This document shows positions 1 through 64,000 of a stretch of 64,000 bases of DNA, one piece after another. Numbering within the stretch: the first letter of the stretch is position 1; each line of letters begins with the position of its first letter. This DNA is from Litorimonas cladophorae (lineage in GTDB: Bacteria; Pseudomonadota; Alphaproteobacteria; Caulobacterales; Maricaulaceae), in NCBI RefSeq assembly GCF_014652455.1, contig NZ_BMYV01000002.1:310001-374000 (forward strand), written 5' to 3'. Under the pieces are notes generated by a model that saw nothing but the letters and a program-made list of their open reading frames with translations, was not told where the DNA came from and made no database searches. The position numbers and the translations under genes are program-made.

Positions 1-14
1 GAGAATTTATTGCT

Positions 15-40
15 ATATTTGCCACAAGTGGGGCAAATAT
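15..40 (+). promoter_or_regulatory. Inverted repeat overlapping the first start codon
   Basis: ATATTTGCC (15-23) and GGCAAATAT (32-40) are perfect reverse complements separated by 8 nt. The second arm runs into the ATG at 39-41. It could be a protein-binding dyad or an mRNA hairpin that masks the start region. Only the symmetry is seen; the function is inferred. Confidence 0.4.
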
Positions 41-1394
41 GGGCGTGTATCTTAGACAATTGAAGCCGAAGGTGTATAGGGCGTTCCTATTTTTTGGAGT
101 TCTAACCTCACTGCTGTTCGCGGTATTAACACCCAGTTTCGCGCAAACTTCGAGCAGAATTTCAGCCCAGGACATTTATGAAAACCCTGATGATCACGAG
201 CTAAACCTCAATTACGCTAAGCAGGAGATACGTCGCGGCGAAATGTTGAACGCAGCCTCCGCTCTGGAACGCATGCTCTATGCCAATCCGAACTGGCACT
301 CATCGCGCCTTTTATATGCCGCGGTTTTATACAGGTTAGATGACCCGAAAGCTGCAATGCGAGAGCTCTCCCTCCTAAAAGGACGAGATCTCAATCCTCA
401 ACAAACCGAGACATATACACGTTATCTGAGCGAGTTTCAGACGCCGATCGTCAAGACGATAGGCTTTGGCATGGCTGCAGGAGCTGGAACAAATGGTGGG
501 TTGAACCCTGTCAAACCAATCTCTGGAAACTTTGCCCTCGGACTTCGAGGGGATAATAATGCTGGGAATGCGTTAACTGACGAGGGATTCGGATTCAGTA
601 ACCGGGGCGATGTCTCCTTACATGCCCAAGGTCGCCTAAGGCTCGTGAAACCAATATCTGCTGATGAAACCATCACCGCGCGCGCAACGATAGGGGGACA
701 AATTCGTCGCCATGAGACTTTCAACGAAGCCGACTATGATGTGATTGACCTTCAGGCTGGCGTCAGCGCACGACCCACGGGCAAGGGGCGTCTTTCTTTT
801 GATATCGATGGACGTCGTGTCAATGTGAGTGGCGAGAAATATCTCGAACAAATCGGCCCACGCATAACATATGGTGAAAATATTTCGGACAACACGCGCG
901 TCGTTGTCAGTCTTTCAGCATATAGTCAAAACTACAGTGTTCTACCAAACGCCAGTCTCGAAGATGAACGAGATGGCATAAAAACGCGATTCCAGTTGGG
1001 CATGCAAACCAAACTGAGTGATAATCGCAAACTCACCGTTTCCGCAGGGCATGATACCAAGACAGCTGAAATCGTGGCCTTTGCTTATTCGGGACCGCAC
1101 GCGTCAGTGAGCTATGAGCATAGTTTTGAGTCAAAAACTTACTTGAAAACTCAACTTCGTGTCCGCCAATTAAATTTTCGCGGAAATTTAGATAGCAGCG
1201 GCGAAGCTCGGAAGGATACCCGCGTATCTTTCCGACAGTCAATTGGACTACCTTTGAGCAAGATTGCGCCAAGCGCGAACCTTGAAAACGTCGATTTAGA
1301 GTTTGGATTTAATCACAACGAACGTCTTTCTAATTTCAACTCAAATGATTTCGGCAACTCGGGTGTCGATGTAAAATTAAAGTTCAGTTTCTAA
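39..1394 (+). CDS. Outer-membrane beta-barrel protein with N-terminal TPR-like region
   Basis: The 451-residue product has an N-terminal hydrophobic segment ending in an Ala-Gln cleavage-like site near residue 35. A helical TPR-like stretch follows at about 45-130 (alternating small and aromatic residues, NPNW, LLYAAVLYRL). Residues 140-451 alternate polar and hydrophobic positions and end in Phe (KLKFSF), the usual signature of a BAM-inserted barrel. Its two downstream neighbours on the same strand are a FecR-domain protein and a CHASE2 cyclase, which suggests one envelope-signalling unit. Its role (pore, secretion or sensing) is not determined. The start codon lies inside an inverted repeat at 15-40, and upstream sequence is outside the window, so the start is the likely but not certain one. 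Confidence 0.75.
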   Translation: MGVYLRQLKPKVYRAFLFFGVLTSLLFAVLTPSFAQTSSRISAQDIYENPDDHELNLNYAKQEIRRGEMLNAASALERMLYANPNWHSSRLLYAAVLYRLDDPKAAMRELSLLKGRDLNPQQTETYTRYLSEFQTPIVKTIGFGMAAGAGTNGGLNPVKPISGNFALGLRGDNNAGNALTDEGFGFSNRGDVSLHAQGRLRLVKPISADETITARATIGGQIRRHETFNEADYDVIDLQAGVSARPTGKGRLSFDIDGRRVNVSGEKYLEQIGPRITYGENISDNTRVVVSLSAYSQNYSVLPNASLEDERDGIKTRFQLGMQTKLSDNRKLTVSAGHDTKTAEIVAFAYSGPHASVSYEHSFESKTYLKTQLRVRQLNFRGNLDSSGEARKDTRVSFRQSIGLPLSKIAPSANLENVDLEFGFNHNERLSNFNSNDFGNSGVDVKLKFSF

Positions 1395-1413
1395 TGAACG
1401 GATAGGGCGCGCT

Positions 1414-2331
1414 ATGACACATCTGAATTTTGTTAAATTTATCGCAATTGCGGGGGTGTGTATTCTATTGCCGAGTTCTGTCATTGCGACCGATGCTTCT
1501 GAGGTCGGCCGCAACGCCGCAGTAAAAGGCACCGTCCAAATTTTAAGCCAAGAACAGCTTCAAGCGCGGCAGGCTGTTGTTAAAGAACCCGTTTTTCTGG
1601 GAGACAAGGTTTCCTCGAAGATCGGATCGAGTTTGCAGGTCCTGTTGAAGGACAACAGCACGTTCACTGTTGGTCCTCAATGCGACATGGTTATCGATGA
1701 ATTCGTATATGACCCAAAAACAGATAATAATTCCCTGTCTGCAAAAGTTAAAAAGGGTATGTTTCGCTTCACGTCCGGAAAGGTGTCGAAAACAAATCCC
1801 GATAATATAAAAATAACAACTCCGACAGCGACGATGGGTATTCGCGGAACGATGGTCGAGGTTCTTGTTGGGCCTGAAGCGTTCTTATGCGCCAAGAAAG
1901 AAGGTCTACTTGCCGGTGATATCCGGATGGATCATGCGGGCGCGACACTTATCATTTTACGAGGACCTGGTCCCAACACAACCTCAAGAAACCGAAAAGG
2001 CGAGGTCGTGGTGGAATCGGGAGGGCAAGAGGTTCGGCTGACCGAAAGCGGGACGGGCGTCTTGGTCTCCAATGCCGATCAAAAGCCATCTGAACCATTT
2101 GTAGTTTCTGACGTTCTCTTTAATTATTTCAGTCGTCGATTGCGCACTCAGCCAAAAAGAGAAGGCAACTTTCAACCTTTCGAGATAAATGACGACTGGT
2201 TTACGCCAATTCCTGTTCCGGTGACCGAGGAGTCAGAGTTATTTACGCCTATGGACTCCATTGAAGATGAAGATTGGCCTTCTCAAAATGGAAACGAGTT
2301 TGAGGGCGACTTCCTTAGCCCGGAAGAATGA
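1414..2331 (+). CDS. Secreted FecR-domain protein
   Basis: The 305-residue protein has a signal peptide (about residues 1-26, ending near VIATDA). A FecR domain follows at about 60-160: a GD...V.T-like entry, LKDNSTFTVGP, then the ITTPTATMGIRGT segment typical of FecR-fold proteins. It lacks the cytoplasmic anti-sigma domain and inner-membrane helix of true FecR, so it is predicted to sit in the periplasm as a ligand- or peptidoglycan-associated module. The acidic C-terminal tail has no recognised domain. It starts 19 bp after the barrel gene. Stand-alone FecR proteins beside CHASE2 cyclases are a recurring arrangement, which supports a shared signalling role; the ligand is unknown. Confidence 0.8.
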   Translation: MTHLNFVKFIAIAGVCILLPSSVIATDASEVGRNAAVKGTVQILSQEQLQARQAVVKEPVFLGDKVSSKIGSSLQVLLKDNSTFTVGPQCDMVIDEFVYDPKTDNNSLSAKVKKGMFRFTSGKVSKTNPDNIKITTPTATMGIRGTMVEVLVGPEAFLCAKKEGLLAGDIRMDHAGATLIILRGPGPNTTSRNRKGEVVVESGGQEVRLTESGTGVLVSNADQKPSEPFVVSDVLFNYFSRRLRTQPKREGNFQPFEINDDWFTPIPVPVTEESELFTPMDSIEDEDWPSQNGNEFEGDFLSPEE

Positions 2332-2401
2332 GTGAGTGCCGTCAACTACAGTGCTCCCTCCAATTTACTTTGCATGACAAAACTCTGATCCCTTTGACCG
2401 T

Positions 2402-4675
2402 ATGAAGCTTTCCGCCCTGAATTTCAGTGCCATGTCGCGAAAAAGGCAATGGTTGGCGCCCACAATTGTGGGCGTGGTCGTTACGATTTTGTTTTTGCTG
2501 GCCTATATGGTCAAACCGCAGTCCATTCAGCGTTTGAGCGATCTATTTTTCGACCAAATCCAAAACCAAAGTCCTAGAGAGTATAATCCCGACACGCCTG
2601 TTCGAATTATAGATATTGACGATGAGTCAATCCGGCGCATCGGGCAGTGGCCTTGGCCGCGAAATACAGTCGCAAAATTAAACTCTCGTTTGGGCGACGC
2701 GGGTGCCGCCGTTATTGCTTATGATATTATTTTTTCTGAGGCGGACAGAACATCGCCTGAGAATATGTTGCAGGTCTTGGAAAGTAATCCAAATGCCCAA
2801 GGCAAATTTCCTGAAATATTAAATTTAAAAAGCCATGACTCGATTTTGGCCGAAAGTTTTAAGGAAACCCGCGTTGTAACCGGTTTTTTTCTATTGGGAA
2901 ATGCCACCGCAGACCTCCCCCCGCCTCGGCAAGGTTTTAGTCTAATCGGCGATAGTCCCGCAGCTCACTTGGAAAGCTATCAGGGTGCGCTCTTCGCCAT
3001 TCCAGAGTTATATAATGCCGCGAGCGGTGCAGGCCATGTTTCCTTTATCCCCGATGGGGATGGGGTCGTTCGCACTGCCCCTCTCGTTGGTCGGGTCGGA
3101 GGCAGGCTATTTCCATCCCTTTCAGCGGAGGCCTTGCGAGTTGTCCAAGACGTGCCGTCCTTTGCCATCAAAAGCGCTAATGCGTCTGGCGAGTGGGATA
3201 TTACGAAAAATAAAACACCGCATATGTCTATGATGAGAATTGGGTCTTTCGAAGTCCCCACAACAAGCGATGGGAAGATACGGGTCCACTATACAACACC
3301 GCAAGAGGCCAGATATATTCCCGCTTGGAAAATCATGTCGTCCGACCCAAACGATTTGGATTGGATTGATAAAATCGCTGGTCACATCGTTTTCATTGGA
3401 ACGGGTGCTGAAGGGCTAAAAGACTTAGTGACAACCCCCATCAAGGGCGGGGAAAGACCTGGAGTGGTCGTGCACGCCCAAATCGCGGAACAAATTATTC
3501 AGGGCGATTACATTTCCAAACCGTATTGGACCCACTCTGTGGAGACGGTCAGCATATTGATTTTCGGCGCTATTTTGGCGCTTCTTTTGCCGCATTTAAA
3601 AGCGGCTCGCGGTATTATCCTTATTTTGGTGATGGGGAATGCGATCTATTTCTCTTCTTATTTCGCTTTCACAAAATACGCCTATTTGCTGGACCCTGTA
3701 TATCCATTGCTGTCAATCATTGTCTCTTACATTCTGATTACGCTGACGGCCTTTTATATGACGGAGTCCGAGCGATCGCGTATTCGCGGGGCTTTTTCAC
3801 TCTATCTCTCCCCAGAAATGGTGAGGCAGGTTAGTGAAAACCCCGAATTGCTGACCTTGGGCGGTGAGGAAAGGGAAATCTCTATCCTATTTCTTGACGT
3901 TCGTGCTTTCTCCAAAATTTCTGAAACTATGCGTCCAAATGAAATCACGGAGTTTCTAAATAGGTTCCTGACGCCCATGACAAATATTTTGCAATCGCAC
4001 GAAGCGACGATTGATAAATATATTGGGGACGCCATTGTTGCCTTCTGGAATGCCCCATTAGATGACCCCTTACATCAGAGGAATGCTGCACGCGCTGTGT
4101 TGGAAATGCAGGCAAAACTGGCTGATTTGAACGCTAAATATAGAAATCAAAATGAGTTCCGCTGGCCCGATACTGTAAGGATGGGAATTGGCATTAACAC
4201 GGGCGTTTGTTGCGTCGGTAATCTTGGATCAGAACAACGGTTCTCCTACTCCATGATCGGAGACGCGGCAAATTTGGCGTCACGTATTGAAGGTCTGACA
4301 AAGCAATATGGCCTTTCAAACCTGATCGGATACAATACTGCGAAAGAGCTGAATGGCTTCGCGGTTCTGGAGGCTGATATTGTTTCGGTCGTCGGGCGGG
4401 TCCAACCCGAAACCATATTTATGCTAGTTGGTGATGAGCATGTTGCCAGAGAGCCTGACTTTAAAAATCTCCGTGATACACACAACGAGTTTTTGAAGGC
4501 TTATCGAAACAGCGAATGGAGCCGAGCCAAGGCGCTCTGCGAAACGCTCCATGATCTGTCAAAGACTTACAAAATATTTCGATATTATGATGTGATGAGC
4601 GAACGGATCACAAGTTTTTCCAAAACGCCCCCTGAAGGCGACTGGAAAGGCATTTACGTTGCTCAGAATAAATAG
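2402..4675 (+). CDS. CHASE2-domain class III adenylate/guanylate cyclase
   Basis: This is a 757-residue membrane receptor cyclase. One TM segment at about 19-38 is followed by a large extracytoplasmic CHASE2 domain (about 45-360, with VRIIDIDDESIRRIGQWPWPR and FIGTGAEGLKDLVTTP). Three closely spaced TM helices span about 380-460. The cytoplasmic catalytic domain begins near 495 with the metal-binding Asp in ILFLDVRAF and a second Asp in DKYIGDAIVAFWNAP; the conserved GINTGVCCVGNLGS and MIGDAANLASRIE segments follow. It should make cAMP (or cGMP) in response to a periplasmic signal. The upstream barrel and FecR genes are plausible sensor partners, and a CpdA-like phosphodiesterase lies about 1 kb downstream. 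No clear Shine-Dalgarno precedes ATG 2402; an in-frame ATG at 2432 is an alternative start. Confidence 0.9.
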   Translation: MKLSALNFSAMSRKRQWLAPTIVGVVVTILFLLAYMVKPQSIQRLSDLFFDQIQNQSPREYNPDTPVRIIDIDDESIRRIGQWPWPRNTVAKLNSRLGDAGAAVIAYDIIFSEADRTSPENMLQVLESNPNAQGKFPEILNLKSHDSILAESFKETRVVTGFFLLGNATADLPPPRQGFSLIGDSPAAHLESYQGALFAIPELYNAASGAGHVSFIPDGDGVVRTAPLVGRVGGRLFPSLSAEALRVVQDVPSFAIKSANASGEWDITKNKTPHMSMMRIGSFEVPTTSDGKIRVHYTTPQEARYIPAWKIMSSDPNDLDWIDKIAGHIVFIGTGAEGLKDLVTTPIKGGERPGVVVHAQIAEQIIQGDYISKPYWTHSVETVSILIFGAILALLLPHLKAARGIILILVMGNAIYFSSYFAFTKYAYLLDPVYPLLSIIVSYILITLTAFYMTESERSRIRGAFSLYLSPEMVRQVSENPELLTLGGEEREISILFLDVRAFSKISETMRPNEITEFLNRFLTPMTNILQSHEATIDKYIGDAIVAFWNAPLDDPLHQRNAARAVLEMQAKLADLNAKYRNQNEFRWPDTVRMGIGINTGVCCVGNLGSEQRFSYSMIGDAANLASRIEGLTKQYGLSNLIGYNTAKELNGFAVLEADIVSVVGRVQPETIFMLVGDEHVAREPDFKNLRDTHNEFLKAYRNSEWSRAKALCETLHDLSKTYKIFRYYDVMSERITSFSKTPPEGDWKGIYVAQNK

Positions 4676-4681
4676 AGCCTC

Positions 4682-5623
4682 TTAATAAAGTGCCCCATCC
4701 TTTTCCGTCAGCATTGGCGGTAGTTCGGTTTCCCCAAGCGCAAAGGCCCGAATATCGCGCTCATGCGAGCGTGTAAGGAAGTCGGTGGGAATGACGTTCC
4801 GGTTATTCGCCCACGGGTAATCCATGTAACTCCCGATGCCTTCGATCATAGAAAAAATCCACCCGATGAGAACAGCAATCGGGATCGCAAAATAGCCAAG
4901 ATTTTCTTGTCCTGGCAAAGACATCGACAGGAGTACGACAAGTAACCAAACAAAGAGATCCGTGAAATAGGTATAATGCGTCGGGAAGCCTGTGTTTTTC
5001 AGGCTAAAACATTGCGTCATTAAGGCGGCCAGCTGACGCTGAATTAAAATGAATTCGAAATGCTCACCATCGGGGAATTGCCCTTCATCAACTGCGGCTC
5101 GAAAGTCTTGGTTTTGATTGAATAATAATTTGAGCGACGCGTTATGAACGCTTTCTAGTTGCTTCAGCTCAGCGGGCTCTAATAAATCTTTCACACTTTC
5201 ATCTTGAAGCGGCGGCAAGTCTTTTAGCTCTCGACTGAGAACCCACATTAACGCGACCCCCCGTTTGGCCATCCGCCGCATAATTGGGGCAGCGGCCTTG
5301 GAGAGGCGGTTCGTTTTGTAATTTTTATATTTTTGATCGGAACGTCCGCAGAGTAACGCCAAATTGCGCGTGGCTGCGCCGATTTCGCCCCAATACCCTC
5401 TGGCTTGGAACCAGCGTTCATAGGCCGAGTTTGTTCGGAAGCCCAAGAAAATAGAAATCGCGGTACCCAAAATAGAGGGGGCTGTCATGCCGATGGTGAA
5501 TTGGTCCAGCCCAAAATACACGATCGGAACAACGAAGATGGACGACAGAATCGTCATCAGGGCAATGCGTTTCCAAATGATCGGAATTAATCGCCTAAAC
5601 TTTATATGCTTATCTACAACCAC
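4682..5623 (-). CDS. Bestrophin-family (UPF0187) membrane channel
   Basis: The 313-residue protein has the bestrophin/RFP-TM layout. There are early TM helices at about 18-60, the NSAYERWFQARGYWGEI segment at about 66-82 that is diagnostic of the family, and a long helical cytoplasmic middle. A second TM pair lies at about 225-265 (LFVWLLVVLLSMSLPGQENLGYFAIPIAVLIGW). A conserved YPWANNRNVIP-like C-terminal segment follows. Bacterial members form pentameric ion channels. The gene converges on the cyclase gene with only 6 bp between stop codons. Ion selectivity cannot be read from the sequence. Confidence 0.85.
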   Translation of the reverse strand: MVVDKHIKFRRLIPIIWKRIALMTILSSIFVVPIVYFGLDQFTIGMTAPSILGTAISIFLGFRTNSAYERWFQARGYWGEIGAATRNLALLCGRSDQKYKNYKTNRLSKAAAPIMRRMAKRGVALMWVLSRELKDLPPLQDESVKDLLEPAELKQLESVHNASLKLLFNQNQDFRAAVDEGQFPDGEHFEFILIQRQLAALMTQCFSLKNTGFPTHYTYFTDLFVWLLVVLLSMSLPGQENLGYFAIPIAVLIGWIFSMIEGIGSYMDYPWANNRNVIPTDFLTRSHERDIRAFALGETELPPMLTEKDGALY

Positions 5624-5695
5624 GCGCCTATGCCCCTAAGCCGTTAAATTTTCTATATTCTACACCCAGCTCGTTAGAACCGTCGAATCTTTAAT

Positions 5696-6538
5696 CTACG
5701 AAAGATCCAAAGTCTTCCGAACGACAGAGGCATGTGCCTCATCATATCGAACAATCGTCCGGCCTTCTGGTGCCGCCGCATGATGGGTGGTCAGCGCCCC
5801 GTCCTGCCAATGATGCAAACTATATGCCGCGCGTCCGTCGTTCAGTAACACGCGATTGTCGGGTTTGTCCGGGTCAATGTCGGCGAGCTCTAACTTCACC
5901 TGTGGCGCTACAGCTTGGGTGACGGAGACTAGGGTGCCGGCGAAACGTTTGAAGATCGTCCGGTGAATATGTCCGCTAATAATCTGTACGATATTATTGT
6001 GTTCGGAGATGATCCCCTCAAGGCGCTGAGCCCATGTGTCTTCTTTAGACGCAGTCATCCAGGCGATGCCTGTCTCAATGGGCGGGTGATGAAGGGCAAT
6101 AAGCGTCGGGCGATCACGGTCCTGTGCAAGTGTTTCTTTCAGCCATTTTGCGCGCCGCTCACAAAACGCGCCGCCATGACGTCCCTCATGCAAACTATCT
6201 AAAACGACAATTCGAAGGGGCCAGTTTTCGATAGTGTATTGGAGAAACCCGTCTGTGAAGGGAATGTCTTCAAATGTAGCTTGGAACGCGGCTCTCTGGT
6301 CATGATTGCCTAAGGCCAAATAATATGGAGCGTTCAAATGCTCGAGTTCTGATTTTAAATTTTTATACGCCCAAAGCTCTCCACCTTCGACCAAATCGCC
6401 CGTGATTAGGACGAGGTCGGGCTGGGCGATCAGGGAATTTAGCTCCGCAATGACAGCTTTCAGGCGGTTCGTATTTTCGCACGTTTGGTTCGGACCGCCA
6501 AAGCCAATATGCAAATCCGTAATCTGTGCAATGATCAT
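5696..6538 (-). CDS. Calcineurin-like metallophosphoesterase, CpdA-type cyclic nucleotide phosphodiesterase
   Basis: The 280-residue protein starts with MIIAQITDLHIG and carries the full metallophosphoesterase series: DLH (metal site 1), LITGDLVEGG, LALGNHDQR, an ALHHPP segment and ISGHIHR. This set matches the CpdA/class III cAMP phosphodiesterase family, although other phosphodiesters are possible. An in-frame extension reaches upstream, but GGAAGG sits at the right spacing before ATG 6538 and the fold begins directly there, so the short start is chosen. It is divergent from the haloperoxidase-like gene. Its closeness to the CHASE2 cyclase suggests a local synthesis/degradation pair; that link is inference. 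Confidence 0.85.
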   Translation of the reverse strand: MIIAQITDLHIGFGGPNQTCENTNRLKAVIAELNSLIAQPDLVLITGDLVEGGELWAYKNLKSELEHLNAPYYLALGNHDQRAAFQATFEDIPFTDGFLQYTIENWPLRIVVLDSLHEGRHGGAFCERRAKWLKETLAQDRDRPTLIALHHPPIETGIAWMTASKEDTWAQRLEGIISEHNNIVQIISGHIHRTIFKRFAGTLVSVTQAVAPQVKLELADIDPDKPDNRVLLNDGRAAYSLHHWQDGALTTHHAAAPEGRTIVRYDEAHASVVRKTLDLS

Positions 6539-6656
6539 GACGTCTTTCCTTCCCACTCGTTTGAGGGGCAAGCCTTTCAAAGTCAATTTGTTCGGCGCGC
6601 CTTGCGCTGTTTTACAAGAGGCTTCACTCTCCGTCGTTTTTGTGGGACGTTCAGTC

Positions 6657-7679
6657 ATGTGGGGGCTTTTGAGAAATATCTTTGTACTGGGCGCGATAGT
6701 TCTGGCCTCTCCTGCATTCGCGCAAGGTACCCACTTGTTTTCGCCGCTAACCACGGACCCATTGGACACGGCCTTTCAGGTGCCCCTTTCACATGTTGAA
6801 ACGCATTTGTTGAACGCCCCCGAAGCGTCGCGCCTTTATCTCGAACATTGGATAACACGCTATAATGCGAGCGTGCTGTCTGACCGGAAGCTATTGTGGC
6901 CCAAGTCATCGGAACCTGGGGAAATCCAACCTTGGACTTCCGAGGTCAATTATACTTGGCAGCCGAATGGCTATCCCATCGTGTCGCCGAATTGGGGGCT
7001 GAACACGCCCTTCACATTTGACCGCCCTGATCGTTTTCGCCCATCCCCACCGCTGAGGATGGGCGATGCGGGTTATGACGCCGCGTTGAATGATGTTCTC
7101 ATCTATGGGGATTTGCACAGCGAAGTTCGGACGCCCGACCAGTCTTTGATATCTGCTTTTTGGGCGAATGGTCCGGGGACGGGCACGTCACCAGGACAGT
7201 GGAACTTAATAGGCTTGAATGTGACATCTCACCTTCCGCCAGAGACGCGGACTGAAATCATGTTAGTGCTAAATATCGCCTTATATGATGTTGGCATTGC
7301 CGCGTGGGATGCAAAATACCACTATCAATATTGGCGACCCCAGACGGCGATTACGGCCAGTGACCCCGAATATGCGGATTGGGAGCCAATGATGCAGCCG
7401 CCTTTTCATCCCGAATATGTTTCGGGTCACTCTGCATTCAGCGGTGCGGCTTCAACCGTCCTTCAACACTATTTAGGAAATGTTGATTTTTGCGTCGTCG
7501 CGCCTGAGTTGTCTGACCTCGAACGTTGCTATGAAGGTTTTGAAGCCGCCGCACAAGAAGCCGGGCGTAGTCGTATCTTTGGCGGAATTCATTTCGAATT
7601 TTCAAACCAGGCGGGATTGAAGCTCGGTCGAGATGTTGCTGAACATGTGATCTCAACTGTAAAGTTATCTGTCGATTGA
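6657..7679 (+). CDS. Secreted vanadium-dependent haloperoxidase/PAP2-family enzyme
   Basis: The 340-residue protein has a signal peptide ending near ASPAFAQG. The catalytic core is in the C-terminal half: KYHYQYWRPQTAI, HPEYVSGHSAFSGAA (the SGH phosphate/vanadate motif) and EAGRSRIFGGIHFEFS (Arg plus the GGIHF His). These are the vanadate-binding and acid-base elements of bacterial vanadium haloperoxidase-like proteins, so it may oxidise halides or act as an acid phosphatase in the periplasm. Halide preference cannot be predicted. ATG 6657 is chosen because the signal peptide starts there; the open frame extends further upstream over the divergent phosphodiesterase gene. Confidence 0.85.
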   Translation: MWGLLRNIFVLGAIVLASPAFAQGTHLFSPLTTDPLDTAFQVPLSHVETHLLNAPEASRLYLEHWITRYNASVLSDRKLLWPKSSEPGEIQPWTSEVNYTWQPNGYPIVSPNWGLNTPFTFDRPDRFRPSPPLRMGDAGYDAALNDVLIYGDLHSEVRTPDQSLISAFWANGPGTGTSPGQWNLIGLNVTSHLPPETRTEIMLVLNIALYDVGIAAWDAKYHYQYWRPQTAITASDPEYADWEPMMQPPFHPEYVSGHSAFSGAASTVLQHYLGNVDFCVVAPELSDLERCYEGFEAAAQEAGRSRIFGGIHFEFSNQAGLKLGRDVAEHVISTVKLSVD

Positions 7680-7755
7680 CCCTCTTAAGAAACGTCTGGT
7701 TCAAGTCGGGCGCAGCCGTCATCGCCCACGGCCCATCGAGTGACCGCATAATCTA

Positions 7756-8085
7756 ATTATAAGCGGGACAGTCCGCAGGATCGGAACTCACGATGGAACA
7801 CCGAAATTAAAATTATTGTTTTACGCAAGTGAAAATCCTGCGGCAGCGGTTTTTGATCAAGCGGCCCGTTTGTCCTACCAGTTAGGGCAACTCTGGCCCC
7901 AGGCATCGGCTCTCACTTCAAAAGGTCCGGCACACTCCACGCTCTCACACGCGGACGCTCAACCCCACCGTCTCTCGATACGGCAGGTGAGCTCCTACCT
8001 GTCCCGTGTCCGAAAGAACCCGTGTAGTATGTCACAGGTTTTGAAAGCGGGGATCATTCTCTCAAACCAAGTCATAACAGACTGA
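7756..8085 (+). repeat. Copy A of the three-copy dispersed family (start-less reading frame)
   Basis: This lies in the 504-bp gap 7680-8183. From AGCGGGACAGTCCGC to GGGGATCATTCTCT it aligns with the minus-strand ORF at 54148-54534 and more weakly with 31391-31625. The frame matching 54148-54534 is open from 7744 to the TGA at 8083 but has no ATG or GTG; TTG 7816 would give an 89-residue protein. Shared residues include SGTVR...DG.P, GPA...HAD, SYLS.VRKN.C and GIIL. Many shared codons differ only at the third base (GGT/GGC, CCG/CCC, GAC/GAT, GTC/GTT, ATC/ATT), which suggests coding ancestry. I regard it as a 5'-truncated or decaying copy. Nothing else is recognised in this gap. Confidence 0.6.
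8017..8040 (+). other. Small hairpin within copy A, partly preserved in copy C
   Basis: AACCCGTG and CACAGGTT can pair with one mismatch. In the copy on the minus strand near 54190 the same place reads AACCTGTG and CACGGGATT, where pairing is kept through a G-U pair and a one-base bulge. This may be a structured element, or it may be a by-product of coding conservation. Confidence 0.3.
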
Positions 8086-8183
8086 TGCCAATAGAAAAAA
8101 TATTTACGTCGTCAGGATTGTTTTGGGACGATTAAGGCGCCAGTGCCAATTCCTCCATAAACCTCGACCGATAGCCCGACGGC

Positions 8184-9200
8184 CTATACGCCGCCGAAAT
8201 AGGGCACCACGCGTTGGATGACCCAAAACATTGCGACGCTGGCGATGCCATAACTCAGCATCCATTCCGCGCTCCTGCGCCAATAACGTCCCATTTTCGA
8301 AAGACCCCAAAGGGTCACAAGAGCGGCGAAAATGACTGCGAATTGTCCCAACTCAACACCGATGTTAAATAAGAATAGGGCGAGAAGTTCAGTGCCTTCG
8401 GGCAAGCCGATCTCGGCCAAAGCTCCCGCAAATCCAAAACCATGAATGAGCCCCACAGCAAACGCAATTATATAGGGGCGGCGGGAGCCCAGGGTCTCTC
8501 GTCCTGCGCGTTTTCGTAAAATCTCAACGCCGAGCAAAACAATGGACCCCGCGATCAAAATTTCGACCGGACGGGAGGGCAAGGAAACGCCGCCCAAAGC
8601 TGTCGCCGCCAGCGTGATAGAGTGAGCCAGAGTAAACGCCGTCGCCACGCCCCAAACTTTGCGTCCGCCAACAAGTAGGGCCAAACCAATAACAAATAAA
8701 AGGTGGTCCCAACCAAAAATAATATGTTCGACCCCAATGCCTAGATAGTCTTTGGCGGGGCTCGCTGCCGGTCCGCTGAGGGGCAGGACAGGAGCTGCGG
8801 GTTTAAGAAGGGCAGAACGTGGCTCTGCCTCTAAATAGCTGATTTGAACAAACACATCGGTCAGCGTGTTTTCCAACCCGGGCAGTGAGATTTCGCCCTG
8901 TTGAAGATCGCAATTGACGGTGAACCGCTCCGCGATGGTGCTGCCTGCACGATCTAGGGTCGGGTCGGTTTGAGTGCAACTTTCTGGGAACTTGGGATCG
9001 ATCCGCAAACGCCGTCCCGAAATAATGGGTTGCTTCCAGATCACTTGGAAACTTTCAGGGCTAACCTCGGTTATCCGCAGAAAAGCGGGCCGGACTTCAT
9101 GAGCGTAGGCAGCGGGGGCTGTCGTCCAAAAGACCCAGCTCCACACCAATCCCGCAATGAATAGGCGGAGGGCAGCGGTTAAGCTCACCTGAGATCTCAT
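8184..9200 (-). CDS. HupE/UreJ_2-family membrane protein
   Basis: The 338-residue protein has a signal peptide ending at AAYAHEVRPA and a periplasmic domain at about 35-145. A C-terminal block of about six TM helices contains the HupE/UreJ hallmarks: GVEHIIFGWDHLLFVIGLALL, FTLAHSITL, GLIHGFGFAGAL and FNIGVELGQ. The His/Asp/Glu-rich TM motifs suggest metal transport (nickel or cobalt in characterised HupE/UreJ proteins). Its start overlaps the stop of the parvulin gene (ATGA), so the two are translationally coupled. The same trio with a DUF3604 protein is found in other marine bacteria to my knowledge, but its pathway is not established. Confidence 0.85.
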   Translation of the reverse strand: MRSQVSLTAALRLFIAGLVWSWVFWTTAPAAYAHEVRPAFLRITEVSPESFQVIWKQPIISGRRLRIDPKFPESCTQTDPTLDRAGSTIAERFTVNCDLQQGEISLPGLENTLTDVFVQISYLEAEPRSALLKPAAPVLPLSGPAASPAKDYLGIGVEHIIFGWDHLLFVIGLALLVGGRKVWGVATAFTLAHSITLAATALGGVSLPSRPVEILIAGSIVLLGVEILRKRAGRETLGSRRPYIIAFAVGLIHGFGFAGALAEIGLPEGTELLALFLFNIGVELGQFAVIFAALVTLWGLSKMGRYWRRSAEWMLSYGIASVAMFWVIQRVVPYFGGV

Positions 9201-10018
9201 TCTCCGACCTCAACCTTATATTTAAGGATCAGGCGTTTGAGGGCCTCCGTATTCTCAGCGCGCTTCGCGTCTTCTGACCAGACAGCTTCGACTTCGGGCA
9301 AGATGTCTTCAAAGGCCGGCAATGTTTGCGCCGTAACATTTGTGAGACGCACAAGATGGACGCCAAAGGCAGAATTAATGGGACCTTGCCAGTCTCGTGT
9401 ATCGGGCAAATCGAACAGGGCGTTCGCAAAGCGGGTCCCGAAATCGCGCTGTACGGCGGGTGGCGCTAAGGTCGTAAAACGACGCCCCGTCATAAAGGCG
9501 TCGCCTTGCGTTTCCCATTCTGATGGAATACCTGCGGCGAGCAAGGCTTCCGCTTCCGAGACCACGGTATCGGCGCGACCTTTTGGGGAAAGATAGATAT
9601 GTTCGAAACTCCGGGTTTCGGGGCGAACGAATCGGCTCGTATTTGCGTCGTACCAAGCGCGTAATTCGTCGCGTGACGGGAGAGGGGGCGCGCCAATATC
9701 ATCGATCATAAAGCGCATTTTCTGGGCTAAGCGTCGACGGATAATTGTATCGTCCTCATCAAGCCCCAAACGTTGTGCCTCGCGCATCAAAACCTGTTCT
9801 TCCACATGAGAGAAGAGCAAAGCTTCTATATCTTCATCGGTGGGTTGACGACGATTTTCTGTGGCAAAGATTTGTGCCTGTCGTTCCATTTCTGCGGGAC
9901 TGACAAAAATCGTTCTATCTATTTTCGTGACATGGCGTTGCCAAAGCGAATGGCCCGCGAAGAGCAAGCTACCCAGAATCACAAAATGAACGAAAGGTTC
10001 ACTTAAAAATTTACGCAT
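9197..10018 (-). CDS. Membrane-anchored parvulin-type peptidyl-prolyl isomerase
   Basis: The 273-residue protein has a single N-terminal anchor (FVHFVILGSLLFAGHSLW). A SurA/PpiC-like helical region contains EEQVLMREAQRLGLDEDD at about 92-109. The PPIC domain sits near 140-245 (RSFEHIYLSPKG, FGTRFANALFDLP, GPINSAFGVHLVRL). It should assist folding of exported proteins. It sits between a DUF3604 lipoprotein gene and a HupE-like gene on the same strand and overlaps the latter by 4 bp. That context suggests a dedicated chaperone for one of them. Confidence 0.85.
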   Translation of the reverse strand: MRKFLSEPFVHFVILGSLLFAGHSLWQRHVTKIDRTIFVSPAEMERQAQIFATENRRQPTDEDIEALLFSHVEEQVLMREAQRLGLDEDDTIIRRRLAQKMRFMIDDIGAPPLPSRDELRAWYDANTSRFVRPETRSFEHIYLSPKGRADTVVSEAEALLAAGIPSEWETQGDAFMTGRRFTTLAPPAVQRDFGTRFANALFDLPDTRDWQGPINSAFGVHLVRLTNVTAQTLPAFEDILPEVEAVWSEDAKRAENTEALKRLILKYKVEVGE

Positions 10019-10037
10019 TTAAAATTGGGCTCCGTTT

Positions 10038-10061
10038 CCGAATTCGCTTCGGCGAATTCGG
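10038..10061. repeat. Perfect UUCG-type hairpin between the DUF3604 and parvulin genes
   Basis: CCGAATTCGC (10038-10047) and GCGAATTCGG (10052-10061) pair perfectly around TTCG, or CGAA on the transcribed minus strand. A T-rich run follows on the plus side, not in the direction of the local genes. It may stabilise or partly terminate the minus-strand transcript after the DUF3604 gene. Its role is unproven. Confidence 0.5.
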
Positions 10062-10083
10062 GGTCTTTTTCCGACCTTTGAGA

Positions 10084-11997
10084 TTAATTTGAGTGCGACG
10101 TCCAAATGGGCGATGACCAAGCGCGTTCGCGAAGGGTCGCGGGGAGATCAGGATTACGCTCCACGCCAGCCCTTAATGCATCATATGTGGACCAACGGCA
10201 GGTTGGGTTTTCCAATACCCGCACATAATAGGCCGCGTTGATACCTGCCTCATAATCAGGGTCGGTCCAAACAGCTTTCAGCTCTGGGTCGCCTTGACCT
10301 GTACTGGGCTGGCAAGTCGTCAGCTCGACGCTGGCACCATTGTCTGGACAACGATTGGTCTGCGAGTCGGGTGTCGCGCCATCGGAACAAGCCATGTCAT
10401 AAATGGCTTCTTGTGGGCCTTCGGCAGTGCTCCAGCTTTTGATGATTTGCAGGCGCTCTAGGGGTGCGCCGCGGGGATCGCGGGCCGCCCATGCCATAAA
10501 GCTGGGTGCGCCATCGACGCTTAGTTTTCCGCCCATGGGAACCCCAGCGCTATAGCCCTGTTCAACCATATCTGCAGCATCCAGCATATCGGCGGCGACG
10601 TCGCCGCCAAAGAAACGCAGGCGAATGCGTGGACCCGAGGTGGCATAGGTTTCGCGGCGACGCATACCGTCGAAGATTGATTCACGCGTATTTTCTTCGG
10701 CCCAGACCGCTGCATAGCCCGCCGCACCCCATTTTGAGAACCAATTCTCTGCATTAGGATCGCGGTCGATGCCCTCCCATGTTTTCGCGCCGCCTGGCGG
10801 GACTGATCCACGTTCCGCAGCGGAGCCATCAACGATGCCGACCTTGCTCCAATAGTCATTCTCGTCATAGGCACCACCCGCGACGTGGGAATCTGAACTG
10901 CCAATAAGCCCAAATTCATACGGATTAGTCCCTGTGGCCTCTTCAAGGGCAAGACCTCGGGCTAAAGCTTCACGCAGGTAAGACCCATTGATTTTACTGA
11001 CCGATGTGGAGGCCAGAAGAAGCTCGTAGATTTCAAAGTCAGCAAACTCATCATTTGGTGATAAGGCAGGATGAGTTTCAGATGTGCCTTTCACCTGTGA
11101 CATTTCGATGATCGGTTCATTGCGTAAACGCTGTGACGTGTAATCCGCATCGATTTTGCCGCCTTCAAATTTGACAAGGTCAAACATTTGGCCGTCGGAA
11201 ACGTTAGAGTTGTGAGGGATTGCCAAGACGTCGCGCCCTGCGCTGCGCTCGTCATCCATCCAATCCCAAAGGTCTTCAGGATTATTGGAGTCCAGCACGC
11301 TGAACAGGCGCTGCGGAGCCGCGCTTTCAAATACGACATTGCGGTGCAGATTGCCGCCACCAAATGTGTCTCCGCTGTCAGACCGCGAGGTCACGGCGGT
11401 ATATTCATACGCCGCAAAAGTCGTCAGCTCGCCCGGGCGATAATATTCATCCGCGGTTGCGACAGCGTCTTGCCACGTGCGGTCAATAAGATCGCGGTCA
11501 TATATTTCCGGAATGGGTTCGCCTTTGCGAACCGATGAGCCGATTGATTGAAAATTCCGAATGATGGCGTCTTGATCTTTTGCGTCGAACATTTTTCTAG
11601 AGAGCTCGAGGTCGGATAGCGGACTGTCTGGATTATCCATAGCAGGCAATATGCCCATGTAGGCGCCATGATCAGTTGCGGCGACGAAATCCAGCGGCGG
11701 GCCTTGCAAGGCCATTTTAAAGCCCGCGGGATGTACAAGTGTTTCACCTAGCGCAAAGCGATAAACGTCGGCGGGTGTGCTGCGGACGTTGAAAATATAG
11801 GCGTCAAAGCTGTTCTTGGTGTGGATATGGAGATCGCCGAAATAAACATTGCGACTTGCGCTATAGCCTGGTGTTCGGACGTCAGATTTTTCGGCTAGCG
11901 CGGGTGTTTCGAGTGCCGTTTCTATTGCTGTCTCTGCTGGCTGACAGGCGGCCACAACCATGACCAGGGCACTATAGGCCCATAAGTTCTTGTGCAT
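10084..11997 (-). CDS. DUF3604-family lipoprotein
   Basis: The 637-residue protein has a lipobox (VVAAC, Cys18). Residues 50-630 match DUF3604, a PHP-like metal-dependent fold: VYFGDLHIHTKNSFDA at about 51-66, ATDHGAYMG, AIPHNSN and IGSSDSHVAG. The clustered His/Asp residues look like a metal-dependent hydrolase site. Its substrate is unknown. GGGGAG lies just before the ATG. It heads the DUF3604/parvulin/HupE-like set. The lipobox places it at the outer or inner membrane, facing the periplasm. Confidence 0.85.
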   Translation of the reverse strand: MHKNLWAYSALVMVVAACQPAETAIETALETPALAEKSDVRTPGYSASRNVYFGDLHIHTKNSFDAYIFNVRSTPADVYRFALGETLVHPAGFKMALQGPPLDFVAATDHGAYMGILPAMDNPDSPLSDLELSRKMFDAKDQDAIIRNFQSIGSSVRKGEPIPEIYDRDLIDRTWQDAVATADEYYRPGELTTFAAYEYTAVTSRSDSGDTFGGGNLHRNVVFESAAPQRLFSVLDSNNPEDLWDWMDDERSAGRDVLAIPHNSNVSDGQMFDLVKFEGGKIDADYTSQRLRNEPIIEMSQVKGTSETHPALSPNDEFADFEIYELLLASTSVSKINGSYLREALARGLALEEATGTNPYEFGLIGSSDSHVAGGAYDENDYWSKVGIVDGSAAERGSVPPGGAKTWEGIDRDPNAENWFSKWGAAGYAAVWAEENTRESIFDGMRRRETYATSGPRIRLRFFGGDVAADMLDAADMVEQGYSAGVPMGGKLSVDGAPSFMAWAARDPRGAPLERLQIIKSWSTAEGPQEAIYDMACSDGATPDSQTNRCPDNGASVELTTCQPSTGQGDPELKAVWTDPDYEAGINAAYYVRVLENPTCRWSTYDALRAGVERNPDLPATLRERAWSSPIWTSHSN

Positions 11998-12127
11998 TAT
12001 ATTCTCCCCAATATACTGTACTTGTGGCGTAACGCCTCAATCATGTCAAAATCCTTGCGCGCCCCTGTGACGTAAGGAAAGTGATCAACATAGAATACAT
12101 AGCATTCAAGACGTGAGACACTCCGAT

Positions 12128-12559
12128 ATGGCCCTCAAAGAACTGATTTATACTAGCCTCGCGCGTCAGCCGGGCGTCATGAAAGATGTGAAGGACATTC
12201 TTCAATCTTCAGAGCGAAACAATGTCGCTACCAATGTGACAGGCTTGCTGCTGTTTGATGGCGCGCGCTACATTCAGATTTTGGAAGGCAAACCAGAAAA
12301 TGTGCAGAGCCTGTTCGGCACAATTCAGGCCGATCCGCGTCATGGTCAAATTGAGCTTTTACACTCGGGTGAAATTTCAGGTCGCGCATTTCATAACTGG
12401 CGTATGGCCTATGAAGAATTGCCAGTCGGTTTGTTGGAAGAATTGGCAGAAAATATGGCTGTATTTGCGATGGAGATCGAAGGCGAAACTCTGGACCCGA
12501 CAGATAGTTTCGGGGCGCGTTTAAATGGCATGTTTATGGACGCCATCGCCGCTGAATAG
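12128..12559 (+). CDS. BLUF-domain blue-light photoreceptor
   Basis: The 143-residue protein is essentially a single BLUF domain. It carries the flavin-contact Tyr in ELIYTS at the N-terminus, the conserved NVTGLLLFDGARYIQILEG segment with the Gln that switches hydrogen bonds, and WRMAYEEL near residue 95. FAD-bound BLUF proteins sense blue light. No output domain is fused, so it probably acts by protein-protein contact. A GTG at 12113 would add five residues. The gene shares a bidirectional terminator with regA, so a redox/light connection is suggestive only. Confidence 0.9.
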   Translation: MALKELIYTSLARQPGVMKDVKDILQSSERNNVATNVTGLLLFDGARYIQILEGKPENVQSLFGTIQADPRHGQIELLHSGEISGRAFHNWRMAYEELPVGLLEELAENMAVFAMEIEGETLDPTDSFGARLNGMFMDAIAAE

Positions 12560-12583
12560 TCAGTCCTTAAAATTTGAACGAAA

Positions 12584-12614
12584 AACGCCGCCTCAAAACT
12601 GAGGCGGCGTTTTC
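12584..12614. terminator. Bidirectional intrinsic terminator (BLUF gene / regA)
   Basis: AACGCCGCCTCA (12584-12595) pairs perfectly with TGAGGCGGCGTT (12600-12611). An A-run lies on one side and a T-run on the other. It lies between convergent genes. Confidence 0.85.
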
Positions 12615-12653
12615 ATTCTGGCTTATGGGGCGCAATGAGCCAGAACAAACTCG

Positions 12654-13199
12654 CTAGCGCGGCGCGCGCTTGGCCAGTATTCTTTGAAGCGTTCGGCGAT
12701 GCATGTTCAAACGACGCGCGGTCTCCGACACGTTTTTCCCGCAGAGTTCGTAAACGCGTTGGATATGTTCCCAACGCACCCGATCTGCACTCATGGGGTT
12801 TTCTGGCGGCTCTGGTGCTTCGTCTTTTTCCGCCAGTAATGCTTTGCAGACATCGTCCGCGTCAGCAGGCTTGGCAAGATAATCAACAGCTCCACGTTTG
12901 ACAGCTGAAACTGCTGTCGCAAGATTGCCGTAGCCCGTGAGCATTACCATTTTCGCATCGGGTCGTTGTTCATGCAGAAGATCAATGACGTCCATGCCAT
13001 TTCCATCTTCTAGACGCATATCCAAAACGGCAAAGGCGGGCGGATTGGCGCGCACCTTGGATTTGGCTTCCGAAACCGTTTCGACGGCATCTACTTTAAA
13101 TCCACGTTGTTCTAATGCACGACCCAAACGAATTCGAAATGGACCATCATCGTCCAAGATCATCAATGAGGCATCGGCAGGCAAGGTATATTCAGTCAT
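12654..13199 (-). CDS. regA: Redox response regulator RegA/PrrA/ActR
   Basis: The 181-residue protein has a receiver domain with acidic pocket DDD (16-18), phospho-acceptor Asp60 in VLDMRLEDGNG, and MLTGYGN and YLAKPAD. A linker and a C-terminal Fis-type HTH follow (NVSETARRLNMHRRTLQRIL, about 157-176), which is the RegA DNA-binding helix signature. It is transcribed with regB upstream (58-bp gap), and senC is divergent, the classical RegBA-SenC arrangement. In relatives RegA controls respiration, CO2/N2 fixation and, where present, photosynthesis. No photosynthesis genes are visible here. Confidence 0.93.
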   Translation of the reverse strand: MTEYTLPADASLMILDDDGPFRIRLGRALEQRGFKVDAVETVSEAKSKVRANPPAFAVLDMRLEDGNGMDVIDLLHEQRPDAKMVMLTGYGNLATAVSAVKRGAVDYLAKPADADDVCKALLAEKDEAPEPPENPMSADRVRWEHIQRVYELCGKNVSETARRLNMHRRTLQRILAKRAPR

Positions 13200-13257
13200 T
13201 CTCGCACTCCTTGTTTCTTATACTGTATACGGTCTAGTCTCGTCAAAGGGACTGCAC

Positions 13258-14622
13258 TTAGGGGTTTGCGGTTATGGACAATCTGTCGCGGGGCCAGGTG
13301 GCCTGAACGCGCGCGCCTCCCATAGGGGACCGAGCATAGCTGACGGTACCGCCTGTACGCTCGATGAGGGTTCCAGAAATAAACACGCCTAAGCCCAATC
13401 CGCCCGCCGTTCGTGTGCGCCCGCGTGTACTGGCATAGGGTTGGCCCAAACGACCTAAAAGCGCGGTCTCAAACCCAGGCCCATCATCATCGACGTTAAT
13501 TGTCAGCGTGTCAGCGTTCCATTCTGCAGAGAGTTCGACGCGCGATTTTGCGAAATCGACAGCATTATCAACGTAATTTTTAAGCGCATACAAAAGCTCG
13601 GGTTGGCGTTGTAAGACTGGGTCTACCTCGTGGCCTTCGCTGCTAACCGAAATATCCTTGCCGCGCCCGATGAAGGGTTCTGCGGCCTCTTCCAATAAAT
13701 CTTCGGGCGAAAGGGCATCATGCATCATATCGCCCTCATCACCCCGTTGAGAGAGTTGCTCCAGGATTTCCCGACATCTTAATGATTGCGACAAGATCAA
13801 GGCCGCGTCTTCGGCCAACGGCGAACCCGCCTCTACTTCACGGCTCATTTCTTTGGCGACGACTTGAATGGTCGCCAAAGGTGTGCCCAATTCATGCGCG
13901 GCGGCGGCTGCCAGTCCGCCCAGCGCACTCAGTTTTTGCTCATGGGCGAGCATGGCTTCGGTAGTGGCGAGGGCAAATGCCATCTTGCGGCTCTCTTTGG
14001 TGGTCCGCCACGCATAGAGCGATGTGAAGGTCGAGCCAACAAAAATGGCCATCCAAATGCCGAGCTTAAAGACCATTGGCAGATCAAAGCTGCCCGCAGG
14101 TGACCACGGCAAAGGTTGATATAAAAACACAAGGGAGAATGACAACGTCATCGCCATTGTACCAAGCGCGACAACAACCCAGCGCGATAATGTCGTCGCC
14201 GCTGTGACAACAGGCGCCAGGAATAAGATGGCAAAGGGGTTGGTGATTCCGCCCGTAAGCCAGAGCAAACCCGCCAACTGCCAGAGATCAAAGCCGAGCT
14301 GCATATAGGCTTCAAAGTCTGAGACGCGACGGTCCAACGGCATGGTGAGCGTGACAGCAATATTGACGGCAGCGGAGGCTAAGATTGCCAAGCCGCAGGC
14401 AATTAATGGGTAATCAAAGCCCAGCAGCTGACTGACGATAATTAAAGCTAGGGCCTGACCGACAACGGCGCCCCATCGCAAGGTGACCAGCGTTTGTCGG
14501 CGCAAAGAACCCAAGGTCGCGACGGGCGATTCCCCGGTGACTGCGGCTGCGGCGCCGAACCCCCTCAGGGCAGGCGCATTAGGTACTGCGGCGTTAAGCG
14601 CTTTCACATTCTGCCCTTTCAA
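13258..14622 (-). CDS. regB: Redox sensor histidine kinase RegB/PrrB/ActS
   Basis: The 454-residue kinase has six TM helices at about 48-205. The quinone-sensing heptapeptide GGITNPF is at 124-130, and the H-box AAAAHELGTPLATI has His243. The redox-switch cysteine is conserved at Cys283 in SLRCREILEQ, the equivalent of RegB Cys265. The ATPase domain holds the N-box LKNYVDNAVDFA and DDDGPGF/GGLGLGVFI. It should autophosphorylate under reducing conditions and phosphorylate RegA. It is divergent from senC (45-bp gap). Both redox inputs, quinone and thiol, look intact. Confidence 0.93.
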   Translation of the reverse strand: MKGQNVKALNAAVPNAPALRGFGAAAAVTGESPVATLGSLRRQTLVTLRWGAVVGQALALIIVSQLLGFDYPLIACGLAILASAAVNIAVTLTMPLDRRVSDFEAYMQLGFDLWQLAGLLWLTGGITNPFAILFLAPVVTAATTLSRWVVVALGTMAMTLSFSLVFLYQPLPWSPAGSFDLPMVFKLGIWMAIFVGSTFTSLYAWRTTKESRKMAFALATTEAMLAHEQKLSALGGLAAAAAHELGTPLATIQVVAKEMSREVEAGSPLAEDAALILSQSLRCREILEQLSQRGDEGDMMHDALSPEDLLEEAAEPFIGRGKDISVSSEGHEVDPVLQRQPELLYALKNYVDNAVDFAKSRVELSAEWNADTLTINVDDDGPGFETALLGRLGQPYASTRGRTRTAGGLGLGVFISGTLIERTGGTVSYARSPMGGARVQATWPRDRLSITANP

Positions 14623-14667
14623 TTATAGGTTCGCTATCTCTACTACGTTTGAACGGAGCACTATAGC

Positions 14668-15306
14668 ATGAGAATTGTGACGAATTTTCTGATTGCAGCG
14701 TTAGCCGCGGTCACTCTCAACGCTTGTCAGGCCGAAGACCCTAATCGGGCTGGTGTGTCTGGTAAAACAGTTCGTAGCACGGGGACTGCAGATATTGGTG
14801 GGCCCTTCACCCTTGTGGATACAACTGGAAACACTGTCACTGAAGCCGACCTTTTGGGCAAGCCGCATTTGGTATATTTCGGTTTTGCATTTTGTCCCGA
14901 TGTTTGCCCGACGGCCATGCAGAAGCTCGGAGCCGCGCAAACGCTCATGGGAGATGCGGGCGACGATGTGGGATACGTGCTGTTCAGTGTGGACCCTGAA
15001 CGCGACACCCCTGAAAAACTCGCTGAATATGTGGCTTTTGAACCGTTCCCAACAGGATTGCGGGGGTTCACAGGCACGGTCGAGCAGGTCGAAGCTGCCA
15101 AGGCCGTTTATAAAGTCGTCGCGCAGAAAGTCTCGACAGATGGCGATGCCGTCCAAGCGGGTTCGATGGACTATACCGTCGATCATTCAGATATTATCTA
15201 TTTCATGGATGCAGAGGGTGAATTCGTCGATTTCTTCTCGGCACGATCAACGCCCCAAGACATAGCCGTGCGCGTCCGTCAGGAACTGATGCAGTCTCAG
15301 AAGTAA
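14668..15306 (+). CDS. senC: SCO1/SenC copper chaperone lipoprotein
   Basis: The 212-residue lipoprotein (lipobox TLNAC, Cys20) has a thioredoxin-like SCO fold. The copper ligands are visible: Cys76 and Cys80 in FAFCPDVCP and a distal His in MDYTVDHSDIIYFMD. SCO/SenC proteins deliver copper to, or reduce, the CuA site of cytochrome c oxidase in the periplasm. Its position divergent to regB matches the canonical regB-senC cluster, so expression may respond to RegA. Confidence 0.93.
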   Translation: MRIVTNFLIAALAAVTLNACQAEDPNRAGVSGKTVRSTGTADIGGPFTLVDTTGNTVTEADLLGKPHLVYFGFAFCPDVCPTAMQKLGAAQTLMGDAGDDVGYVLFSVDPERDTPEKLAEYVAFEPFPTGLRGFTGTVEQVEAAKAVYKVVAQKVSTDGDAVQAGSMDYTVDHSDIIYFMDAEGEFVDFFSARSTPQDIAVRVRQELMQSQK

Positions 15307-15319
15307 GCGGCTATGGGCG

Positions 15320-15895
15320 CTATCGATTTGCGCCGGGTACCCATTTGACGTCGGCGGCCCCTTGATCATTGCACCACCGCGAGGCGACGAATAAAAAGTC
15401 AGACAGGCGATTGAGGTAGCTTAGCGCATGGATGTTGATGTCCTGCTCCGCGGCCAAAGCGACGCAAACCCGTTCTGCACGGCGGCAAACTGTGCGCGCC
15501 TGGTGTAGGTAGGCCGCAGGCGGATGCCCGCCCGGCAGCACAAATGAATTTAATGGTTCAAGGTCTCCATTAAGACGGTCGAGTTCAGCTTCCAATCGTG
15601 TGGTTTGTTCAGCGACCATGCGCAATGCATATTCGCTATCGGCTTCGCCTGTAGCAGGCAGAGGTGTGGCCAGATCTGCCCCTAAATCGAAGAGATCATT
15701 TTGAATGCGGGACAACATGTCATCCAGCTGACGGTTCTCCAGATGAAGACGAACGAGGCCGATGACACTATTGGTTTCGTCAACATCTCCATAAGCGCGA
15801 ACCCGCAAATCATGTTTAGACAGGCGCGATCCGTCGACTAAACCCGTCGATCCGTCATCGCCTGTGCGCGTATAAATTTTGTTCAGTTTTACCAT
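15320..15895 (-). CDS. Cob(I)yrinic acid a,c-diamide adenosyltransferase, PduO type
   Basis: The 191-residue protein matches PduO-type ATP:cobalamin adenosyltransferases. It has the N-terminal KIYTRTGDDGSTGL (ATP binding), DVDETNSVIG, an FVLPGG segment and the RRAERVCV and LNRLSDFLFVASR blocks. It forms adenosylcobalamin in the cytoplasm. ATG 15895 is chosen because the family starts at this point; the frame stays open to 15985. The neighbouring HIG1-like gene on the same strand is a frequent alphaproteobacterial partner. Confidence 0.93.
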   Translation of the reverse strand: MVKLNKIYTRTGDDGSTGLVDGSRLSKHDLRVRAYGDVDETNSVIGLVRLHLENRQLDDMLSRIQNDLFDLGADLATPLPATGEADSEYALRMVAEQTTRLEAELDRLNGDLEPLNSFVLPGGHPPAAYLHQARTVCRRAERVCVALAAEQDINIHALSYLNRLSDFLFVASRWCNDQGAADVKWVPGANR

Positions 15896-15906
15896 GTGGG
15901 TCCGCG

Positions 15907-16110
15907 CTAGACGCCTTTGTTTCGCATATAGACGGTCAAGGCTAAGAGGCCGATTGCGGCGACTTGCGCGTAGATTCGACGCCACATCCAGTCATTTGAT
16001 TTTTTGCGGTTCTCTTCGCTCTTCCTGCTCATGGCGACGGTCCCCATGACAAGTGTGATGACGACACAGAGGAAGGCGAGGCCAGTTAGAATATAAAGGA
16101 CAGTAAGCAT
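15907..16110 (-). CDS. Twin transmembrane helix small protein (HIG1-like)
   Basis: This 67-residue protein has two TM helices (about 4-26 and 47-62). They flank a basic loop with SNDWMWRRIYAQVAAIG, which resembles the HIG1/RcfA core found next to cobalamin adenosyltransferase genes in Alphaproteobacteria. HIG1 proteins associate with respiratory complexes. The match is by pattern only. Confidence 0.75.
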   Translation of the reverse strand: MLTVLYILTGLAFLCVVITLVMGTVAMSRKSEENRKKSNDWMWRRIYAQVAAIGLLALTVYMRNKGV

Positions 16111-16310
16111 GGAGAGGCTTTCGTGTTATAGTTTGCGCTCTTATATACGCTTGTCGGCCGGGTTCGATGGTAAATCATCAAAAGTTTGCTGCTACTTTTT
16201 AGCTGTCACACCAGACCATCCACAATTTTCCCTGCGCAACGCACTGTCTTGTGCCGTTCTGGAGGGCTATGTCCCTGAGTCCAGTTTTAGTCCGATAAAG
16301 AGTTCCGACC

Positions 16311-16577
16311 ATGATGAGTGATTCCGACCGCGCCGATCAAATGGGCCAAGCGACACGCGAGAAATTGCGTCAATTCATTGCGCGTATCGAGCGTCTTGAG
16401 GCTGAAAAAGCTGAGTTGGCTTCCGATATTCGTGATGTTTATGGTGAAATGAAAACCTTTGGCCTGGATACAAAGGTTATTCGCAAAGTCATCGCGCTTC
16501 GCAAGCAGGACGCAAATGAGCGCGCCGAAATGGAAGCCTTGCTAGAGCTATATCTTGAGGCAACCGAAGGCGTCTAG
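16311..16577 (+). CDS. gapR: GapR-like nucleoid protein (DUF2312)
   Basis: The 88-residue protein is almost entirely the DUF2312 fold: coiled-coil [22 protein letters not shown] followed by [30 protein letters not shown]. These match GapR, the Caulobacter protein that binds AT-rich overtwisted DNA and stimulates topoisomerases. The length fits the family. ATG codons at 16311 and 16314 are both possible. Confidence 0.93.
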
Positions 16578-16631
16578 CCCGCTCTTCGAAATTTTGTTCG
16601 CTTTTCGTTCTTCGCGTGCTAAGTCACCCGC

Positions 16632-17354
16632 ATGTCGGATTACGATCGAGAGCAATGGCAAGCTGAGCAGACCGCGCGTGAGCAGGTCGAGACGGCTTAC
16701 CGCGATAAAATGGCAAAAGCGCGAGAGCGCTCTGCCGCCAATGCCAAACGCAAAGTTGCGCGCCTTCATGCTAAGCTGACAGAGCTGGGGCATATTTCCG
16801 ATTTTGAAGATGAGTTTGGCGAAAGTGTCTTAGAGCGCTTAGATAAATTCGGCTCTGCATTTCATGATTTGGAAAAGGGGCGTGCCGGTGACGCGCTTTC
16901 GATGGCGCAGAAACAAGTTGTCGCTCGCATGAATCGCAAGGTCAAAGAGCTAAAAGCGAAACAGAAAGCAGGAGAAGGCGTAGAGCCCGATCCAGATGCA
17001 GATTATGTCCGCACGGCGGACCGCTGGAAAACAGACGACCACAAAACAAGCAGTTTCAAATCTAAACGAAAGCCGAAATTCACGCCGCGTGTGCGCAATA
17101 TTGAAGATGAAGTTTTCGAAGATGAACCTGCACCGCGTCCCGTCAATCCAGCGCCGCCTGTTTTGGCCAGCGTCACCGCGGTGCCGCAAGTTAGACGGTC
17201 TAAGCCACCTTTGAATCCTATCGTCACATCGGCGCCTTCAGGCACTCGACCCGCACCTTATATTCCAGAATATGTGCGGCCCGAGACTAAGACGGCTAAG
17301 CCTAAGCCAACAGTCGCCAAACGCCCTTTTTTACGGATCGTCCCGAAAGATTAA
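16632..17354 (+). CDS. Basic coiled-coil protein of unknown function
   Basis: I do not recognise this 240-residue protein. Residues 1-120 are strongly charged and predicted helical or coiled-coil, with many Ala, Lys, Arg and Glu. Residues 125-240 are Pro/Lys/Arg-rich and probably disordered, ending RPFLRIVPKD. No signal peptide or TM segment is seen. It lies 54 bp after gapR on the same strand, so a nucleoid-linked role is conceivable but unproven. Confidence 0.65.
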   Translation: MSDYDREQWQAEQTAREQVETAYRDKMAKARERSAANAKRKVARLHAKLTELGHISDFEDEFGESVLERLDKFGSAFHDLEKGRAGDALSMAQKQVVARMNRKVKELKAKQKAGEGVEPDPDADYVRTADRWKTDDHKTSSFKSKRKPKFTPRVRNIEDEVFEDEPAPRPVNPAPPVLASVTAVPQVRRSKPPLNPIVTSAPSGTRPAPYIPEYVRPETKTAKPKPTVAKRPFLRIVPKD

Positions 17355-17377
17355 ATGAGGCAGGAGACTTAAAGCGA

Positions 17378-17403
17378 GGCCCGTCACGATTAAGTAACGG
17401 GCC
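17378..17403. terminator. Hairpin between convergent genes
   Basis: GGCCCGT (17378-17384) and ACGGGCC (17397-17403) pair across a 12-nt loop. It lies between the coiled-coil gene and the EF-hand gene, which converge. No long T-run follows, so terminator function is tentative. Confidence 0.4.
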
Positions 17404-17439
17404 CCGTTCAAAGGTATGGTTTAAGCGTGTGAAACAGAG

Positions 17440-18054
17440 CTAATAGATCTCGCTTGTTTCAACGCCTAATTCGTCAATTTCGGTTTCGGGTGTTTCCTCT
17501 GCGGGTGAATCCATCTCACCTTCTTCGACCGGGGTTTCCTCGATCATATCTTGTGACAGCCAGTCTTCAGACGCTATCTCGTTTGAACGCTCAGTTTCGC
17601 CCGCAACGGCAGGCGCGATCTCTAGGGGTGTCTCCACGATGACGGGATTGATTTCCTCAGCGCCAGCGTTCGGAACAACGTCTTGGATGACAGGCGGGTC
17701 AATGGGTTCCACGGAGTCGGGGTTGTCTTCAAAGGTCTCAACCTCTGTCACGGTTTCGATCGGCTCATATGGCATCTGTTCCGACGTGTAGGGTTCGTCG
17801 CGACTTGCGATCGAGAGCCAGAACTCATCCTCCGTCAACACCGCGTCACCTTGGGTCATGCGAGTGAACTCCTGTGCCAGAAGGGTGACAGTCTTGCCCT
17901 CCGTCAAGGCAACCGCTTTATATTCAGCAAAGGTAACCTGACCGTCGGAATTTGCATCCAGCGCGCCAAAGTCAGCGGCGAAAGCGGTGTTTACAAGGGC
18001 GGATAGGGCGATCGTCGACCCCGCAATTTTCAATGTTGTTTTAATAGACTTCAT
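17440..18054 (-). CDS. Secreted EF-hand protein with acidic repetitive tail
   Basis: The 204-residue product starts at ATG 18054 behind AAAGGAG. It has a signal peptide ending at NTAFAADF, and an EF-hand loop DANSDGQVTFAEY at about residues 31-43 that should bind calcium. A second weaker EF-like unit lies near 65-80. The remaining 110 residues are rich in Glu, Pro, Val and Thr and probably disordered. It lies 116 bp from the end of the xylanase gene on the same strand. Confidence 0.8.
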   Translation of the reverse strand: MKSIKTTLKIAGSTIALSALVNTAFAADFGALDANSDGQVTFAEYKAVALTEGKTVTLLAQEFTRMTQGDAVLTEDEFWLSIASRDEPYTSEQMPYEPIETVTEVETFEDNPDSVEPIDPPVIQDVVPNAGAEEINPVIVETPLEIAPAVAGETERSNEIASEDWLSQDMIEETPVEEGEMDSPAEETPETEIDELGVETSEIY

Positions 18055-18170
18055 ATCATTCTCCTTTGGGTTGGTTCGATATGAACCCAAAGGACACCAT
18101 GTGATTGCGGCGCGATTATGCCCAAAATCGGGCAAAGCCTTACAATCCCGTCAGGTCGACGTCACTGATA

Positions 18171-19355
18171 TTAAGGTGTGAAGCTCGAATCCAGAATGGC
18201 CTGAAGCGCAGATTTAGCGTTGCGGTCCCCATCCCAAAGCAGCGGCGCATTGGTCCGTGTCACAGGCCAGTCTGCCAGCCACGATTCTGCATCGGAAATG
18301 CCCCAAACCGTTACCGAACTCAGACTGCTTCGCGCTGTAAAACCGTTGAAAAGTTCGCGGTAGAGAAGCGCCTGATCGCGAAGAACGGTGTCGGGGATCG
18401 CATCGCCATAGTCGGTTTGGCAGCCTGTCATATCGGCGAAACAGCTCGCAGGGTCGCTATAAACAGAGATATCAAGTTCTGTGATATGCTGTTCAAGTCC
18501 CATGAATTGATTATCGATTGCGTCAACGGCTCGAAAAACTTGAGCGGCGGGCATAGATACGCTGATATGCATCTGATGTCCGATACCGTCGACAGGGATG
18601 TTGCGGGCTAGAAGGTCTTGGACGACTGTAATGAGACGGTCGCGCTTGTCATCGAATTCCGTGCTATAGTCGTTAATGTAGAGCTTGCAGTCGGGGTCAG
18701 CCGCGCGGGCGGCTTCGAACGCCCAATCGATATAGTCAGCATTGCCGCCCGAGGCGGTCCACCAATTAGAGCGCCGGTATGAATCTCCCAAGCTCGCATC
18801 GTCCGTGATGACCTCGTTGACGACGTCCCACGCATAAATGCGGCCTTTATAACGCGTGACAACATCTGTGACATAGGTCTGCAGCTTGGTTTTGACTTCG
18901 GCAGGGGATCCACTCAACATCCAATTCGGGGCTGTCCGATGCCATAACAAAGTGTGTCCGCGTAGTTGTAATCCATTGTTTTCCGCAAACGCCATCAGCT
19001 CATCTGCTGCGGTCCAGTTATATTGACCTTCAGCGGGCGCAATGATGTCGGGTTTCATTTGATACTCGGCTGTCAGGGAGTTGAATTGCCCACTGAGGAT
19101 CGCGGCATCTAGAGAGCCAGAGCTTAGCTGTTCAGTCTTCGCGGCTGCGCCCACCAAGAAATTATTTGTGAAGGCGTTTCGGAATTGTCCGTCTGTTGGT
19201 GTAAAAATAGTGGGGGTTGGCGCAGGGGGTGTGACAACAACAGGCGGTGTTGTCGGCGTAGTTGTTCCACCTCCGCCACCGCCACACCCTGTTAGGGAGA
19301 GGGCCGCGCCGCCAGCTAAGAGTTTTAACCTGTCACGTGCTGTAAACATCCGCAT
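18171..19355 (-). CDS. GH10 endo-1,4-beta-xylanase lipoprotein
   Basis: The 394-residue protein has a lipobox (SLTGC) followed by a Gly/Thr/Pro linker. A single GH10 domain follows: LRGHTLLWHRTAPNW, acid/base Glu in AWDVVNEVITDD, QMHISV, and nucleophile Glu in HITELDISVYSD near the C-terminal third, then VWGISDAESWL. It should hydrolyse beta-1,4-xylan at the cell surface or periplasm. AAGGGGAA sits before the ATG. No carbohydrate-binding module is attached. Plant- or alga-derived xylan is the likely substrate. Confidence 0.93.
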   Translation of the reverse strand: MRMFTARDRLKLLAGGAALSLTGCGGGGGGTTTPTTPPVVVTPPAPTPTIFTPTDGQFRNAFTNNFLVGAAAKTEQLSSGSLDAAILSGQFNSLTAEYQMKPDIIAPAEGQYNWTAADELMAFAENNGLQLRGHTLLWHRTAPNWMLSGSPAEVKTKLQTYVTDVVTRYKGRIYAWDVVNEVITDDASLGDSYRRSNWWTASGGNADYIDWAFEAARAADPDCKLYINDYSTEFDDKRDRLITVVQDLLARNIPVDGIGHQMHISVSMPAAQVFRAVDAIDNQFMGLEQHITELDISVYSDPASCFADMTGCQTDYGDAIPDTVLRDQALLYRELFNGFTARSSLSSVTVWGISDAESWLADWPVTRTNAPLLWDGDRNAKSALQAILDSSFTP

Positions 19356-19520
19356 TATATTCCCCTTATTTATCTCGTCACCGGTCTTCTTTTGAGACTT
19401 TCATGACAGCGTTGTCATAAGTGGTAACTGGGATTTTTGGGAACGTCAAATCACAGCTCATCTATTTCCGCAAAAATTGATGGGAGGTTGGCGCTTAGAT
19501 GAGTTCAGCCCCAAACAAAG

Positions 19521-19554
19521 CAAGGCCACACATTCCCCCGAATGTGTGGCCTTG
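19521..19554 (-). terminator. Strong hairpin downstream of the porin-like gene
   Basis: CAAGGCCACACATTC (19521-19535) and GAATGTGTGGCCTTG (19540-19554) are perfect 15-bp arms around CCCC. The minus-strand side continues with a moderately U-rich tract, so it probably terminates the regulator/porin transcript. Confidence 0.6.
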
Positions 19555-19621
19555 ATCCTGCGGGAGCATAAAGCTGCACGCGGGAGTAGGGGGTAAGGGA
19601 GCCCCTTATGAGATAGCGCGC

Positions 19622-21316
19622 TTAGAAGCGGGCTTTGAACCCGATATTTATCGCATGGGCTTCGGTCTGATCATTGGACACTTGCTGTGGCGCGACGAAA
19701 GGTATGAAGCCTTTATTATAGACATATTCAGCGCCAAATTCGAGGTAGTCATTGACCGGATACTCAACCGACAGGGCGTGCTGCTGATTGCTTTGGAAGC
19801 TGGTCGGGTTGCCGCGCGCACTGATGTTGCCCGTGTCGTCACTAATATTACCCCAGCTGCCAACCGCGGCGATGTTCATGCGGCGGCCATAGACCCACGG
19901 CTTGATGCGGGCTTGCGCAACCAAGGTTGAGAGCTTTTCATCAAAATTGATATTGTCGATATCCGTTGTCGACCCCGCGGGATCGATGAGGAATTGCGGT
20001 AAAGGCGTTCCATCAATTGATTGTGGAATGGCCGCGCCCCATGGCTTTAATGTTGTCGTATATTCGACCATGGCGTCAAAGAATGGTGAATTATACTCTG
20101 CGAAACCGTTTACGAGGCTATTGCGGTATTCGATCAAATTTGCAGGCGGCGTACCGTCTTCACGCCCTTGGAAAGTGTGTGCCGTCCAATTGTCTCGATA
20201 GATCGAGTCGTGAAGATAACCACCGCCAACGGTGAAGGCCTTGCGTTTGTCTTCGCCGAACCTGAACTCTTTCTCCGCGTTGAAGGCATAATTGCCGATA
20301 TTGTTTTCTTCGCCGGCCAAACCAACGCGAAGTTGGCGTCCTGCTGAAAAAGCTGAACCTGTAATCTTGAACCCATTTGAATAAAGGCCAACCTCCAAAA
20401 CAGGCTGGTCACTGACAGCCCAGAAATAATGCGCGCCTTCATTATGTGTGAAGGCGTTATAGCTGTCGAAGTTGCCGAAATCGATCGTCTTGCGACCGAA
20501 GGCGGCGTAGAAAGGTGACTTCTCTAAATTACCGAAGACGACATAGGCTTTGCGGAGCTGAAATTCGTCTTGATCACGGCCATACTCTGTCTCCGAATAT
20601 TCAGGTTGAAGATAAAGCGTGGTCCAATCGCCGAATGTGGAAGTGAAGGACAGGGCAGCATGATCAATGGCAAAGACGCCTGCGCTATCGTCGGTGCGAT
20701 CCGAGAAGAAAGGAAAGCGGGAGAGGATCGGGAATTGTCCGTCGACCTCTGTCTTTTGCCATTTCAATCCACCTTGGAAGCCCGCGCCTAAATAGACTGA
20801 ATTTGGCTGTAGCGTCCCATTGGCGCGATTGGCCAAAAGCGTCAGCGTTTTTCCCGTCGTGTTTTCTTGCCAGTCCAACATATCCCGCGTGTGTAAAGCG
20901 TTTGTGCGAACGGTAATGCCGCCAATGTCGTGGCTTCGGGTGAAGCTGGACGCCGCCTTTGGGTCATAAGACACGCTGCGTGGCGCAGATAAACCACGTA
21001 ATCCTGCGAAATTTGAGGTTTGTGTCTCTGAATGTGCGACCCGAATATATTGAGGCGCGGATGTGTAACCCTGAACGGACTGGGCCATTTGATAGTCTGT
21101 GGCGTAGGCGGCGCTGGAGTCATATCCGTGAACCGCGTTGATCTGCGATTGAAGCCGCTGCTGTTGCCAGGAACCCGCTGGGACATAGTTTTGAACGCTC
21201 GGGCTTTGCCCTGTGAAGGCCCCGCGCAAGCCTTGGCTTTGGTGCGTTGCGGCAACAGGTACGGCGATTAACAGCGCGAGCGATGCCGCGCTTCCTAAAA
21301 GAATACGATGTTTCAT
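19622..21316 (-). CDS. Porin-like outer-membrane protein (LbtU-like)
   Basis: The 564-residue product has a signal peptide (VPVAATHQ). A variable Gln/Tyr-rich N-terminal region of about 110 residues is followed by a long barrel-like domain and C-terminal INIGFKARF, ending in the BAM-type Phe. The barrel segments (YLQPEYSETEYGRDQDEFQLRKAYVVFGNL, YAAFGRKTIDFGNFDSYNAF) resemble the LbtU siderophore-porin-like family; that assignment is moderate. ATG 21316 is chosen for the signal peptide and lies 28 bp after the response-regulator stop codon, implying one operon. Confidence 0.7.
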   Translation of the reverse strand: MKHRILLGSAASLALLIAVPVAATHQSQGLRGAFTGQSPSVQNYVPAGSWQQQRLQSQINAVHGYDSSAAYATDYQMAQSVQGYTSAPQYIRVAHSETQTSNFAGLRGLSAPRSVSYDPKAASSFTRSHDIGGITVRTNALHTRDMLDWQENTTGKTLTLLANRANGTLQPNSVYLGAGFQGGLKWQKTEVDGQFPILSRFPFFSDRTDDSAGVFAIDHAALSFTSTFGDWTTLYLQPEYSETEYGRDQDEFQLRKAYVVFGNLEKSPFYAAFGRKTIDFGNFDSYNAFTHNEGAHYFWAVSDQPVLEVGLYSNGFKITGSAFSAGRQLRVGLAGEENNIGNYAFNAEKEFRFGEDKRKAFTVGGGYLHDSIYRDNWTAHTFQGREDGTPPANLIEYRNSLVNGFAEYNSPFFDAMVEYTTTLKPWGAAIPQSIDGTPLPQFLIDPAGSTTDIDNINFDEKLSTLVAQARIKPWVYGRRMNIAAVGSWGNISDDTGNISARGNPTSFQSNQQHALSVEYPVNDYLEFGAEYVYNKGFIPFVAPQQVSNDQTEAHAINIGFKARF

Positions 21317-21344
21317 TGGATCAAGTCCCCACAACCTTCTAAAA

Positions 21345-22814
21345 TTAAGCAGACCGAACGTCGTCGACGTCCAGCTCGTGTTCCCGGACTTTGCGATAAA
21401 GCGTAGACCGTCCGATGCCGAGGCGACGCGCGACTTCGGACATGTGACCAGAATAATTATTAATTGCGAAAGCGATGAGATCGCGCTCAATGTCGCCCAA
21501 TGTGCGTAAGTGACCTTCACGGTCCATGACTGAAACCGCTGTTTCAGGCGTTGTCGGCTCTGCGCGTAATTCCGCAGGGACAAGACTTTCAATCGGGTTG
21601 GAATCTGCGGACGGCGCCTGCAATAGGCCCGGCATCAACCCCGAAATTTGTGGAAAATCTTGAGGGCGCAATTTGTGCCCATCAGATAAAATCATAGCGC
21701 GGAAAACTGTGTTCTCTAATTGGCGAACGTTTCCCTTCCACTCATGGGATTTCAATAATTCGAGCGTATCGGAGGTGACCCCTGAAACGTTTAAGCGCTC
21801 CTGAGCGTTAATGCGTTTGACGAAATGCTCGACAAGGGCGGGAATATCTTCCCGGCGATCGCGCAGCGGTGGAACCGCTATCGGAAAAACGTTGAGGCGA
21901 TAATAAAGGTCTTCGCGGAAACGACCATCTTTGACGGCCATAGCGAGATCGCGGTTCGTTGCACTGATAATGCGCACATCAACAGGCACCGTCCGTTTGG
22001 AGCCAACCGGATCGACTTCGCCCTCTTGAAGGACGCGCAGCAATTTGACTTGCATTTCTAAGGGCAGCTCGCCGACCTCATCCAAAAACAATGTGCCTGT
22101 GTGGGCTTCTTGAAATTTACCTAAATGCTTCGAATTTGCGCCTGTGAAAGCGCCTTTTTCGTGACCGAATAAGATAGACTCGACAAGGTTCTCGGAAATC
22201 GCGCCGCAGTTTACGGTAATAAAGGGTTTATCGGAACGTTCTGACGCACTTTGAATGGCGCGCGCAATGACTTCTTTACCGACACCTGACTCGCCCGTGA
22301 TCAGGATAGGAATATTGGCTTTTGCGCCGCGCTCGCCCATGGCGACAACCGAACGCATAGAAGAGGCATTGCCGATCAAGTCATCAAAGGATAGCCCGCC
22401 TTCCGTGGTTTTCTTCAGACGTTTAACTTCGCCGACAAGCGTTTTCATATCCAGCGCATTGCGGATCGAAACAATGATCCGTTCGGGTGCCGCCGGTTTG
22501 ACAACGAAATCACGGGCGCCCGCCTTCATGGCTTTGACAACGGCGTCGATGGAGCCTTTCCCGGTCAGAACAATGACCGGGAGGTCTGGACGCTTTTGTG
22601 CGAGCTCCACGAGCGTTTCCATCCCGTCGCGACCCGGCATTACGAGGTCAAGCAGCATGACATGCACATTGTCTTGATCTGGGCCAAGAGCAATGTTCAA
22701 CGCCGCGTCGCCGTCACCAGCTTGAAGGGTGGAGAATCCTGATTTTTCGACAACGGCCTGTAAAAGACGACGTTGCGTTGGATCATCATCGACGATCAAA
22801 ACAGTCTTGCCCAT
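21345..22814 (-). CDS. Sigma54-dependent response regulator (NtrC family)
   Basis: The 489-residue protein has a receiver domain ([13 protein letters not shown], phospho-Asp in [26 protein letters not shown]). An AAA+ domain follows with [15 protein letters not shown], the sigma54-contact loop GAFTGA and FLDEVGELP. The C-terminal Fis HTH is [20 protein letters not shown]. The order and motifs resemble Caulobacter TacA, but the match is not proven. It lies directly upstream of the porin-like gene. ATG 22814 begins the receiver domain; the frame is open further upstream. No cognate kinase is adjacent. Confidence 0.9.
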
Positions 22815-23079
22815 AAAATTCACCCATTTGGCGGCGGTGGCGGTTGGTCCGTCACTCTCGCTTCCCAGAACATGACGCAGGGAGGTGAATTTCAGGTTTG
22901 AAACTATGGTGAAGAAAGAATGAATTGTTCTGGCGTCTTGAGCGCCTGTCTTGTAGGCATAATTTTGCGTTTTATAGCAAATAAGACGATTTCGTAGGTG
23001 GTCTACCACTTGTCTATACCGATTTACCGTGATAGCAGGCCGCCTTATTCAATTGACGAAGAATAAAGGCAGGCAGCAC

Positions 23080-23379
23080 ATGGCAGGCGGAACCTCAAAC
23101 TACAATCGCGGCTCTATGGAAGTAGAGGCGCAATCCGGTACATTTTCTGGATTTATGGGTGGAACAAAATATGGCGGTGCAGCTATCGCCCTCATCGTTT
23201 TAATGCCGACACTTGTTTTTGCTGTGAACATGGCTTGGCCGCCTGCGTTGGTGGCTACCGTTATTTTTGGATTTATTCTGGGTGCCGCGATGAAATTCAA
23301 AGGCGCGTGGTATGTCGGTCTTGTTGGAGCCGCGATTTTCACGGCAATCGTTTCAGCCCTCATCTCGCTCATCGCTTAA
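23080..23379 (+). CDS. aa3-type cytochrome c oxidase subunit IV-like protein
   Basis: The 99-residue protein has the short N-terminal MEVEAQSGTFSGFM motif that matches alphaproteobacterial aa3-oxidase subunit IV (form xxQxxTFxGF). About three hydrophobic segments follow, where canonical members have one, so it is an extended variant. It starts at ATG 23080. The transhydrogenase operon follows after 39 bp on the same strand, a linkage I have seen in related genomes. Confidence 0.7.
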   Translation: MAGGTSNYNRGSMEVEAQSGTFSGFMGGTKYGGAAIALIVLMPTLVFAVNMAWPPALVATVIFGFILGAAMKFKGAWYVGLVGAAIFTAIVSALISLIA

Positions 23380-23418
23380 TTCCCACCTGTCTGATACGTT
23401 TTAAAAGGCTGATCCCAC

Positions 23419-24564
23419 GTGAAAATCTCTGTTCTGAATGACGTTGCCTTACAGAAAAAAGGCGGCGCGGAGGCGCGTGTCGCTGCAACCCCGGAAACCG
23501 TTGCGGGTTATGTGAAAGACGGTCACGTCGTAACTGTTGCCAAAGGCGCGGGCGCGCGGGCTGACTATTCCGACGACCTCTATAAAGCAGCGGGCGCAAA
23601 GATCGCCACGACAAACCTGACGGCTGTTAAGGATGCTGACTTGGTTCTATCCGTCAACGGCGGGACCGAAAAACTCCTCGCTAGTCTGAAATCAGGCGCG
23701 GGCATCACGGGCGTCTTGTCTCCGACAGATAACCCAAAATATGCGGCGGCTTGTGCCAAAGCGGGTGTCACAGCCTATGCGCTGGACTATATCCCTCGCA
23801 TCTCGCGCGCGCAGGCGATGGATGTTCTGTCCAGCCAATCTAACCTTTCGGGCTATCGTTCGGTCGTGGAAGCGGGTGGCATTTATGGCCGGGCTTTCCC
23901 GATGATGATGACCGCTGCGGGTACGATTGCGCCAGCGAAAGTCTTTATTATGGGCGTTGGTGTTGCGGGTCTTCAGGCCATTGCCACAGCTCGACGCTTG
24001 GGCGCTGTCACAACAGCAACAGATGTTCGCCCTGCCACGAAAGAACAAGTCGCGTCTCTGGGGGCAAAATTTATCGCCGTGGAGAATGAAGAATTTAAAG
24101 CTGCAGAAACAGCCGGTGGCTACGCGAAACAAATGAGCGCGGAATATCAAGCGCTGCAAGCCGAGTTAACGGCTAAACATATTGCTAAACAGGACATTGT
24201 TATCACGACGGCCCTCATCCCGGGTCGCGCGGCACCTGTGCTTGTGACGAAAGCTATGTTGGGTAACATGCGTCCGGGATCGGTTCTCATTGATCTTGCG
24301 GTCGAACGCGGCGGAAACGTCGAAGGTGCGAAGCCAGGCGAGATCGTGACGACGGACAATGGTGTTCACATTGTGGGTCACTTAAACTGGCCCTCACGTA
24401 TGGCGGCAGATGCGTCCAACATGTTCGCACGCAATATCAAAAATTTTCTACCATTGGTCACAGCAGAGGACGGCGCATACGCCCCAGACTGGGACGACGA
24501 AATCATCAAAGGCTGCGCCCTGACAAAAGACGGCGAAGTTGTCCATGAAAGGCTGACATCATGA
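23419..24564 (+). CDS. pntAA: NAD(P) transhydrogenase subunit alpha part 1
   Basis: The 381-residue protein is the NAD(H)-binding domain I of proton-translocating transhydrogenase: [11 protein letters not shown] at the N-terminus, [20 protein letters not shown], the Rossmann segment [19 protein letters not shown] and the RAAPVLV loop. It starts at GTG 23419. Splitting the alpha subunit into two polypeptides is typical of Alphaproteobacteria. It overlaps pntAB by 4 bp (ATGA). Confidence 0.95.
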
Positions 24565-24890
24565 CAGGCATGCTCATCATGGCGGGCGGCGCAGCTGTTT
24601 CGCCCCTCGTGTTTCAACTCGCGATTTTTATCATGGCGATTTTCGTCGGCTATTACGTCGTTTGGTCCGTCACACCTGCATTGCACACGCCTCTCATGGC
24701 CGTGACTAACGCTATTTCCTCGGTGATTATCGTTGGCGCGCTTGTGGCGGTTGCCGCGGGCTTGAAGGGCGGATCTGGAATTACAACATGGACTGGATTT
24801 GCCGCAGTCGCACTTTGTGCCGTGAACATTTTCGGTGGTTTCCTTGTGACGCAGCGTATGCTCGCGATGTATAAGAAGAAGGCGAAGTAA
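24561..24890 (+). CDS. pntAB: NAD(P) transhydrogenase subunit alpha part 2
   Basis: The 109-residue membrane subunit has three to four TM helices. The [25 protein letters not shown] motif and [13 protein letters not shown] mark the PntAB membrane domain II part. It overlaps pntAA and is one base from pntB, so translation is coupled. With PntB it forms the proton channel. Confidence 0.95.
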
Positions 24891-24891
24891 A

Positions 24892-26301
24892 ATGTCTTTT
24901 GTCACCCCTGATATGGCGGCTGTCCTCTATACGGTTTCTGCTGTTCTCTTTATTCTCGCGCTACGCGGCTTGTCCTCTCCAGAGACCTCCCGCCGTGGTA
25001 ATACATTTGGCATGATTGGTATTGCGATCGCGATTGCCACGACCTTGTTTGTGTCCAATCTGGGCGGAACGGGCTTGTTGCTCGCGGCTGGCGGATTGGC
25101 AATTGGCGGCGCGATTGGCGCATTTATCGCCAAGAAAATCCCAATGACCGATATGCCGCAACTCGTGGCGGCCTTTCACTCTTTGGTTGGCCTTGCGGCG
25201 GTTCTCGTGGCGGTTGGTGCTTTCTTCAGCCCTGGCGACTTCGGTATCCTGTCTGAAGGCCGCATTAAGCCAGGGTCGCTTCTCGAACTTGGTTTGGGCG
25301 CAGCGATTGGTGCGATCACATTCTCTGGCTCGGTTATCGCTTTTGCGAAATTGAACGGAAATATGAGCGGTTCTCCGATCCTTCTGCCTGCACGTCACTT
25401 GATTAACTTGGCCTTGGGTCTCGGCATTGCTGTCCTTATTGGTATGTTGATGAAATCTGGCGGGACTGAACCTTGGATCATGTGGGCTTTGCTGGCTGCG
25501 ACCTTCCTTATCGGTTTCCTCTTGATCGTCCCAATTGGCGGTGCAGACATGCCGGTTGTTGTATCCATGCTGAACTCTTACTCAGGTTGGGCCGCTGCGG
25601 CTTTGGGCTTCACGCTGGGTAACTTGGCTTTGATTATTACGGGCGCATTGGTTGGCTCGTCGGGGGCAATCCTCTCTTACATTATGTGTAAAGCGATGAA
25701 CCGTAGCTTTATCTCCGTCATTCTTGGTGGCTTTGGCGCGGACGCTGCGGCCGCCGACACAGGCAATAAAGAGCAACGTCCCATCAAACGCGGCTCTGCT
25801 GCCGATGCGGCCTTTATTATGAAAAACGCTTCCAAAGTCATCATCGTGCCAGGTTACGGCTTGGCTGTGGCGCAGGCTCAACACGCGACCCGCGAAATGG
25901 CTGACGCGCTCAAAGAAGAAGGTGTCGAAGTTGTATATGCGATCCATCCCGTTGCGGGCCGTATGCCGGGGCATATGAACGTCTTGCTTGCCGAAGCGAA
26001 TGTTCCTTATGACGAAGTCTTTGAGCTGGAAGATATCAACTCCGAATTTTCAAACGCTGATGTCGCCTTTGTAATTGGTGCGAATGATGTGACCAACCCA
26101 GCGGCCAAGACCGATCCGACGAGTCCAATTGCGGGCATGCCGATTTTGGATGTTGAGAAGGCGAACACAGTTCTCTTCGTCAAGCGTTCGCTGTCTCCGG
26201 GTTACGCTGGGATCGACAATGATCTGTTCTACCGCGACAACACAATGATGTTGCTCTCCGACGCCAAGAAAATGGTCGAAGAAATCATCAAGGCGCTCTA
26301 G
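24892..26301 (+). CDS. pntB: NAD(P) transhydrogenase subunit beta
   Basis: The 469-residue protein has about nine TM helices (domain II) up to about residue 265. A linker and the soluble NADP(H)-binding domain III follow: IIVPGYGLAVAQAQH, YAIHPVAGRMPGHMNVLLAEA, VIGANDVTNPAAK and SLSPGYAGIDN. The complex uses the proton motive force to make NADPH from NADH. A strong terminator follows the gene. Confidence 0.95.
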   Translation: MSFVTPDMAAVLYTVSAVLFILALRGLSSPETSRRGNTFGMIGIAIAIATTLFVSNLGGTGLLLAAGGLAIGGAIGAFIAKKIPMTDMPQLVAAFHSLVGLAAVLVAVGAFFSPGDFGILSEGRIKPGSLLELGLGAAIGAITFSGSVIAFAKLNGNMSGSPILLPARHLINLALGLGIAVLIGMLMKSGGTEPWIMWALLAATFLIGFLLIVPIGGADMPVVVSMLNSYSGWAAAALGFTLGNLALIITGALVGSSGAILSYIMCKAMNRSFISVILGGFGADAAAADTGNKEQRPIKRGSAADAAFIMKNASKVIIVPGYGLAVAQAQHATREMADALKEEGVEVVYAIHPVAGRMPGHMNVLLAEANVPYDEVFELEDINSEFSNADVAFVIGANDVTNPAAKTDPTSPIAGMPILDVEKANTVLFVKRSLSPGYAGIDNDLFYRDNTMMLLSDAKKMVEEIIKAL

Positions 26302-26328
26302 CGCTGCTTCTCGCTATTTAACTATTTT

Positions 26329-26362
26329 AAGGCCGCAAATTTCAGAATTTGCGGCCTTTTTT
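26329..26362 (+). terminator. Intrinsic terminator of the pnt operon
   Basis: AAGGCCGCAAATT (26329-26341) pairs perfectly with AATTTGCGGCCTT (26346-26358) across TCAG and is followed by T-rich sequence. Confidence 0.92.
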
Positions 26363-26399
26363 ATAGCCAAAAAAATCGATTAAGCCGAAGTCGCGCAGG

Positions 26400-27068
26400 C
26401 TACTCCTCTTCGTCCCGCACTTCGTCTTCAACAAAATAGAGTCGCGGGGTCATGTTCTGTCTTGATAGCGCGAGCAGAACGGATTCGTCTTTTTCCATCA
26501 TCTGCTGATGTGCCAAGAGATTCGGGTAATCCTCCAATTCCATAGGTGTTGTCTCTACCCAACGTCCAATGATGTAGAGATAAGCATCTGCATAAGATTT
26601 TTGGCTGAGGAGCCACGGGCCTTTGGTCTCAGTAATTTTTGCATTTAGTTGCTCGAAATATTTATCTAAACGCCAATATGTTTTGTGTCGGGCCGCTTTT
26701 TCGGTCTTGGGCGCGTTTGCAAACAGGTTCGGATGGAAGTGGACTTTGAAAGCCGCGTGGACTTCCGAGCTGAGGAAGGCGAGGGCTTCGGCCTCCTTGC
26801 GACCCAGTTTTTTATCCCGCGTATAGGCCTCATGGGCAGCGCCACTGTGGGCCGCACCAATATAAGTCAGTATGGCGACAGTCTCCGTCAGCACGTCACC
26901 ATCCTCGAAGACAAGCGCTGGAACTTGGCCCTTCGGATTGACGGCAAGATAGGCCTCTTCTCTCAGTTCGCTTCGCTCCAGACAGATAACCTCAATCGGC
27001 GCGTCTTCCCATGCAATGGCGATATTGGCGGCGAGGGCGCATGTGCCCTTCATCGTATAGAGTTTCAT
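26400..27068 (-). CDS. Glutathione S-transferase, beta-like
   Basis: The 222-residue protein begins MKLYTMKGTCALAANIAI, with Cys10 in the position of the beta-class GST catalytic cysteine. The thioredoxin-like half includes NPKGQVPALVFEDGDVLTETVAIL (cis-Pro and glutathione contact). The helical C-terminal domain follows, and the tail is unusually acidic (DEVRDEEE). The exact substrate is unknown. A second GST-like gene follows upstream on the same strand. Confidence 0.9.
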   Translation of the reverse strand: MKLYTMKGTCALAANIAIAWEDAPIEVICLERSELREEAYLAVNPKGQVPALVFEDGDVLTETVAILTYIGAAHSGAAHEAYTRDKKLGRKEAEALAFLSSEVHAAFKVHFHPNLFANAPKTEKAARHKTYWRLDKYFEQLNAKITETKGPWLLSQKSYADAYLYIIGRWVETTPMELEDYPNLLAHQQMMEKDESVLLALSRQNMTPRLYFVEDEVRDEEE

Positions 27069-27120
27069 TGTCTGACTTTCCGATTGTAGACCAAAGAATT
27101 CACCGACCTAACAGTCTGGT

Positions 27121-28191
27121 TTAGGCGAGGCCCAACTTGTAATTATGACGACTTAACCGCTTTGCCACGACGAAATCTTTTATCAACTGGCCTTGGGTTC
27201 CATCCAATATTTTATCCGCGGCTGTTTTTTGTTCCGAATTCAGTTGGGCATATTCATCCAATGCCGCTTGAAGTCGAAATAGCGAGAAGGGTCGAGCGAG
27301 GGTCTGCCCTGTTACGCCCTCAACAGTAAATGGAACCATGCCGAGGGCGCGAGGTAAGTCCGTACCCTCAAATTTTGCCAGCCGTTCATTTATGGCCTGC
27401 AGGACCGGCAAATGCTCCGTATTGTGTCGCGCCAGAAGCGGCCAAAGCGTTTCTGGAACCACATGATTTTCCAGACGTGCGCCATCGCCATAATCGCCAT
27501 CGCGAAGACGTTCGACCCAGCGAGCCACATTCGGTGCATGGTGCCGCATAATATCGCCGCTGACCGGGTCGCGGTAAAGATGCGCATAAAGGGGTCCGTA
27601 AAGCGCGAAATCGGCGAGACTGGGTTGCCCGCCAAACAGGAAGTCATGCTCGTCAAAATGGGCGGACAGATCGGTCAGAAAGGTGAGGTAACTCGCCTCT
27701 ATAGCTGGTGCCGTTTCGTTGGTGATGCCCAGCATAGGAACCATGCCTTTGAACATCGCACCGCGCTTCGTACCGATTTCAATCTGAGTGTTTCGATCCG
27801 CCTCTGGCGCAGCCAATTTTCCGAATTCCTCCAGCACCCACGCTTCGTTGTAGGTCCAACGATAATGCATTGCGGGCAAGGTCAGCCATTGATCAGCAAA
27901 TGTGTGTAGAAGTTCGGTGATAAAGCGCTGAACTGGACCCGCCGGATAAACCGATGTGCCAGTCTCGTTCGCCTCAATATAGCTGATGATGTCACCCGTA
28001 TCTTGGACAAACGCCTTATTGGGTGTTTGTAGGACAGGTATGACGGGCCATCCGATATTGGGTAGCAGGACCGTTTTCATGATCTCAGTGGAGGGTGAAA
28101 TTTCGTTGAAATCTACGCCTTTCCATCGAAGATAGGCGCGCGCCTTCCCAGAAAATAGGCTCACGGGTGCAGCGTATAAAGTGTAGGTCAT
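27121..28191 (-). CDS. Large GST-like protein
   Basis: The 356-residue product has an N-terminal thioredoxin-like GST domain (MTYTLYAAPVSLFSGKARAYLRWKG, then VIPVLQTPNKAFVQDTGDIISYIE). An all-helical GST C-domain contains FDEHDFLFGGQPSLADFALYGPLYAHLY. An additional helical extension of about 100 residues lies at the C-terminus. It lacks the beta-class Cys and has Ser/Pro near the active loop. ATG 28191 is preferred to the further upstream codon at 28227 because the fold begins there. Its substrate is unknown. Confidence 0.8.
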   Translation of the reverse strand: MTYTLYAAPVSLFSGKARAYLRWKGVDFNEISPSTEIMKTVLLPNIGWPVIPVLQTPNKAFVQDTGDIISYIEANETGTSVYPAGPVQRFITELLHTFADQWLTLPAMHYRWTYNEAWVLEEFGKLAAPEADRNTQIEIGTKRGAMFKGMVPMLGITNETAPAIEASYLTFLTDLSAHFDEHDFLFGGQPSLADFALYGPLYAHLYRDPVSGDIMRHHAPNVARWVERLRDGDYGDGARLENHVVPETLWPLLARHNTEHLPVLQAINERLAKFEGTDLPRALGMVPFTVEGVTGQTLARPFSLFRLQAALDEYAQLNSEQKTAADKILDGTQGQLIKDFVVAKRLSRHNYKLGLA

Positions 28192-28263
28192 GCGGCAGGG
28201 AGTGCCGCATGAGATGTTGAGTATCAAGAGCCGACTAAGTTGTCGTCGGTCACAGAAAAACGA

Positions 28264-28692
28264 TTAGCCAATAGCGAATGGCATCTCGAGCGCGGTATAG
28301 GTGTGATCTCTATCCGGCATCGGTCCTGTTCCGATATTAAACTCAAGCGTCAGCGTTTGTACGAGGCGCTGGGTGAAGGGTACACCTATCTCCATCAGAT
28401 CTGCCTCACTTCGGATATAACGCGTTTCAGCGCTGGTATTGACGTTTCGGACAACGGGTTCGGTCACGTCGCTTCTGTAAGTGACGGTGAACCAATCGCC
28501 ATTCACGGCGCGGGTTTCTTCGGCAGCCCTCTCCAAGGCAATATTATACCCTTCATCTGAAGCGGTCGGGTTTTCAATCTGAACTGCGATTGTCGCAGTG
28601 GGTAAAGGGGCTGCCTCACTGGCGCTATGCGTCACGGTGGGAACAAGCGTAGCCGCTGTTAAGACTGCGGCTGTTAGAATAAACTTATGCAT
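28264..28692 (-). CDS. Small secreted protein of unknown function
   Basis: I do not recognise this 142-residue protein. It has a clear signal peptide (MHKFILTAAVLTAATLVPTVTHSASEA) and a mature part of about 115 residues without cysteine. It is predicted mostly beta, with DWFTVTYRSDVTEPVVRN and LVQTLTLEFNI. It is probably periplasmic. Confidence 0.7.
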   Translation of the reverse strand: MHKFILTAAVLTAATLVPTVTHSASEAAPLPTATIAVQIENPTASDEGYNIALERAAEETRAVNGDWFTVTYRSDVTEPVVRNVNTSAETRYIRSEADLMEIGVPFTQRLVQTLTLEFNIGTGPMPDRDHTYTALEMPFAIG

Positions 28693-28798
28693 AATCTTAC
28701 CTCCTGTTAGATAGACAACGTCTGTCTAACCCGCAGGTTCCGAGTCAATTAAGGTAAGATTAAGGCCGTTTTCTTTATGGGTAGGGGCGACTTCGCGT

Positions 28799-29437
28799 CT
28801 AGCTACGCGCGCGTTTCGCCATATACATCGCACGATCAGCACGGGCCAGGACTTGTTCGACCGTGTCGCCAGGTTCGCAAGGCGCGACACCCCACGCGGC
28901 GCTGACGCTAATGTCGCCAGTTGGCATGTGGACCTTTTGTTCGGCAATACGACAGGACAAAGCATGGGCTTTGGCTCTGGCGACTTTGACATCGGTTTTG
29001 AACAATAGGATGCCAAATTCGTCGCCGCCCAAACGCGCAACCATGTCGCAATCGCGGACACCGCTCTGGAGCACGCCTCCGATCTTTTTGAGCAAATCGT
29101 CCCCAACGCCGTGGCCAAAGCGGTCATTGATGGATTTGAACCCGTTTAGGTCGAAGAATAATACAGTCGAAAGCATGTCATAGCGCGCCATGACCGTTTG
29201 CGCGCGCGAGATTTCGCGCAGGAACGCACGTCGATTATAGACCGGTACAAGCGGATCCGTATCCGCGGCATGTTCCAATTCCAAAATCCGCAATCTTAAC
29301 CGCGCGACTTCGCCGGAGAGGGACTCATTGGCCTCAACTAAGGCGGCGTCAGCATCCCCACTCCGCTGGTGAAGGGGCGTCGCGGCATCTTGCATAACCC
29401 GTGTCAGGCGGACAGAACTCATGGATTGCGTACTCAT
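28799..29437 (-). CDS. GGDEF diguanylate cyclase
   Basis: The 212-residue protein has a short N-terminal coiled-coil ([24 protein letters not shown]). A complete GGDEF domain follows: [29 protein letters not shown] and the [11 protein letters not shown] active site. An inhibitory I-site RDCD sits five residues before GGDEF, so product feedback is expected. It should make c-di-GMP in the cytoplasm. It is divergent from purE. Confidence 0.93.
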
Positions 29438-29587
29438 TGGATAGAATTTTTCATTTTCTCCCCAATCTTAACCCGCGTGATGTTAAGATTTCGCCAATGG
29501 GCATTTGACGCACGCAGTGGCGTGGGTAGAGTGACGCGCTTCCAATGGGGTGGCCCCAGCAGATGGGCCAAGGACGGGGAGTCGATG

Positions 29588-30079
29588 ATGACCGCACCAA
29601 AGATCGCAATTATTATGGGTTCGACCAGTGACTGGCCGACCATGCAGCATGCTGCTGACGTCTTGGACGCGCTGGATGTGGCCTATGACGCGACGGTGAT
29701 TTCCGCCCATCGCACGCCCGACCGATTGGTCGAATTTTCCAAAGGCGCAGAGGCGGCGGGCTTTCACGTTGTTATTGCGGGCGCAGGCGGCGCGGCGCAT
29801 TTGCCGGGCATGTGTGCCGCAATGACCCAGCTCCCAGTTTTAGGCGTCCCTGTCGAGAGCGCAGCGCTTTCGGGCATGGATAGCTTGCTCTCGATTGCGC
29901 AAATGCCGGGCGGCATTCCTGTCGGCACTTTGGCGATTGGGAAAGCGGGCGCGAAGAACGCAGGCCTGATGGCAGCCGCGATTTTGGCGCTGAACGATCC
30001 CGATTTGGCAGAGCGCCTGCGCGCGTGGCGCGCTGCCCAGACCGATTCCGTCGGAACCGATCCGCGAGGGACAAAATGA
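29588..30079 (+). CDS. purE: 5-(carboxyamino)imidazole ribonucleotide mutase
   Basis: The 163-residue protein is class I Pur[13 protein letters not shown] at the N-terminus, SAHRTPDRL near 42-50, [12 protein letters not shown] and [18 protein letters not shown]. It rearranges N5-CAIR to CAIR in purine synthesis. GGGGAG (29576-29581) is best spaced for ATG 29588; ATG 29585 is too close. It overlaps purK by 4 bp (ATGA). Confidence 0.95.
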
Positions 30080-31170
30080 ACGCCGAGTCTCCGCGTGGCG
30101 CACAAACGGTGTTAGCCCCCGGCGCAACGCTTGGTATTTTGGGCGGCGGACAATTGGGCCGCATGTTGGCGGTTGCCGCCTCGCGCCTGGGTCTACACGT
30201 CCATATTTATTCGCCCAGCTCAGATTGCCCGGCCGCCTCTGTAGCGGAAACGCTGAGCATTGGTGCCTTTGACGATGTCGAAGCCATTATTGATTTCGCC
30301 AAAACCTGTGACGCGGTCACCTATGAGTTTGAAAACGTCCCCGCCATGTCGGCTAAAGGCGCGGCCTCTGTCAGCCCGCTGCGGCCCGGTGCGCGCGCGC
30401 TGGATGTCAGCCAAGACCGTCTGGTCGAGAAATCCTTCCTCCGCGCCCAAGTCGGCGTAGATGTGGCGGGTTTCGAAGACGTGGGCAGCGTCTATGATCT
30501 CAAACGCGCCGTGAAACGTTTAGGCTTGCCCTGTGTGTTGAAAACACGCCGACTGGGCTATGACGGCAAGGGCCAAGTCATTATTCGCGCGGCAGAAGAG
30601 ATAGACGCGGCGTGGAACACGCTCGCCCCTGCGCCTTGTATTCTTGAGGCCTTCATCCCCTTTGCGCGCGAAGTCTCTGTCGTCGCCGCGCGTGGTTTGG
30701 ACGGTCAGATCAAAGCCTATCCGCTGACGGAAAATGTGCACCTTAATCACATCCTTCATACCAGCACCGCGCCCGCCGCCCAAGATGATGGAAGCGCCGC
30801 CAAGATCGCCGCGCAAATTCTGGAACATCTGGATTATGTCGGCGTCATGGGCGTTGAGTTTTTCCAAATGCCAGACGGCCGCCTGATCGTGAATGAGATT
30901 GCCCCCCGCGTGCATAATTCGGGACATTGGACCCAAGATGGCGGCTGTACCGATCAATTCGAACAACATGTCCGCGCCGTTGCGGGTTGGCCCTTGGGCG
31001 ATGCCACGCCGAGCCGCCGGGTCGTTATGACCAATTTAATTGGCGATGATGTCAACGCTTGGGCCACACTCGCCGCCGAACCCGGAACCCGCATCCACCT
31101 CTACGGGAAAAGCGATATCCGAAAAGGCCGAAAAATGGGACATGTGAATCGGGTCATCGACGAGGTCTAG
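30076..31170 (+). CDS. purK: 5-(carboxyamino)imidazole ribonucleotide synthase
   Basis: The 364-residue protein is an ATP-grasp enzyme: [17 protein letters not shown] at the N-terminus, [14 protein letters not shown] (ATP-grasp), [30 protein letters not shown] and [14 protein letters not shown]. It carboxylates AIR using ATP and bicarbonate and feeds PurE, with which it overlaps. The length is normal. Confidence 0.95.
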
Positions 31171-31390
31171 TTGATCCATCCAGAATCATAGAGAGGATCA
31201 ATAGATAGGGTCTGCCGCGAAGCCGTTGAATTGGCCCTGAGGCCAAATCAACTGAGCGGCGATGCGACCATGTTTAAGACATAGAGCATTGTTCACCGCC
31301 CATCGAGGGGTCAGCTCTGCCGTTGTTACCCGACACGCGGGTTGGGTTGGCGGGCGGCAACCCGCAGATCAAGGGCAAAGCCCTTGTAAA
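31171..31390. other. Structured noncoding stretch after purK
   Basis: No gene is seen. Several hairpins occur: 31225-31236 with 31241-31252 (12 bp, one mismatch), GCGGGTTG (31337-31344) with CAACCCGC (31358-31365), and CAAGGGCAAAGCCCTTG at 31370-31386. None has a clear U-run, so terminator or small RNA function is uncertain. Confidence 0.45.
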
Positions 31391-31625
31391 AAAGGACAGC
31401 CCGCGCAGCGGCAACCGCGATGGCTGCCAGAATTTAATACTAATGTTTACGCAATTGACACTGCGCGGCGGTGTTTCTCGAATAACGGCCTCACTTGATT
31501 GCCCCCGTTCCAGAGGGTCAGGCACGCGCTACTCGGCCCCTCAACACGCGCAGTCACGCACACATCAATAAGCACACCGTCCTCACAACAGCAGGTGACG
31601 TCCTACCTGTCCCAATGTGAGGAAC
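31391..31625 (+). repeat. Copy B of the three-copy dispersed family (frame-disrupted)
   Basis: It aligns with 7756-8085 and with the minus strand of 54148-54534 through a series of shared blocks: GGACAG.CCGC, CGCGAYGG...CCRGAAT, GTTTACGCAA (one T fewer than the GTTTTACGC of the other copies), GCGGTGTTTC, CACACCGTCCT and CCTACCTGTCCCA. The frame equivalent to the intact copy is interrupted by stops and shifts, so it is a relic. It abuts the AT-rich island. Confidence 0.6.
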
Positions 31626-31858
31626 GAGTTTAAACATAGGCGTAAATGGAGGGGCGGGGAGCGTGTTTTTGAAACTGTGGTTTTATGGGAACTACAGATG
31701 TTTTTAAACGAGGAGAGAGTTTTTCATGGTCGAGTTTCAAGGGACCTTATTCTAAATGATACACAAAGTGATCAGTATACGGATAATCTGTAATATCTAC
31801 CTGTGGCTTTACATTTAAAAAAGCTATTAATTTCTAGTTGACTTGCTATGTGGTTCGA
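31626..31858. other. AT-rich leader of the Zn-ribbon/NTase/DUF262 island
   Basis: No gene is seen. Base composition drops sharply here to AT-rich sequence, consistent with the left edge of an acquired segment and the promoter region of the three-gene operon that follows. No direct-repeat attachment site was found by eye. Confidence 0.4.
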
Positions 31859-32044
31859 ATGGCGACGTGGACCAAATCTCAAGTTGAACGAAATTGTATG
31901 GAGTGTGGGGCAACCCATACAGTAACTCAATTTAACCTACCCGTGCGAGAAAGAGGCAGCTTTAACTGTTTGGTCTGTGGAAAGATCGCATTTCGATGGA
32001 ACGGGGGTGTAGACTACTCTGACTGGAAGCTTAGAAGTGAGTGA
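31859..32044 (+). CDS. Small zinc-ribbon protein in the AT-rich island
   Basis: The 61-residue protein has two CxxC pairs (Cys13/Cys16 in NCMECGA and Cys37/Cys40 in NCLVCGK), a typical zinc ribbon, followed by FRWNGGVDYSDWKLRSE. It may bind nucleic acid or protein. ATG 31859 is preferred over an upstream TTG 31838. Its end overlaps the next gene by 8 bp, so co-translation is expected. The family is not recognised. Confidence 0.65.
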   Translation: MATWTKSQVERNCMECGATHTVTQFNLPVRERGSFNCLVCGKIAFRWNGGVDYSDWKLRSE

Positions 32045-32630
32045 GCTGTTAGGTGTCTTCAAAAGAGACCTAAGATCCGAGATGCCTAGTGAAGACATCT
32101 GTGACACACACATTTTTAATTCCAAAGTCTGGTTGTTGGAACAACGTTTTGGAGAACATTGCTTCGACAAATACGACGAACTGAAGAGATTTTTTGGAAG
32201 AAGTTTGAAAACCGACCCCAATGAAATAGCTATTGTTGGAAGTTCAAAAACCGGGTTCTCACTAACGCCTGATAAAAACTATCGTAAGTTCGACAACGAA
32301 AAATCTGATATTGACTTAGTTGTAGTCTCCCAAAAACTATTTGACGTATTTTGGGAAATCTTACTCCAAGACTACCACGCAGAGGGAAAACACGTCAGTA
32401 ATCAGCACATGACCAATGTATTCCGAAAGTTTGTGTCATTCAAACCATTTAATTCAAAGCACCTTTCGAAAGACATAAAAGTTTGGAATGAAGAGCTGGG
32501 TGGAATTCAAAGTGAATTTTTTACTCACTTTTCCATATCAAACAGCGTAAATTATAGAATTTATCAAAGTTGGGCCGCCGTAAAGTTATATCACACCAAG
32601 GGGATAACTGACTTGAGGAAGGACATTTAA
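32037..32630 (+). CDS. Nucleotidyltransferase-fold protein in the AT-rich island
   Basis: The 197-residue protein starts at GTG 32037. It carries a minimal pol-beta nucleotidyltransferase signature: GSSKTG (68-73), then SDIDLVVVS with Asp91 and Asp93 as the metal-binding DxD. The remaining C-terminal part is helical, with YRIYQSWAAVKLYH near 173-186. It might modify a protein or RNA with NMP, act as an antitoxin-like enzyme or make a signal nucleotide. The gene overlaps the zinc-ribbon gene and is one base from the DUF262 gene. The assignment is by motif only. Confidence 0.65.
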   Translation: MSELLGVFKRDLRSEMPSEDICDTHIFNSKVWLLEQRFGEHCFDKYDELKRFFGRSLKTDPNEIAIVGSSKTGFSLTPDKNYRKFDNEKSDIDLVVVSQKLFDVFWEILLQDYHAEGKHVSNQHMTNVFRKFVSFKPFNSKHLSKDIKVWNEELGGIQSEFFTHFSISNSVNYRIYQSWAAVKLYHTKGITDLRKDI

Positions 32631-32631
32631 A

Positions 32632-33687
32632 ATGATTTTAAACAATGAGCTTCAACCGGAACGTATGACTATTTCGGCTATTTCAGCAAAATTTTCTGAT
32701 GGTGAAATTTTCGTTGATGATGATTATCAACGAAGAAGCGTTTGGGTTGAAAAAAATAAAATTCGACTATTGGAAAGTGTGTTGACCGGTTACCCAATGC
32801 CGGAAGTCTACTTTTGGCAAGGTGAGCCGGAACCTACAACCGGAAAAATTACATTGAGCATAGTCGATGGCCAGCAACGTATCAGAGCAATTACTGAGTA
32901 CATTACCAATGAATTCAAGCTAACCAAATCCGCGTTGGACAGGCAAAATCAAAGTGAAGAGTTTGTTGGAAAACTATTTTCTGACTTGAAATCTGAGGAT
33001 AAGAATAAAATATGGAACTACCGCTTAAACGTTAGAGTTATTCCTTACACCGTCACAAGAGACGAAATAATTCGCCTCTTTTTGCGCCTTAATGAGACAG
33101 ATAAGTCTCTGAATCCTCAAGAATTAAGAAACGCAAAATTCAACGGAAAGTTCATTCAAGCTGCAATCGCTGTAGCAGACAATGATTTTTGGAAAAAATG
33201 GTCGGTATTTACTCCCGCAATAATTAGACGAATGACAGACGTAACCATATGCAGTCAATTCTTGGCCTTCTTCAGAGTGGGCCTTCAAGGAGAAATTACC
33301 CAAAAAGCAATCAATGGACTATATGATCAGTTTAATGACAAATATTCGCAAAAGAACTCCGACATTGAAAAATGCAACAATACACTAGAATTTATAGATA
33401 AGATATTTTCTACGAATGATGATATTGTAAAATTTTTTAAATCGCAAGTTCACTTCTATCCGTTGTTCATCGGGTCTTACATATTCTTAGAAAAAAGCAG
33501 ACCTATCGATATAAGTGCTCTAAGTGCAAATTTGGTGAAATTTGCAAAACTTTATAGAGAAAGAGGTTCACTTTCTTCAAACACAATCAATGAGTACTGG
33601 GGTGCGTCTAACGAAGGTACATCCCGAAGGTCGAATAGAGAAATTAGAGTGAATACTATTCTAAATGTTCTTGAAAATGGCACTTAA
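32632..33687 (+). CDS. DUF262 (GmrSD/ParB-like N-terminal domain) protein
   Basis: The 351-residue protein contains the DUF262 core: DDDYQRRSVW at 29-38, LESVLTGYPMPEVYFWQ at 47-63, the DGQQR NTPase motif at 79-83, and LRLNETDKSLNPQELRNA at 151-168. DUF262 proteins (GmrS, SspE, BrxU and others) hydrolyse nucleotides in phage defence. Here no HNH/DUF1524 nuclease domain follows; the C-terminal half is helical and AT-rich in coding (positions 33361-33420 hold 15 G/C in 60). It ends the three-gene operon. The molecular target is unknown. Confidence 0.85.
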   Translation: MILNNELQPERMTISAISAKFSDGEIFVDDDYQRRSVWVEKNKIRLLESVLTGYPMPEVYFWQGEPEPTTGKITLSIVDGQQRIRAITEYITNEFKLTKSALDRQNQSEEFVGKLFSDLKSEDKNKIWNYRLNVRVIPYTVTRDEIIRLFLRLNETDKSLNPQELRNAKFNGKFIQAAIAVADNDFWKKWSVFTPAIIRRMTDVTICSQFLAFFRVGLQGEITQKAINGLYDQFNDKYSQKNSDIEKCNNTLEFIDKIFSTNDDIVKFFKSQVHFYPLFIGSYIFLEKSRPIDISALSANLVKFAKLYRERGSLSSNTINEYWGASNEGTSRRSNREIRVNTILNVLENGT

Positions 33688-33957
33688 TATGCCCCAAGGT
33701 TTGTAGAAACTTTTTAGATTGAAGCTGTTTAGCCCATCGCTGCAAACAGCGCAAAATATGGGGCAGGCCAACAAAAATTTTGCTTACCTTTTTTGTTTTT
33801 ATTAGCCGATGGCCTCGCAGTATTTCAAACTTTGATGTTCGGTAGCCTTCTTTTCCTGATTTCGATGAGTGGCTTTAACCAGCCCAGTGAAATACACTGA
33901 GCTAACGTCTACTTCGGAGGTATTTGTGCAATGTTATAAGAGAATTTCAAGTTCCCC

Positions 33958-34803
33958 CTATCCCCGCGCTAGGCTCCACTTCGCCCAGAGCCAGAAAATC
34001 TTTGGGCCTTCAATTAAATACCGCTTCCATAACCGCTTGGGTTCGCTGGCGAGGCGGTAGAGCCATTCCATTCTGATCTTTTGCATCCATTTCGGCGCGC
34101 GTTTTGTGCGCCCCGAGAGGAAGTCGAGCGACGCCCCCACACAGAGGCCCAGGCCCACGCAATCCCCGCGATCCAAGCAGGCTTTGGCGATCATTTCCTG
34201 TTGCGGGCTACCCACGCAAATAAACACATAGCGCGCAGGATTTGCCGCGATAAATTCGGCTGTTTTGGCGACTTCATCGGGTTTATGGCGCAGGCCAAAG
34301 GGCGGCTCGTAATGATTGATCTTATCAAAACCATAGAGCTTTTTGATCGTGGCAATGATCTCTGCGTCTGCGCCAATGACGGTGATGGTATCGTCGCGCG
34401 TGATAACATTATCAAATAGCTGCTGCGTAAGGTCAGACCCCGGGACAGCTTTGAGGGGAATGCCTGAGAATTTAGCGAGGAGTTCCAAAATCCGCGAGTC
34501 GCAGACGGACAGCCAGCTGGCTTCGTAAAGCGGGTTAAACACCTCGGGCTCTTTGGCGACGCGCACCAGATGGTCGACATTGGGCGTAACGATAAAGCGG
34601 AAGCCGTGATCCATCGTCATCCATTTGGCGCGGGCCAAGGTCTGCATGGGGGTGAGGGGATCAAAGGTCGCGCCGATGAACTCATAACTGCGCATATTCA
34701 CGCGCCAATCGGTTTGTCCGGGGCGGCTGCTCTCGCGGCGATCTTCACCGCGCGGTACCGCCGGTACGATATGTTTGTCGACTTGATTCACTGTTCGGCC
34801 CAT
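33958..34803 (-). CDS. WecG/TagA/CpsF-family glycosyltransferase
   Basis: The 281-residue protein has the GT26 family segments: VTPNVDHLVRVAKEP, CDSRILELLAKFSGIPLKAVPGSDL, VIGADAEII, YEPPFGLRH, YVFICVGSPQQEMIA and GLCVGASLDFLSGRTKRAPKWMQKIRMEWLYRLASEP. These enzymes transfer ManNAc-A- or ManNAc-type sugars onto lipid carriers in exopolysaccharide and surface glycan synthesis. GAGGTGGG lies before ATG 34803, so I choose that start although homologues could begin at 34695. It is divergent from the ABC exporter gene with 75 bp between starts. Confidence 0.88.
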   Translation of the reverse strand: MGRTVNQVDKHIVPAVPRGEDRRESSRPGQTDWRVNMRSYEFIGATFDPLTPMQTLARAKWMTMDHGFRFIVTPNVDHLVRVAKEPEVFNPLYEASWLSVCDSRILELLAKFSGIPLKAVPGSDLTQQLFDNVITRDDTITVIGADAEIIATIKKLYGFDKINHYEPPFGLRHKPDEVAKTAEFIAANPARYVFICVGSPQQEMIAKACLDRGDCVGLGLCVGASLDFLSGRTKRAPKWMQKIRMEWLYRLASEPKRLWKRYLIEGPKIFWLWAKWSLARG

Positions 34804-34878
34804 TTGTCCCACCTCATAATGGGGATGGTCTAACACCGTGTGGTTGACATCGGGTTTACAGGGTCCACATGAACACAC

Positions 34879-36705
34879 ATGCCGCCAGATCACACAGCCC
34901 ACCCTTCCGACGACACTGCTGAGCGCGGAATCTTTAAGCAGCTTTTGGGCTTGGGGCGGCTGAAACCCTATCTCTGGCCCGCGGGGAATGTGGGATTTAA
35001 AGTCCGTTCGATTATTGCGTTGATCCTGACGGTGACGGGGCAATTCGTGATTGTGGGCGCGCCGTTCATGCTAGGACGTGCGATTGACGCGACGGATGTG
35101 GCAAAAGCCAGTGCGGCTGAGCAAGTGACCTTTATGATCGTTGTTATGGCGCTCGGCTATGGCGGTCTGCGGCTTTTATCGATCTTGTTCTCGGAAGGCC
35201 GCGAGTATATTTTTGCGCCTGTTGCGCAATCCGCCCAACGCGCTGTGGCCACCGCAACTTTTGCGCATATGCACAAACTCTCGCTGCGTTATCATCTGGA
35301 AAAACGCACTGGTAAATTGAACCGCATTATCGAACGCGGCGTGAAATCGATTGATTTCCTCTTTCGTTTTTTGCTGTTCAATATTGGTCCGACTTTTTTG
35401 AAACTCGGCGTCGTCGGCGTTGCTTTTGCGACTGTTTATGATTGGCGTTTCGCAGCCATCGCGGTTGTGATTGTGATCTCCTATGTGGCTTTCACAATCA
35501 TTACGACAGAGTGGCGGCTAAAATTCCGCCGCGAGATGAACCGCCAGGATAATGAGGCCGCTGCCAAAGCTGTTGATAGTTTGCTAAACTATGAGACGGT
35601 GAAATATTTCTCCGCAGAACGGTTTGAAACGGACCGCTACGATGTGGCCATGGGCGGATATATGCGCGCCGCCATTCGCTCTCGCACGTCGCTCTCGACG
35701 GTGAATATCGGACAAGGTTTATTGATGAACCTCGGCTTAGTGGCCGTAATGTTGTTGGCCGCAGATGGCATTTTAGGCGGCTCTGAGATGAGCATTGGCG
35801 ATATTACCACAATTACTTTTGTTATGCTGGATCTCTATCGCCCGCTTAACATTCTCGGTTTTGCCTATCGCGAGATTAAACAGGCGCTGACGGATTTAGA
35901 GAACATGTTCGCGCTGATGGATCGACGCCCCGAGATTGAAGATCGCCCCAACGCAGTCGATATTGCGGATGTCGAAGGCCGTGTCACTTTTGAAGATGTG
36001 CATTTCCACTACGACCCAGACCGCGAAATCCTGAAGGGTATCGATTTCACAATCGAGCCTGGGCAGACCGTCGCGATTGTCGGTCCCACAGGGGCAGGGA
36101 AATCAACGCTTTCGCGTATCCTGTTCCGCTTTTACGATATTGCGTCGGGAACTGTGCGCATTGACGGGCAAGATTTGCAGTCACTGACACAATCGAGTGT
36201 GCGCCGCGTCTTGGGTATCGTTCCGCAAGATACGGTCCTGTTCAATGATACGATCGGCTATAATATCGGCTATGCAAAACCTGGTGCTACGCAGGACGAG
36301 ATTGAGCAAGCCGCACGGGATGCGCAGGTCCATGACTTCATCGAAACGCTGCCCAAGGGCTATGACACCATCGTCGGTGAGCGGGGGTTGAAGCTGTCAG
36401 GCGGGGAGAAGCAACGCGTCGCGATTGCGCGGACGCTGCTAAAAAATCCGTCAATCTTGATTTTGGATGAGGCGACCTCTGCGCTGGATTCCGCGACAGA
36501 GCGTGACATTCAGGCCGCGTTGGACCGGATCGCAACGGACCGCACGACGCTGGTGATTGCCCATCGTTTGTCGACAATTATAAATGCGGATCAGATTTTG
36601 GTGATGGAAGATGGCCGTATCCGCGAGCGCGGCACGCATGATGAGCTTCTCTCGCAAGATGGCCTCTATGCGCATCTTTGGACACAACAAGAACAAGACG
36701 CTTAA
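34879..36705 (+). CDS. Atm1/ABCB7-type ABC exporter
   Basis: The 608-residue half-transporter has six TM helices at about 35-330. SLRYHLEKRTGKLNRIIERG and NYETVKYFSAERFETDRY are features of the Atm1 family. The nucleotide-binding domain has Walker A GPTGAGKST, signature LSGGEKQR and Walker B ILILDEATSALD. Atm1-type exporters move glutathione-linked metal or sulfur compounds. It works as a dimer in the inner membrane. It is followed by a hairpin at 36712-36735. Confidence 0.9.
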   Translation: MPPDHTAHPSDDTAERGIFKQLLGLGRLKPYLWPAGNVGFKVRSIIALILTVTGQFVIVGAPFMLGRAIDATDVAKASAAEQVTFMIVVMALGYGGLRLLSILFSEGREYIFAPVAQSAQRAVATATFAHMHKLSLRYHLEKRTGKLNRIIERGVKSIDFLFRFLLFNIGPTFLKLGVVGVAFATVYDWRFAAIAVVIVISYVAFTIITTEWRLKFRREMNRQDNEAAAKAVDSLLNYETVKYFSAERFETDRYDVAMGGYMRAAIRSRTSLSTVNIGQGLLMNLGLVAVMLLAADGILGGSEMSIGDITTITFVMLDLYRPLNILGFAYREIKQALTDLENMFALMDRRPEIEDRPNAVDIADVEGRVTFEDVHFHYDPDREILKGIDFTIEPGQTVAIVGPTGAGKSTLSRILFRFYDIASGTVRIDGQDLQSLTQSSVRRVLGIVPQDTVLFNDTIGYNIGYAKPGATQDEIEQAARDAQVHDFIETLPKGYDTIVGERGLKLSGGEKQRVAIARTLLKNPSILILDEATSALDSATERDIQAALDRIATDRTTLVIAHRLSTIINADQILVMEDGRIRERGTHDELLSQDGLYAHLWTQQEQDA

Positions 36706-36711
36706 ACGAAA

Positions 36712-36735
36712 ACACCCTCCGAAAGCGGAGGGTGT
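36712..36735. terminator. Shared terminator hairpin
   Basis: ACACCCTCCG (36712-36721) pairs perfectly with CGGAGGGTGT (36726-36735) around AAAG. On the minus side TTTTCGTTT follows. It lies between the convergent exporter and barrel lipoprotein genes. Confidence 0.7.
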
Positions 36736-36763
36736 GAAAGACTTCAGGCAGATTAGTGTTGTC

Positions 36764-37567
36764 TTAGAACTTCCGCGAAACCGCCAAAGAAACCGCATCG
36801 GAATTCGGGCCATCATAGTCATAAACTGTATAGTCTAGACGAACCGCCGTGCGCGGGTTCAGCGCGTATTCGAGGCCTGTGCCGTAGGCGACGCCATTTG
36901 TCGAATATTCCCGATCGAGAATAACGGCCGATGCGGATGAAACTTTCTCATCTAATTCGGTCTGATGATAGCCAACACGACCATAACCGCTGAATTTGTT
37001 AAAGAGGGGCAGGCGAAGGACGCCAAAGGCGGCAAGTGAGTTTTCAACGCTAATCGTTTGTCTGAAAGGTGCCCCTCCCACAGTTAAATCTGAAGAATCT
37101 TTGGATAGCCCAAATGACCCTTCGACCTCGGCCCCGAGATATTTGTTAGCCTGATAACCAAAGCGGCTCTGAACGCCGTAGAGGTCTTCGCCCGCTTCAT
37201 AATTTACAACACCAACGGTGCCATATGTATGCGGTTTGAAAGGGACGGGTCCGCCACGTAATCCATGCGGTGCGGCACCATAGGAAGACGGCACGTAATT
37301 CGCGTGTTGCCCTGTGGCGTGATGCCCGCGTTGTCCCTGATGCCCAGGCTTTTCTTGATGTCCGCGAACTGATGTTCCGTATGTGTGTGCGTCTGGTGTG
37401 ACGGGGTACTGAGATTTTGCAGCGGGTGCACCGAAATAGTGAGGCATTTGCTGACGTTGAAGGTCAGCATATTCATCCGCGAAAAAGTCACCCGTCCCAG
37501 CCATTGAACAGCCGGTCAATGCCGTCCCGAGGATCAGAAGAGGTAAATATTTAGCCGTAGAGCGCAT
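36764..37567 (-). CDS. Outer-membrane barrel lipoprotein
   Basis: The 267-residue protein has a lipobox (ALTGC). A Gln/Gly/His-rich linker (about 40-110, with GHQEKPGHQGQRGHHATGQH) is followed by an OmpA-like eight-strand barrel ending in VSRKF with C-terminal Phe. Repeats such as GYQANKYLGAEVEGSFGLS and GYGRVGYHQTEL support a porin-like fold. The function is unknown; the His-rich linker might bind metal. Confidence 0.75.
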   Translation of the reverse strand: MRSTAKYLPLLILGTALTGCSMAGTGDFFADEYADLQRQQMPHYFGAPAAKSQYPVTPDAHTYGTSVRGHQEKPGHQGQRGHHATGQHANYVPSSYGAAPHGLRGGPVPFKPHTYGTVGVVNYEAGEDLYGVQSRFGYQANKYLGAEVEGSFGLSKDSSDLTVGGAPFRQTISVENSLAAFGVLRLPLFNKFSGYGRVGYHQTELDEKVSSASAVILDREYSTNGVAYGTGLEYALNPRTAVRLDYTVYDYDGPNSDAVSLAVSRKF

Positions 37568-37803
37568 AAGACTGTTCCCAAGTTCAAGACAGGTTCAAAA
37601 GTTAGTCAAACCTGATTTCCCAATGCGTAACAGCCTATGTTTAATATCGGGTAAGCTGGCGCTTAACCTTTTGTCAAAACCTTCGCTCAGTTTGACGGGC
37701 GCGTCTGCCCACCATGCAAGATCGGGCAGGCCGCCGTGCAATCGCATGGCTTGCCCCAATAATCTTGGCGGCCTAAGTCGGAGCCAGAAAATTAGGAGAT
37801 ATC

Positions 37804-38691
37804 ATGGGACTGAACGGTAAGACGATCTTTATGTCAGGCGGCTCTCGCGGGATTGGCTTGGCAATGGCCAAACGCTGCGCGCGCGATGGAGCTAACATCG
37901 TTATCGCGGCTAAGACCGATACGCCACATCCGAAATTGGCTGGTACCATCCACACGGCGGCAGCGGAGATTGAAGCGGCGGGCGGAAACGCTTTAGGCGT
38001 CGTCTGTGACATCCGTGACGAAGCCGCGGTCAAAGCGGCCGTTGATAAGGCCGTTGCCCGTTTCGGCGGCATCGATATCTGCATCAATAACGCCTCGGCG
38101 ATTTCCCTCACACCCACGTTGATCACACCGATGAAACGCTATGACCTGATGAATGGTGTGAATGCGCGGGGGACTTTCCTCGTAAGTCAAACTTGCCTAC
38201 CGCATCTGCTGAAAAGCGAAAATCCCCATATCATGAACATCGCGCCACCGTTGGATATGAACCCGAAATGGTTCAAAAATCATACAGCTTACACGATGGC
38301 GAAATATGGTATGTCCATGTGCACTTTGGGTATGGCGGAAGAGTTCCGTGGCAAAGTCGCCGTCAATTCGCTGTGGCCCATGACCTCTATTGATACGGCC
38401 GCCGTTCGAAATGTACTGGGCGGTGACGCTATGGCGAAAATGAGCCGCACACCAGAGATCATGGCCGATGCAGCCTACGCCGTTTTGAACCAAGATGCGA
38501 AGACCTTTACAGGGCAGTTCGTGATTGATGAATTTATCTTGGCTGAAAATGGCGAGACGGATTTCGCCAAATACCAACATCCCGATCATGATGGCCCATT
38601 GGTCGCAGATTTCTTTGTGCCACAAGAGATGTTGGCGCGTTCGAAATCAGACATCATTCAAGCCCCAGGTTATGAGGACGCGAAAGCATGA
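37804..38691 (+). CDS. SDR oxidoreductase, HSDL2/citronellol-dehydrogenase-like
   Basis: The 295-residue classical-like SDR has GGSRGIGLAMAKR (NAD(P) motif), NNASAISL, and the YTMAKYGMS catalytic Tyr-Lys. The segment HTAAAEIEAAGGNALGVVCDIRDEAAV and the C-terminal tail resemble HSDL2-like SDRs that act on fatty or terpenoid substrates. It heads a four-gene operon (SDR, DUF1330, DUF2855, isomerase) and overlaps the DUF1330 gene by 4 bp. Confidence 0.9.
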   Translation: MGLNGKTIFMSGGSRGIGLAMAKRCARDGANIVIAAKTDTPHPKLAGTIHTAAAEIEAAGGNALGVVCDIRDEAAVKAAVDKAVARFGGIDICINNASAISLTPTLITPMKRYDLMNGVNARGTFLVSQTCLPHLLKSENPHIMNIAPPLDMNPKWFKNHTAYTMAKYGMSMCTLGMAEEFRGKVAVNSLWPMTSIDTAAVRNVLGGDAMAKMSRTPEIMADAAYAVLNQDAKTFTGQFVIDEFILAENGETDFAKYQHPDHDGPLVADFFVPQEMLARSKSDIIQAPGYEDAKA

Positions 38692-39110
38692 GCGAAAATG
38701 CCATCGATCCGCTGCCGGAGCAGGTGAAAGCTTTTCTGGCTAAACACCCAGATGGCGAACCTGTTTACATGCTCAACCTGCTAAAGTTCAAAGCCCGCGC
38801 GACCTATCATGATGATGAAGATATCTCGGGGGCCGAAGCGTATGGTCGATATGGGGAGGCGTTCGCCAAATTGGTGGCGTCCAAAAATATCGATGGTGCC
38901 CATTCCGTATTTGGTGGAAAAATGGGGGCCTGGCTGATTGGTCAGGGTGAGGGCGAATGGGATGCGGTCGCGATTTTCCGCTATCCCGATGCCAAGACGA
39001 TGTTCGCAACCGTCAGTTCAGAAGATTACCGAAAAATCCATAAGCACCGTAAGGCCGGCTTAGAGGGCCAGCTTTTAATTGCCTGTGACAACGGCAATGT
39101 CTTTGATTAG
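38688..39110 (+). CDS. DUF1330-family protein
   Basis: The 140-residue protein is a ferredoxin-like DUF1330 domain: PVYMLNLLKFKARATY, GAEAYGRYGEAFAKL, WDAVAIFRYPDAKTMFATVSSEDYRKIHKHRKAGL. It starts inside the SDR gene (ATGA overlap). The family's reaction is not established; neighbours point to a lipid- or terpenoid-like degradation step. Confidence 0.85.
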   Translation: MSENAIDPLPEQVKAFLAKHPDGEPVYMLNLLKFKARATYHDDEDISGAEAYGRYGEAFAKLVASKNIDGAHSVFGGKMGAWLIGQGEGEWDAVAIFRYPDAKTMFATVSSEDYRKIHKHRKAGLEGQLLIACDNGNVFD

Positions 39111-39156
39111 TCCCGTATAAATTTTAACAATGACCCCAAAATAAGAAGAGACACAT

Positions 39157-40245
39157 ATGCAAACTCTACTCGTCAATAAAACCGATTTCGCCGATGTCTC
39201 AATTGTCAGTTACGACGAGGGTGAATTGCCCGATGGCCAAATCCGCGTCGATATCGGCCCCTTCGCCCTCACCGCGAATAATGTGACTTATATGGTGACG
39301 GGGGATCAGATCGGATATTGGTCAGTTTTTGATCCAATGGCCTATGACCTCACAAAAGATAAGGCGCAGGGCCGTATGCCAGTTTGGGGTTATGGCGTTG
39401 TGCGTGATTCTAATTATCCCGGTATCGAAGTCGGTCGTAAAATGTACGGCTTTTTCCCGATCGCAAAATCTATGGATATGCAGCCGGGTCGCTTGTCCGA
39501 TCATGGTTTTACGGACATAGCCGCACACCGCTCTGGCCTGCACGGCCTTTACAGCGGGTATAGCTTTACCGATGCTGATCCCAGCTACGCCAAACATGTT
39601 GATCTTCAACCCGTTCTCCGCCCGCTCTTTACAACAAGTTATTTAATCGATGACTTCCTTGCGGATGAGGATTTTTTCGGGGCCGAACAAGTTGTCTTGC
39701 TCTCGGCGTCGTCAAAAACAGCCTTGGGTACAGCCTATTGTTTGAAGGCCAGCGGCAGTCGACCAGTCGTGGGTCTAACTTCAGCGGGCAATAAAGCCTT
39801 CGTCGAGGGCACAGGGTTCTATAACGAAACCTTCGATTATGATTCCATCACCGATATGAACCCAGATGTGAAAACCGTTGTTGTCGATATGTCTGGCAAT
39901 ATGGGCGTTATTCGTACTTTAGAAGATCATTTCGAGGAGAACCTAACCTACATCTGTCGCGTGGGCATGTCCCATTGGCAAGAGGCCGCCAAAGTTCCAC
40001 CGAAACGTACCGCGACACCAACCGCATTTTTCTTTGCGCCTGATCGGGCGAAGAAGCGCATCGCGGACTGGGGACAAGCGGGATTTGCGGAAAACTTGGG
40101 TCGGCGTTGGATGCCTTTCCTCGACAGTGCTAAAGACTGGATGCATGTCGAAAATGCCCAAGGTATCGAAGCTGTTTTGGAAAATTACAAAGCCCTACTA
40201 AATGGGCAAAGCGGTCCGGATAAGGGCTATCTCTTCACCTTATAG
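39157..40245 (+). CDS. DUF2855-family protein
   Basis: The 362-residue protein matches DUF2855, an MDR-like fold: FALTANNVTYMVTGDQIGYW, VWGYGVVRDSNYPGIEVGRKMYGFFP, VVLLSASSKTALGTAYCL and VVVDMSGN. It looks like a zinc-free NAD(P)-dependent MDR relative. It follows the DUF1330 gene by 46 bp. The likely role is a reductase on an unsaturated acyl or terpenoid substrate; that is inferred from context. Confidence 0.85.
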   Translation: MQTLLVNKTDFADVSIVSYDEGELPDGQIRVDIGPFALTANNVTYMVTGDQIGYWSVFDPMAYDLTKDKAQGRMPVWGYGVVRDSNYPGIEVGRKMYGFFPIAKSMDMQPGRLSDHGFTDIAAHRSGLHGLYSGYSFTDADPSYAKHVDLQPVLRPLFTTSYLIDDFLADEDFFGAEQVVLLSASSKTALGTAYCLKASGSRPVVGLTSAGNKAFVEGTGFYNETFDYDSITDMNPDVKTVVVDMSGNMGVIRTLEDHFEENLTYICRVGMSHWQEAAKVPPKRTATPTAFFFAPDRAKKRIADWGQAGFAENLGRRWMPFLDSAKDWMHVENAQGIEAVLENYKALLNGQSGPDKGYLFTL

Positions 40246-40254
40246 GAGGCTGAA

Positions 40255-41091
40255 ATGTCTTATACTTGTTTTGATGTCGAAATTGCCGATGGCGTCGCGC
40301 ATGTGAAAATGAACCGCCCAGAAAAACGCAACGCGATGATTGCCGCGTTCTGGGAAGAGCTGCCGCGTATTGTGCGGGATATTGATGAAAATTCGAAAGC
40401 GCGCGTAATTGTACTGTCTTCAACAGGCCCCGTTTTCAGCGCGGGAATCGATGTCGGAATGTTCCAAGATATTGGTGGTGCCAAAGATAAAAATGCGCCG
40501 CAATATGGCGCAAGTTTCTACATTGATGTGAAACGTCTGCAGGCGTCATTGTCGTCGCTTGAAAATTGCCGCATCCCTGTTCTTACGGCGATCCAAGGTG
40601 GCTGTTACGGCGGTGGCGTCGACCTGATCACGGCCTGCGATATGCGCTATGGTACTGCCGATAGCTTCATCACGATTTACGAAATCAATGTGGGCATGAC
40701 GGCTGATGTTGGGACATTCCCTCGCATCCTTAATCACATGCCCGAAGGTATCGTCCGCGAGCTCGCCTATACGGGCCGCAAGATGGGCGCGGAAGAATGT
40801 AAATCGCGGGGGCTGTTTAATGAAGTCTATGCTGATCATGAAACCATGATGAGCGCTGTGATGGACATGGCGCGTGAGATTGCGTCCAAGCCTCCGCTCG
40901 CGGTCTATGGCTGTAAACGCGCGATCACATATTCTCGCGATCACAGTACCGCGGATGCCCTCGACAATATCGCGATTTGGAACATGTCTATGTTGATACC
41001 CTCAGAAATGATGGAAGCCATGATGGCCGGGAAACAAAAACGGGCAGGGAACTTCAAAGACTTGCCGCCCGTCGAAACGAAAAAAGCTTAG
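40255..41091 (+). CDS. Enoyl-CoA hydratase/isomerase, dienoyl-CoA isomerase-like
   Basis: The 278-residue crotonase-fold protein has MNRPEKRNAM, the oxyanion-hole FSAGIDVGMF, QGGCYGGGVDLITACDMRYG and IYEINVGMTADVGTFPRI. The Glu in YEINVG and the Asp in TADVGT fit the delta3,5-delta2,4-dienoyl-CoA isomerase group (ECH1-like), which shifts double bonds during beta-oxidation of unsaturated fatty acids. AGGAGG lies just before the ATG. It is the last gene of the four-gene operon. Confidence 0.9.
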   Translation: MSYTCFDVEIADGVAHVKMNRPEKRNAMIAAFWEELPRIVRDIDENSKARVIVLSSTGPVFSAGIDVGMFQDIGGAKDKNAPQYGASFYIDVKRLQASLSSLENCRIPVLTAIQGGCYGGGVDLITACDMRYGTADSFITIYEINVGMTADVGTFPRILNHMPEGIVRELAYTGRKMGAEECKSRGLFNEVYADHETMMSAVMDMAREIASKPPLAVYGCKRAITYSRDHSTADALDNIAIWNMSMLIPSEMMEAMMAGKQKRAGNFKDLPPVETKKA

Positions 41092-41115
41092 CGATAAATT
41101 GGGTTGTAAAACGGG

Positions 41116-41159
41116 TTAGGCCGAAACGATGTTGTGCCCCACAACATGTCTCGGCCTAA
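41116..41159 (+). terminator. Long two-part hairpin after the isomerase gene
   Basis: TTAGGCCGA (41116-41124) pairs with TCGGCCTAA (41151-41159), and ATGTTGTG (41129-41136) with CACAACAT (41140-41147), with a small internal loop. No T-run follows. It probably ends or processes the operon transcript. Confidence 0.5.
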
Positions 41160-41170
41160 TGTGTCCACAC

Positions 41171-41216
41171 TGGTCATGACGCGTAACTAAACGATGTTTA
41201 ATGCGCGTCATGACCA
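41171..41216. promoter_or_regulatory. 13-bp perfect inverted repeat with self-palindromic arms
   Basis: TGGTCATGACGCG (41171-41183) and CGCGTCATGACCA (41204-41216) are exact reverse complements. Each arm contains the palindrome GTCATGAC. The palindrome centres are 34 bp apart, about three helical turns. A smaller CGTGG/CCACG hairpin follows at 41221-41235. The remaining sequence of this 309-bp gap shows no gene. Confidence 0.5.
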
Positions 41217-41310
41217 ATAACGTGGTTGCCCCACGGGATAATTTCTAACCGAATTTTGACGGCAAGGATTGTCCTTAACGATCATTTCATTTGTCATTTC
41301 TGATAATTTC

Positions 41311-41333
41311 TTTAAGGTTTAGTTCACCTTAAA
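41311..41333 (+). promoter_or_regulatory. Dyad upstream of the AraC-type regulator
   Basis: TTTAAGGT (41311-41318) and ACCTTAAA (41326-41333) are perfect inverted repeats with 7 nt between, ending 67 bp before the regulator's ATG. A candidate operator for autoregulation; inferred. Confidence 0.4.
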
Positions 41334-41400
41334 TGAGGTTACGGATGCAAAACTATAACGCGAAGTTGGTTAAGCAGAGAAGAATTGGGCGCATTTCCTG

Positions 41401-42447
41401 ATGAAAATGACGCTTTCTTACCGCTACCTCAATACGAATCTGGGCTTACTTGCGGGATTCGGGTTTCCACGGGAAAAATCTCTCTCTTTACTCAATATTG
41501 GAGAGGACGCGTTCAAAAACCCTGACGCAAGATTGTCTGTTGAGCCTTTTCTTGAGTTACTCAATTTTGCTTCAGAGGCACTCGGTGATCCTCAGCTTGC
41601 ATTACGCGTCGGGCATAAATTCCGTGTCGCGACATTTGCTGAGACGGGAAGTGTTTATGGATATTGCAAAAATCTTGAAGCCGTTATCAAGATGAACGAC
41701 CAATATCAAAAACTGGCTATCGACGTCGGAAAAGTCACATTTGTTCAAGATGGTCCAGACCAAAACTTCATGGTCTTCTCGCCACATTACGAAGATATGG
41801 AACGATATCGCCGCATTACCGATGTAATCATGGGCGCCTATTTCGCGGCTTATCATTGGCTGTCTTGGGGGTCCGGCGAAGAAATTTTGGGTGTACAGCT
41901 CCCTTATGCCGCGCCAGAAAATTTGAAGACCCATGAGGCGATCTACCAAATTCCTATTCAATTTAACGCAGAACAAACCAGCCTGCAATTTTCAGATATC
42001 GCGATGGCCGATACATTGATGTCTTATAATCCCGAGCGGCTTGTGCGGATCAAGAAGCGATTGGACAATATGATCGGGCAGGGAGCCTGCACCAAGTCCT
42101 TTGACACATCTGTGAATGCGGCGATCCTAGCGGCCATAAAAAACGGTCATATAACCTCTCATGTGGTTGCAGACCGGATGGGATTGACGTGGTCAGCATT
42201 TCGGACGGCGCTGAAACGGTCAGGCCCAGTTTTCCGTGATCGGGTTGACGCGGTACGTCAGGGCCTTTTTCATGAATATTTGGCCGAAGGACAAAGCTTC
42301 TCTCAAATCGCCTTGGGCTTGGCCTATAATGATCAACCCGCCATGAATCGTGCGTTTAGACGTTGGTACGGCATGACCCCAAGCCAATGGAAAGCAGCCC
42401 GTCATTCAGGCGAATCATGCGCGTCGGTCGACACGCAGACTGAATAA
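41401..42447 (+). CDS. AraC-family transcriptional regulator
   Basis: The 348-residue protein has an N-terminal Arabinose_bd-type sensor domain (DPQLALRVGHKFRVATFAETGSVYGY). A C-terminal AraC HTH pair follows at about 255-335: VADRMGLTWSAFRTALKRSG, FSQIALGLAYNDQPAMNRAFRRWYGMTPSQWK. Such proteins often control lipid or amino-acid catabolism. It lies 309 bp after the four-gene operon on the same strand, so control of that operon is plausible. Confidence 0.88.
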   Translation: MKMTLSYRYLNTNLGLLAGFGFPREKSLSLLNIGEDAFKNPDARLSVEPFLELLNFASEALGDPQLALRVGHKFRVATFAETGSVYGYCKNLEAVIKMNDQYQKLAIDVGKVTFVQDGPDQNFMVFSPHYEDMERYRRITDVIMGAYFAAYHWLSWGSGEEILGVQLPYAAPENLKTHEAIYQIPIQFNAEQTSLQFSDIAMADTLMSYNPERLVRIKKRLDNMIGQGACTKSFDTSVNAAILAAIKNGHITSHVVADRMGLTWSAFRTALKRSGPVFRDRVDAVRQGLFHEYLAEGQSFSQIALGLAYNDQPAMNRAFRRWYGMTPSQWKAARHSGESCASVDTQTE

Positions 42448-42462
42448 CCTATTGGTCCGTCT

Positions 42463-43074
42463 CTAAGTCGCGCGGCCCCAATAATTATACCCCAAGATTT
42501 TCGGCCCAGGGATATAGCCCTGTTTCAAATCATGGATCGTAAGGTCTGCTTGCGCAAAAAGTGCTGGAATATCTCGTCCGCTGTGACAGCCCCCTGCAAT
42601 CTTCTTCCAGACGGGATCAATACGGGATTGCCAGCGCGATATCTTAGGGTCGGCAGCTTTCCCGTGCTCACAAAACAAGATCTCGCCGTCAGGACGTAGA
42701 ATGCGACGCATCTCGCGCAAGGCTGCAACAGGATCAGGGATAGTGCACAGACTGTAGGTGACGACCACGGTGTCGGCAGTCTTATCATCTAATGGGATAG
42801 ACTCGCCAGATAAGCCAATGCGCTCAATCGGGAAATCTACTGCGGCGCGACGTTCTGTGCTACGGGCCCAAATGTGATCATCTGGATCAACGCCAATCAC
42901 GCCAGTAATCTGAGACGGGTCATAATGGGCCAAGTTTAGTCCCGAACCAATCCCAATTTCAACGACCTGTCCTCTGGCTTGAGGCACGACTTTGGCACGT
43001 TGTTTCTCAACTGGGCCAACACCGCAGGCAATGTCTAAACAGCGCGGTAAAATATGTCGGCTATAAAATCCCAT
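42463..43074 (-). CDS. Class I SAM methyltransferase
   Basis: The 203-residue protein has the SAM motif I VVEIGIGSGLNLAHYDP, the acidic motif VDPDD, motif IV TYSLCTIPDP and motif V with LREMRRILRPDGEILFCEHG. The pattern is that of UbiE/phosphatidylethanolamine-methyltransferase-like enzymes. The substrate is not determined. It lies 2 bp from the lipoprotein gene upstream on the same strand. Confidence 0.88.
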   Translation of the reverse strand: MGFYSRHILPRCLDIACGVGPVEKQRAKVVPQARGQVVEIGIGSGLNLAHYDPSQITGVIGVDPDDHIWARSTERRAAVDFPIERIGLSGESIPLDDKTADTVVVTYSLCTIPDPVAALREMRRILRPDGEILFCEHGKAADPKISRWQSRIDPVWKKIAGGCHSGRDIPALFAQADLTIHDLKQGYIPGPKILGYNYWGRAT

Positions 43075-43076
43075 CC

Positions 43077-43562
43077 TTAGCGCTTTTCAAACTGGATCGT
43101 ATAATTGGCTTCCGTCTCCCGCAGCGTTAATTGAGTTTCCGTAAGCGCCAAAATTTCCGCTGATGAAGGCTCTGCGGCCAAAATGGTGTCTGCCATTTGT
43201 TGAGCGATAGCCGCCGCCTGCGGATTCCCGCTCGTGTTAATGACATCGGCTTGGGTGATCTTTTCGACCAGATTTGAATTTGTGATGGCCCATGTTCCCA
43301 CGGCTTCGACTTGATAGGTCGATAGGTCCGCTGGGACATTACCGATCTTCAAGCGTGCGGAGGATTGAGACGTTCCATCGGATAAATACCGGATAGAGGA
43401 ATCTGAAATTTCAAGGCTAACGCCCGCATCATCGACCTCGATAGATTTCGTTTGAACCCAATCGCCGACAATTAATTCATCTGCTGATGGGCCTACGCCG
43501 CAAGCGCTCAAAGCCAAGGCAGTGAAGAGGCCAAGAAACGCCTGTTTCAAATTCAATTTCAT
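43077..43562 (-). CDS. Lipoprotein, tandem paralogue 1
   Basis: The 161-residue lipoprotein has a lipobox (ALSAC). The mature part is predicted beta-rich with VGDWVQTKSIEVDD, GTWAITNSNLVEKITQADVI and a C-terminal QLTLRETEANYTIQFEKR. It resembles its upstream neighbour (43574-44083) in layout: IVG.W.QT near the N-terminus, a central W.I...LV segment and a closing LQ/LR strand. Function unknown; the small barrel or lipocalin-like fold is a guess. Confidence 0.7.
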   Translation of the reverse strand: MKLNLKQAFLGLFTALALSACGVGPSADELIVGDWVQTKSIEVDDAGVSLEISDSSIRYLSDGTSQSSARLKIGNVPADLSTYQVEAVGTWAITNSNLVEKITQADVINTSGNPQAAAIAQQMADTILAAEPSSAEILALTETQLTLRETEANYTIQFEKR

Positions 43563-43573
43563 TTTCTGCTCCG

Positions 43574-44083
43574 TTATTTCCGACGATATACATCTGTCAT
43601 CCCAAGATCGGTATCTTGCAGGATAAGCTGTTTCTTATCGGCGGCGACGATTGTCTTGACCGAGGCCGTCGTTCCCTCTGATTGTTTTTGTAAGGCGTCG
43701 GCCCATTGGACTGAAAGCGCGTCAACGGTGCGCGGCGTGATCAAGGTTGTCTCTGCGGTTTGAATCAATTGTCCAGATTTCAATTCCCATCGGCCGCGAA
43801 GATCGACATTCAAATCAATACCCCCTTCGGGTAAGCCTGCGCCTTGCAGATTTAATGCCCGCGACAAAGACCCTTCTCCATTTTGTTTCAGTGTTAAAAC
43901 CGTGTTCGATGTCGTTGTCTGCAACCTGTCGGCCGACATAGAGACAGGTGTTTCCTGTATCCAAGTCCCGACTATTGCTTTCTCTACAGGCATCTCGCCT
44001 GAACAAGCGGCTAGGCCTGTGGTTGCCGCGAGGGTCGCCACCTTCAACGCGGTGAAGAAACGGAGGGTGAGTGCATTTGCCAT
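43574..44083 (-). CDS. Lipoprotein, tandem paralogue 2
   Basis: The 169-residue protein has a lipobox (GLAAC). The mature part contains IVGTWIQETPVSM and GRWELKSGQLIQTAETTLI, aligning with the downstream lipoprotein. Both end with a short basic tail (YRRK, FEKR). ATG 44083 is used. The pair probably arose by tandem duplication. Function is unknown. Confidence 0.7.
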   Translation of the reverse strand: MANALTLRFFTALKVATLAATTGLAACSGEMPVEKAIVGTWIQETPVSMSADRLQTTTSNTVLTLKQNGEGSLSRALNLQGAGLPEGGIDLNVDLRGRWELKSGQLIQTAETTLITPRTVDALSVQWADALQKQSEGTTASVKTIVAADKKQLILQDTDLGMTDVYRRK

Positions 44084-44214
44084 GCTCCCGCCTAACAGGC
44101 GTCGGCACTCTGGCAAAGCGGATATCGACGGTATCAGAATTGTTTTCGGCTCCGCGATTTGGCATTTTTGGCGAATTAAGCTAAAAGACGCACCGCATTT
44201 GGGGGAATGGGATA

Positions 44215-44520
44215 ATGAGTGAGCCGAAGGTAACGTGTTATACGCCTGCTGAAGGTCGAAACGCGGGCGTAAATATTCCGAAGTGGAAATATGATTGCAT
44301 CCGCCGCGCCATTTTGGATGTGTTGGACGAAAGTGAGACGGCTCAAATCCGCTTCAAGGACTTGAATGATGCGGTGAGACTGCGCTTGACTTCCAATCAA
44401 CTGGCGAAGCTGGGTTCCGTCGGATGGCATGTCACGACGGTGAAATTAAATATGGAAGTCGAAGGCGAGCTTGTTCGTGTTCACGGCGCTCGTCCTCAAA
44501 CCTTACGCAAAGGTGTGTAG
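44215..44520 (+). CDS. DUF6958-like small protein
   Basis: The 101-residue protein contains TPAEGRNAGVNIPKWKYDCIRRAILDVL and WHVTTVKLNMEVEGELVRV, the pattern of DUF6958-type proteins, which look like winged-helix DNA-binding domains. It stands alone on the plus strand after the two lipoproteins. Function unknown. Confidence 0.75.
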   Translation: MSEPKVTCYTPAEGRNAGVNIPKWKYDCIRRAILDVLDESETAQIRFKDLNDAVRLRLTSNQLAKLGSVGWHVTTVKLNMEVEGELVRVHGARPQTLRKGV

Positions 44521-44737
44521 GCGCAAACTCTTCACTTTCATAGGCTCCCTTTTTTGAAGGGTCTACAGCCCCACATGACACAGGCTGACAGATAGCTATT
44601 ATCCGACGCGGTTATGTTTTGGATTATGAAGTTGGCTTCGGTATTTTGTCGATAAGACCCAAACGCCTTGCACTCAAACCTATTTGTGTCCGTTACCCAG
44701 GAAGGCGTCGTTTCAATTATCCTTGGGTATAAGGTGA

Positions 44738-45709
44738 ATGTCGCGTTATTCTGTTCCTATGACCGAATCTCTTAAACTCGCACTTCCCCAATTGGCCCCA
44801 ATTTGGCTGTCTCGAGAGGGTGGTTTGGCACAGGTCATTCAAACAATTGAGCTTGCGCATAAAAGCGAGGCCGGGTTGATTGCATTTTCAGAGAGCTTTG
44901 TGCCCGGTTACCCATTCTGGTTGGACGGCACGGGCGGGGCGCAATTCGACAATGAAATGCAGAAGTCGATTTTTGCTCATTATGCTGATCAAGCCGTGAC
45001 GATTGAAGATGGCCATTTGGACGGCGTCTGCGCGGCACTCGCCGCTGCGAACATGGCCTGTTACTTGGGCATTATCGAACGCCCCCGTGATCGCACGGGG
45101 CATTCGCTCTATTGTTCTTACGTCTACATCGACGCGAGCGGGACAATCCAATCCGTCCACCGAAAGCTGCAACCGACTTACGAGGAACGTCTCGTCTGGA
45201 GCCCCGGTGACGGGCATGGCCTCGTGACACACCGTGTGGGGGCATTTACAGTCGGCGGTTTAAATTGTTGGGAAAATTGGATGCCGCTCGCCCGCGCTGC
45301 GCTCTATGGGCAAGGCGAAGATTTACATATCATGGGATGGCCGGGAAATGACCGCAATACCCGTGACCTAACGCCGATGTTGGCCAAAGAAGGCCGGAGT
45401 TATTGCGTATCCGCCTCAGCGATTATGCGCCCGGAGGACGTGCGCGACGACACGCCTTTTGCTGATGAAATTCGGTCAGCTTTAGGCCAGATGCCCGCCA
45501 ATGGCGGGTCTTGCGTCGCCGCCCCAGACGGAAGTTGGGTGCTAGAACCCATCGTCGGAGAAACAGGTCTGAGATTTTGCGAACTTGACCCCGCCTTTGT
45601 TCGACGCGAGCGACAGAATTTCGACCCTGCAGGCCATTACTCTCGTCCTGATGTCACACAGCTCACCGTTGATCGTCGCCGTCAAACGACGACGATCTTT
45701 AAGGATTAA
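44738..45709 (+). CDS. Nitrilase-family carbon-nitrogen hydrolase
   Basis: The 323-residue protein has the nitrilase triad: Glu in FSESFVPGYPFW, Lys in HRKLQPTYEERLVW and Cys in GGLNCWENWMPLAR. It resembles the aliphatic/cyanide-type nitrilase group. It would hydrolyse nitriles to acids or amides. An AAGGTGA sits directly before ATG 44738, closer than ideal, so a start at ATG 44759 is possible. It converges on the carboxylesterase gene. Confidence 0.9.
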   Translation: MSRYSVPMTESLKLALPQLAPIWLSREGGLAQVIQTIELAHKSEAGLIAFSESFVPGYPFWLDGTGGAQFDNEMQKSIFAHYADQAVTIEDGHLDGVCAALAAANMACYLGIIERPRDRTGHSLYCSYVYIDASGTIQSVHRKLQPTYEERLVWSPGDGHGLVTHRVGAFTVGGLNCWENWMPLARAALYGQGEDLHIMGWPGNDRNTRDLTPMLAKEGRSYCVSASAIMRPEDVRDDTPFADEIRSALGQMPANGGSCVAAPDGSWVLEPIVGETGLRFCELDPAFVRRERQNFDPAGHYSRPDVTQLTVDRRRQTTTIFKD

Positions 45710-45714
45710 GCCGC

Positions 45715-47451
45715 TTAATCATTCATAGCGCCAATATCGCCCGACTGGGCGAATTCCGCATCCAATTGCTGTAGCTTTAGCGTGAGCCCTGTTTCCAGAG
45801 CGTCGAGCTTTTCATTGCGAATATCTTTTTCTACTGCGGCGACGGGCAATCCGGTATTTCCAGAGAAATGCATCCAATTCTGACCTGAGTGTGGGTCCCA
45901 AGAGGGCACCCCTACGCCATTTGGATCGCCTGTCTTGGCAAAATTTGTCCAGGCAGCCACCATCATGTCGGTCAGTGCCTCATCATCTTCTGAAAGCCCC
46001 AAAATGGGTTCGTTGCTGTCGAAGACGAATGAGATTTCGGCCGCATGAAAGGCACCCAAGGTTTGCTTTTTAGACGGGGGCGTGCGCGAGAAATGATAGA
46101 GCCAGTTCGGTGCGCCTGTGGCCGCATTGGCCCGCGCCGCATAGCGGACGTTCACGCCGAAAATATCGTCGCCCATCATTTGAGTGCCACCCTCCATGAA
46201 GTCAGCCTCTAAATCGTAAAGTGTCGCCAGCTGTTGCCCTTGATCCGGGTAATGTTTGTTGAGCGCGGCCACCATTTTTGGCCCGCCCTGCGGCATGTCA
46301 TCCTCCCAGACGGACGGTTGCGGATCATCAGGGAAGAAGAGCGTACCTTCATCAGAATTATAGCCGGAAATCATCGGAACGGCATTAATATCGCCGTCGC
46401 GGAACGCGTGCCCGACATTTTTCGGAAAGACATAGCCGTCACGAATATGGTGAAAGGCTTCGTCGGCTTTTTCCGGTAACTTAGCCATGATCTCGGTTGC
46501 CGGGATCGCGCGCAAATCTGCCGCTGTCGGATCGGTCAAACCCACTGCGTCGGCGACCTTTTTGCCCATGGAATAGCCGCTCGGCCAGCCTAGGCCTTCG
46601 CCGTCCATCTGACCAAGGTGATAGGTCGACGCGCCGCTTTGCAAGATGGCTTTGTGGAATTTACCGGCTGCTAGAGGACTGGCCATCAACTCCGTTACTG
46701 ACCATGCCCCTGCGCTTTCACCGAAGATCGTGATGTTCTCTGGGTCACCGCCATAGCTGGCAATATTATCGCGCACCCAATCCAGCGCGGCCATTTGATC
46801 CAGCGTACCGTAATTCCCGGACACACCATTGGGATCAGCGGCCGAAAGGGCGGGATGCGCCATATATCCAAAAGCGCCCAGGCGATAATTAATCGTCACA
46901 AGAACAACGTCTTTCTGGACCAGGCCGTTGGACTGATAATAGGAAAAATCACTGGACCCAAATTGGTGTCCGCCGCCATGAATCCAAAGCATGACAGGCT
47001 GCTTTGTCTCGCCATTTAGATTGCCCGTGCGAACGTTCAGATAGAGGCAGTCCTCGCTAATCGGGGCGGGTGTCTGCGCGGCGACAGCTTTTTTGATCAA
47101 AAAGTTCTTGGTGCCACTCAAACCGTGACCTTCAATAAGGCGGTTGAAAAATCCGCCTTCGACGTCAGCGGGTTGCATACAGCGGTTCCCGAATGTGTCG
47201 GCAACGCGGGTTTCCGTCCACGTCGGCGCAGGCGCGGGTGGCGCCCAGCGCAGCTCACCCGTGGGGGCAGCCGCAAAGGGCAAGCCTTTGAAGTTATAAA
47301 TCCCATCATCCTCTGTTGTCACGCCTTGGACGGGACCTTGGGGTGTCCAGATCAAGGCCGCTTCGCTGACGATTTCATCGGCGCTGCTACAGGCGACAAG
47401 CGCAAGTGCGGCCGCTGATAAAAAGAGAGAACACAGGGGTGAAAGTCGCAT
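45715..47451 (-). CDS. Type B carboxylesterase lipoprotein
   Basis: The 578-residue protein has a lipobox (ALVAC). The alpha/beta-hydrolase of the carboxylesterase/cholinesterase family follows: FKGLPFAAAPTGELRW, EDCLYLNV, nucleophile Ser in IFGESAGAWS, Glu in YNSDEGTLFF and catalytic His in LGAFHAAEISFVF. It should hydrolyse carboxylic esters in the periplasm or at the outer surface. Confidence 0.92.
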   Translation of the reverse strand: MRLSPLCSLFLSAAALALVACSSADEIVSEAALIWTPQGPVQGVTTEDDGIYNFKGLPFAAAPTGELRWAPPAPAPTWTETRVADTFGNRCMQPADVEGGFFNRLIEGHGLSGTKNFLIKKAVAAQTPAPISEDCLYLNVRTGNLNGETKQPVMLWIHGGGHQFGSSDFSYYQSNGLVQKDVVLVTINYRLGAFGYMAHPALSAADPNGVSGNYGTLDQMAALDWVRDNIASYGGDPENITIFGESAGAWSVTELMASPLAAGKFHKAILQSGASTYHLGQMDGEGLGWPSGYSMGKKVADAVGLTDPTAADLRAIPATEIMAKLPEKADEAFHHIRDGYVFPKNVGHAFRDGDINAVPMISGYNSDEGTLFFPDDPQPSVWEDDMPQGGPKMVAALNKHYPDQGQQLATLYDLEADFMEGGTQMMGDDIFGVNVRYAARANAATGAPNWLYHFSRTPPSKKQTLGAFHAAEISFVFDSNEPILGLSEDDEALTDMMVAAWTNFAKTGDPNGVGVPSWDPHSGQNWMHFSGNTGLPVAAVEKDIRNEKLDALETGLTLKLQQLDAEFAQSGDIGAMND

Positions 47452-47576
47452 AAAATTATCTTTTGCCTAGTTACCTACGCTCAAGCGCGGAATTTTTCCT
47501 ATGATTGGCCTGAAACCACAGTGATGACAAGCTTTCCGCCTTTCCGCCATTCCTGCAATTGTGTAGGGCGCGAGCC

Positions 47577-48650
47577 GTGACTGACGCGCCACATATCATT
47601 GTTATCGGTGCGGGGCTGATGGGGCTCTGCACAGCCGATGAGCTGACCCAGCGCGGCGCACGTGTAACCGTCATCGATGGCCGCTCTGGTCCGTGCGAAG
47701 GCACCAGTTTTTCTAACTCGGGAATGATCCATCCTAGCCAGGCCTGTAGCTGGGATCCAGATGCGCGCCAAACCCAGGCCGCGCTGGATGCTGCGCGGGT
47801 TTCGGTTACTTTGGGAAAGCGCTCTAAAACTTTGCTTCTTGAGAAAATGAAACAATTTGGCATGGCAGAGCGCGATGCCGGATGTATTCAGCTCCAACCA
47901 AGCTTGAAAGCGGCGCGCGCGATGCAGGCGTCCCAAAATGATCTGGGCGTTCGGACGGATGTCATGATGGGCATGGCCGAGAGCTTTGGTCGACCCGCTT
48001 GTTTCTTCCCTGAAGACAGCTCTGGCGATGCGCAGGCCTTTGGCTGTGCCTTAGAGAAAAATTTAGCCGCGCGGGCTGTGCGCTTTATCTATGACGCCGA
48101 AGACCTCGATTTGCGCTGCAGTGATGAGGGCTTCGCGGTCCGGACATCTGCGCATCAATTTCGCTGTGACCATGTCGTCGTTGCAGCTGGGGCGGGGTCA
48201 CCTCAAATTCTGGTCAAGTTGGGCCTAAGACTGAACCTAGAACTGATCAGTGGCGCAGCTGCAGACTTCGCCTTGCCCACCGATGTAAGCGATTTTCCTA
48301 GCTGTCCGATCATGGACCGCGAAACACGATCGGCGTTGACAATTTTTGCCGATCGCCTTCGCGTTTCTGGTGGTTGGAACGTAACTGACCCCACAGCGCT
48401 CATTGCGCGTTGGACCGTAATCGCGCCGCATATATTTGAGCGATTAGATGCGCCCCAATCGATTTGGACCTCTCAACGCCCTGTGAGCCCCGTTGGTCGA
48501 CCTTACATCAGCGCGACATCTATATCGAACCTGTGGGTCAATACGGGACATGGGCATATGGGGTGGACGCTTTGCGCAGGATCCGGCGAATTGCTTGCTG
48601 AGATGATCTTAGAGGAGCGACAAGACGGACGCTTCGCTTTCGCGGGTTAA
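47577..48650 (+). CDS. FAD-dependent amino-acid dehydrogenase-like oxidoreductase
   Basis: The 357-residue protein begins with a Rossmann FAD motif (IIVIGAGLMGLCTADELTQRGARV) and GTSFSNSGMIHPSQACSW, the DadA pattern. A substrate domain follows, and a C-terminal YISATSISNLWVNTGHGHMGWTLCAGSGELLAEMI closes the FAD site. It is shorter than E. coli DadA. GTG 47577 is chosen over TTG 47559. It is a candidate D-amino-acid dehydrogenase. Confidence 0.88.
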   Translation: MTDAPHIIVIGAGLMGLCTADELTQRGARVTVIDGRSGPCEGTSFSNSGMIHPSQACSWDPDARQTQAALDAARVSVTLGKRSKTLLLEKMKQFGMAERDAGCIQLQPSLKAARAMQASQNDLGVRTDVMMGMAESFGRPACFFPEDSSGDAQAFGCALEKNLAARAVRFIYDAEDLDLRCSDEGFAVRTSAHQFRCDHVVVAAGAGSPQILVKLGLRLNLELISGAAADFALPTDVSDFPSCPIMDRETRSALTIFADRLRVSGGWNVTDPTALIARWTVIAPHIFERLDAPQSIWTSQRPVSPVGRPYISATSISNLWVNTGHGHMGWTLCAGSGELLAEMILEERQDGRFAFAG

Positions 48651-48675
48651 GCAGGGATTCGGGCGACGTCGGGGG

Positions 48676-48921
48676 CTAGGCGATGATGTCTGGCGTGATC
48701 TGATTTTCAATAAAGGCAATTCGATCTTTCATCGCCAGTTTGATTTTCTTCATCCGACGAATTTTCAGCATGTCCATTACACCCGTCTCGGCGAGGGCCT
48801 TAATTTCACTATCGACAGCGCGATGTTCTGTGCGCAGGCGTTTGAGTAAAATTAGAAGCTCGTCATCAGACAGGCCCTCTGGCGTTGTTTCGTCAGGCAT
48901 ATCTGGCGTGAAATCGTCCAT
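48676..48921 (-). CDS. DUF465 (YdcH-like) small protein
   Basis: The 81-residue protein has the DUF465 coiled-coil LLKRLRTEHRAVDSEIKALAE and RRMKKIKLAMKDRIAFIE. This family is small and helical with unknown function. A second DUF465 protein lies on the opposite strand at 49124. Confidence 0.88.
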   Translation of the reverse strand: MDDFTPDMPDETTPEGLSDDELLILLKRLRTEHRAVDSEIKALAETGVMDMLKIRRMKKIKLAMKDRIAFIENQITPDIIA

Positions 48922-49123
48922 GACGGGCGTTTAGCCTTGATTGGAATAGGGCGCAATGTTTCTCGCCCCTAAAGAGAGCGCCGTGATTTTCAGCAACACG
49001 CGGATAATATTTCAGCTTTATTCACCCTCACCATGAAAATTTGTTGAGGTATTCAACTTGGGCGGGACTCTGGCGAAGATTTCTGCTAAGGTGAATTCAT
49101 CAGACAAAAAGAAGGAGCCTAGG

Positions 49124-49294
49124 ATGGCAGTAACAGCACATTTGGAAACATTGCAGAGCAAGCACACCAATCTGGAACAAAAAATCCAAGCTGAACTTCG
49201 AAGTCCGCTCCCCGACAATATACGAGTCTCGCAACTCAAAAAAGAAAAGCTGCACATCAAAGAAACAATCCAGCAGTTTTCACAATCCAACTGA
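49124..49294 (+). CDS. DUF465-like small protein
   Basis: The 56-residue protein is MAVTAHLETLQSKHTNLEQK followed by SQLKKEKLHIKETIQQF, the DUF465 coiled-coil pattern. AAGGAG lies before ATG 49124, which decides this start over the upstream frame. Function unknown. Confidence 0.8.
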   Translation: MAVTAHLETLQSKHTNLEQKIQAELRSPLPDNIRVSQLKKEKLHIKETIQQFSQSN

Positions 49295-49357
49295 GCCCAA
49301 CATAAAAGCTTCGTCCTACATCTGTTGAAGGATGTGGCGACGGTCTATATGACGCCT

Positions 49358-49400
49358 CCACTGGCCCACCTTGCGTGGATCACCAGTGGGGGTTTATTTT
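49358..49400 (+). terminator. Imperfect terminator hairpin after the DUF465 gene
   Basis: CCACTGG (49358-49364) pairs with CCAGTGG (49383-49389), with an inner CCAC/GTGG stem. A T-rich run follows. Confidence 0.5.
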
Positions 49401-49430
49401 TGAGCCTATGTTCAATCGAAGGAGGTCATG

Positions 49431-50234
49431 ATGTCTGATCGGGTTTTCATTATTACAGGGGCCGCGCGTGGTATTGGATTCGCTTGCGCGCAACGTCTCG
49501 TCGAAGATGGTCATCGTGTTGTTCTGGCCGACCGCGATACAGACGCAGGTATGGCGGCGGGTAAAGATTTAGCAGCCGGCACAGAACGAGCAATATTTGT
49601 TGAATGCGATGTCGCCGATCCGCTTTCCGTTCACAACCTGATTGCCGAAACATTGGGCGCCTATAATCGCATCGACGGCTTGATCAACAATGCTGGTATT
49701 GCAGTTAAAGGTGGCGCGTTGGACATGAGCGTTGAGGATTTCGACCGCAATTTGGCAGTGAATTTACGCGGGGCTTTCCTTGTCTCCAAAGCCGTCGCTA
49801 AACATATGGTGGCCGAAATAGAAGATCGCTCTGATCGTTCACGCCTAACAGAGCGTCCTTACGCTATCGTCAATATGTCTTCAATTAACGACACGGTCGC
49901 GATACCTGACTATCTGGCCTATACGATCTCCAAAGGCGGGATGAAGCAAATGACGCGCGCCATGGCGATCGAGCTTGCGCCCTATGGCATTCGCGTCAAC
50001 GGAATTGGCCCTGGGTCGATCAAAACAGAAATGCTTGCCAGTGTTCTGTCCGATGCCAGTGCGATGAAGAAAATCACGCAGCGGACACCATTGGGACGTC
50101 CTGGGTTGCCTGACGAAATTGCGGCCGTCGCGGCGTTCCTGCTCTCAGAAGAAAGCAGCTATATCACGGGTCAGCATATCTATGCCGATGGCGGGCGTCT
50201 GGCCTTGAACTACACGATGCCTGTTGACGAGTAA
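49431..50234 (+). CDS. SDR-family oxidoreductase
   Basis: The 267-residue classical SDR has TGAARGIGFACAQRL (NAD(P) motif), NNAGIAV, the Ser in NMSSINDTV and the YTISKGG Tyr-Lys. The C-terminal GQHIYADGGRLALNY is typical of 3-ketoacyl reductase-like enzymes. AAGGAGG is well spaced for ATG 49431. Its substrate is unknown. Confidence 0.92.
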   Translation: MSDRVFIITGAARGIGFACAQRLVEDGHRVVLADRDTDAGMAAGKDLAAGTERAIFVECDVADPLSVHNLIAETLGAYNRIDGLINNAGIAVKGGALDMSVEDFDRNLAVNLRGAFLVSKAVAKHMVAEIEDRSDRSRLTERPYAIVNMSSINDTVAIPDYLAYTISKGGMKQMTRAMAIELAPYGIRVNGIGPGSIKTEMLASVLSDASAMKKITQRTPLGRPGLPDEIAAVAAFLLSEESSYITGQHIYADGGRLALNYTMPVDE

Positions 50235-50273
50235 ACTTTGGCTCAGTGGGTCTCCCGAAAAGTTTAGAGCAAT

Positions 50274-50308
50274 AAAAAAGCCCGCTCGGTTGAGCGGGCT
50301 TTTTTTTA
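50274..50308 (+). terminator. Strong bidirectional intrinsic terminator
   Basis: AAAAAAGCCCGCTC (50274-50287) and GAGCGGGCTTTTTT (50292-50305) are perfect arms with flanking A and T runs. It serves the convergent SDR and trcR genes. Confidence 0.92.
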
Positions 50309-50323
50309 ATCGGTTGTCTCGAC

Positions 50324-50989
50324 TTAAGAATCCGAGTTGGGCTTGAACAGGCTTTCGAGCGTATGTTCAACTTTTGGTTTGTCCAATTCCAATGGCTTGG
50401 GCGCGGCGAGGGGCTCTAGGGGTGCGCCGCCTTCTGCTTCCAGTTTTGCTTGCTCCTTAGCGCGCTTCTCGGCGGCCTTTTTCACAAGCGCGTCGAGTTC
50501 GATCTGGCCACAGAGGCCAAGGCTCACAGGGTCAGTTGGGTTGATTGTGTTGATCTTCCAATGTGTCCGATCGCGGATCGCTTTGATCGTTGGCTTGGTT
50601 GTGCCGATCAGTTTGGAGATTTGTGCATCTGTGATATCCGCATGATTGCGGACGATCCAAGCAATCGCGTCTGGACGGTCCTGACGACGCGATAGCGGCG
50701 TGTAACGTGGGCCTTTCTTCTTTGTCTTTGGCTCGATTTTATCCGAGTCAAAGCTATTTGGCTTCATGGCGTAATTTGGATCCGCTTCGGCCTTTTCGAT
50801 TTCTTCGCGAGAGATTTGACCATTCGCGATCGGGTCCGCGCCACGAATACCCGCGGCGACGTCGCCATCGGCAATGCCTTCGACTTCGAGAATGTGCAGG
50901 GCGCAGAATTCGGAAATCTGCTTGAAGGTCATACCTGTGTTGTCGATCAACCAAACGGCGGTGGCCTTGGGCATCAAAATCTGTGTCAT
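50324..50989 (-). CDS. trcR: TrcR-like transcriptional regulator (DUF1013)
   Basis: The 221-residue protein matches DUF1013: LMPKATAVWLIDNTGMTFKQISEFC at the N-terminus, GPRYTPLSRRQDRPDAIAWIVRNH and a homeodomain-like HTH (ITDAQISKLIGTTKPTIKAI). DUF1013 proteins are alphaproteobacterial, and TrcR is described as an essential-type cell-cycle-linked regulator. The C-terminal tail is Lys/Glu/Pro-rich. Confidence 0.9.
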   Translation of the reverse strand: MTQILMPKATAVWLIDNTGMTFKQISEFCALHILEVEGIADGDVAAGIRGADPIANGQISREEIEKAEADPNYAMKPNSFDSDKIEPKTKKKGPRYTPLSRRQDRPDAIAWIVRNHADITDAQISKLIGTTKPTIKAIRDRTHWKINTINPTDPVSLGLCGQIELDALVKKAAEKRAKEQAKLEAEGGAPLEPLAAPKPLELDKPKVEHTLESLFKPNSDS

Positions 50990-51052
50990 GTCTTTCCTCC
51001 AAGAGGTCTATCCAAGTCAGAGCGAGTCTGAGCAAGAAGCAGGCATTAAAAA

Positions 51053-51069
51053 ACCCCGCTCGGCGGGGT
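51053..51069 (-). terminator. Terminator-like hairpin upstream of trcR
   Basis: ACCCCGC (51053-51059) pairs with GCGGGGT (51063-51069). Read on the minus strand it is followed by a run of six T residues. It lies 64 bp upstream of the trcR start, between divergent genes, so it may end a small upstream minus-strand transcript or act as an attenuator. Confidence 0.55.
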
Positions 51070-51197
51070 GGTTTTACCAATTTTTGACCTTGTGATCATC
51101 TATTGGTGCTCTGCACATAATAGATTAACATCCATTTGGCAAGAGAGCCCCTAATTATTCATTGGGATCAGGGCAATCAGGGCAAGGAGTGCGTTCA

Positions 51198-51401
51198 ATG
51201 TCAATTTTTGGGGATGACCTGCCACTTTCTAGCACACAACCACCTACCCCAGGCGAGGATCTCTATGGTTTGTCAGTGGACGAATTAGGGACACGAATCG
51301 CGCTCTACCGAGCAGAGATTGTAAGATTGGAAGCTGAACGCGCTAAGAAGCAGGCTGAAACCGATGCCGCCCACGCAATCTTTGGTAAGAAAAGCAAGTA
51401 A
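51198..51401 (+). CDS. DUF1192-family small protein
   Basis: The 67-residue protein contains DDLPLSS, then the DUF1192 helix YGLSVDELGTRIALYRAEIVRLEAE. It starts at ATG 51198. Small helical DUF1192 proteins are common in Alphaproteobacteria. Function unknown. It is followed by the DUF1465 gene. Confidence 0.88.
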   Translation: MSIFGDDLPLSSTQPPTPGEDLYGLSVDELGTRIALYRAEIVRLEAERAKKQAETDAAHAIFGKKSK

Positions 51402-51537
51402 TCGTTAACTTTTGAGCTTCTGCAACGTTTTTGCGCACGCTGCGGCGTTGTTCTGGCGTGCGTCTTGCAAGTTCTCCCTCAACAGTGCCTTGCAAAACAG
51501 GGCGGCCCCAGACACACTGACCCAAGAGATAATAACC

Positions 51538-52098
51538 ATGGCTGCTTCGCCCTTGAATATTCAGAAACATACATTGACCGACACGCTGACGCCGCAGGCG
51601 GAACAACGTTTGCTCGCGTTCACGAAATCAGAGCTTTTCGGAAAGACTTTCCGCGAGGGCATGGATTTGGTCGAAGAGACAGCGGCCTATCTGGATGGCC
51701 CTGGTCGTCAGGATTCCAAGCAACTTGGCCGCTCTGACGCGCTGACCTACGCCAGCCAATCCATGCGGTTGACGACGCGCTTGATGCAAGTGGCGAGTTG
51801 GCTGCTGGTGCAGCGTGCGTTGAAAGAGGGCGAAATGGAATTGTCTGAAGCCCGTGCTGATAAATACCGCTTAGTCGCAGAAGAAAAACCCGAAGGCACA
51901 CTCAGTTTTTCTGATCTTGCCAAAGATGCCTATGCTTTACCGGCTCGTTTGCTGGATCTTTTGGCGCGCTCCGAACAGCTTTATGAGCGGATCATGCGCC
52001 TTGACCGCTCGCTCTATGGATCGATTGCGGCACAGGCCGGCAATACGGTTGCGGATCAGATTAATCGTCTAGAAGCCGCCTTTGGCCGTTCGGCCTAA
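51538..52098 (+). CDS. DUF1465-family protein
   Basis: The 186-residue all-helical protein has TFREGMDLVEETAAYLDG, YASQSMRLTTRLMQVASWLLVQRAL and LPARLLDLLARSEQLYERIMRLD, which match DUF1465. It starts at ATG 51538. The pairing with DUF1192 is common in related genomes. Function is unknown. Confidence 0.88.
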   Translation: MAASPLNIQKHTLTDTLTPQAEQRLLAFTKSELFGKTFREGMDLVEETAAYLDGPGRQDSKQLGRSDALTYASQSMRLTTRLMQVASWLLVQRALKEGEMELSEARADKYRLVAEEKPEGTLSFSDLAKDAYALPARLLDLLARSEQLYERIMRLDRSLYGSIAAQAGNTVADQINRLEAAFGRSA

Positions 52099-52156
52099 GC
52101 CGCGCAGCTTTCAAAGCTAACCGCTCCCAAATCAATTGGCAGCTATACGCCCAATA

Positions 52157-52186
52157 AAAAAGGCTCCCCTGAGGGAGCCTTTTTGC
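52157..52186. terminator. Bidirectional terminator (DUF1465 gene / rpmE)
   Basis: AAAAAGGCTCCC (52157-52168) pairs with GGGAGCCTTTTT (52173-52184), flanked by A and T runs. It lies between convergent genes. Confidence 0.9.
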
Positions 52187-52206
52187 ATTTGCGATATGGG
52201 TGTCGA

Positions 52207-52428
52207 CTAAGCGCCGAAACCTGCAAATTTGTCTTTAAAGCGTGACACACGTCCACCGCGGTCCATCAATTTAGCGTCGCCGCCTGTCCAAGCCGGATGA
52301 GTTTTGGAATCGATGTCGAGGACGAGCGTGTCGCCTTCTTTGCCATAGGTTGAACGTGTCTCATATGTTGAGCCGTCCACCATTTGCACAGTGATCATGT
52401 GGTAATCTGGATGAGTATCTTTTTTCAT
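52207..52428 (-). CDS. rpmE: 50S ribosomal protein L31 (C-minus type)
   Basis: The 73-residue protein starts [19 protein letters not shown] and has the L31 core [24 protein letters not shown]. The CxxC zinc pair is absent, so it is the cysteine-free form. ATG 52428 gives the usual length. Confidence 0.95.
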
Positions 52429-52580
52429 GGTCTTAGCCTTTGTCTGGTCACGGGATTTCATTAGGTGGCGATCCCGCTCGCGAGGGCGCGATATAGAAGC
52501 CAGATGGCGTGTCGTCAACAGAGTTGATTCAGATAGGAATAGGCCTCGGTGATGTGACCTCGGATGGTTGCTTTTCTATA

Positions 52581-52604
52581 ATATATCTATAATTCCCGAT
52601 ATAT
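52581..52604 (+). promoter_or_regulatory. Candidate ArsR operator overlapping the arsR start
   Basis: ATATATC (52581-52587) and GATATAT (52598-52604) are perfect inverted repeats with 10 bp between. The spacer begins with TATAAT (52588-52593), a possible -10. The right arm contains the A and T of the arsR ATG at 52603. A bound repressor would block the promoter, and the transcript would be nearly or fully leaderless. Confidence 0.55.
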
Positions 52605-52941
52605 GGATAAATATGAATCATTGGCTGCCTTTTCGGCTCTCTCAAATGCTCCGCGCTTGGATGCGTTTCGTTTGCTGATCAAGGCGGGAGAGGCGGGTTT
52701 ACCGTCTGGTGAAATTGCAGAACGTTTGGGCGCGAAGCAGAACTCCACCTCGACCAATTTGGCGATCTTGCAATCTGCGGGTCTCATCTCTTCTGAGAGA
52801 GACGGGCGTAGCGTCCTATACCGCGCCAATATGGTAGGTGTTCGGGGGCTCTTAGAGTTTTTGATGGAAGATTGCTGCGGTGGTGCGCCAGAGTTGTGCG
52901 GCGCTGTTCTTGCGGAAATTATCTGTCGTCCGTCACAATAA
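52603..52941 (+). CDS. arsR: ArsR-family metalloregulator
   Basis: The 112-residue winged-helix protein has SNAPRLDAFRLLIKAGEAGLPSGEIAERLGAKQNSTSTNLAIL (recognition helix) and DGRSVLYRANM. A C-terminal Cys-rich end (EDCCGGAPELCGA) could bind arsenite. It lies 37 bp before acr3 and likely represses the pair. No Shine-Dalgarno is visible, which fits a leaderless mRNA. Confidence 0.9.
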   Translation: MDKYESLAAFSALSNAPRLDAFRLLIKAGEAGLPSGEIAERLGAKQNSTSTNLAILQSAGLISSERDGRSVLYRANMVGVRGLLEFLMEDCCGGAPELCGAVLAEIICRPSQ

Positions 52942-52978
52942 TCGACTTCGGCAGTTATGGATTATTGAGTGAGGTATT

Positions 52979-53992
52979 ATGGGCATCTTTGAACGTTATT
53001 TGACCCTATGGGTCGCAGTCTGCATTGCGAGCGGAATTATCCTGGGACAAGTGTTCCCTGGGCTCTTCCAGAGCCTTGCAAGCCTAGAATACGCGAGTGT
53101 CAATTTACCTGTCGCGCTTCTGATTTGGTTGATGATTTGGCCTATGATGATCGGGGTGGACATATCTAGCTTGCAACGTGTCGGCGAAAAACCAAAGGGG
53201 CTGATTATTACCTTGATTGTGAATTGGCTGATTAAGCCGTTCACGATGGCTGCACTTGGTGTGCTCTTTTTCAAATTTGTATTCGCAGGCCTTATCCCGT
53301 CCGCTGATGCCGACGGGTATCTGGCCGGCCTGATCTTGCTGGGCGCGGCGCCCTGTACGGCGATGGTTTTCGTTTGGTCTCAACTCACAAAAGGCGATCC
53401 GAATTATACGCTCGCACAAGTTACCCTGAACGATGCCATTATGGTGTTTGCGTTCGCACCAATTGTTGCCTTTTTATTGGGAGTTACGGAGATTGTTGTT
53501 CCTTGGAAAACCCTGATTCTTTCCGTCGTCCTCTATGTTATTGTGCCGCTCTTTGCGGGACTCATCACGCGAAAAATACTCATAGACAAAGGCGGTCTGT
53601 CCCGCGTCGACGATTTCGTATCGCAGGTTAAACCTGCGTCAATCGTCGCTCTCTTGGGAACGGTTGTCCTGTTGTTTGGATTTCAAGGTGATGCCATTCT
53701 TGAACGTCCGTTGATCATCCTTTTGATTGCAGTTCCAATTCTCATCCAATCTTACTTAATTTTTGCGCTGGCCTATGGTGCGGCTTGGTTGTGGAAGGTC
53801 CCTCATAATGTGGCTGCCCCTTGTGCCATGATCGGCACCTCCAATTTCTTCGAATTGGCTGTCGCCGTCGCTATCAGTTTATTTGGATTGAACTCAGGGG
53901 CGGCTCTGGCAACCGTCGTTGGCGTCCTTGTCGAGGTTCCGGTCATGCTTTCACTCGTCGCATTTGCGAACAGAACGCGGAAAGCATTTTAA
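52979..53992 (+). CDS. acr3: ACR3-family arsenite efflux transporter
   Basis: The 337-residue protein has ten TM helices and the ACR3 signatures: [41 protein letters not shown] (thiolate Cys in the fourth TM region) and [22 protein letters not shown]. It exports arsenite or antimonite across the inner membrane. It forms an arsR-acr3 operon. Confidence 0.93.
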
Positions 53993-54147
53993 GCAGTCGG
54001 AGCTATTTTTGGCAGATGCCACTAAGGCCTCTGCCGCAAAGATTTGGCGCGTACTGATTTTCGTGCGGCGGGCGTGAAAAGATGGTCTCGGAATAATGGT
54101 CCCGCCGAGAGGCGGGCCTAAAATACTATTTTTCAACGTCTTAACGC

Positions 54148-54534
54148 TCAATCAAAGAGAATAATCCCCGGCCTTAAATCCCGTGGTACCTTACACAGGT
54201 TCTTTCGAACATGGGACAGGTAAGTGATCATTGGCTGACTGGTTCGAAGGACGGTGTGCCTATCTGCATGTGGTAATGCATATGTAGCGGGGCCTGAGGG
54301 TGTGAGCTGAACTGCCTGGAACGGCAGGAAATAAATTCCGGCCGCCTTCCGCAAAACACCGCTGCGTGGTTGATATTCGCGTAAAACACTTTTTCTATTC
54401 GGTACTCCGTCGCGCGTATCGACCACGCGGACTGTCCCGCTTAATATTTTGTCGCTCCCATGTTGGAACCCTTGTTTCACCCTGGGCGATGGGAAAAGAC
54501 GCTTGTTATGATGAAAGGAAATCCTATCCTGCAT
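54148..54534 (-). CDS. Copy C of the dispersed family: intact small ORF of unknown function
   Basis: The 128-residue ORF (MQDRISFHHNKRLFPSP...) has no recognised domain. In-frame alignment to the start-less copy at 7756-8085 conserves SGTVR..DT.DG.P, GPA....HAD, YLS.VRKN.C and GIIL. Several matching codons differ only at the third base, and length differences between the two are multiples of three. This supports a protein-coding origin. The SGTVR..DG.P...K part resembles the start of carboxypeptidase-regulatory-like beta-sandwich domains. The rest of the 553-bp gap shows no other gene. Confidence 0.45.
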   Translation of the reverse strand: MQDRISFHHNKRLFPSPRVKQGFQHGSDKILSGTVRVVDTRDGVPNRKSVLREYQPRSGVLRKAAGIYFLPFQAVQLTPSGPATYALPHADRHTVLRTSQPMITYLSHVRKNLCKVPRDLRPGIILFD

Positions 54535-54557
54535 CTATGTAAACAGTGAAAACTCTA

Positions 54558-55109
54558 ATGCTAAACCTCATCCAACATCCACAATCTTTTAAAAGCGGCA
54601 CGCGTGTTTTGCATTTAGTGTCCCGTAATAAGGATACGCATGTGCGAGAGCGGAGTGGGCTTGCGATCACGCATTCGGTTGAGCAATTTGACGGTAAGCT
54701 CGAGCAGTTCATGTCTTTGGCGCGTCCCGGTCAGCGGATCTATGCCTCAGCGGAACCGCGGGATGTGCCCAAGGCGATACGGGCTTTTAAAATGGCGCAA
54801 TTGGATGCGGATTATGACGCGGACTCGACCGCATTTTATCGCAACATAGAGGCACGTTGGGCGTCGGCCTTGATGCAACCCTCCCATGCCGTGAAGGGCG
54901 AAAAACTCTGGTTGATTGATTGCGATACCGACGCCGAAACGACGCTAGCGCGCGCAGCATTAGATGAATTTTATGACCAGGACTTTGTCTATGATTATGC
55001 GTCAAAAACTGGAACACATATATTGACCAAACCATTTAACTTGACCAAATGTCTTCCAACATTTCAGAATCTGATCCACAAAAACGCGTTGATGTTGTGG
55101 GCCTGTTAA
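54558..55109 (+). CDS. Protein of unknown function (phage-like character possible)
   Basis: The 183-residue protein starts at ATG 54558 (or GTG 54546, adding four residues). Features are RIYASAEPRDVPKAIRAFKM, FYRNIEARWASALMQPS, LWLIDCDTD (a possible acidic metal site), THILTKPFNLTKCL and a C-terminal HKNALMLWAC. I do not recognise the family; I have a vague sense of similarity to uncharacterised phage proteins but cannot support it. It sits beside copy C of the dispersed family. Confidence 0.6.
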   Translation: MLNLIQHPQSFKSGTRVLHLVSRNKDTHVRERSGLAITHSVEQFDGKLEQFMSLARPGQRIYASAEPRDVPKAIRAFKMAQLDADYDADSTAFYRNIEARWASALMQPSHAVKGEKLWLIDCDTDAETTLARAALDEFYDQDFVYDYASKTGTHILTKPFNLTKCLPTFQNLIHKNALMLWAC

Positions 55110-55142
55110 CGGGGGTGTCCTGGCCCCCATTTGAGTTTTTAA

Positions 55143-55967
55143 TTAAACGGCCAAACGCTCTTTTAGCATTGGCAGCAAGACAGCGTTGGAGACGAGGGGA
55201 TCGCCCGTATAGGCAATGTCGTCTGCGCCAGAGAGGCTTTCGACAACGCATCCAGCTTCTTGCGCGATAAGGAGGCCAGCGGCCACATCCCAAACGGCGA
55301 GGTCGCGTTCCCAATAGCCGTCAAAACGCCCTGCCGCCGTGGCGACAAGATCAAGACTGGCCGCGCCCATTGTGCGCACGCCATAGCTGGAGCCCATAAC
55401 TTTATGCAATTCCTTGAGGAAGCGCGCATGACCTGTCCGACCAATAAAGGGCGTGCTGGTCGCGAACAGGCTTTCTTGGAAAATATCGCGCTGGGCGGGA
55501 CGTAAACGACGGTCTGCACCGCCACGTGTGCCGTCATTGACAAAGGCGCCTTTGCCTTTCTCAGCCATAAACATTTCATCCGTGATCGGATTATAAACCA
55601 TGCCCGCCACAACCTCGCGCGGATTGCCGTCAATCTCCCGTTCGAGCGCAATGGAAATCGCGAAATGTGGAATACCATGCGCGTAATTCACTTTGCCTTG
55701 TAGCGGGGCAATGATGAAACGATGGGTCTTGTCAGAGCCCGTAATCTCGCCGCCTTCTTCGAGGAGGAAACCATAGCCAGGACGACCCTCGGACAACATT
55801 TCAACAATCGTGCTTTCAGCCTTAATATGGGCGCGGTTCACGAAATCCTTCGGACCCTTCCGAGCGATTTGCAAATGCTCGACTTCGTTGAAATCGCGCA
55901 GCAGGTTGCGGGACGCTTTGCGCGCCGCGTCCTGCATGATGGTCATGATAACTGACATTCCGCTCAT
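55143..55967 (-). CDS. Inositol monophosphatase-family protein with degenerate active site
   Basis: The 274-residue protein has the IMPase fold: KGPKDFVNRAHIKAES, LLEEGG (Glu70/Glu71), and GIPHFAISIALE as in SuhB. The catalytic metal motif, normally DPxDGTxN, reads APLQGKVN at 87-94: both Asp ligands and the Thr are replaced. The upstream TEAD-type Asp is also His47. The C-terminal WERDLAVWDVAAG is normal. It is probably not a phosphatase; a regulatory role like that of SuhB in transcription antitermination is possible. The next gene on the strand is a small membrane protein. Confidence 0.85.
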   Translation of the reverse strand: MSGMSVIMTIMQDAARKASRNLLRDFNEVEHLQIARKGPKDFVNRAHIKAESTIVEMLSEGRPGYGFLLEEGGEITGSDKTHRFIIAPLQGKVNYAHGIPHFAISIALEREIDGNPREVVAGMVYNPITDEMFMAEKGKGAFVNDGTRGGADRRLRPAQRDIFQESLFATSTPFIGRTGHARFLKELHKVMGSSYGVRTMGAASLDLVATAAGRFDGYWERDLAVWDVAAGLLIAQEAGCVVESLSGADDIAYTGDPLVSNAVLLPMLKERLAV

Positions 55968-56146
55968 GATTTTTCCTTATTTGCGAGATATCGCATAGAG
56001 ATAAAAAAGTAACTTAGAAGGGCGCCAAAAAATAGCCCAATGGGAAGGAGATTAACGTGAGGGTTCGCTAAATATCGGCCTACCAATATGAAAACGATGG
56101 GAACGCCTACGCCAAATATGAGGATCGTTTTGACGTTATCCCACAC
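55964..56146 (-). CDS. Small two-helix membrane protein
   Basis: The 60-residue product starts at GTG directly after the efp stop codon and overlaps the IMPase-like gene by 4 bp. Two TM helices (ILIFGVGVPIVFILVGRYL and LLPIGLFFGALLSYFFISMRYL) are separated by a short loop. No family is recognised. Confidence 0.6.
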   Translation of the reverse strand: MWDNVKTILIFGVGVPIVFILVGRYLANPHVNLLPIGLFFGALLSYFFISMRYLANKEKS

Positions 56147-56710
56147 TCAGTCAGCTCGTTTCACATAGGAGCCATCATTTGTGTTGATGACCAGTCGCTC
56201 GCCTGCATCGACAAATGGCGGCACGTTGGTGCGTGCGCCATTAGAGAGGGTTGCAGGTTTGAATGAGTTCGCGGATGTTTGCCCTTTGACGACAGGCTCA
56301 GTTTCCTCAACCGTGAGGATGACCTGTTCTGGTAGGGCCACCGTGATCGGACGCTCTTCGTAAAACTCGACTTCCACTTCCATGCCATCCGTTAGGTAAA
56401 GAGCTTGGTCGCCCACGAAATCAGCTTGCAGATAAATCTGCTCATAATTCTCGGCGTTCATAAAGACGAGCATGTCGCCTTCGGGGTACAAATACGTATG
56501 CGTCTTCTGATCAAGGCGGATGCGTTCCACAGTTTCAGCAGAGCGGAACCGCTCATTGAGCTTACGTCCGTCAAGGAGGTTCTTCAATTCGACCTGATTA
56601 AAGGCGCCGCCTTTACCTGGTTTGACCGCGTTGCATTTCACCGCGACCCAGAGCGTGTCTTGGTGCTTGATAATATTGCCGGGTTTGATTTCATTGCCGT
56701 TCATTTTCAT
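56147..56710 (-). CDS. efp: Elongation factor P
   Basis: The 187-residue protein has the three-domain EF-P layout with [24 protein letters not shown] near 28-51, containing the lysine-bearing loop KPGKGGA, and a C-terminal OB domain ([33 protein letters not shown]). It relieves ribosome stalling at polyproline. It heads a small minus-strand operon. Confidence 0.95.
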
Positions 56711-56913
56711 GGGGTCGGCTCCTTGTAGGCTGTACGTCGCGCGGGCCTTATCAGCGCAACGTCATGCGGGCAAGGCGCAGTAAGCATGGAGAGTCGACAT
56801 GCGGATTGGCTGAACAACCAGACTTAGTACAAACGAGAACGGCCGTTTGGCGCAAATCGCAATTTTACGAAATGCGCCAATCGGCCGTTCTGTTGATCGG
56901 GTTTGAAGCGAGG

Positions 56914-59900
56914 CTAAGGCTTAAAGGCCGTCGTCTCACCGATTGTTTTAACATTGTCATCGACATTGCGTTCCAACATCAAACGGCGCGGATCAAGCGC
57001 GATATGGGTTGGCTTTTCGGCAACATCGAAACTGAAGACTTGCTCTGACTGGGTCACGCGGACTGTTTCTAAGGCTGTCCATTGGCTCCAGAGCTTCTTC
57101 GGCTCTTGCAGGTAGATACCAATTTCGAGGGGTTCATTCAGAACCTCTCCATCCATGTCAGCCCAGCTCTCAGCTGTTTCCATGTCCTCGGTCTTGATCT
57201 CCTTGTCCAGAGCCACAGGAATTGTGACCTTCCATGTTCCATCGGCATTTTCGGTTAGGGTCGGTCCAGCCTCGCCAAAGCTAAACTTCCACCACACCAT
57301 GCGGTCCCATTGATCCGTGATCAGCTGGTCATATTCTGGGCCTGCGGCCTCACGAAGGACGTTGGTCAAGGTTTTAGTCGTCGGATAAGGTGGGCCCTTA
57401 AGACCATAGTCGTCTAAAAAGCCTTTCATCGCGTCACGCATATTTTGCGGGCCGATGTAGTTCTTCAAACTCCAAAGCACCCAATCGGCTTTGTTGTAAA
57501 CGAGATATTGCTGATTGCGGGCTTTGGATAAAGGCACCTCTTTCTCGCGGTCCAGAAACGCTAAAGCTTGCATTTGCGCGATGGTTCCATTCTCCAACGC
57601 GTAATGCGCCTTGTCCCAGCCATACATTTCTTCGTAAGCGTCCATTGCCGCATAAGAGGTCAGACCTTCCGATAGGACGTTAAATCCACGGCTAAAGCCT
57701 GGGACGATTTGATGAGCAAACCATTGATGACCCATTTCGTGCATCGTCGTCCAAGATGCATTGTCGAGGGTTTTAATGTCATCTGGATCGCCTGAGTTCA
57801 TAATAAAACCCGCTTCTGCATAGGGGATTGTCCCGGCGAAGGCTTGGGCGAATCCGATGAACGGGACCTCCATAATGCGGACGTAATCATACTGATAAGG
57901 TGAGAAATGCTCGGTGTAATGATTCAAGGAGAACTGCGTGGCTTTGACCATGTCTTGCACAGAATAGTCATGGTGCGCGGCATGATAGACATTGATTGGA
58001 ATGACTCTGCCATCAGGCGCTGTCCAGCTATCTGAGGTTACGGCATATTCCCCCGACAACATGGAGAAGAAGTTGCTGATGGGTTGTGTCGTTTGATAGG
58101 TCCGGCAGGTTCGGCCGTCCTTCGTTTCTTCCGAAATCAAATTACCGGGCGCGATTGGAATTTGCGGAGCTTCCGTACAAATACGGCCCTCAAAGTCGAT
58201 CATATCCGCAGGACCCGTAATCGTCCCGAACAGGCTTAGATCCGATCCTTCAGCGGTGGGTTCAGGGAATTTCTCTAATTCCTCTAATCCTAACTTACGG
58301 CGTTTATTGGTGCTTTGGATCGAGAGATCAGGCGGCCCGAAAATTGGAACGACACGAGGGCTACCGCGAAAGCCCGCGTAATTATTCATGAAGGTTCCGT
58401 TTTTGGAAATCGCACTACGATCCGAAAGGCGGGGCCCGTGCAAGAAGACCTCAAAGTTCAACTGCACTGTTTGACCCTCAGCCAGAGGCGGAGAGAATTT
58501 GAATAGGCGCACATCATAATCATTGATCGTCTCAATGCTGTCGCCATCCATGTTCTCGCCGGTGGTCACTTCTGTGGCCCCCTCAATAGTCAAGATACGC
58601 ATGTCTTCCGTGTGTGAGGTCGAGGGTTGAACATAGAGTTCGGTGATGGGCGTGCCGCTGGAATTTTGAAGCTGCATGGTGCCAGAAATAACGGCTTCTT
58701 GACGAGACGGGAAAATCTGCGCGTCGACATTCACGGCCCGCGTATGCGGACGCGGAAGCTTCATTTCAGTGGCGAAAAGTTTCTCGCCTTCAACCTGACG
58801 GGCTTCGCGGGCCTTTTGGTTGTTCCAGTCGACTTTATCATAAGCCTGGTAAATATATGCGCCCGTACCAATAAAGCCTGCAATGGCGAGTGCAAAAATA
58901 CCGCCCGAAACAGGACTCAGATTATCGCGTAGGTTCTCGATCCGTGTCAAAAGACCTGTCTGCAAGCCTCGTCGAGACAGCCAAATACCCAGCACGGCAA
59001 AGGCCAAGACGAACATGCCCCAGTAAGCGTTGAACCATCTAAAGGCGATCCAATTATTATAAGGGGAAATTTCAGATACTGGGCCTGGGGATGTCCCACC
59101 GAAGCCCATCAAAGGGTGGTAGAAGGGGAGGAGTCCAATGAAGAAGGTTGCCGCCAATATACCGCCCGCCGCAAGCATGCCGACAATTCGGTTTGGCGCA
59201 AAAATTTGAACGATCATGGCTAATGCGCCCAAGAAGAAGTAATTCGGAAAGACGTTCAAAAATGTGTATCCAAAATAGACGCCAAAATCGATGGGCGGAC
59301 TGTCGGTGACCAGTTGAATGGCCATGCTGATCGCCATACCGATTGCACAGAGCGTGAAGAGTACCGCAGTCAGGGCCGCCCATTTAGCAGCCAAAAGGGG
59401 CCAGTTTGAAACGCGGGTCGAATCCAACAACTCATTAAACTTAGCCGACTGGTCGCGGAAGGTGATTTCCCCCGCAAAGAAGGCCGCAATCAGAACCATT
59501 GGAATTGCAAAAGCTGTGAAACCCACTCGAGACATAATCATCGAGGTCGGAATCAGTTTTTGCGGGGAGAAGAAGACCGAAATGATGATGATAACGGCGA
59601 AGAGGGCTGTCGCAAGGCTCGCTAGAATTATAAATGGAACAGACCGGACCGTCGTTAGATATTCAAATTTTAACCTTGTCCAAAATGCCGATACATCAGC
59701 TATGATGCCAGATGCTTGGGCGACACCAGTGTAAGGGGCGCCCGTCGCAACCATTTCTTTGTCTCGGTTCAATTTCGTTTTGCCCGTCAAAAGACCGCGC
59801 TTAAACTTCCCGAAGACTAAGGCCAAAGTGCCTATGGAAATAATACCCCAGACAAGACGATTTAACCCGACATATCCCGTCAGCGGCAAAATTTTGGTGT

Positions 59901-60588
59901 TGCGTTCATCAGGAGACCAGAAGTTCGTGTCCAAGCTGTAGGCCATGCTGCCAAAGGGGTCGGTGACGGCTTGCACCCATTTGGGTGCATCCACTTCGGC
60001 TGTCAGGCCCACCATGATGGAATAGAAAAACAAGCCTATCGCAGACACCAATACAAGTACGCGGTTTTGCGTAAACCCGGCAATCAGCGTGAAAAATGCC
60101 GTGACGAATAAGGCGTTGACGACTGTAAAGATCAAAAACGGTTGGAGATAATAAAGCGGACGAACTGGACCCAAGGTTTCAGCATCAAGGCTTGGGCTAA
60201 ATTGCGCCAAAAACTGTGCCAGCAAGAACACGAATGTCGAGGCCACAATCACCATGAATATACCTGACATGCGCGAAAGCGTCATATCGCGCGTGGTGAC
60301 AGGTGTCGCGTGAATGATCTCCAGCATGTTTGATGTCTTGTCCCTCAAGACACCTGTGACAGTAAAAATGCCGCCGAAAAATATGATTGGAAGAAAAGCG
60401 CCAGAAACGCCCGCGGCGATCATCTGAGCGCCATTGGCTTTTAGGCGAGAGCCTGAAAGCCCAGAGCCGATAACATCAGGGAGCAGGGTAGAGAGCGCCC
60501 CGTAGATTACCATAACCACCATGACGACCCAAAAGGCAATCTGCTTGGACTGATATCCTGTTTCAAATTTGAGGAGTTGCTTAAACAT
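56914..60588 (-). CDS. ABC transporter permease fused to M1-type aminopeptidase
   Basis: The 1224-residue protein has an ABC-2-like permease with about twelve TM helices in residues 1-600. An extracytoplasmic M1 peptidase-like domain follows. The zinc motif HEMGH is at 950-954, with the downstream Glu974 in LSEGLTSYAA. This permease/peptidase fusion family usually pairs with a dedicated ATPase, here the gene at 60581-61477 with which it overlaps by 8 bp. ATG 60588 is used. The substrate is unknown; it may export and trim a peptide. Confidence 0.9.
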   Translation of the reverse strand: MFKQLLKFETGYQSKQIAFWVVMVVMVIYGALSTLLPDVIGSGLSGSRLKANGAQMIAAGVSGAFLPIIFFGGIFTVTGVLRDKTSNMLEIIHATPVTTRDMTLSRMSGIFMVIVASTFVFLLAQFLAQFSPSLDAETLGPVRPLYYLQPFLIFTVVNALFVTAFFTLIAGFTQNRVLVLVSAIGLFFYSIMVGLTAEVDAPKWVQAVTDPFGSMAYSLDTNFWSPDERNTKILPLTGYVGLNRLVWGIISIGTLALVFGKFKRGLLTGKTKLNRDKEMVATGAPYTGVAQASGIIADVSAFWTRLKFEYLTTVRSVPFIILASLATALFAVIIIISVFFSPQKLIPTSMIMSRVGFTAFAIPMVLIAAFFAGEITFRDQSAKFNELLDSTRVSNWPLLAAKWAALTAVLFTLCAIGMAISMAIQLVTDSPPIDFGVYFGYTFLNVFPNYFFLGALAMIVQIFAPNRIVGMLAAGGILAATFFIGLLPFYHPLMGFGGTSPGPVSEISPYNNWIAFRWFNAYWGMFVLAFAVLGIWLSRRGLQTGLLTRIENLRDNLSPVSGGIFALAIAGFIGTGAYIYQAYDKVDWNNQKAREARQVEGEKLFATEMKLPRPHTRAVNVDAQIFPSRQEAVISGTMQLQNSSGTPITELYVQPSTSHTEDMRILTIEGATEVTTGENMDGDSIETINDYDVRLFKFSPPLAEGQTVQLNFEVFLHGPRLSDRSAISKNGTFMNNYAGFRGSPRVVPIFGPPDLSIQSTNKRRKLGLEELEKFPEPTAEGSDLSLFGTITGPADMIDFEGRICTEAPQIPIAPGNLISEETKDGRTCRTYQTTQPISNFFSMLSGEYAVTSDSWTAPDGRVIPINVYHAAHHDYSVQDMVKATQFSLNHYTEHFSPYQYDYVRIMEVPFIGFAQAFAGTIPYAEAGFIMNSGDPDDIKTLDNASWTTMHEMGHQWFAHQIVPGFSRGFNVLSEGLTSYAAMDAYEEMYGWDKAHYALENGTIAQMQALAFLDREKEVPLSKARNQQYLVYNKADWVLWSLKNYIGPQNMRDAMKGFLDDYGLKGPPYPTTKTLTNVLREAAGPEYDQLITDQWDRMVWWKFSFGEAGPTLTENADGTWKVTIPVALDKEIKTEDMETAESWADMDGEVLNEPLEIGIYLQEPKKLWSQWTALETVRVTQSEQVFSFDVAEKPTHIALDPRRLMLERNVDDNVKTIGETTAFKP

Positions 60589-61477
60589 TCGCAAGCTCCA
60601 GAGTCTTATCCGCAACAAGACCGTGAAGATGGGCATGATAGGCATCTTCGAGCATAACATCAGCCTGATCCCAGCCCGCACCGGGAGAGCGCGTGTCCAG
60701 AACGGAAACGATCACACCGCCCGAAAGGTGTCGAGAAGACAGGAAATTGTCCTGCGTTTTAACCTTAGCCGACTCCTCTTTGGTCACGCGCTTCCGCCAG
60801 ACTTGGCCGTCAATTCGCGCAACTAAAGCTTCTGGGGCTCCACGCGCTACAATCTGACCAGCCCCCATAACGGCCATATCCGTGCAAAGGTCGCGGACAT
60901 CTTCGATAATATGGGTCGAGAGAATGATGATTTTTGACTCCGCTTGTTCCGATAGCAAATCGAGGAAACGCTGACGCTCTGTTGGATCAAGGCCGGCTGT
61001 AGGTTCGTCGACAATCAAGACTTTCGGGTCACCGAGTAGCGCTTGGGCAACACCGAAACGTTGTCGCATACCGCCAGAATAGGTCGCGACATTCGCAGAG
61101 GAGTGGGTGAGAAGATTTACATGTTCTAAAAGCGACCGGATCTGAGTTTCTCTCGCGGTCTTGTCCGTTATGCCTTTTAAAACGGCGATATGGTCCAAAA
61201 GCGCTTTCGCACTCATTTTTGGATAGACCCCAAAATCTTGCGGAAGATATCCCAGCGTGGATCGCATGGTCATCGGATTTGCGACAATGTCGACTCCGTT
61301 TAGGTGGATCGAACCGCTGTCAGGTTTTTGTAGTGTTGCGAGCGTCCGCATCAACGTAGATTTCCCTGCGCCATTGGGCCCCAGCAGGCCAAAAAGGCCA
61401 GGTTCAAGATTTAGTGAAACGTTTTTCAACGCGTGTACGTCCCCAAAACTCTTGGATATATTCTGAATGGACAACAT
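60581..61477 (-). CDS. ABC transporter ATP-binding protein
   Basis: The 298-residue ATPase has Walker A GPNGAGKST, signature YSGGMRQRFGVAQALL and Walker B VLIVDEPTAGLDPTERQRF. It partners the permease/aminopeptidase gene. It is transcribed first in the pair. Confidence 0.93.
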   Translation of the reverse strand: MLSIQNISKSFGDVHALKNVSLNLEPGLFGLLGPNGAGKSTLMRTLATLQKPDSGSIHLNGVDIVANPMTMRSTLGYLPQDFGVYPKMSAKALLDHIAVLKGITDKTARETQIRSLLEHVNLLTHSSANVATYSGGMRQRFGVAQALLGDPKVLIVDEPTAGLDPTERQRFLDLLSEQAESKIIILSTHIIEDVRDLCTDMAVMGAGQIVARGAPEALVARIDGQVWRKRVTKEESAKVKTQDNFLSSRHLSGGVIVSVLDTRSPGAGWDQADVMLEDAYHAHLHGLVADKTLELANV

Positions 61478-61683
61478 GGTATTTCCCCGAACGCTAACGA
61501 ATTACAGTCTTGCCCCACTCTAAGCATGACCCTTATCGAAAAACAACATATAATATCGATTAACGATAAGTGTGGGGTCTCATCGTCGGTCAGCTCGTTC
61601 CCTCACGTCGCGCTCAAACGTCTCCGATTTGTCACTTAGATTTGCTTCCCTGAGCCGCCTCAACGCGCTAGGTTGGACGCAAT

Positions 61684-63189
61684 ATGAAAACCGAAACACC
61701 TGCTATTCCTTCGACGTCACCACCATTGTCTTATGCCTTTGCGCGTTTGCATGGCGTGATTGTGGCCGAGGGTGACGCGGGCGTCCCTGTTCTTGCACAT
61801 CGCCCCGGCGTTGCGCGCGAAGCTCTATTGGAGGCGCGCCGTGTTTTCGGCCGACCCATTCGACCCGAACCGATGGATGCAACGGCTTTCACACATTTGA
61901 TTGCGAAGACTTATGCGCAATCTGACCTGAATAGCTCGGCGGATGCGGCGATTGGAAATCCCGAAGACTTATCGCTCCTCGCCTCAGGTCTACCCAAATC
62001 ATCCGACCTTTTAGACGATGCCGATGATGCGCCTGTTATTCGCTTGATCAATGGAATTTTGCAGGAGGCTATTCGGTCTCGCGCCTCAGATATACATGTG
62101 GAGCCCTATGAAGAACGTTTATCTGTCAGGTTCCGTATTGATGGAACTCTAACCGAGAAACTCTCGCTGCCCGCGCGTCTTGCGCCAGTTTTGGTCAGTC
62201 GGGTCAAAGTTATGGCGCGCTTGGATATTGCCAATAAGCGCATCCCGCAGGACGGACGTTTTTCCTTTAATCTTGGCGACCGCCAGATTGATGTACGAGT
62301 TTCAACTTTGCCAGCGCGCCATGGCGAACGACTTGTTATGCGGATTTTGGAAAAAGATAGTCAAGGCATTGGCCTGTCAGAACTCGGCATGGATGCCAAC
62401 ATGTTGACGGATTTCCAAACCATGCTAGCGCGCCCCAATGGCATCATACTCGTCACGGGTCCGACGGGCTCGGGTAAAACAACAACACTCTACGGTGCGT
62501 TGTCGCGGTTAAATGATGGTACGCGGAATGTGCTGACGGTGGAGGACCCTGTTGAATATGCGCTGGACGGGATTGGCCAAACTCAGGTGAACGACAAAGT
62601 CGGTATGAGCTTTGCGGCGGGTTTGCGCGCTATTTTGCGGCAAGATCCAGACGTGGTGATGGTCGGTGAAATCCGCGATCCTGAAACCGCCGAAATCGCA
62701 GTGCAAGCCGCGTTGACGGGACATCTTGTTTTATCGACCGTACATACAAATTCCGCCGTCGCCGCCATTGCGCGTCTGCGAGATATGGGGGTGGAGCCGT
62801 TCCTTTTGTCTTCAACTGTTACCGCTCTGGTGGCGCAGCGTTTGGTGCGCAGACTCTGCGAGCATTGTAAAAAGCCTTACCAACCCACCGCTTCAGAATG
62901 TGCGGAATTGGGCGTGAAATCTGGGTCGACGTTCCATAAACCTTCGGGCTGTATGAAGTGTCAGAATATCGGATATCAGGGTCGGCTTGGTCTCTATGAG
63001 ATGGTCATCAATGACGATACGCTGCGGCAGATGATACATGACGGTGCTTCGGAAACCGATATGGCGACATATGCTTTTAAAACGCGTATGACACTTTTGC
63101 AGAGTGGCGCAGACGCTGTGCTGTCAGGGGCGACAAGTTTTGAAGAAGTGCTCCGCGTCTGTTCGGCCAACGTCGCAGAGACGATTTAA
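61684..63189 (+). CDS. gspE: Type II secretion system ATPase GspE
   Basis: The 501-residue protein has the GspE ATPase core: ASDIHVEPYEERLSVRFRIDG, Walker A TGPTGSGKTTT (about 258-268), the Asp-rich Walker B region RQDPDVVMVGEIRDPETAE and a zinc tetracysteine motif (CEHCKKPY ... GCMKCQ). It powers pseudopilus assembly. gspF follows 2 bp later. The rest of the gsp operon lies beyond the window. Confidence 0.93.
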   Translation: MKTETPAIPSTSPPLSYAFARLHGVIVAEGDAGVPVLAHRPGVAREALLEARRVFGRPIRPEPMDATAFTHLIAKTYAQSDLNSSADAAIGNPEDLSLLASGLPKSSDLLDDADDAPVIRLINGILQEAIRSRASDIHVEPYEERLSVRFRIDGTLTEKLSLPARLAPVLVSRVKVMARLDIANKRIPQDGRFSFNLGDRQIDVRVSTLPARHGERLVMRILEKDSQGIGLSELGMDANMLTDFQTMLARPNGIILVTGPTGSGKTTTLYGALSRLNDGTRNVLTVEDPVEYALDGIGQTQVNDKVGMSFAAGLRAILRQDPDVVMVGEIRDPETAEIAVQAALTGHLVLSTVHTNSAVAAIARLRDMGVEPFLLSSTVTALVAQRLVRRLCEHCKKPYQPTASECAELGVKSGSTFHKPSGCMKCQNIGYQGRLGLYEMVINDDTLRQMIHDGASETDMATYAFKTRMTLLQSGADAVLSGATSFEEVLRVCSANVAETI

Positions 63190-63191
63190 AA

Positions 63192-64000
63192 ATGGACGCG
63201 TTTGATTACAGCGCATTGGATGCCAGCGGCATCAAACGATCTGGTACCTTGATGGCGGGAAGCGCTCGTGAAGCGCGGGACCTCCTGCGCGCACGTGCAC
63301 TGACGCCACTGGATCTAAACCAATCTCGAAAGAAGGGGGCTAAAACAGGAGTCGTCGCGGGCTCAAAAAATTTCGGGTCGGGTAAGATCAAGCACACTGA
63401 ATTGACTCGGGCCACCCGACAGCTCGCAATTCTGATCGATGCCGCTACGCCCATTGAAGATGCCCTGCGCGTGACGGCACTTCAATTTGAGAAATCGCCA
63501 ATGAAAGGTGTCTTGCTCTCTATCCGTTCACAGGTTGTGGAAGGCGCGACATTGTCCCAAGCGCTGCGCAGTCAACCCCAAGCCTTTTCGGAGCTTTACA
63601 CGGCGATGGTATCATCGGGCGAAACGTCAGGGAAGTTGCCAGAGGTTCTGCTCCGTCTTGCGGATGATTTGGAAGCTGCTCAAGCAATCCGCCGCAAGAT
63701 TGCGGGCGCGACAGCATATCCGCTTGTTCTGACGGTTGTCGCTTTAGTCGTCATCGTTGTCTTGATGATTTTTGTGGTCCCGAAAGTCGTTGAACAATTT
63801 GATACCTTTGGACAAAAGTTGCCGCCGCTCACGCGCGCGACGATCTGGTTTTCTGAATTTTTGCAAAACTACGGCCTTATCCTTTTTGGACTGTTGGTGG
63901 CGGTATTCTTTGGATTTCGTTTCGCTTTAAAAACCCCTCGCATTCGGCGGCGCTGGGACGGATTTAAACTCCGCATACCTTTGACGGGGCGATTGCACCG
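63192..64000 (+). CDS. gspF: Type II secretion inner-membrane protein GspF (truncated by window end)
   Basis: The visible 269 residues begin MDAFDYSALDASGIKRSGTL and include ELTRATRQLAILIDAATPIEDALR, AMVSSGETSGKLPEVL and the first TM helices (YPLVLTVVALVVIVVLMIFVV). This is the T2SSF domain layout. The gene runs past position 64000. Confidence 0.92.
   Translation, partial: MDAFDYSALDASGIKRSGTLMAGSAREARDLLRARALTPLDLNQSRKKGAKTGVVAGSKNFGSGKIKHTELTRATRQLAILIDAATPIEDALRVTALQFEKSPMKGVLLSIRSQVVEGATLSQALRSQPQAFSELYTAMVSSGETSGKLPEVLLRLADDLEAAQAIRRKIAGATAYPLVLTVVALVVIVVLMIFVVPKVVEQFDTFGQKLPPLTRATIWFSEFLQNYGLILFGLLVAVFFGFRFALKTPRIRRRWDGFKLRIPLTGRLH

Follow-up and report, generated by a model that had tools for sequence, protein, structure and literature searches.

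What does a short, AT-rich operon encoding a two-CxxC ribbon protein, a nucleotidyltransferase (NTase)-like protein and a DUF262 protein do for Litorimonas cladophorae, and do its three genes belong together? The operon lies within a 64,000-nt stretch of contig NZ_BMYV01000002.1 (the window), and an initial annotation proposed it as an undescribed defence module of three genes. The reading favoured here, on which our confidence is evenly divided, is that the NTase-like and DUF262 genes form a horizontally moving defence module, restriction-like in character, in which a toxin takes the place of the nuclease.

The coordinates of the three ORFs and their tight coupling agree with the initial annotation, the ribbon and NTase ORFs overlapping by 8 nt and the NTase and DUF262 ORFs standing 1 nt apart, and the motifs it had read in the first two proteins (a two-CxxC ribbon; GS...SDID, in full VGSSKTGFS...SDID) are present (Table 1). 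Its claim of low GC was borne out for the NTase (0.380) and DUF262 (0.366) genes and not for the ribbon gene, which at 0.468 is not markedly AT-rich. Over 31859-33687 the GC is 0.380, against 0.515 across the window, and the other 1829-nt stretches, taken in 100-nt steps and excluding 31171-33960, all reach 0.464 or more.

Table 1. Genes and conserved motifs of the locus, in window coordinates.
Feature	Position	Strand	Basis or conservation
Ribbon ORF, two CxxC (CMEC, CLVC)	31859..32044	+	ORF reading
NTase-like ORF, 197 aa, GTG start	32037..32630	+	Pfam, PHROG, relatives
First NTase motif VGSSKTGFS, residues 67-75	32235..32261	+	G68, S69, S75 invariant in 72/72 non-redundant relatives
SDID, residues 90-93, with the DxD of the NTase motif	32304..32315	+	S90, D91, D93 invariant in 72/72 non-redundant relatives
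DUF262 (GmrSD_N) ORF, 351 aa	32632..33687	+	PF03235, E=5e-24
QR motif of DUF262 (Q33, R34)	32728..32733	+	Invariant in 50/50 A6 rows
DGQQR of DUF262, residues 79-83	32866..32880	+	D79, G80, Q82, R83 in 50/50; Q81 in at least 90%
FxxxN of DUF262 (F150-N154)	33079..33093	+	F150, N154 invariant in 50/50
C-terminal R336, R339 of NTase-linked DUF262	33637..33648	+	Invariant in 50/50

By eye, one gene flanking the locus resembles purK and the other is of the WecG/TagA type. On the right, sequence from 33959-33976 onward is kept for at least 2.6 kb in three of four same-genus stretches and for about 740 nt in the fourth. The sole match of the left flank in these stretches is a segment of 118 nt in L160, and because nothing on that side matches beyond it, no clean empty insertion site emerged. 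No tRNA genes were found in the window, its repeats are just short two-copy ones, no plasmid DNA matching 31171-33960 was found, and a promoter scan gave no more sites than shuffled sequence.

As the initial annotation had it, the DUF262 protein carries DGQQR and no HNH domain: its only Pfam match besides GmrSD_N is a weak one to DndB, and neither DUF1524 nor HNH was matched by Pfam in any of the three ORFs. Among PADLOC models it scores best with NsnA (1e-40), and it also matches PD-T4-2_A (1e-17) and a type II restriction-enzyme model (4e-10). Conservation was read from alignment A6, which consists of the window protein and 49 hand-picked DUF262 ORFs and omits the truncated L029 and L042 and others, including L056 and L070. 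The intact DUF262 motifs count in favour of a restriction-like module. A profile built from A6 matched two DUF262 chains of the PDB, 7p9k (4e-6), which we take to be BrxU, and 9jfl (8e-4). Several DUF262 proteins whose partners are not NTases have, by eye, arginine-rich C-termini similar to that of the NTase-linked proteins. In passages of PMC10952713, GmrSD, BrxU and SspE are described as DUF262 proteins that sense DNA modification and whose NTP hydrolysis licenses a fused nuclease; an excerpt of PMC13251355 likewise has modification recognition and NTP hydrolysis licensing the fused nuclease of SspE, and one of PMC12137116 presents GrwAB as a DUF262 enzyme that senses modified DNA and hydrolyses NTP.

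A motif scan of the genome-contig collection for the NTase alone returned 67 loci, 63 of which, more than chance would give, carry a DUF262 ORF directly downstream on the same strand, overlapping or after a gap of at most 10 nt (some overlaps are overstated because the ORF starts were set mechanically). Among the four unpaired loci, L078 reaches the contig end, and L059, L064 and L074, which form a subgroup with a longer NTase, have other neighbours. The pair is present in all seven loci from contigs that the collection labels as viral, with gaps of up to 11 nt, and the paired loci cover 11 phyla, judged by record titles. The same order, NTase then DUF262, is seen in the loci found by protein and profile searches (L003, L005, L009, L023, L024 and L025, of which L003 and L009 are L068 and L062 of the motif scan); the pair is also present on a Pseudoalteromonas plasmid (L006), and the NTase gene comes first in every fetched pair. 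NTases without DUF262 count against the favoured reading: they are the three of the longer subgroup and L007, on an Aliarcobacter plasmid, where a DUF4365 protein takes the place of DUF262. Distance matrices for the two proteins correlate strongly (r=0.92 over 50 pairs; none of 2000 permutations as high), and the two genes have therefore been inherited together. In a tree of DUF262 proteins the NTase-linked members fall into two supported groups, one of 19 that includes the window protein and one of 34, and they may have had a single origin; the closest relative of the window protein is that of L027, at 43% identity. The NTase-like and DUF262 genes are thus a real, widespread and co-inherited module, and both the pairing and the correlation count in favour of the favoured reading.

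This conserved module has two genes and not the three of the initial annotation. Among the ORFs of at least 40 aa in the 99 loci first fetched, phmmer found no relatives of the ribbon other than the window's own copies. Four other loci have a two-CxxC ORF no more than 700 nt ahead of the NTase (L036, ferredoxin-like; L071; L093; and L092, with a 199-aa HNH-like protein that stops 7 nt ahead of the NTase), and none of them is related to the ribbon. Ribbon relatives do exist elsewhere: one with 50% identity sits on a Shewanella plasmid between a DpnII/MboI-type gene and a gene for a Piwi-domain (Argonaute) protein, and others occur on a Nostoc plasmid and in alphaproteobacterial loci. A profile search of nine ribbon-bearing loci found no NTase, DUF262 or C5-methyltransferase nearby; loci L101-L104 were judged by eye alone. 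With unrelated ORFs in the 99 loci and no pair near the nine ribbon loci, the ribbon is ruled out as a third component and is probably a passenger outside the conserved module.

The initial annotation hung on the NTase motif recurring in homologues, and it does, in every one of the 72 rows. For most of these rows the VGSSKTGFS-type motif (GS..S) was itself the search pattern; SDxD was outside the genome-contig search pattern, yet every row had to pass a profile that contained it. The counts exclude L046, whose NTase is split over two frames, and L078, at its contig end. Alignment A5 comprised the window and 58 of 63 non-redundant loci, L059, L064, L071, L074 and L089 having been dropped. Residues F8 and L12 are common to 61% and 67% of the relatives, and the GTG start is therefore favoured over the next ATG.

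The NTase-like protein matches phrog_32008, a family of unknown function (E=9e-14), and against Pfam NTP_transf_2 it reaches E=0.05, below the cut-off; that model matches only four of 59 relatives at E<=0.01. Both NTP_transf_2 results count against the favoured reading. Compared profile to profile with 19 NTP_transf_2 ORFs, the NTase profile reached only 30% probability (E=5e-4), a further point against that reading; its GS and DxD motifs lined up with theirs, and the controls (two profiles of unrelated proteins and 20 column-shuffled profiles) gave 0.6% or less. Also counting against the favoured reading, a third conserved acidic residue was not found in the 72 rows or in the 22 clade-I rows (residue 136 is K in 20 of the 22 clade-I rows versus D in 57% of all rows), and the sole match of the NTase profile among PDB sequences was a designed protein. 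Nothing useful came from tblastn of the NTase and of the ribbon in phages, or from single-protein scans. An NTase fold is likely for the protein encoded at 32037-32630, judging from its motifs and profiles, and NTase catalysis is plausible. CBASS membership was rejected: the window ORFs have no SMODS match, the SMODS comparison, a small set of 4 usable ORFs out of 12 SMODS loci, gave 1.3% probability, and Cyclase models match one of 59 NTase relatives (best 2e-4). Membership of the known NTase toxins was likewise ruled out by the Pfam, PADLOC and profile comparisons.

The partners of other DUF262 genes bear on which protein acts. Twenty other DUF262 regions, with DUF262 proteins of 325 to 646 aa (19 measured), were hand-picked from 98 matching records (72 plasmid, 26 phage) and grouped by partner, irrespective of nuclease domains. 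In thirteen, which count in favour of the favoured reading, the partner is toxin- or effector-like, as judged from Pfam, from the annotation of the record or from clear resemblance: three kinases (L010 by Pfam, L014 and L111 by annotation), four HEPN proteins (two by Pfam, two by annotation), RelA/SpoT (one by Pfam and one fragment resembling it by eye), SIR2 (one by annotation and one below the Pfam cut-off) and two OLD/DUF3696 proteins (one by Pfam, one by annotation). Seven regions, where neither profile nor annotation names the partner, count against the favoured reading. Three of these partners show an HEPN-like RxxxxH by eye and have no Pfam match, and in four of the 20 regions the partner is absent or unreadable. 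The two annotated HEPN-DUF262 loci, on Roseomonas and Phaeobacter plasmids, each carry a cytosine methyltransferase. By analogy with published DUF262 systems, sensing here probably falls to the DUF262 protein and action to the NTase.

The roles might instead be reversed: DUF262 would be the effector (a nuclease or an NTP-depleting NTPase), and the NTase would regulate it, perhaps through AMP addition, as MntA adds AMP to HEPN toxins. We consider this unlikely. The position of the NTase gene at the head of all fetched pairs and the better fit of its motif to the NTP_transf_2 set than to the small SMODS set speak for such an arrangement, as do parts of PMC10853773 and PMC12839542 that discuss ParB-superfamily proteins as nucleotide-degrading or nuclease effectors; however, the partners of related DUF262 proteins (HEPN, RelA/SpoT, SIR2, kinase and OLD-type) are more often effectors than regulators, and the DUF262 protein of the window has no HNH domain.

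Linkage to a DNA methyltransferase in a minority of copies counts in favour of the favoured reading. In 12 of the 67 loci the NTase gene is preceded, at a distance of 13 nt or less, by one for a C5-cytosine methyltransferase; ten of these loci are clostridial or Synergistes and the others come from Flammeovirga and Sphingobacterium. Within contig reach, the remaining 55 have no abutting C5-methyltransferase, and none was found near the window locus; both count against the favoured reading. The single PF00145 frame of the window genome is on another contig. In L147 (which includes L025), from the family of the window organism, the order is NTase-DUF262-methyltransferase, the last two genes being 2 nt apart. 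Despite this different order, the L147 methyltransferase shares 49% identity with that of L040 and 50% with that of L044. The L147 operon is surrounded by housekeeping-like genes. On a quick NTase tree, which has some long branches (that of L025 among them), methyltransferase linkage requires at least three changes. In L027 there is a C5-methyltransferase roughly 1.4 kb upstream; a gene judged by eye to be Vsr-like is also present. The methyltransferase of a DUF262-OLD locus in Vibrio phage L9-1 shares 52% identity with the one in the L147 operon: modifier and sensor are of one kind in the two loci, and the partner differs.

These operons raise the alternative of true restriction, in which DNA would be cut or nicked jointly by the two proteins, the NTase fold serving for DNA binding or recognition and not for catalysis. 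That is improbable in our view. No separate restriction gene was noticed beside the C5-methyltransferase, NTase and DUF262 genes of L147 and the clostridial loci (partly by eye), the DUF262 protein matches the type II restriction-enzyme model noted above, and the NTase has no third conserved acid, all as a restriction enzyme might have it; against this, GS and SDxD are invariant in 72/72, as catalysis would predict, and the proteins of the locus match no nuclease domain.

The initial annotation also called for a neighbourhood analysis, which upheld the pairing and a minority methyltransferase link and gave no general defence-island enrichment. PADLOC type II methyltransferase models matched 11 of 136 near genes and none of 136 distant genes, the former including related clostridial loci and so not independent. 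The near set was 136 of 140 genes drawn from 273 eligible, the far set 136 of 140 from 149. The near-gene PADLOC matches are the best 25 of 125 families, and the distant 136 genes match 23 families; because distant genes also match defence models, enrichment of a general kind is not established. By eye, many pairs stand among housekeeping-like genes. Some copies of the module are thus associated with DNA methyltransferases, and some with plasmids or with contigs labelled viral.

Its distribution is patchy, and the NTase is rare in whole-genome samples. Within the order, five of 200 genomes have it, counting that of the window, and it was absent from the six other same-genus genomes in that search; in the class it was found in four of 385 genomes (E<=1e-3), including the window genome and one match (G133/L004) that looks spurious, there being no NTase ORF at that place. 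Such patchiness, the seven copies on viral contigs and the frequent position of pairs alone between housekeeping-like genes (by eye) would also suit a module that serves mobile elements through selfish addiction or regulation and has no real anti-phage role. We hold this to be improbable, given the methyltransferase linkage and the resemblance of the DUF262 protein to PADLOC NsnA and PD-T4-2_A.

We infer, then, a role in defence. In the favoured reading of a restriction-like module with a toxin in place of the nuclease, the DUF262 protein, a ParB/Srx-like NTPase, would keep the NTase inactive until it meets DNA of the wrong modification state, which would bring about NTP hydrolysis and a change of shape. 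The trigger would be foreign modified cytosine for solo copies such as that of the window, and, for three-gene copies, DNA that the linked C5-methyltransferase has not marked. The released NTase would modify a host molecule, most likely tRNA, by nucleotide addition, and growth would halt before phage could spread, an abortive form of defence. More broadly, and rather more doubtfully, the pair may belong to a modular, nuclease-free class of restriction, made up of a DUF262 sensor, an optional C5-methyltransferase and swappable suicide effectors (NTase, HEPN RNase, RelA/SpoT, SIR2, kinase or OLD ATPase), with cytosine methylation state, in this branch, gating a translation-blocking NTase rather than DNA cleavage.

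No description or name of the NTase-DUF262 pair was found in the full-text literature searched, most subscription papers lying outside its coverage, and the pair is probably a DUF262-based defence with an NTase partner previously undescribed in that literature. If so, the reading of self and non-self DNA modification can drive growth arrest besides DNA cutting, and many annotated pairs of 'DUF262 + hypothetical protein' would form one testable class. Three-gene copies that lose the methyltransferase would then be expected to poison their host, except where the active site of the NTase is broken, and phages with modified cytosine would trigger arrest in solo copies.

Compared with known systems, the DUF262 protein of the window shares QR, DGQQR and FxxxN with GmrSD, BrxU and SspE; unlike them, the locus has no DUF1524/HNH nuclease in its three ORFs, and a separate NTase-like partner stands in its place. 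NsnA, the best PADLOC match, presumably belongs to Menshen (NsnABC). The pair differs from that system in having no adjacent OLD/DUF3696 ATPase (NsnB/NsnC) and an NTase-like partner, and both lack DUF1524, a domain that is missing from the DUF262 systems Menshen, Dazbog and PD-T4-2 according to PMC10952713. PD-T4-2 is similar through PD-T4-2_A and different in that PD-T4-2_B is absent here, the ribbon and NTase ORFs having no PADLOC match at all. With HEPN-MNT systems any likeness would lie on the MNT side, where the NTP_transf_2 comparisons given above (30% probability; four of 59 relatives) apply, and the window partner is DUF262 rather than HEPN. MenT and AbiE are NTase toxins, and the proposed mode, an NTase toxin blocking translation, is like theirs; the partner is DUF262, and the matches of the three ORFs up to E<=1 include neither MenT/AbiEii nor AbiEi/MenA families. 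Type II restriction-modification differs from the window operon, which has no C5-methyltransferase, the C5 type being found in 12 of the 67 relatives and in L147. A parallel in layout is given by operons noted in 2013 (PMC3710099), in which HEPN MAE_28990 genes stand beside genes for a ParB nuclease and a DNA methylase: if ParB is read as DUF262, as we do here, both arrangements combine DUF262, a small toxin-like partner and a methyltransferase, with the NTase-like protein replacing HEPN and its gene coming first in the present case. Like the DUF262-controlled effector modules proposed here as a group, the window has its DUF262 gene beside a small toxin-like gene.

The right flank of the window locus is kept in the four stretches read from the same genus, while to its left these four gave no match except for one piece of 118 nt, so the locus is a variable junction. 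The window also has another low-GC stretch (GC 0.42–0.46).

Coordinates and neighbours of the features discussed
Feature	Locus	Positions	Neighbouring gene
Variable junction	window	31171-33960	
Low-GC stretch	window	41000-41999	
NOV_C (PF13020) gene	L005	372-1424	NTase-DUF262 pair
HNH-like protein gene	L092	905-1504	NTase
NTase	L007	7974-8633	DUF4365 protein
NTase	L059		phage tape-measure gene
NTase	L064		unknown gene
NTase	L074		DUF499 ATPase
Ribbon relative	L105	5001-5180	DpnII/MboI-type and Argonaute (Piwi) genes, flanking

In G063 (locus L005), a genome from the same order as the window, the NOV_C gene lies directly 5′ of the NTase-DUF262 pair. In three Candidatus Poribacteria loci (L047, L052 and L067) a TPR-repeat gene, identified by Pfam in L047 and L067 and by eye in L052, is found at most 60 nt upstream of the NTase. 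The HNH-like protein of the Candidatus Cloacimonadota locus L092 (199 aa, two CxxC; named by eye) ends 7 nt before the NTase. DUF262 is missing beside a longer NTase subgroup of about 260 aa (L059, L064 and L074) and beside an Aliarcobacter plasmid NTase (L007).

The ribbon has a relative on a Shewanella plasmid, with 50% identity.

On plasmids of Pseudanabaena, Asticcacaulis and Hymenobacter, DUF262 is paired with a protein kinase or SIR2. Near these DUF262-partner pairs, a cysteine desulfurase (L010) or PAPS reductases (L014, L111 and L113) are annotated, hinting at a phosphorothioation-type mark at these four loci.
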